Source: Caldilineae bacterium
Lineage (GTDB): Bacteria > Chloroflexota > Anaerolineae > J102
Direction of reading: 5' to 3'
DNA: 12,882 nt
Assembly: GCA_011192085.1 (NCBI GenBank)
Contig: DUEQ01000317.1
Coordinates: forward strand, 1-12,882
The position numbers and the translations under genes were made by a program. Below are positions 1-12,882 of this stretch, in pieces. The notes under the pieces are model-generated. The model did no database searches. It saw only the letters and a program-made list of their open reading frames with translations, and had not been told where the DNA came from. Within the stretch, counting starts at the first letter, position 1; each line of letters opens with the position of its first letter.

Positions 1-27
1 TTCGCGCCTCGTCGTTGAGAATGGGTA

Positions 28-63
28 AGGATGGATGGACCAATGGAATCTTGCATCCATTCT
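28..63. repeat. Inverted repeat over the leftward promoter start site
   Basis: ATGGATG (31-37) is exactly complementary to CATCCAT (54-60), with 16 bases between them. The pairing extends outward by three more bases (28-30 with 61-63), one of them a G-T. The right arm overlaps the -10 box of the leftward promoter and the left arm lies just past its start site. That position would suit an operator, but a seven-base core can occur by chance. Confidence 0.25.
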
Positions 64-88
64 AGCATAGCCTAACGCAATGCGTCAA
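59..88 (-). promoter_or_regulatory. Strong sigma-70-type promoter reading left out of the window
   Basis: Read on the minus strand there is a -35 box TTGACG (83-88), an 18-base spacer and a -10 box TAGAAT (59-64) preceded by an extended-10 TGC (65-67). Both boxes match the consensus at five of six positions. Transcription would start near base 52 and run off the left edge, so the gene it serves is not visible. It lies downstream of the lipoprotein gene ending at 121 and would give the next minus-strand gene its own promoter. Confidence 0.55.
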
Positions 89-120
89 AGTTGTATTGTG
101 CGCTGCGTCAGGTTGACCGT

Positions 121-1029
121 TTATTCCAGCGGCGCGAATGTGATCACACAAGGGATGGGCAGGCTGTCCATGCCATCCTGCTCGCTCCCCTCCTCCCGCC
201 AGCGCAGCCCTGTCGACGCCCCGCCGTCCAGATTCACCGCGGCGATGAGTCCGATATCCTCCTCCTGCAATCGTTGCGCGAAGGCAGTGAGCGTGCTGCC
301 AAACCCGTTCACCACCCATAGCACCCGCCCTTCGGCGTCCACGCCCACAGCGGTGCGCCGGGCAATGCTCCCGTCATCGATCTCCGTCATCCCCGACGCG
401 ATCGCCCCCTCCCACAACAGGGTGGGCCAGCCCTGCACGCCCAGGGTCATGGGCGGGATGCGTTTCTTGGGCTGGCGTACGATGGCCGCACGATGGTCTC
501 GCACCACCAAGGCCGCGCCCCATTTGGGCCGCACCGGGGCCAGTCGCTCCCCGTTCACCTCCAGCAGCCCCATGTGCAGGTACGCATCGCCCTTCTCCCA
601 ATAGAATCCACAATTGACCGCAGCCAGGGCCTCTTCATCCGCTTCCAGCCACTGGCTCACCGTGCGCGCGGCGTTGGGATCATGTTCGAAATGGACCCCA
701 TAGCGCACCAGGCCCGCCGCGTGCCGGAGGATGACCAGCCCGTCATCGGTGCGCAGTGTCTCCGCGCCGGGGAAGATGGGGGTCCAGAACGTGGGAAGGG
801 GGGTGGCCGCGGGCGTGACCACAGGCGTCGCTCTTGCGGTGGGGTCCAGGGCCGCGGGCACAACCGACCATGTCGCGGCGATCTGGACGCCCGCAGGCGC
901 GGGGGTGAACGTAGCCAGGGGATGGACGGGGCTCGAGGAGGGCGTGGGGGCGGCCAGCGACGGGAGGTCGGGAACGCCACAGGCCGCGAGAAGCAACCCC
1001 AGCGCTGCCAGGACGAACATGCGAACCAT
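121..1029 (-). CDS. Lipoprotein with phosphodiester glycosidase (NAGPA/DUF2233) domain
   Basis: A 302-residue protein. Residues 1-17 form a lipoprotein signal peptide ending in the lipobox LAAC with Cys17, so it should be anchored outside the cell. Residues 19-80 are a linker rich in Pro, Thr, Ala and Ser. The rest matches the NAGPA family (PF09992), whose animal member removes N-acetylglucosamine from a phosphodiester. The signatures are AVNCGFY near 137, RRTAVGVD near 224 and NLDGGAST near 266. Bacterial members are poorly characterised, so the substrate is unknown; cell-envelope sugar phosphodiesters are a guess. The ATG at 1029 is preferred over an upstream ATG at 1125 because it puts the signal peptide first and because a promoter ends six bases upstream, giving a leaderless mRNA. 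The gene is divergent from mqnA. Confidence 0.8.
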   Translation of the reverse strand: MVRMFVLAALGLLLAACGVPDLPSLAAPTPSSSPVHPLATFTPAPAGVQIAATWSVVPAALDPTARATPVVTPAATPLPTFWTPIFPGAETLRTDDGLVILRHAAGLVRYGVHFEHDPNAARTVSQWLEADEEALAAVNCGFYWEKGDAYLHMGLLEVNGERLAPVRPKWGAALVVRDHRAAIVRQPKKRIPPMTLGVQGWPTLLWEGAIASGMTEIDDGSIARRTAVGVDAEGRVLWVVNGFGSTLTAFAQRLQEEDIGLIAAVNLDGGASTGLRWREEGSEQDGMDSLPIPCVITFAPLE

Positions 1030-1035
1030 GGGCCA

Positions 1036-1064
1036 AGTATCCCGCAGGACGCGCGATTTGGCAA
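1036..1064 (-). promoter_or_regulatory. Promoter of the NAGPA-domain lipoprotein gene, leaderless
   Basis: On the minus strand: -35 TTGCCA (1059-1064), a 17-base spacer, and -10 GATACT (1036-1041). Six bases separate the -10 box from the ATG at 1029, so the expected first transcribed base is the A of the ATG. No Shine-Dalgarno sequence could fit between them. The -10 box is only a 4 of 6 match; the spacing is ideal. Confidence 0.5.
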
Positions 1065-1096
1065 CCGTGGGCACGCGCCCGATAACCTCCTCCCGC

Positions 1097-1126
1097 TGGA
1101 CATGACCCTGTCCGCTAAAGTACAAT
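1097..1126 (+). promoter_or_regulatory. mqnA promoter, leaderless
   Basis: -35 TGGACA (1097-1102), an 18-base spacer, and -10 TACAAT (1121-1126), each box matching consensus at five of six positions. The -10 box ends six bases before the ATG at 1133, placing the start of transcription on the A of the start codon. There is no purine-rich ribosome-binding site upstream, which agrees with leaderless translation. Confidence 0.65.
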
Positions 1127-1132
1127 CATCAT

Positions 1133-2017
1133 ATGATTACCCTTGGCGTCATCGACTACCTCAATGTGGAGCCCCTGTACTTTCGTCTGCAAGAGCGCCT
1201 GGCGGATAAACCGGTGCGTTTTCGTCGGGGCGTGCCCACCGAGCTCAACCGGGCGTTGATGGCGGGGGAGATCGACCTGGCTCCCATCAGCGCCATCACC
1301 GCGGCCCGGCTGGCCGACCAGGTCGCCATCCTCCCCGACCTCGCCATCGCCACCCTGGGCGCGGTCAAAACCGTCCTCCTTTTCAGTTGGATGGCCGATC
1401 CCCGGGAGCTGGACAACTGTCGCATCGCGCTCTCCGACGAATCCGCCACCTCGGTGGAGCTGGTCAAGATTCTCGCCCGCCACTTCTGGCGCATCGCCCC
1501 ACGCTACGCCACCGAATCGCAAGACCTGGATGGGATGCTACGCCGCTCCTCCGCCGCCTTACTCATTGGCGACGATGCATTGGTCGAGTCCGCGCATCGG
1601 CGGGAGATCCGCGGCCGGGGCCAGCCCTACGCCTTCGATCTGGGCGACGAATGGCTGAAGTGGACGGGCCTGCCTTTCGTTTTCGCACTGTGGGCTGTGC
1701 GCCGCGACTCCCTGCCCGCGCTGGCCGAGCTCGACATCCTGCCCGCGCTCTACGCCAGCAAGGCCGAAGGCTTGCAGCACATCCCTGAGATCGCCCAGGC
1801 CTACGCGCCCCGGCTGGGCCTGAACGTGGGCGTGCTCACCAAGTATCTCTACGACCTGCGCTACGACCTTACGCCCGCGGATCGCGCGGGCCTGCTTACC
1901 TATTTCTCCCTGGCCCTGGAGGACTTCTGTCCCGAGACTCTGCTTTGTTGGCGCCCCCAAGAGGGCATGTTCCCCATCTTCGATGAGATCGAAACGCCCC
2001 TTCTCGCTCTGGCGTGA
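1133..2017 (+). CDS. mqnA: Chorismate dehydratase MqnA (futalosine menaquinone pathway)
   Basis: A 294-residue protein of the VitK2_biosynth family (PF02621), usual length for MqnA. MqnA removes water from chorismate to give 3-enolpyruvyl-benzoate, the first committed step of the futalosine route to menaquinone, in the cytoplasm. The fold is that of a periplasmic binding protein without a signal peptide. Visible family marks are DYLNVEPLYF (8-17), a PIS motif at 51-53, SDESATS (101-107), LIGDDAL (144-150) and the stretch at 169-190 reading DLGDEW then TGLPFVFALW. The related MqnD is less likely, because the N-terminal YLN signature and the TGLPFVFA block are MqnA-like. No other menaquinone gene lies nearby, which is common since these genes are often scattered. 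The nuclease gene starts 52 bases downstream and may be cotranscribed. Confidence 0.88.
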   Translation: MITLGVIDYLNVEPLYFRLQERLADKPVRFRRGVPTELNRALMAGEIDLAPISAITAARLADQVAILPDLAIATLGAVKTVLLFSWMADPRELDNCRIALSDESATSVELVKILARHFWRIAPRYATESQDLDGMLRRSSAALLIGDDALVESAHRREIRGRGQPYAFDLGDEWLKWTGLPFVFALWAVRRDSLPALAELDILPALYASKAEGLQHIPEIAQAYAPRLGLNVGVLTKYLYDLRYDLTPADRAGLLTYFSLALEDFCPETLLCWRPQEGMFPIFDEIETPLLALA

Positions 2018-2054
2018 GGTCGGAGGTGGGAAGAGCTGCCATCGAATCTCGACG

Positions 2055-2068
2055 AATCCCCAATCCCC
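2055..2068 (+). repeat. Heptamer tandem repeat AATCCCC x2
   Basis: Two perfect copies, AATCCCC at 2055-2061 and 2062-2068, directly abut the start codon at 2070. The same motif occurs in reverse complement at 5100-5106. It occupies the place where a ribosome-binding site would be expected; the only purine-rich candidate (GGAGGT, 2022-2027) is over 40 bases from the ATG. Confidence 0.6.
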
Positions 2069-2069
2069 C

Positions 2070-3356
2070 ATGCCCGACGACATCCGCGCTCGTCTGAAAC
2101 GGCTGCGCCAGGCGGGGCGAAAACGCCGCCGCCAACCCCCTCGCGGGCCTGAGGCCCCGCAGGAGGAACCCACCCCAAGGCCCGTCGAGTCCTCCACGAT
2201 CGCGCATCATGCGCGCGAGTCCGCAACCGACCTGGCCCATCTGCCTGGTATGGAGGAGGTGGAGAGCCCCTGGGGACGGTATCTCCTCCGCATCTTGCGC
2301 TTTCCCCTGGCGCATCGGCAGGGACGGGTGAGCCTGGGCGAGGTATTGGGCCTGGATGCGGAGGCGGTGCGGATGTTGGCCGAGAGCTCGGAATTCGATT
2401 TTCGGCGGGCCGTGTTTCTCGATACGGAGACCTCGGGGCTGGCCGGAGGCGCGGGAACCCTTGTCTTTCTCACGGGCGTGGGAGCGTTCGAGGGGGACGC
2501 CTATGTGGTGCGGCAGTACTTCGCCCGGAATCCCGCGGAGGAGCGGGCCTACCTGCCCGATCTGGCCCGGCTGCTGGCGGAGCGGGGGGGCCTGGTCACT
2601 TTCAATGGCCGCTCCTTCGACTGGCCCCTGCTGCGTTCCCGTTTCATCCTCGCGGGGGTGACCCCGCCCCAGGCTGAACCCCACCTGGATCTGCTTATTC
2701 CGGCCCGGCGGCTGTGGCGGCCGCGGTTGGGCGCGTGCCATTTCGGCAATCTGGAGCAGCGCATCCTGGGCCACGACCGCCGCGGCCTCGACATTCCCTC
2801 CTGGATGATCCCCAGCCTGTGGTTTCGCTTCGCGCGGGGCGAGGGCAGCGCGCGGGAGATGGAGGCGGTGCTCTATCACAATCAGGAGGATATCGTCAGC
2901 ATGGCGCCCCTGGCCCACGTCATGGCCGCGACCTTGGCCGGGCTGCACGATCCGCATCCTCACGACTGGCTGGCCCTGGCCCGCATCTACGTCCGCGCGG
3001 GGCGTTCCGACCAGGCGGAGATGGCCTATCGCCGGGCCCTGGATCATCCTCTGCCGCCCGCGCTGCGGGCGCAGGCCATGCGGGAGCTGGCCGCGCTGTT
3101 CAAGCGGCGGGGGCGCCGGGCCGAGGCCGCGGTCTGGTGGCGGGCCCTAGTCGAGATGCTGCCTCAGGATATCAACGCGCTGGTGGAGCTGGCCAAGTAT
3201 TACGAATGGGAGGCGCGGGACATGGAAAAAGCCCGAGCGGTGACCGAGGAGGCCATCCGTCGGGCTAAGACCTGGCGGTCGCCGAGGGAGCGGGCGCGGG
3301 CGCTGGAGGCGTTGGAACGCCGCCTGGCCCGGCTGATGCGAAAATTAACGAAGTGA
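2070..3356 (+). CDS. YprB-like DEDD exonuclease-fold protein with C-terminal TPR-like repeats
   Basis: A 428-residue protein. The first 75 residues are basic, then Pro-rich and low in complexity. Residues 115-290 form an RNase H-like exonuclease domain of the YprB type (PF13482). Metal ligands can be placed: DTET (Asp118, Glu120), FNGRSFDW (Asp184) and YHNQED (Asp274), the DEDD pattern of 3'-5' exonucleases. The C-terminal 130 residues look like TPR helices (LALARIYVRAG near 302, then AEMAYRRALD). YprB proteins are little characterised; action on DNA or RNA ends is inferred from the fold only, and the substrate is unknown. An upstream in-frame ATG at 1983 lies inside mqnA and adds an unlikely sequence, so 2070 is chosen. 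The start has no visible Shine-Dalgarno sequence. Confidence 0.8.
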   Translation: MPDDIRARLKRLRQAGRKRRRQPPRGPEAPQEEPTPRPVESSTIAHHARESATDLAHLPGMEEVESPWGRYLLRILRFPLAHRQGRVSLGEVLGLDAEAVRMLAESSEFDFRRAVFLDTETSGLAGGAGTLVFLTGVGAFEGDAYVVRQYFARNPAEERAYLPDLARLLAERGGLVTFNGRSFDWPLLRSRFILAGVTPPQAEPHLDLLIPARRLWRPRLGACHFGNLEQRILGHDRRGLDIPSWMIPSLWFRFARGEGSAREMEAVLYHNQEDIVSMAPLAHVMAATLAGLHDPHPHDWLALARIYVRAGRSDQAEMAYRRALDHPLPPALRAQAMRELAALFKRRGRRAEAAVWWRALVEMLPQDINALVELAKYYEWEARDMEKARAVTEEAIRRAKTWRSPRERARALEALERRLARLMRKLTK

Positions 3357-3385
3357 AAAAGGAAGATCGCCGCCAAGCAGCCCGA

Positions 3386-3413
3386 CGGGAACCGTGAACT
3401 ATGAACCGTGAAC
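3386..3413 (+). repeat. Heptamer tandem repeat NNNGAAC x4, containing the elp3 stop codon
   Basis: Four consecutive seven-base units: CGGGAAC, CGTGAAC, TATGAAC and CGTGAAC. They share GAAC at fixed phase and the second and fourth units are identical. The elp3 gene on the opposite strand ends inside it: its stop TAG (3399-3401) and last four codons (Val, His, Gly, Ser) are made of repeat sequence. The rest of the short gap from the nuclease stop (3356) shows no terminator. Confidence 0.7.
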
Positions 3414-5057
3414 GGCGTGGCGAGCAGTCGCCAGGGATTTCATCATGTAGAACGGGGTGAGCTCGAAGCCAAGGCGGCGGTAGTAGTTGCGGGTGCCGAT
3501 GGCCGCGATGACCGCGAGGGCGGGGTAGCCCTCGGCCCGGGCGATGCGCTCCGCCTCGGCCACCAGCCGCGAGCCCAATCCTCGATGCTGGGCCTCGCCC
3601 TGGCTGTCGCGGCCCAAACCCAGCGCCGGGCCATAGACGTGCACCTCGCGGATCATGGCCGCGTGTTTGATCTCATCGATGGGAACGACCTCGGGCGAGT
3701 TGGGCAGGGAAAGGCGAAGGAAGCCAGCGACCTTGTCCTCCGCTGTGACGAAGCTGATGAAGAATTCCCGGTTGATGTCGGTCTCGTAGGGCAGGATGTC
3801 TAGCCGCAGGTCAGATTCGGTCACCTTTTGGCGGCGCACCTCCCGGCAGCGCAGGCACTGGCAGCGGGGCAGGTCATGTTCAACGATGACATGCTGCACG
3901 AGCTGGCGCAGGTTCGTCTTCTTGTTGCCCTCGACGATGTTGGGGGAGGGGATGTCGCGGAAGATGCGGTTGATGCGGGTGTAGCGGGGCACATGGGCCT
4001 TGCAGCGGGCGATGAGGTCGATGAGGATGGCCTCGTCGTAGGGCTGGTAGAGTCCGCGCTGGTAGTAGTCGTACAGCTCCGCCTCCTTGAGCAGGGAGGT
4101 GGGGTAGATTTTGAGCTCGTCTGGGCGGATGGCGGGGTCGTCGAACAGGCGCTGGAAGTCTTCGTAGTCCGTTTTGGGCGTAGCCCCGTAGAGGTTCGCC
4201 ATCCAGTGGGCCACGATCTTGAAGCCCGCGCCCCGCAGCAGCCGAAACGCGCGGCGGGTCTCCTCCACCGTGTGCCCCCGCTTGTTCATGGCCAGGATGC
4301 GGTCATCCATGCTTTGGACGCCCAACTGCACCTTGGTCACGCCTAACCGCCGCAGGTGCATGATCTCCCGCACGCTCACCGCATCGGGCCGAGTCTCGAT
4401 GACCAGGCCCACGTTGCGATAGGGCGCGTCCTCGTTCAGCCGCTGCGCTTCTTCCAGGCTGGGTGAATCCTTCCCGTTCATCGCGTCCAGGCAGCGCTGC
4501 ACGAACCATTCCCGGTAGGATTTGGGGTAGGCGGACCAGGTGCCGCCCAGGATGAGCAGCTCGACCTTGTTGGCGGTGTGGCCCGTGGCCTCGAAGCTGC
4601 GCAGCCGGGACGTGACCTGCCGCCAGGGATCGAAGTCGTTTTGTAGGGCGCGCATGGCTCCAGGTTCGTCGGGCACGTAGCTCTTGGGCATGCGCACGAA
4701 CGTGGGACAGAAGATGCACTCGCCCGGGCAGTCGTAGGGCTTGGTGAGCACGGTAACCGGGGCCACGCCGCTGTGGGTGCGCACGGGCTTGCGCAGCAGT
4801 CGGGCCTCCAGCTCCCTGTCCCTCGCCATCAACCCCATCGCCACCAGCTTGCGATACCCATCCATCAGTTCGGTTTTGGAGAAGAGGCGGCCCCTCTCCC
4901 GGGCGTGGCCGTTGACGATGGCCAGATAGGTCTTGTGGCTCCAGTTTTCGGCCGCGCGGATGCGTGCCAGCACCTGCATCAGTTCCTCGGTGTCGGTGGG
5001 AACTTCGCGGGTGCGGCCTTCCGCGTCAGACCATTTGGCCAGGGTGATGGTGGGCAT
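3399..5057 (-). CDS. elp3: Elp3 tRNA uridine(34) acetyltransferase/radical SAM enzyme
   Basis: A 552-residue full-length Elp3. A radical SAM domain comes first, with the cluster motif CPGECIFC (Cys110, Cys114, Cys117), then GGTWSAYP (171-178) and IETRPDAV (220-227). A zinc-type cluster CQCLRC lies at 399-404. A GNAT acetyltransferase domain ends the protein, with the acetyl-CoA loop QHRGLGSRL at 490-498. Elp3 uses acetyl-CoA and SAM chemistry to place a carboxymethyl group on C5 of wobble uridine in tRNA. Bacterial Elp3 works without the other Elongator subunits and is uncommon; the enzyme from Dehalococcoides mccartyi (Chloroflexota) is a structural model. The start at 5057 has no Shine-Dalgarno sequence. 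The last four residues are encoded by a heptamer repeat. A Trm9-like methyltransferase is divergently placed 97 bases away, which suggests a shared pathway. Confidence 0.92.
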   Translation of the reverse strand: MPTITLAKWSDAEGRTREVPTDTEELMQVLARIRAAENWSHKTYLAIVNGHARERGRLFSKTELMDGYRKLVAMGLMARDRELEARLLRKPVRTHSGVAPVTVLTKPYDCPGECIFCPTFVRMPKSYVPDEPGAMRALQNDFDPWRQVTSRLRSFEATGHTANKVELLILGGTWSAYPKSYREWFVQRCLDAMNGKDSPSLEEAQRLNEDAPYRNVGLVIETRPDAVSVREIMHLRRLGVTKVQLGVQSMDDRILAMNKRGHTVEETRRAFRLLRGAGFKIVAHWMANLYGATPKTDYEDFQRLFDDPAIRPDELKIYPTSLLKEAELYDYYQRGLYQPYDEAILIDLIARCKAHVPRYTRINRIFRDIPSPNIVEGNKKTNLRQLVQHVIVEHDLPRCQCLRCREVRRQKVTESDLRLDILPYETDINREFFISFVTAEDKVAGFLRLSLPNSPEVVPIDEIKHAAMIREVHVYGPALGLGRDSQGEAQHRGLGSRLVAEAERIARAEGYPALAVIAAIGTRNYYRRLGFELTPFYMMKSLATARHAVHGS

Positions 5058-5090
5058 GGGCGTGGGAGATGAGAGAATGGAGGCGGAAGA

Positions 5091-5120
5091 TTGGCGACTG
5101 GGGATTGGGGGTGGTAAGAT
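5091..5120 (+). promoter_or_regulatory. Candidate promoter of the Trm9-like methyltransferase
   Basis: TTGGCG (5091-5096) and TAAGAT (5115-5120) are separated by 18 bases, each matching consensus at four of six positions. Transcription would start near 5127, giving a 5' leader of about 28 bases. The sequence overlaps the heptamer repeat, so the match could be a by-product of it. Confidence 0.3.
5093..5113. repeat. Heptamer repeat, reverse complement of the AATCCCC type
   Basis: Three seven-base units, GGCGACT, GGGGATT and GGGGGTG, lie in the elp3-methyltransferase gap. GGGGATT is the exact reverse complement of the AATCCCC unit at 2055-2068. The units are more degenerate here, but phase and core are kept. 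Confidence 0.5.
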
Positions 5121-5130
5121 GGAGTGAGTC

Positions 5131-5158
5131 GTGATCAGTAATCAGTAATCGGTTATGA
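5131..5158 (+). repeat. Heptamer tandem repeat GTAATCA type, containing a start codon
   Basis: Units GTGATCA, GTAATCA, GTAATCG and a degenerate GTTATGA follow in exact phase. The fourth unit contains the ATG of the methyltransferase gene (5155-5157). The same unit occurs twice at 9261-9274. There is no Shine-Dalgarno sequence in front of the ATG. Confidence 0.65.
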
Positions 5159-5883
5159 AAAGCATTGTTCAGGAAAGGCTGCTTGCCATCAATCGCGAGT
5201 TCTATCAGCGGTTTGCCGCGTCTTTTTCGGGGACGCGGTTCGGCCCGCAGCCGGGCTGGAATCGTATTATACCTTATTTCCCCAGGCGGTGCGCAGTGCT
5301 GGATCTGGGCTGCGGCAACGGGCGTTTTGCCATCTTCCTGGACCAGCATCTGGATCAGGTGCGGTATGTGGGCCTGGAAGGAAGCGAAGCGCTGTTGGCC
5401 ATCGCCCGAGAGCAGACCGCGGGGCTGGAACGGGTGCGGGCGGAGTTCTTCCAGATGGACCTGATCACCCCCGCATGGCATCGACGTTCAGGCTATTTCG
5501 ACGTGGTGACCGCATTGGCGGTGCTGCATCACATCCCCGGCTTCGAGGCCCGGGTCGAGTTCGTGCGCGATGCGGGGCAGTGCATGAAGCCCGAGGGCGC
5601 GCTCATCCTTTCCACCTGGCGGTTCACGCACAACCCTCGCATGCGTCGCAAAATCCTGCCCTGGTCCGCGGTGGGTCTCAGCGAGGCGGATGTGGAGCCG
5701 GGGGATTATCTGCTGGATTGGAAAAAGGATGGCGGGGGAATGCGCTACGCGCATGAGCTGGATGAGGCCGAGGTGCGGGAGCTTGCTGCGCGTGGGGGAC
5801 TGCGAGTCGTCGAGCAATTCGTGGCCGATGGCCGAGAGGGAGATTTGAGTTTGTACAGTGTGTTGCAGCGGGCGTTGGCGTGA
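5155..5883 (+). CDS. Trm9/ALKBH8-like class I SAM methyltransferase
   Basis: A 242-residue SAM-dependent methyltransferase. The SAM-binding motif I is VLDLGCGNGRF (48-58), and FDVVTALAVLHHIPG (115-129) is the motif IV region. Several features resemble Trm9 and the ALKBH8 methyltransferase domain, which methylate cm5U34 to mcm5U34 in eukaryotic tRNA: the N-terminal FYQRFAASFSGTRFG (16-30) corresponds to the Trm9 block YNEIAPHFSQTRY; LHHIPG is followed by a MKPEGALILSTW strand (144-155); and a late RYAHELDEAEVRELA block (197-211) corresponds to Trm9's RYYHLYREGELEE. The neighbour elp3 makes the cm5U substrate. Together these suggest a tRNA wobble-uridine methyl-ester-forming enzyme; this is inference, and another small-molecule or tRNA methyltransferase is possible. 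The methyltransferase identity itself is secure. Confidence 0.85.
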   Translation: MKSIVQERLLAINREFYQRFAASFSGTRFGPQPGWNRIIPYFPRRCAVLDLGCGNGRFAIFLDQHLDQVRYVGLEGSEALLAIAREQTAGLERVRAEFFQMDLITPAWHRRSGYFDVVTALAVLHHIPGFEARVEFVRDAGQCMKPEGALILSTWRFTHNPRMRRKILPWSAVGLSEADVEPGDYLLDWKKDGGGMRYAHELDEAEVRELAARGGLRVVEQFVADGREGDLSLYSVLQRALA

Positions 5884-5928
5884 TGATGGACGCTATTTGT
5901 CGTCAATTTCCCAGTCTATCGGTGACGC

Positions 5929-7812
5929 CTAACCTCCGGTTATTTCCCCTTCTGGATACGCGGGCTGCAACCGGATCACCGGGATGATCTTCAGCGTGAT
6001 CTCCACCGGCATCCCCAGGCGATCCGCCAGATGCTCCTGTAACGCGGCCACATCGGCGTGGGACAGAGGCTCTTCGGCTTCCACTTCCAGTTCCAGGGCG
6101 TATCCCTCATCGACGGCCTGGTAGGACCAGTCTCGTAGGACCACGTGGGGGAGGGCGACCACCTCCTCCCGCAAAGCGCTCGCCATTGCGGTTTCGATGT
6201 GCTGTTGCTTGAGCTGTTGCACCGTCACCACGGCCAGGGGGATGCTGATGAGGAGGATCATGACCAGGATGGCCCGCCAGCCCTGGGAGAAGAGGCGGAT
6301 GCGTTCTCGCCGCGTATATTGGGGCTGGAAGCCCATGGACAGGAAGATCCAACTGCTCATGGCCACGATGCCCACGAGATTGGTGAGAAAGAGCAGGCCC
6401 GCGCCCAACGCCGTCTCCCATGACCGCAACGCCAGGGCCATGCCGGTGGTGGACAGGGGCGGGATCAGGGCCACGGCGATGGCAACCCCTGGCAGAGAGG
6501 AGGAGACATGCTTTCGAGTCAATGCATAGGCCCCCGCAGCGCCCGCGGCCAGGGCGACGCCCAGGTCCAGCAAGTTGGGTTCGGAACGGGCGATCATTTC
6601 CGGGGTGAGGTCGTTGTAGGGGATCAGCGATTCCATGATGAAGCTGACTCCAAGCGTGGTGAGCACGCCCCAAAAGGTGGTTCTGATCCCTAGCCTGAGC
6701 AGCCGGGCGTCGCCCTGAACCACGCCCAGCCCCATGGCAATGATGGCTCCCATGAGGGGCGCGATGAGCATGGCCCCGATGATCACCGCGGGCGCGTTGA
6801 GGATCAGGCCCAGGGTGGCGATGATGGTGGAGAGCGCGATCATCGTGATGAAGTCGCGGGTGGTGCGGGCGCTGCGTCGCGATTCCCGGTAGACTTCCAC
6901 CTTCTCCGTCTCGGTGAGGTTGGGCGTGATCGCGGCGATGCCATCCCACAGCCGTCGGAACAGCGTCATGCGGCGGGGCAGGGGGCGCTTGATCACCAGA
7001 ACGGGGATCTGGGCCCGGGCTGCCACCTTCTCTGGAATCTCGCCGAAGCGGATGCGGTGGAGTACGCCCTCGCGCGATGCGCCGATGAGGACCACGTCGG
7101 CGTGGATGGGTGTCGCCATCTGCAGAATGCCCTCCTCGGGCGAGTCGGCCCGCACCACCTGGCAGTCGATGGCTTCGGGCGGCAGGGCGAGGCCCGCCAG
7201 GGCCTGTCGGGTGCGCTCTTCCAGGGCGAGTTGGATGGCGCGCACCTCCTCTTCGCTGGCGTGTTGAGGCGCGACCTGCATGACGATGATGCGGCTGCCA
7301 TAGGCTTGATGGAAATCCTGCGCGAAGCGAAATCCCAGGATGATGTTGGGGCCGCCCGCGCTGGGGATGAGCACCCGGTGCGGGGGCGGCGCGGCTTGAT
7401 TGCCCCGCCAGACCACGAGATCGCAGGGCACATCCATCAGCAGGTCGTGGAGCGTCACATCCTCGTCCACCCTTTCGTTTGGGCCGGGACGACGCCAGCT
7501 CAGGGCCAGGAGATCGGGCTTGAATTCCGCCACCGCATCGCGAATGCCTCCCGCCACCGATTGCGCCTCCCGACGCGCCACCTCCACATCCACCTGTACG
7601 TTCTGGAATCGCTGCGCGGCTTCGGCCAACCAATCGTCATCTTCCTCTTCGCGCCCATCTACGCTAGCTTCTTCCTGAGCTGCATTGAAGAGGGGGCGGC
7701 GAATATGCAGCAAAATGACCCGGGCGCGTTCGCCGCGGGCGACGGGCAGGATGAAGGTGGAGAGAATGGCGGCCTGCTCGGGCCGGGAAAGTGGAACGAG
7801 GATGGTTTTCAT
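5929..7812 (-). CDS. DUF389 membrane protein with N-terminal universal stress protein domains
   Basis: A 627-residue protein. Residues 1-140 and 145-276 look like two UspA-type domains (MKTILVPLSRPEQA at the start; VLIPSAGGPN at 147; VVLIGASREG at 240 followed by IPVLVIKRP). Residues 320-531 hold about seven membrane helices with DUF389 hallmarks: IIGAMLIAPLMG (344-355), GVALAAGAAGAYAL (418-431) and ALIPPLSTTGMAL (448-460). A soluble C-terminal domain (535-615) follows. An acidic run occurs near 54-60. The function of DUF389 proteins is not established; a nucleotide- or stress-sensing transporter or channel is a reasonable guess from the fusion. The start has no clear Shine-Dalgarno sequence. 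It converges with the methyltransferase gene across 45 bases, in which no terminator hairpin is evident. Confidence 0.85.
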   Translation of the reverse strand: MKTILVPLSRPEQAAILSTFILPVARGERARVILLHIRRPLFNAAQEEASVDGREEEDDDWLAEAAQRFQNVQVDVEVARREAQSVAGGIRDAVAEFKPDLLALSWRRPGPNERVDEDVTLHDLLMDVPCDLVVWRGNQAAPPPHRVLIPSAGGPNIILGFRFAQDFHQAYGSRIIVMQVAPQHASEEEVRAIQLALEERTRQALAGLALPPEAIDCQVVRADSPEEGILQMATPIHADVVLIGASREGVLHRIRFGEIPEKVAARAQIPVLVIKRPLPRRMTLFRRLWDGIAAITPNLTETEKVEVYRESRRSARTTRDFITMIALSTIIATLGLILNAPAVIIGAMLIAPLMGAIIAMGLGVVQGDARLLRLGIRTTFWGVLTTLGVSFIMESLIPYNDLTPEMIARSEPNLLDLGVALAAGAAGAYALTRKHVSSSLPGVAIAVALIPPLSTTGMALALRSWETALGAGLLFLTNLVGIVAMSSWIFLSMGFQPQYTRRERIRLFSQGWRAILVMILLISIPLAVVTVQQLKQQHIETAMASALREEVVALPHVVLRDWSYQAVDEGYALELEVEAEEPLSHADVAALQEHLADRLGMPVEITLKIIPVIRLQPAYPEGEITGG

Positions 7813-7841
7813 CTGATAAGTGAAAGGGAAAATAGATGACA

Positions 7842-7885
7842 GAGGATGGAGGATGGCGTTAGGCGACCACGCGTCGTCCGTCGTT
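7842..7885. repeat. Heptamer repeats GAGGATG x2 and CGTCGTC/CGTCGTT
   Basis: In the 83-base gap between tupA and the DUF389 gene, GAGGATG occurs twice in tandem (7842-7848, 7849-7855). CGTCGTC (7872-7878) is followed directly by CGTCGTT (7879-7885). Two units each is weak on its own, but the period of seven matches the other gaps. Confidence 0.45.
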
Positions 7886-7895
7886 CCTTCAGGGG

Positions 7896-8777
7896 TTACT
7901 TGGCATTAGGGTAAAAGAGCTGCTGGCCGTACGTCTCCTGACCGAATTCGGCGATGAGGGCTTGGGCTTCGACACTGGTAATCCAATCCACAAAGGCCAT
8001 GGCCGCGGCGAATTTATCTTGATGGGCATCAACCTGGCTGATGGGCAGCACGCCGTACTGGTTATAGAGGATGGGATCGCCCTCCACGAGGGTGGCCAGG
8101 TCAAGGTCGTCTTGACGGGCGAGATAAGTGGCCCGATCGCTGAGGGTGTAGGCCCGCTGCTCGCTGGCCATGGTCAGCACTGCGCCCATGCCCTGCCCCG
8201 CACTGCGATACCAATCCCCTCCAGGCTGCACGCCCGCCCTCTCCCAGATGCTCAGCTCCTTGATATGCGTGCCCGATTCATCTCCGCGGGAGACGAAGGC
8301 GGCCTGGGCCTCCGCGATCTTCTTGAACGCCGCGGCCGCGTCTTTCATCTCGCGGATGCCTGCGGGATCGTCGGGCGGGCCTACGATGACGAAGTCGTTG
8401 TACATGACGTCTTGACGGAAGGGCGCGTAGCCATCCGCCACGAACTGCTCCTCGCGGCTTTTGGCGTGCACCAGCAGCACGTCGGCATCTTTGGCCTGGC
8501 CCAGCTTCAGGGCCTGGCCTGTGCCTACGGCCACCACATCCACTTTGATGCCCGTCTTCTCCTCGAAATCGGGCAGGATGGCGTCTAGCAGGCCGCTGTC
8601 ATAGGTGCTGGTGGTGGTGGCCAGCACCAGTTCCCTGGCTGGCTCCACTTGCCCCCCTTCACTGCTTCCCGATGGGCTGCACGCGGCCAGTATGAGGGCC
8701 AGGAACAGCGTCACAGTCAGGAAGGCGATATGTCGAACGGGCATATCGGCGGCCCAAAAAAATCGACGATGCTTCAT
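7896..8777 (-). CDS. tupA: Tungstate-type ABC transporter substrate-binding lipoprotein TupA
   Basis: A 293-residue extracellular binding protein (PBP_like_2 family). A signal peptide ends in the lipobox LAAC with Cys33. TupA-type marks are ATTTSTYDSGLL (53-64), GTGQAL (85-90), NDFVIVGP (127-134), SRGDESGTHIKE (163-174) and YTLSDRATY (210-218). TupA binds tungstate with high affinity and hands it to the TupB permease and TupC ATPase for tungstoenzyme cofactor synthesis. Neither partner is in the window: the next gene downstream is the DUF389 protein. Upstream is a ModE-like regulator, which supports an oxyanion role; molybdate rather than tungstate cannot be excluded. The start is secured by a strong ribosome-binding site AAAGGAG seven bases before the ATG. 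Confidence 0.85.
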   Translation of the reverse strand: MKHRRFFWAADMPVRHIAFLTVTLFLALILAACSPSGSSEGGQVEPARELVLATTTSTYDSGLLDAILPDFEEKTGIKVDVVAVGTGQALKLGQAKDADVLLVHAKSREEQFVADGYAPFRQDVMYNDFVIVGPPDDPAGIREMKDAAAAFKKIAEAQAAFVSRGDESGTHIKELSIWERAGVQPGGDWYRSAGQGMGAVLTMASEQRAYTLSDRATYLARQDDLDLATLVEGDPILYNQYGVLPISQVDAHQDKFAAAMAFVDWITSVEAQALIAEFGQETYGQQLFYPNAK

Positions 8778-8784
8778 GTCCTCG

Positions 8785-8808
8785 CTCCTTTGTGAGTCGT
8801 TAACAAAG
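8785..8808 (-). promoter_or_regulatory. tupA ribosome-binding site within an inverted repeat
   Basis: On the minus strand, AAAGGAG (8785-8791) lies seven bases before the tupA ATG. Its first bases are part of ACAAAG (8788-8793), which is complementary to CUUUGU (8803-8808) across a nine-base loop, with one more G-U pair possible. Folding would hide part of the ribosome-binding site, a possible translational switch. The stem is short and AU-rich, so stability is doubtful; it could also be a protein-binding site for the ModE-like regulator. Confidence 0.4.
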
Positions 8809-8827
8809 AGGATGATGACAGCTCTAT

Positions 8828-8851
8828 GCGCCTTCGCGTCTCTGCGTGAGA
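8828..8851 (+). repeat. Octamer tandem repeat GCGYCTYY type
   Basis: Three eight-base units in phase: GCGCCTTC, GCGTCTCT and GCGTGAGA, in the gap between the ModE-like gene and tupA. The ending GCGTGAGA recurs, in reverse complement and embedded in a degraded copy, upstream of clpP at 11268-11299. Confidence 0.45.
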
Positions 8852-8868
8852 CCGCTTTCGAGGTTCCC

Positions 8869-9249
8869 CTATGCCTTATTTTGCGCCAGCGCCCGCGCCA
8901 GCTTATGCAAATGGGTCGTTCCCCGCTCCTGTGCGCAGGCGTCGATGGCCGCGAAGAGCTTATCCAGGTGCTCGATGAGGACGCGGGCCGCGGGCGTGAG
9001 CTGAGCCCCGCCGCCCCCGCGGCCCCCCACCGTCGTCTGCACCAGGGGGAACCCCAGCCGATCCTCCATGTCGTGGATGCGTTGCCAGGCCAGGCGATAC
9101 TGGATGTTCATGGCCTTGGCCGCGGCGCTGATGGAGCCCTCCCGATCCACGGCCTTCAGCAGCTCCATGCGCCAGCGGCTGAGCGCGACATCCCCCCCCT
9201 CGGTTTCGAGCCAGATGTTCGCGTGGATAGTGAGGGATGGAAGGGGCAT
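8869..9249 (-). CDS. One-domain ModE-like winged-helix regulator
   Basis: A 126-residue protein matching the N-terminal DNA-binding domain of ModE (LysR-type winged helix). The recognition helix region GSISAAAKAMNIQYRLAW lies at 38-55, and the wing with the typical glycine run GGRGGGGAQLTP at 75-86. The molybdate-binding Mop domains of full ModE are absent, leaving about 30 uncharacterised C-terminal residues. It probably regulates tupA 91 bases downstream; without the Mop domains the ligand, if any, is unknown. Similar short ModE-like proteins are known beside molybdate and tungstate transporters. The ATG has no Shine-Dalgarno sequence, and a GTAATCA heptamer pair lies about 12 bases upstream. 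Confidence 0.85.
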   Translation of the reverse strand: MPLPSLTIHANIWLETEGGDVALSRWRMELLKAVDREGSISAAAKAMNIQYRLAWQRIHDMEDRLGFPLVQTTVGGRGGGGAQLTPAARVLIEHLDKLFAAIDACAQERGTTHLHKLARALAQNKA

Positions 9250-9260
9250 GGGGATGTTCA

Positions 9261-9274
9261 GTAATCAGTAATCA
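9261..9274 (+). repeat. Heptamer tandem repeat GTAATCA x2
   Basis: Two perfect units, 9261-9267 and 9268-9274, in the 57-base gap between clpX and the ModE-like gene. They are identical to units of the repeat at 5131-5158. The preceding bases ATGTTCA look like a degenerate further unit. Confidence 0.6.
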
Positions 9275-9300
9275 TGCGTGAGGCTTTGAGACTTATTTTG

Positions 9301-9316
9301 AAGCGCTCAGGCGCTT
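9301..9316 (-). terminator. Small hairpin around the clpX stop codon
   Basis: On the minus strand AAGCGC (9311-9316) pairs with GCGCTT (9301-9306) around a four-base loop CTGA that contains the clpX stop TGA. The sequence after it is AT-rich but lacks a clean run of T, so it is at best a weak terminator. Confidence 0.2.
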
Positions 9317-10599
9317 TTGGCCAGTTCTTCGTCGCTGCGCCAGAGCAGGGGTTGATCCTGGTCATTCAACAGCAGAGGGCGGGTTCCCTGGGTGATGTTC
9401 TCCGCGTTGACCACGCATTTGGCCACGTCATCCCGGCCCGGAATCTCGAACATCACGTCCAGCAGCACATTTTCGACGATGGTGCGCAGGCCGCGAGCGC
9501 CCGTTTTGTGGGCCATGGCCTGTTGGGCCACCGCGCGCAGGGCCTCGGGCGTGAACGTGAGCTCCACGCCGTCCAGGGCCAACAGGCGCTGGTACTGGCG
9601 CACCACCGCGTTCTTGGGCTGGGTGAGGATGGCGATAAGGGAGTCTTCCTCCAGGGGTTCGAGATTGACCACCACGGGCAGGCGTCCCACGAATTCGGGG
9701 ATGAGCCCGAACGCCAGCAGGTCTTCGGGACTGACCTTCGTCAGGAGCTGGGTGCGGCGCTTCTCCAGCGCCGCTTTCTCCATGGGCGCGCCGCCAAAGC
9801 CCAAACGCCCTTCTGCGCCCACGCGCTTGGCGATGATCTCCTCGATGCCCGCGAACGCGCCCCCAGCGATGAACAGGATGTTGCTGGTGTCGATGGAGAT
9901 GAGCTCCTGCTGGGGATGTTTGCGTCCGCCCTGGGGCGGGATGTTGGCCACCGCGCCCTCGATGATCTTCAGCAAGGCCTGCTGCACCCCCTCGCCCGAT
10001 ACATCTCGGGTGATGGAGGGGTTGGCGCCTGACTTGCGCGCGATCTTGTCGATCTCATCGATGTAGACGATACCGATCTCGGCCCGCTCCACCTCCCAAT
10101 CGGCAGCCTGAAGCAGCCGCACCAGGATGTTCTCCACATCGTCGCCCACATAGCCCGCCTCGGTCAGGCTGGTGGCGTCGGCAATGGTGAAGGGCACGTC
10201 GAGGATGCGGGCCAGGGTTTGGGCCAGCAGGGTCTTGCCGCTACCGGTTGGGCCCAGAAGGAGGATATTGCTCTTCTGCAACTCTACCTCGTCGATCTCA
10301 TGGCCCCAGATGATGCGCTTGTAGTGATTGTAAACCGCGACGGAGAGGACCTTCTTGGCCCGTTCCTGGCCGATGACGTACTCATCCAGCCGTCGCACCA
10401 GGTCCTGAGGCGACAGCACCTGGTCCATGCTCAGGGTGATGGCGGGTTTCTGCTGAGCCGAGGGGGGCACGCCTTCCTCTTCCAATATCTCGACGCATAG
10501 GCCCACGCATTCATCGCAGATGTTGACGCCGTCCGGACCCGCGATGAGGCGCTGCACCTCATGTTCGGGGCGATGACAGAAAGAGCAGTAATGGGTCAT
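9307..10599 (-). CDS. clpX: ATP-dependent Clp protease ATP-binding subunit ClpX
   Basis: A 430-residue AAA+ unfoldase that recognises tagged proteins and feeds them into ClpP. A four-cysteine zinc-binding domain lies at the N-terminus (Cys5, Cys8, Cys28, Cys31). Walker A is GPTGSGKT (116-123), Walker B is VYIDEID (178-184), the substrate-gripping pore loop is GYVGDD (149-154), and the RKH loop is at 226-228. The ClpP-docking IGF loop appears as LGF (266-268), and sensor 2 as GARGLR (367-372). All key residues are present and the length is typical. The gene starts two bases after the clpP stop, so the two are almost certainly one transcript, with translational coupling likely. Confidence 0.97.
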
Positions 10600-10601
10600 G
10601 G

Positions 10602-11237
10602 TCAGTCTTCGCTCTTCTCAAGCATCGGATCAGGCTCGCCGAAAATGTGGTCGATGATGCCGTATTCCAGGGCCTCCTGGGGGTGCATGTAATGATCGCG
10701 GTCAAAATCGGCCTCGATGCGCTCCATGGGCTGGCCCGTGTGTTTGGATAGGATGTAGAAATTTGCGTTCTGCAGGCGTTCCAGCTCCTTGAACTGGATG
10801 CGGACATCGGGCGTGTAGCCATGCGCGCCGCCGCCCGCAGGATGCATGTGGATGGTGCTATGGGGCAAGGCGTAGCGCTTGCCCTTCTCGCCCGCGGCCA
10901 GGAGGATGGTGGCCATGCTGGCGGTGATCCCCACGGCCCAGGTGGACACGGGCGCCTGGATCATCTGCATGGTATCATAAATAGCCAGCCCCGCGTAAAC
11001 GTGCCCGCCAGGGGAGTTGATGTAGAGCTGGATGTCTCGTTCGGGGTCCACATGGTTGAGATAGAGCATCTGGGCGATGATGCTGTTGGCCACCTGGTCG
11101 TTGATGGGCGTGCCCAGGAAGATGATGCGCTCTTTGAGCAGCAGGGAGTAGATGTCCATGGCCCGTTCGCCGCGCCCTGTCTGCTCGATGACCATGGGGA
11201 TGAGGGATTGGGGGATGTTCATGGGGGTTTCGTTCAT
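10602..11237 (-). CDS. clpP: ATP-dependent Clp protease proteolytic subunit ClpP, divergent active-site loops
   Basis: A 211-residue ClpP, the barrel-shaped serine peptidase that works with ClpX. The catalytic triad is Ser107 (in [13 protein letters not shown]), His132 (in MHPAGGG) and Asp196 (in YGIIDHI). The oxyanion loop INSPGG and the helix GLAIYDTMQ are normal. The loops around Ser and His differ from the common GQAASMGAFLL and IHQPLGG at the same length, which suggests a distinct ClpP branch. An upstream in-frame ATG at 11363 would add 42 residues encoded by heptamer repeats, so 11237 is chosen; 11222 is a weaker alternative. There is no strong Shine-Dalgarno sequence. The gene lies between tig and clpX, the usual order. 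Confidence 0.93.
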
Positions 11238-11267
11238 GGTGATCTTTACAACCTGTTTTTTATCATT

Positions 11268-11299
11268 CTCACGCCAAGTGGCTAAAAAGGCGCAAAGTA
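11268..11299 (-). repeat. Degraded octamer-type repeat upstream of clpP
   Basis: On the minus strand the stretch begins ACTTTGCGCC and ends TTGGCGTGAGA. This resembles a decayed relative of the GCG-octamer repeat at 8828-8851, sharing GCGTGAGA and GCGCCTT. It lies 31 bases before the clpP ATG, where a promoter is expected; no convincing -35/-10 pair could be fixed. Confidence 0.3.
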
Positions 11300-11312
11300 A
11301 AAAGAGAAGTTT

Positions 11313-11340
11313 GCAGGTGGCAGGTTGCAGGTGGTAGGTA
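11313..11340 (+). repeat. Heptamer tandem repeat GCAGGTG x4
   Basis: Four consecutive units: GCAGGTG (11313), GCAGGTT (11320), GCAGGTG (11327) and a degenerate GTAGGTA (11334). An inverted copy of the same motif lies at 11358-11367, so the array and its inverted copy can pair. Confidence 0.7.
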
Positions 11341-11367
11341 GGCTGCACAAGTTGACTTGCCACCTGC
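11313..11367 (-). terminator. Long stem-loop between tig and clpP, possible terminator
   Basis: GCAGGTGGCA (11313-11322) is perfectly complementary to TGCCACCTGC (11358-11367). Pairing continues inward for four more bases including two G-U pairs (11323-11326 with 11354-11357), giving a 14-pair stem with a loop of 27 bases. On the minus strand, in the sense of tig, the stem is followed after about eight bases by a T-rich stretch. It could separate tig from clpP-clpX transcription, though the loop is large and the T tract is displaced. Confidence 0.4.
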
Positions 11368-11396
11368 GACCCGCCGCGCCCTCATTTTACGGGTTT

Positions 11397-11456
11397 TTAT
11401 GCTTCTTCGGTTTCCTCAGCCTCAGATTCGGCATCTTCTTCAGGAGAACGTTCTTC
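11397..11456 (-). other. In-frame continuation of the trigger factor acidic tail after the stop
   Basis: Directly after the tig TAA (11457-11459), the same frame stays open for 19 codons and ends at a second TAA (11397-11399). The encoded residues are Glu-rich (11 of 19 are Glu or Asp), in the same style as the tail before the stop. No start codon is in it, so it is not a separate gene. It looks like the amputated end of tig, or a readthrough extension. Confidence 0.6.
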
Positions 11457-12860
11457 TTATTCCGCGCCTTCCTCTTCCTCGTCAGCTTCATCTGCCACCG
11501 CCTCAACCGCTTCCGGTTCCTCGGGCGCTTCTTCCACTGGATGCTCGCCCGGCGCGGGAACCTCCTCGCCCTTGGCGATGGCTTTCAGCAGCTTGAACGC
11601 CTTGCGGCGCAGGACGATCTCGCGGATGAACTCGCGATAGCCCTCGTTGGATTGCATCGCCTCGATGAGCTCCTCCGTCTGCGAAGAATCGAGGCTCGCA
11701 TCCCGAATGTACTGCTCCAGCTCATACTGGGTGACCTCGAACCCCTCCCGCTCGGCGATGGCGTCCAGCAGCAGGCGATCCTCCAGCCGGGTGCGGGCGT
11801 CGGGCTCCAGCTCCTTGCGATACGCCTCCATGCTCTTTCCCTGGAGGTCGAGCAATTGCTGAGTGGACTCGAAGCCGTACGCCTTGTAGATGTCTTCCCG
11901 CTCCCGCTCCAGGAGCTCGACCTCGCGGGCCAGGGTGGCGGGCGCGTAGCGAATGGTCGCGCCCTTCTTCAGCTTCTCGGACAGCTCGGCATTGAATTTT
12001 TGCTCGGCGTCACGCGCCAGATGGGCGCGTGCAGCTTCTTCCACAGCTTCCTTGAATGCCTCCACCGTTTCGTATTCGGTGTTCTCGGCCACCAGTTCGT
12101 CGGTCAGTTCGGGCAGCTCGTCGGCCTTAACGCCCTTCACCTCCACTTCGAATTCCGTGGTCTTGCCCGCCCAAGGCGAATCACTATCCTCGGGGAAGTC
12201 GATGGCGAAGGTCTTTTTCTCGCCCGGCTCTATGCCCACGATGGCCGCGTCGAACTCGGGCGACAGGGTGGGAACCTCCGCGTCGGGGATGATCTCCCAT
12301 TCATCCTGGTCGATCTCGGTCTCTCCATCCACCGTCATCTTCATGCTGAGGGTGACCAGATCGCCGTATTCCACCGGACGATCAACTGGATTCCACACCT
12401 TGTTATGCTCCAGAAAATGATGGAGCTCTTCGTCCACCCGTTTAAGGACTTCGGCCTCGTCCACGGGCTCCAGGGGCACGCGAATGGCGCGATAATCGCC
12501 CGGATCGACCTCGGGCTTCAGGGGAACGGCGAACTCGTACGTGAGCGGTTCCAGCTCCACATGACGCAGCGCCGCGCCAGGGACGATCTTGTCCTCGTCC
12601 ACCCCCTTGATGGCTTCCTGGAACACCTCCTCAGCCAAATCATCTGCCAACTCTTGCAGCAGATACTCCCGGCCAAGACGGGCGATGATGAGATTCGCGG
12701 GCGCTTTGCCGGGCCGAAAGCCGGGAATGCGCATCCTGCGCCCCAGCTTTTTCGCCAGCTTGCGCAATTCCGCATTCACGCGGTCCTGGGGAACCTCCAC
12801 CTTCAGGAGGAGCTCGTTGGTGTCTTCGAGGATTTGTTGGGTGATATTCAGTTCAGACAT
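11457..12860 (-). CDS. tig: Trigger factor (ribosome-associated chaperone and prolyl isomerase)
   Basis: A 467-residue trigger factor, which binds the ribosome at the tunnel exit and shields nascent chains. The N-terminal ribosome-binding domain carries the signature GFRPGKAP (47-54). An FKBP-type prolyl isomerase domain spans about 165-245 (YGDLVTLSMK at the start, then IEPGEKKTF near 210). The helical chaperone domain runs from 250 to 430. An acidic tail of about 35 residues, mostly Glu with Ala, Pro and Val, ends the protein. The start at 12860 has AAAAGG six bases upstream. The stop TAA is flanked on both sides by in-frame Glu codons, so the natural C-terminus may be 20 residues longer. 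It is upstream of clpP-clpX, as in many bacteria. Confidence 0.96.
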   Translation of the reverse strand: MSELNITQQILEDTNELLLKVEVPQDRVNAELRKLAKKLGRRMRIPGFRPGKAPANLIIARLGREYLLQELADDLAEEVFQEAIKGVDEDKIVPGAALRHVELEPLTYEFAVPLKPEVDPGDYRAIRVPLEPVDEAEVLKRVDEELHHFLEHNKVWNPVDRPVEYGDLVTLSMKMTVDGETEIDQDEWEIIPDAEVPTLSPEFDAAIVGIEPGEKKTFAIDFPEDSDSPWAGKTTEFEVEVKGVKADELPELTDELVAENTEYETVEAFKEAVEEAARAHLARDAEQKFNAELSEKLKKGATIRYAPATLAREVELLEREREDIYKAYGFESTQQLLDLQGKSMEAYRKELEPDARTRLEDRLLLDAIAEREGFEVTQYELEQYIRDASLDSSQTEELIEAMQSNEGYREFIREIVLRRKAFKLLKAIAKGEEVPAPGEHPVEEAPEEPEAVEAVADEADEEEEGAE

Positions 12861-12882
12861 GAATGACCTTTTATCGATGAAA

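Follow-up and report, generated by a model that had tools for sequence, protein, structure and literature searches.

Divergent elp3 and Trm9-like methyltransferase genes as a probable bacterial wobble-uridine pathway in place of MnmE/MnmG

Can a bacterium modify the wobble uridine of its tRNAs with an Elp3 and a single methyltransferase? The question is raised by a 12,882-nucleotide stretch of DNA from a Caldilineae bacterium (hereafter the window), in which an elp3 ORF of 552 aa and a class I methyltransferase ORF of 242 aa lie head to head. A sequence-only reading of this locus had proposed that the two genes form a two-gene version of the eukaryotic Elongator and Trm9 pathway. The ORF positions, 97-base spacing and divergent orientation that it described agree with the ORF coordinates, and the three blocks that it had likened to Trm9 (FYQRFAASFSGTRFG, LHHIPG and RYAHELDEAE) are all present in the methyltransferase translation. 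A promoter scan within 4950-5250 gave no sigma-70-type match, no tRNA genes were found in the window, and plasmid records returned three partial matches only. The features referred to below are as follows.

3399..5057, minus strand: elp3, radical SAM and GNAT, tRNA U34 carboxymethyl enzyme (TIGR01211, Pfam, PDB match)
3483..3485, minus strand: Elp3 Y525, aligning with Y517 in the acetyl-CoA site of MinElp3 (alignment, hand mapping)
4707..4730, minus strand: Elp3 radical-SAM CxxxCxxC motif, C110/C114/C117, aligning with CPGKCIYC of DmcElp3
5058..5154, no strand: intergenic region of 97 bases, common to both start codons (ORF coordinates and sequence)
5155..5883, plus strand: 242-aa Trm9-like methyltransferase (class I, SAM-dependent) that is proposed to convert cm5U34 to mcm5U34 (profiles, trees, linkage, residues)
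5236..5238, plus strand: R28 of the FSxTR block, aligning with TR of eukaryotic Trm9 (yeast R29; alignment)
5308..5322, plus strand: SAM-binding GCGNG motif (alignment)
5527..5532, plus strand: histidines H125-H126 within LHHIPG, in the region of yeast H115 (alignment)
5704..5754, plus strand: two-stranded hairpin (184-189, 195-200) with RYxH, resembling the Trm9 lid (AlphaFold2 model)

The minus-strand gene encodes a full Elp3, as the sequence-only reading had held: it scores 504.5 bits against TIGR01211 (cut-off 350) and carries the Pfam domains Radical_SAM, Radical_SAM_C and Acetyltransf_1. Its closest PDB relative is likewise a bacterial Elp3, that of Dehalococcoides mccartyi (DmcElp3, PDB 5l7j; E 1.6e-114), which lacks about 85 residues found ahead of the radical-SAM domain in the window protein (alignment, and PMC6367351). 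Catalytic residues were mapped by hand, anchored on KIYP, with roles taken from PMC13315578 and PMC6367351, the latter placing MinElp3 Y517 in the acetyl-CoA site. The radical-SAM cysteines are identical between the window protein and characterised Elp3, as are the tunnel residues E207/K302/Y304 and the KAT residues K150/K266/Y517 (MinElp3 numbering); the MinElp3 Q461 position is E both here and in DmcElp3.

The divergent layout of the two genes is far beyond chance, because it recurs in distant genomes. Among 400 Chloroflexota genomes (the phylum sample), Elp3 is found in 68, of which 42 belong to a class set of 55 genomes and 26 lie outside the class, and in 61 of the 68 the methyltransferase is divergent and near, so that the adjacency expected by the sequence-only reading is strongly conserved. 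Within the class set, a divergent methyltransferase sits within 5 kb of Elp3 in 36/42 genomes (hit-to-hit gaps of 220-2207 bases); it is present but unlinked in 5, and in the one other (G192) no member of the family was found. Outside the class it lies directly beside Elp3 in 25/26, the 26th (G368) having its Elp3 cut by a contig end. An earlier count that listed Elp3 genomes outside the class as lacking the methyltransferase was therefore wrong; the apparent absence arose because the window protein served as query and the threshold was 1e-15. The association also holds from the other direction. When 80 loci were picked solely for the methyltransferase, Elp3 was present in 62 (divergent in 60), and 16 of the remaining 18 come from genomes with Elp3 elsewhere; in the last two genomes (L060 and L069) Elp3 was not detected. 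Genomes with the methyltransferase also have Elp3 in 41/41 cases in the class set and 78/80 among the methyltransferase-chosen loci, and the methyltransferase is absent from all 13 Elp3-less genomes of the class set (E <= 1e-15). Beyond Chloroflexota we found 18 genomes with both genes, 16 in the divergent layout, with linkage kept at 24-39% identity. The cassette appears to range over Anaerolineae, Dehalococcoides and relatives, Patescibacteria, Dojkabacteria, and a few Myxococcota and Acidobacteriota.

The pair and the MnmG enzyme are mutually exclusive. MnmG is present in 152/400 genomes of the phylum sample (E <= 1e-40) and shares a genome with Elp3 in 0/400, against 25.8 expected; it is likewise found in 0/18 of the genomes outside Chloroflexota with both Elp3 and the methyltransferase. 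MnmE exceeds its cut-off in 0/42 Elp3 genomes of the class set. The search for mnmE and mnmG that the sequence-only reading had suggested thus recovered MnmG in no Elp3 genome searched, and the Elp3/methyltransferase pair appears to stand in for MnmE-MnmG in these bacteria. MnmA was over its cut-off in 67/73 genomes.

What kind of methyltransferase accompanies Elp3? The window protein matches Methyltransf_12 and related Pfam models, and none of the best 25 of 35 matching NCBIfam models reaches its cut-off. Its best single-sequence PDB match is Yarrowia Trm9 (5cm2_Z; E 1.5e-7, residues 26-208). With the window-family profile as query, two plant phosphoethanolamine methyltransferases have better E-values than 5cm2_Z, which comes third (4.5e-13), and among the best 60 of 241 PDB rows none but 5cm2_Z has a best stretch that extends beyond profile position 160. 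Comparison of a bacterial profile (A1) with 16 eukaryotic Trm9 proteins gave an hhalign probability of 99.5 (E 8.5e-23). Both the Patescibacteria-type HMM (105-132 bits for nine eukaryotic Trm9 vs <=72 for nine other methyltransferases) and the Dehalococcoides-related-type HMM (73-91 vs <=53) clearly place eukaryotic Trm9 above the other enzymes. The window-type HMM gives 51-69 vs <=48 bits, and in single-protein scoring window-type rows overlap the controls; the window subfamily is tied to Trm9 mainly via the Patescibacteria type. Run against the class genomes, a eukaryotic Trm9 profile finds the Elp3-linked enzyme as its best match in 31/41, another methyltransferase in 8/41 and nothing in 2/41, and among the 55 genomes it also has matches in Elp3-less ones, down to E 4.4e-12.

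Residue conservation points the same way when taken as a set. Alignment columns were mapped to yeast Trm9 numbering, and residue roles (R29, H115 and R241, yeast numbering) follow the account in PMC5372719. The R28 column is R in 79/80 bacterial and 118/119 Trm9-type proteins, the exception in each being a gap; H126 is kept in 80/80 and 119/119 (3/6 outgroup rows), H125 in 75/80 and 119/119 (0/6), and R197 in 79/80 bacterial proteins, yet also in 4/6 outgroup rows. The outgroup letters vary with the alignment run (R28 is R in 1/6 rows, or 2/6 after realignment), and we therefore dropped single columns as proof and used only the combination R28+H126+W155+R197+Y/F198, which occurs in 78/80 bacterial proteins, 118/119 Trm9-type proteins and 0/6 outgroup rows. 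Equivalents of yeast R29, H115 and R241 are present in 79, 75 and 79 of the 80 bacterial proteins respectively, and all three in the window protein. The yeast Y243 column, however, is V, C or A in 70/80 and Y in 6/80, all of which belong to the Patescibacteria type (11 proteins), and yeast N271 has no clear equivalent in the bacterial alignment. Because of these two positions we call the enzyme Trm9-like rather than Trm9. An AlphaFold2 model (pLDDT 94.9) has a class I fold with strands at 184-189 and 195-200, and this predicted hairpin matches the lid over the active site that PMC5372719 describes for Trm9.

Two other identities for the methyltransferase were weighed against these data. It could act on metabolites, as UbiG and UbiE do, and its gene could have no more than a promoter region in common with elp3: its class I fold is generic, a fold search with the model does not single out Trm9 and finds metabolite methyltransferases equally near, the NCBIfam UbiG and CpaM models match it weakly, and the window-type profile gives UbiG 48.4 bits, slightly less than the lowest Trm9 (51.4). 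The curated models, however, are far from reached (37.8 bits vs a cut-off of 102.95 for UbiG; 17.7 vs 158.35 for MenG_MenH_UbiE), and the linkage to Elp3 persists both outside the class and, at much reduced identity, outside the phylum. The grouping with metabolite methyltransferases against which the sequence-only reading was to be judged did not appear in the trees made either, although their support ranges from weak to good: bacterial Trm9-like and eukaryotic Trm9 proteins split from UbiG, UbiE and BioC with support of 79/45 in a tree with CmoB and without CmoM, and from these and CmoM with 95/96 in a tree where three long-branch paralogs fell beside Trm9, and with 91/83 and 92/88 in two further trees. 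A separate AU test did not reject bacterial monophyly apart from eukaryotic Trm9. We regard this identity as very improbable.

A methyltransferase that is tied to Elp3 but acts on another target, in the manner of CmoM on cmo5U or at a different position of the same tRNAs, deserves somewhat more weight, although we still think it unlikely. CmoM, the annotated tRNA cmo(5)U34 methyltransferase, is also a class I enzyme, and it methyl-esterifies a wobble carboxylate. An AU test does not reject a clade joining the Anaerolineae-type (window) proteins with CmoM (p 0.21), and METTL6, another tRNA methyltransferase, comes first by Z in the fold comparison. Against this, the protein with which the methyltransferase strictly co-occurs is Elp3, which makes cm5U; E. 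coli CmoM scores only 30.3 bits with the window-type profile, vs 51-69 for eukaryotic Trm9; and the five-residue set is, as a set, missing from CmoM.

Linkage, MnmG exclusion and the Trm9 residue set thus support the two-gene interpretation of the sequence-only reading, and we put at about 0.8 the probability that Elp3 and the Trm9-like methyltransferase constitute a bacterial wobble-uridine pathway that replaces MnmE/MnmG and yields mcm5U34. Elp3, presumed to work alone with Elongator partners absent, would use SAM radical chemistry and acetyl-CoA to form cm5U at C5 of U34, and mcm5U34 would then arise when the methyltransferase uses SAM to esterify the cm5U carboxylate. In some of the tRNAs the 2-thio group of mcm5s2U is probably introduced by MnmA, whose gene lies in another part of the genome. 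The pair would in this way take the place of MnmE/MnmG.

Within this same pathway, the methyltransferase might be active only as a heterodimer with a Trm112-like protein whose gene is not part of the locus; in eukaryotes, likewise, Trm9 requires Trm112 according to PMC5372719. Trm112p (PF03966) is over its cut-off in 44/55 class-set genomes, including that of the window, which has a 77-aa Trm112-like gene. That gene, however, lies on another contig; some class-set matches fall inside long frames rather than in a stand-alone Trm112; Trm112p also exceeds the cut-off in Elp3-less class genomes; and some class-set Elp3 genomes have no match or only one below the cut-off. Outside the class set, Trm112p occurs in 5/18 genomes with both genes, and 13/14 small genomes with both (including Dojkabacteria and Patescibacteria) gave no match, the single one lying inside a 724-aa frame. 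We consider obligatory heterodimer formation possible, though we lean against it. On balance we favour, with less assurance than the pathway itself, the broader proposal of a widespread head-to-head cassette that makes mcm5U/mcm5s2U34 instead of using MnmE/MnmG, is Trm112-free in small Patescibacteria, and represents a minimal Elongator pathway, possibly near the form from which the eukaryotic pathway descends.

The eukaryotic counterpart comprises Elongator (Elp1-6) and Trm9-Trm112/ALKBH8. Window Elp3 has the same catalytic residues as its eukaryotic equivalent, and the bacterial methyltransferase shares with eukaryotic Trm9 the residues equivalent to R29, H115 and R241 as well as the lid hairpin, and resembles it overall in profile comparisons. 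The bacterial version differs in consisting of two divergent genes, in the positions of Y243 and N271, where the window type mostly carries other residues, and in its 2-thio step, predicted to be carried out by MnmA rather than by Ncs6/Urm1 as PMC5372719 describes for eukaryotes. MnmE-MnmG also modifies C5 of U34 (as outlined in PMC7663514) but differs from the pair in enzymes and product. Archaea offer another parallel: by published description, the other Elongator subunits do not accompany archaeal Elp3 (Haloferax, Sulfolobus), the Sulfolobus solfataricus elp3 and trm9 genes are clustered, and Trm9 homologues occur in a limited subset of archaea (PMC2584109, PMC5372719). If the proposed pathway is correct, mcm5U/mcm5s2U34, usually seen as a eukaryotic signature, would also be bacterial, and two or three proteins would perform what takes at least 15 in yeast by the account in PMC5372719.

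The spread of Elp3 in bacteria is not itself new, because a 2026 paper states that numerous bacteria carry it (PMC13315578); a 2020 review mentions Dehalococcoides as a specific clade of bacteria that has Elp3 (PMC7663514). New here are the likely second enzyme, found near Elp3 in almost every Elp3 genome of the phylum that we examined, and the mutual exclusion between the pair and MnmG. The literature searched yielded no reports of a bacterial Trm9, and a 2017 review says that no bacterial homologues of Trm112-dependent methyltransferases are detectable (PMC5372719). According to the 2020 review, direct evidence for xcm5U34 in Dehalococcoides-type bacteria is missing (PMC7663514). That question can now be reduced to one mass-spectrometry experiment in an organism for which an Elp3 structure exists. 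Two sampled genomes have an Elp3 that matches DmcElp3 at 97% and 94% identity over a segment of 103 residues, and in both the divergent neighbour is a Trm9-like methyltransferase.

The two genes lie head to head in the window, as the sequence-only reading had described, with 97 bases between their divergent start codons:

3399-5057, minus strand: elp3 (TIGR01211, 504.5 bits; cut-off 350)
5155-5883, plus strand: class I methyltransferase of 242 aa, the Trm9-like candidate

The radical-SAM cysteines of the window Elp3, together with its tunnel and acetyl-CoA-site residues, align with those of MinElp3 and of DmcElp3 (Dehalococcoides mccartyi Elp3, PDB 5l7j); the roles of these residues are described in PMC6367351 and PMC13315578. 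Residues 1-84 (4806-5057) form an N-terminal extension that is absent from DmcElp3 in our alignment, the TIGR01211 match beginning only at residue 79; archaeal Elp3 binds tRNA through its N-terminus, according to PMC6367351. The methyltransferase reached the cut-off of none of the 25 best NCBIfam models listed (35 matched), and its top PDB match in a single-sequence search was Yarrowia Trm9. Its predicted structure (pLDDT 94.9) carries a two-stranded hairpin resembling the Trm9 lid described in PMC5372719.

The pairing extends across the phylum. In an even draw of 400 Chloroflexota genomes, the window methyltransferase (E <= 1e-15) was detected in 41, all from its own family or class, and Elp3 in 68, including all 41 methyltransferase genomes. 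Within the 55 sampled genomes from that family and class, 42 encode Elp3 and none of the 13 others has the methyltransferase at this threshold; the sole Elp3 genome without it is G192, where no methyltransferase of this family was found within the 6.4 kb examined around Elp3 (locus L186). The expected conservation of adjacency was also borne out: the two genes lie less than 5 kb apart in 36 of the 41 genomes, divergently in all 36, more than 600 kb apart in two and on separate contigs in three. Hit-to-hit gaps in the 36 range from 220 to 2207 bases, so some of these close pairs have an intervening gene. Beyond the class, 25 of 26 Elp3 genomes have a divergent Elp3 neighbour matched by the bacterial family profile at 83-99 bits, and in the remaining one the Elp3 region ends at a contig end. 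The Elp3 segments of two of these 25 are 97% and 94% identical to DmcElp3, on which the label "Dehalococcoides-related" for this group rests, so DmcElp3, the bacterial Elp3 of known structure, very probably adjoins a methyltransferase gene of this family as well.

Searching species genomes with nothing but the methyltransferase alignment gave 198 loci, of which the best 80 were taken. These are mostly from Anaerolineae and other Chloroflexota metagenome bins, with 18 from Myxococcota/Deltaproteobacteria, Acidobacteriota, Dojkabacteria, Patescibacteria and bacteria without a phylum name. Of these best 80 loci, 62 contain Elp3, in 60 of them divergently; for the non-Chloroflexota loci the figures are 17 of 18 and 16, the exceptions being L122, where both genes share a strand, and L118, where Elp3 is outside the locus. 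Elsewhere in the genome, Elp3 was found for 16 of the 18 loci without it, and a search detected none in the genomes of L060 and L069. Because some loci coincide with sampled genomes (L065 and L068, for instance, match contigs C27 of G343 and C20 of G055 in length), the locus counts and the 400-genome counts are not independent.

Elp3 and the usual MnmE/MnmG route appear to exclude each other, and the pair would replace that route. Of the 400 genomes, 152 have MnmG (E <= 1e-40; over cut-off in 143), and not one of the 68 Elp3 genomes is among them, against 25.8 expected (Fisher p 1.4e-16, kinship not corrected for); no taxonomic family in the sample has both, and 180 genomes have neither. MnmE exceeds its cut-off in three of the set of 55, each with MnmG and without Elp3. 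Among the 18 scanned genomes from outside the phylum, Elp3 was present in all and MnmG was found in none. In the window's own genome the absence of MnmE/MnmG says little alone, since the assembly (2.5 Mb, 76.5% complete) is incomplete. In 67 of 73 genomes MnmA passes its cut-off, which makes a thiolated product plausible. Ten class genomes (G037, G128, G152, G208, G262, G276, G283, G304, G325 and G349) lack Elp3, MnmG (at threshold) and MnmE (over cut-off) but nevertheless have MnmA. We consider a two-gene wobble pathway, with its predicted chemistry, an interpretation that the genome evidence supports well.

Is the methyltransferase Trm9-like, or might it belong with other methyltransferases? 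Aligned by hhalign, 37 bacterial and 16 eukaryotic proteins (15 of them named fungal) match with probability 99.5 (E 8.5e-23, 187 columns). An HMM of the Patescibacteria-type subfamily (11 proteins, some from unassigned bacteria) gives nine eukaryotic Trm9 105-132 bits, versus 27-72 for nine other methyltransferases; the corresponding scores are 73-91 versus <=53 for the Dehalococcoides-related type and 51-69 versus <=48 for the window (Anaerolineae) type. The window-type HMM gives the Patescibacteria type 105-150 bits. The link from the window type to Trm9 is thus in part direct, with a small margin, and runs chiefly via the Patescibacteria type. The full set R28, H126, W155, R197 and Y/F198 (window numbering) occurs in 78 of 80 bacterial proteins (exceptions L115 and L119), in 118 of 119 Yarrowia Trm9 relatives and in 0 of 6 outgroup rows, although singly R197 is found in four and H126 in three of those rows. 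At the column taken as yeast Y243, bacteria mostly have V, C or A. Against this likeness, the eukaryotic Trm9 profile, run on the 55 genomes, ranks a different methyltransferase first in 8 of 41 and has no match in 2 of 41, and window-type rows scored with it overlap controls.

Four trees (57, 56, 53 and 70 rows) separate the bacterial family plus eukaryotic Trm9 from E. coli methyltransferases with supports of 79/45, 95/96, 91/83 and 92/88, three long-branch paralogs being placed on the Trm9 side in the 56-row tree (95/96). Eukaryotic Trm9 joins the Patescibacteria type in the 57-row (90/96) and 53-row (98/95) trees, the long-branch paralogs in the 56-row tree (36/65) and, weakly, the Dehalococcoides-related type in the 70-row tree (56/1). 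Two alternatives stood up to AU tests: a monophyletic bacterial family that excludes eukaryotic Trm9 (p 0.52), and a window clade joined to CmoM (p 0.21). The trees are thus in line with a Trm9-like identity but leave the branching order unproven, and we do not infer which way the gene may have passed between bacteria and eukaryotes.

The suggestion that the enzyme works without Trm112 fared differently by lineage. The window's genome has a Trm112-like gene of 77 aa, on a different contig from the pair. Trm112p scores above its cut-off in 44 of the 55 class-set genomes, both Elp3 carriers and others and at times within a long frame, and in 5 of the 18 from other phyla or without a phylum name. 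Across 14 Dojkabacteria, Patescibacteria and unassigned small genomes, one match was found, inside a 724-aa frame, with a 40-position profile that may overlook diverged relatives; L107, labelled a complete genome, is among the 13 without one. This favours a Trm112-free enzyme in such small genomes; the window enzyme may either depend on Trm112 or work without it.

An elp3-trm9 cluster is already known from Sulfolobus (PMC2584109), and a few metagenome members of the bacterial family are auto-annotated "tRNA (uracil-5-)-methyltransferase TRM9" or "alkB family protein 8". In the literature searched, which included few subscription papers, we came across no description of either a bacterial Trm9 or the elp3-methyltransferase pair.

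Elsewhere in the window, a PF02621-family menaquinone biosynthesis gene (1133-2017) is overlapped at its end by one for an RNase_H_2 and TPR protein (1983-3356), and 5929-7812 encodes universal stress protein domains fused to a DUF389 membrane domain. A tungstate/molybdate-type binding protein (7896-8777; TupA model 214.7 bits, below the cut-off of 400) adjoins a ModE-like regulator domain (8869-9249); the window proteins scanned yielded no transporter permease. Consecutive clpX, clpP and trigger factor genes occupy 9307-12860 on the minus strand.
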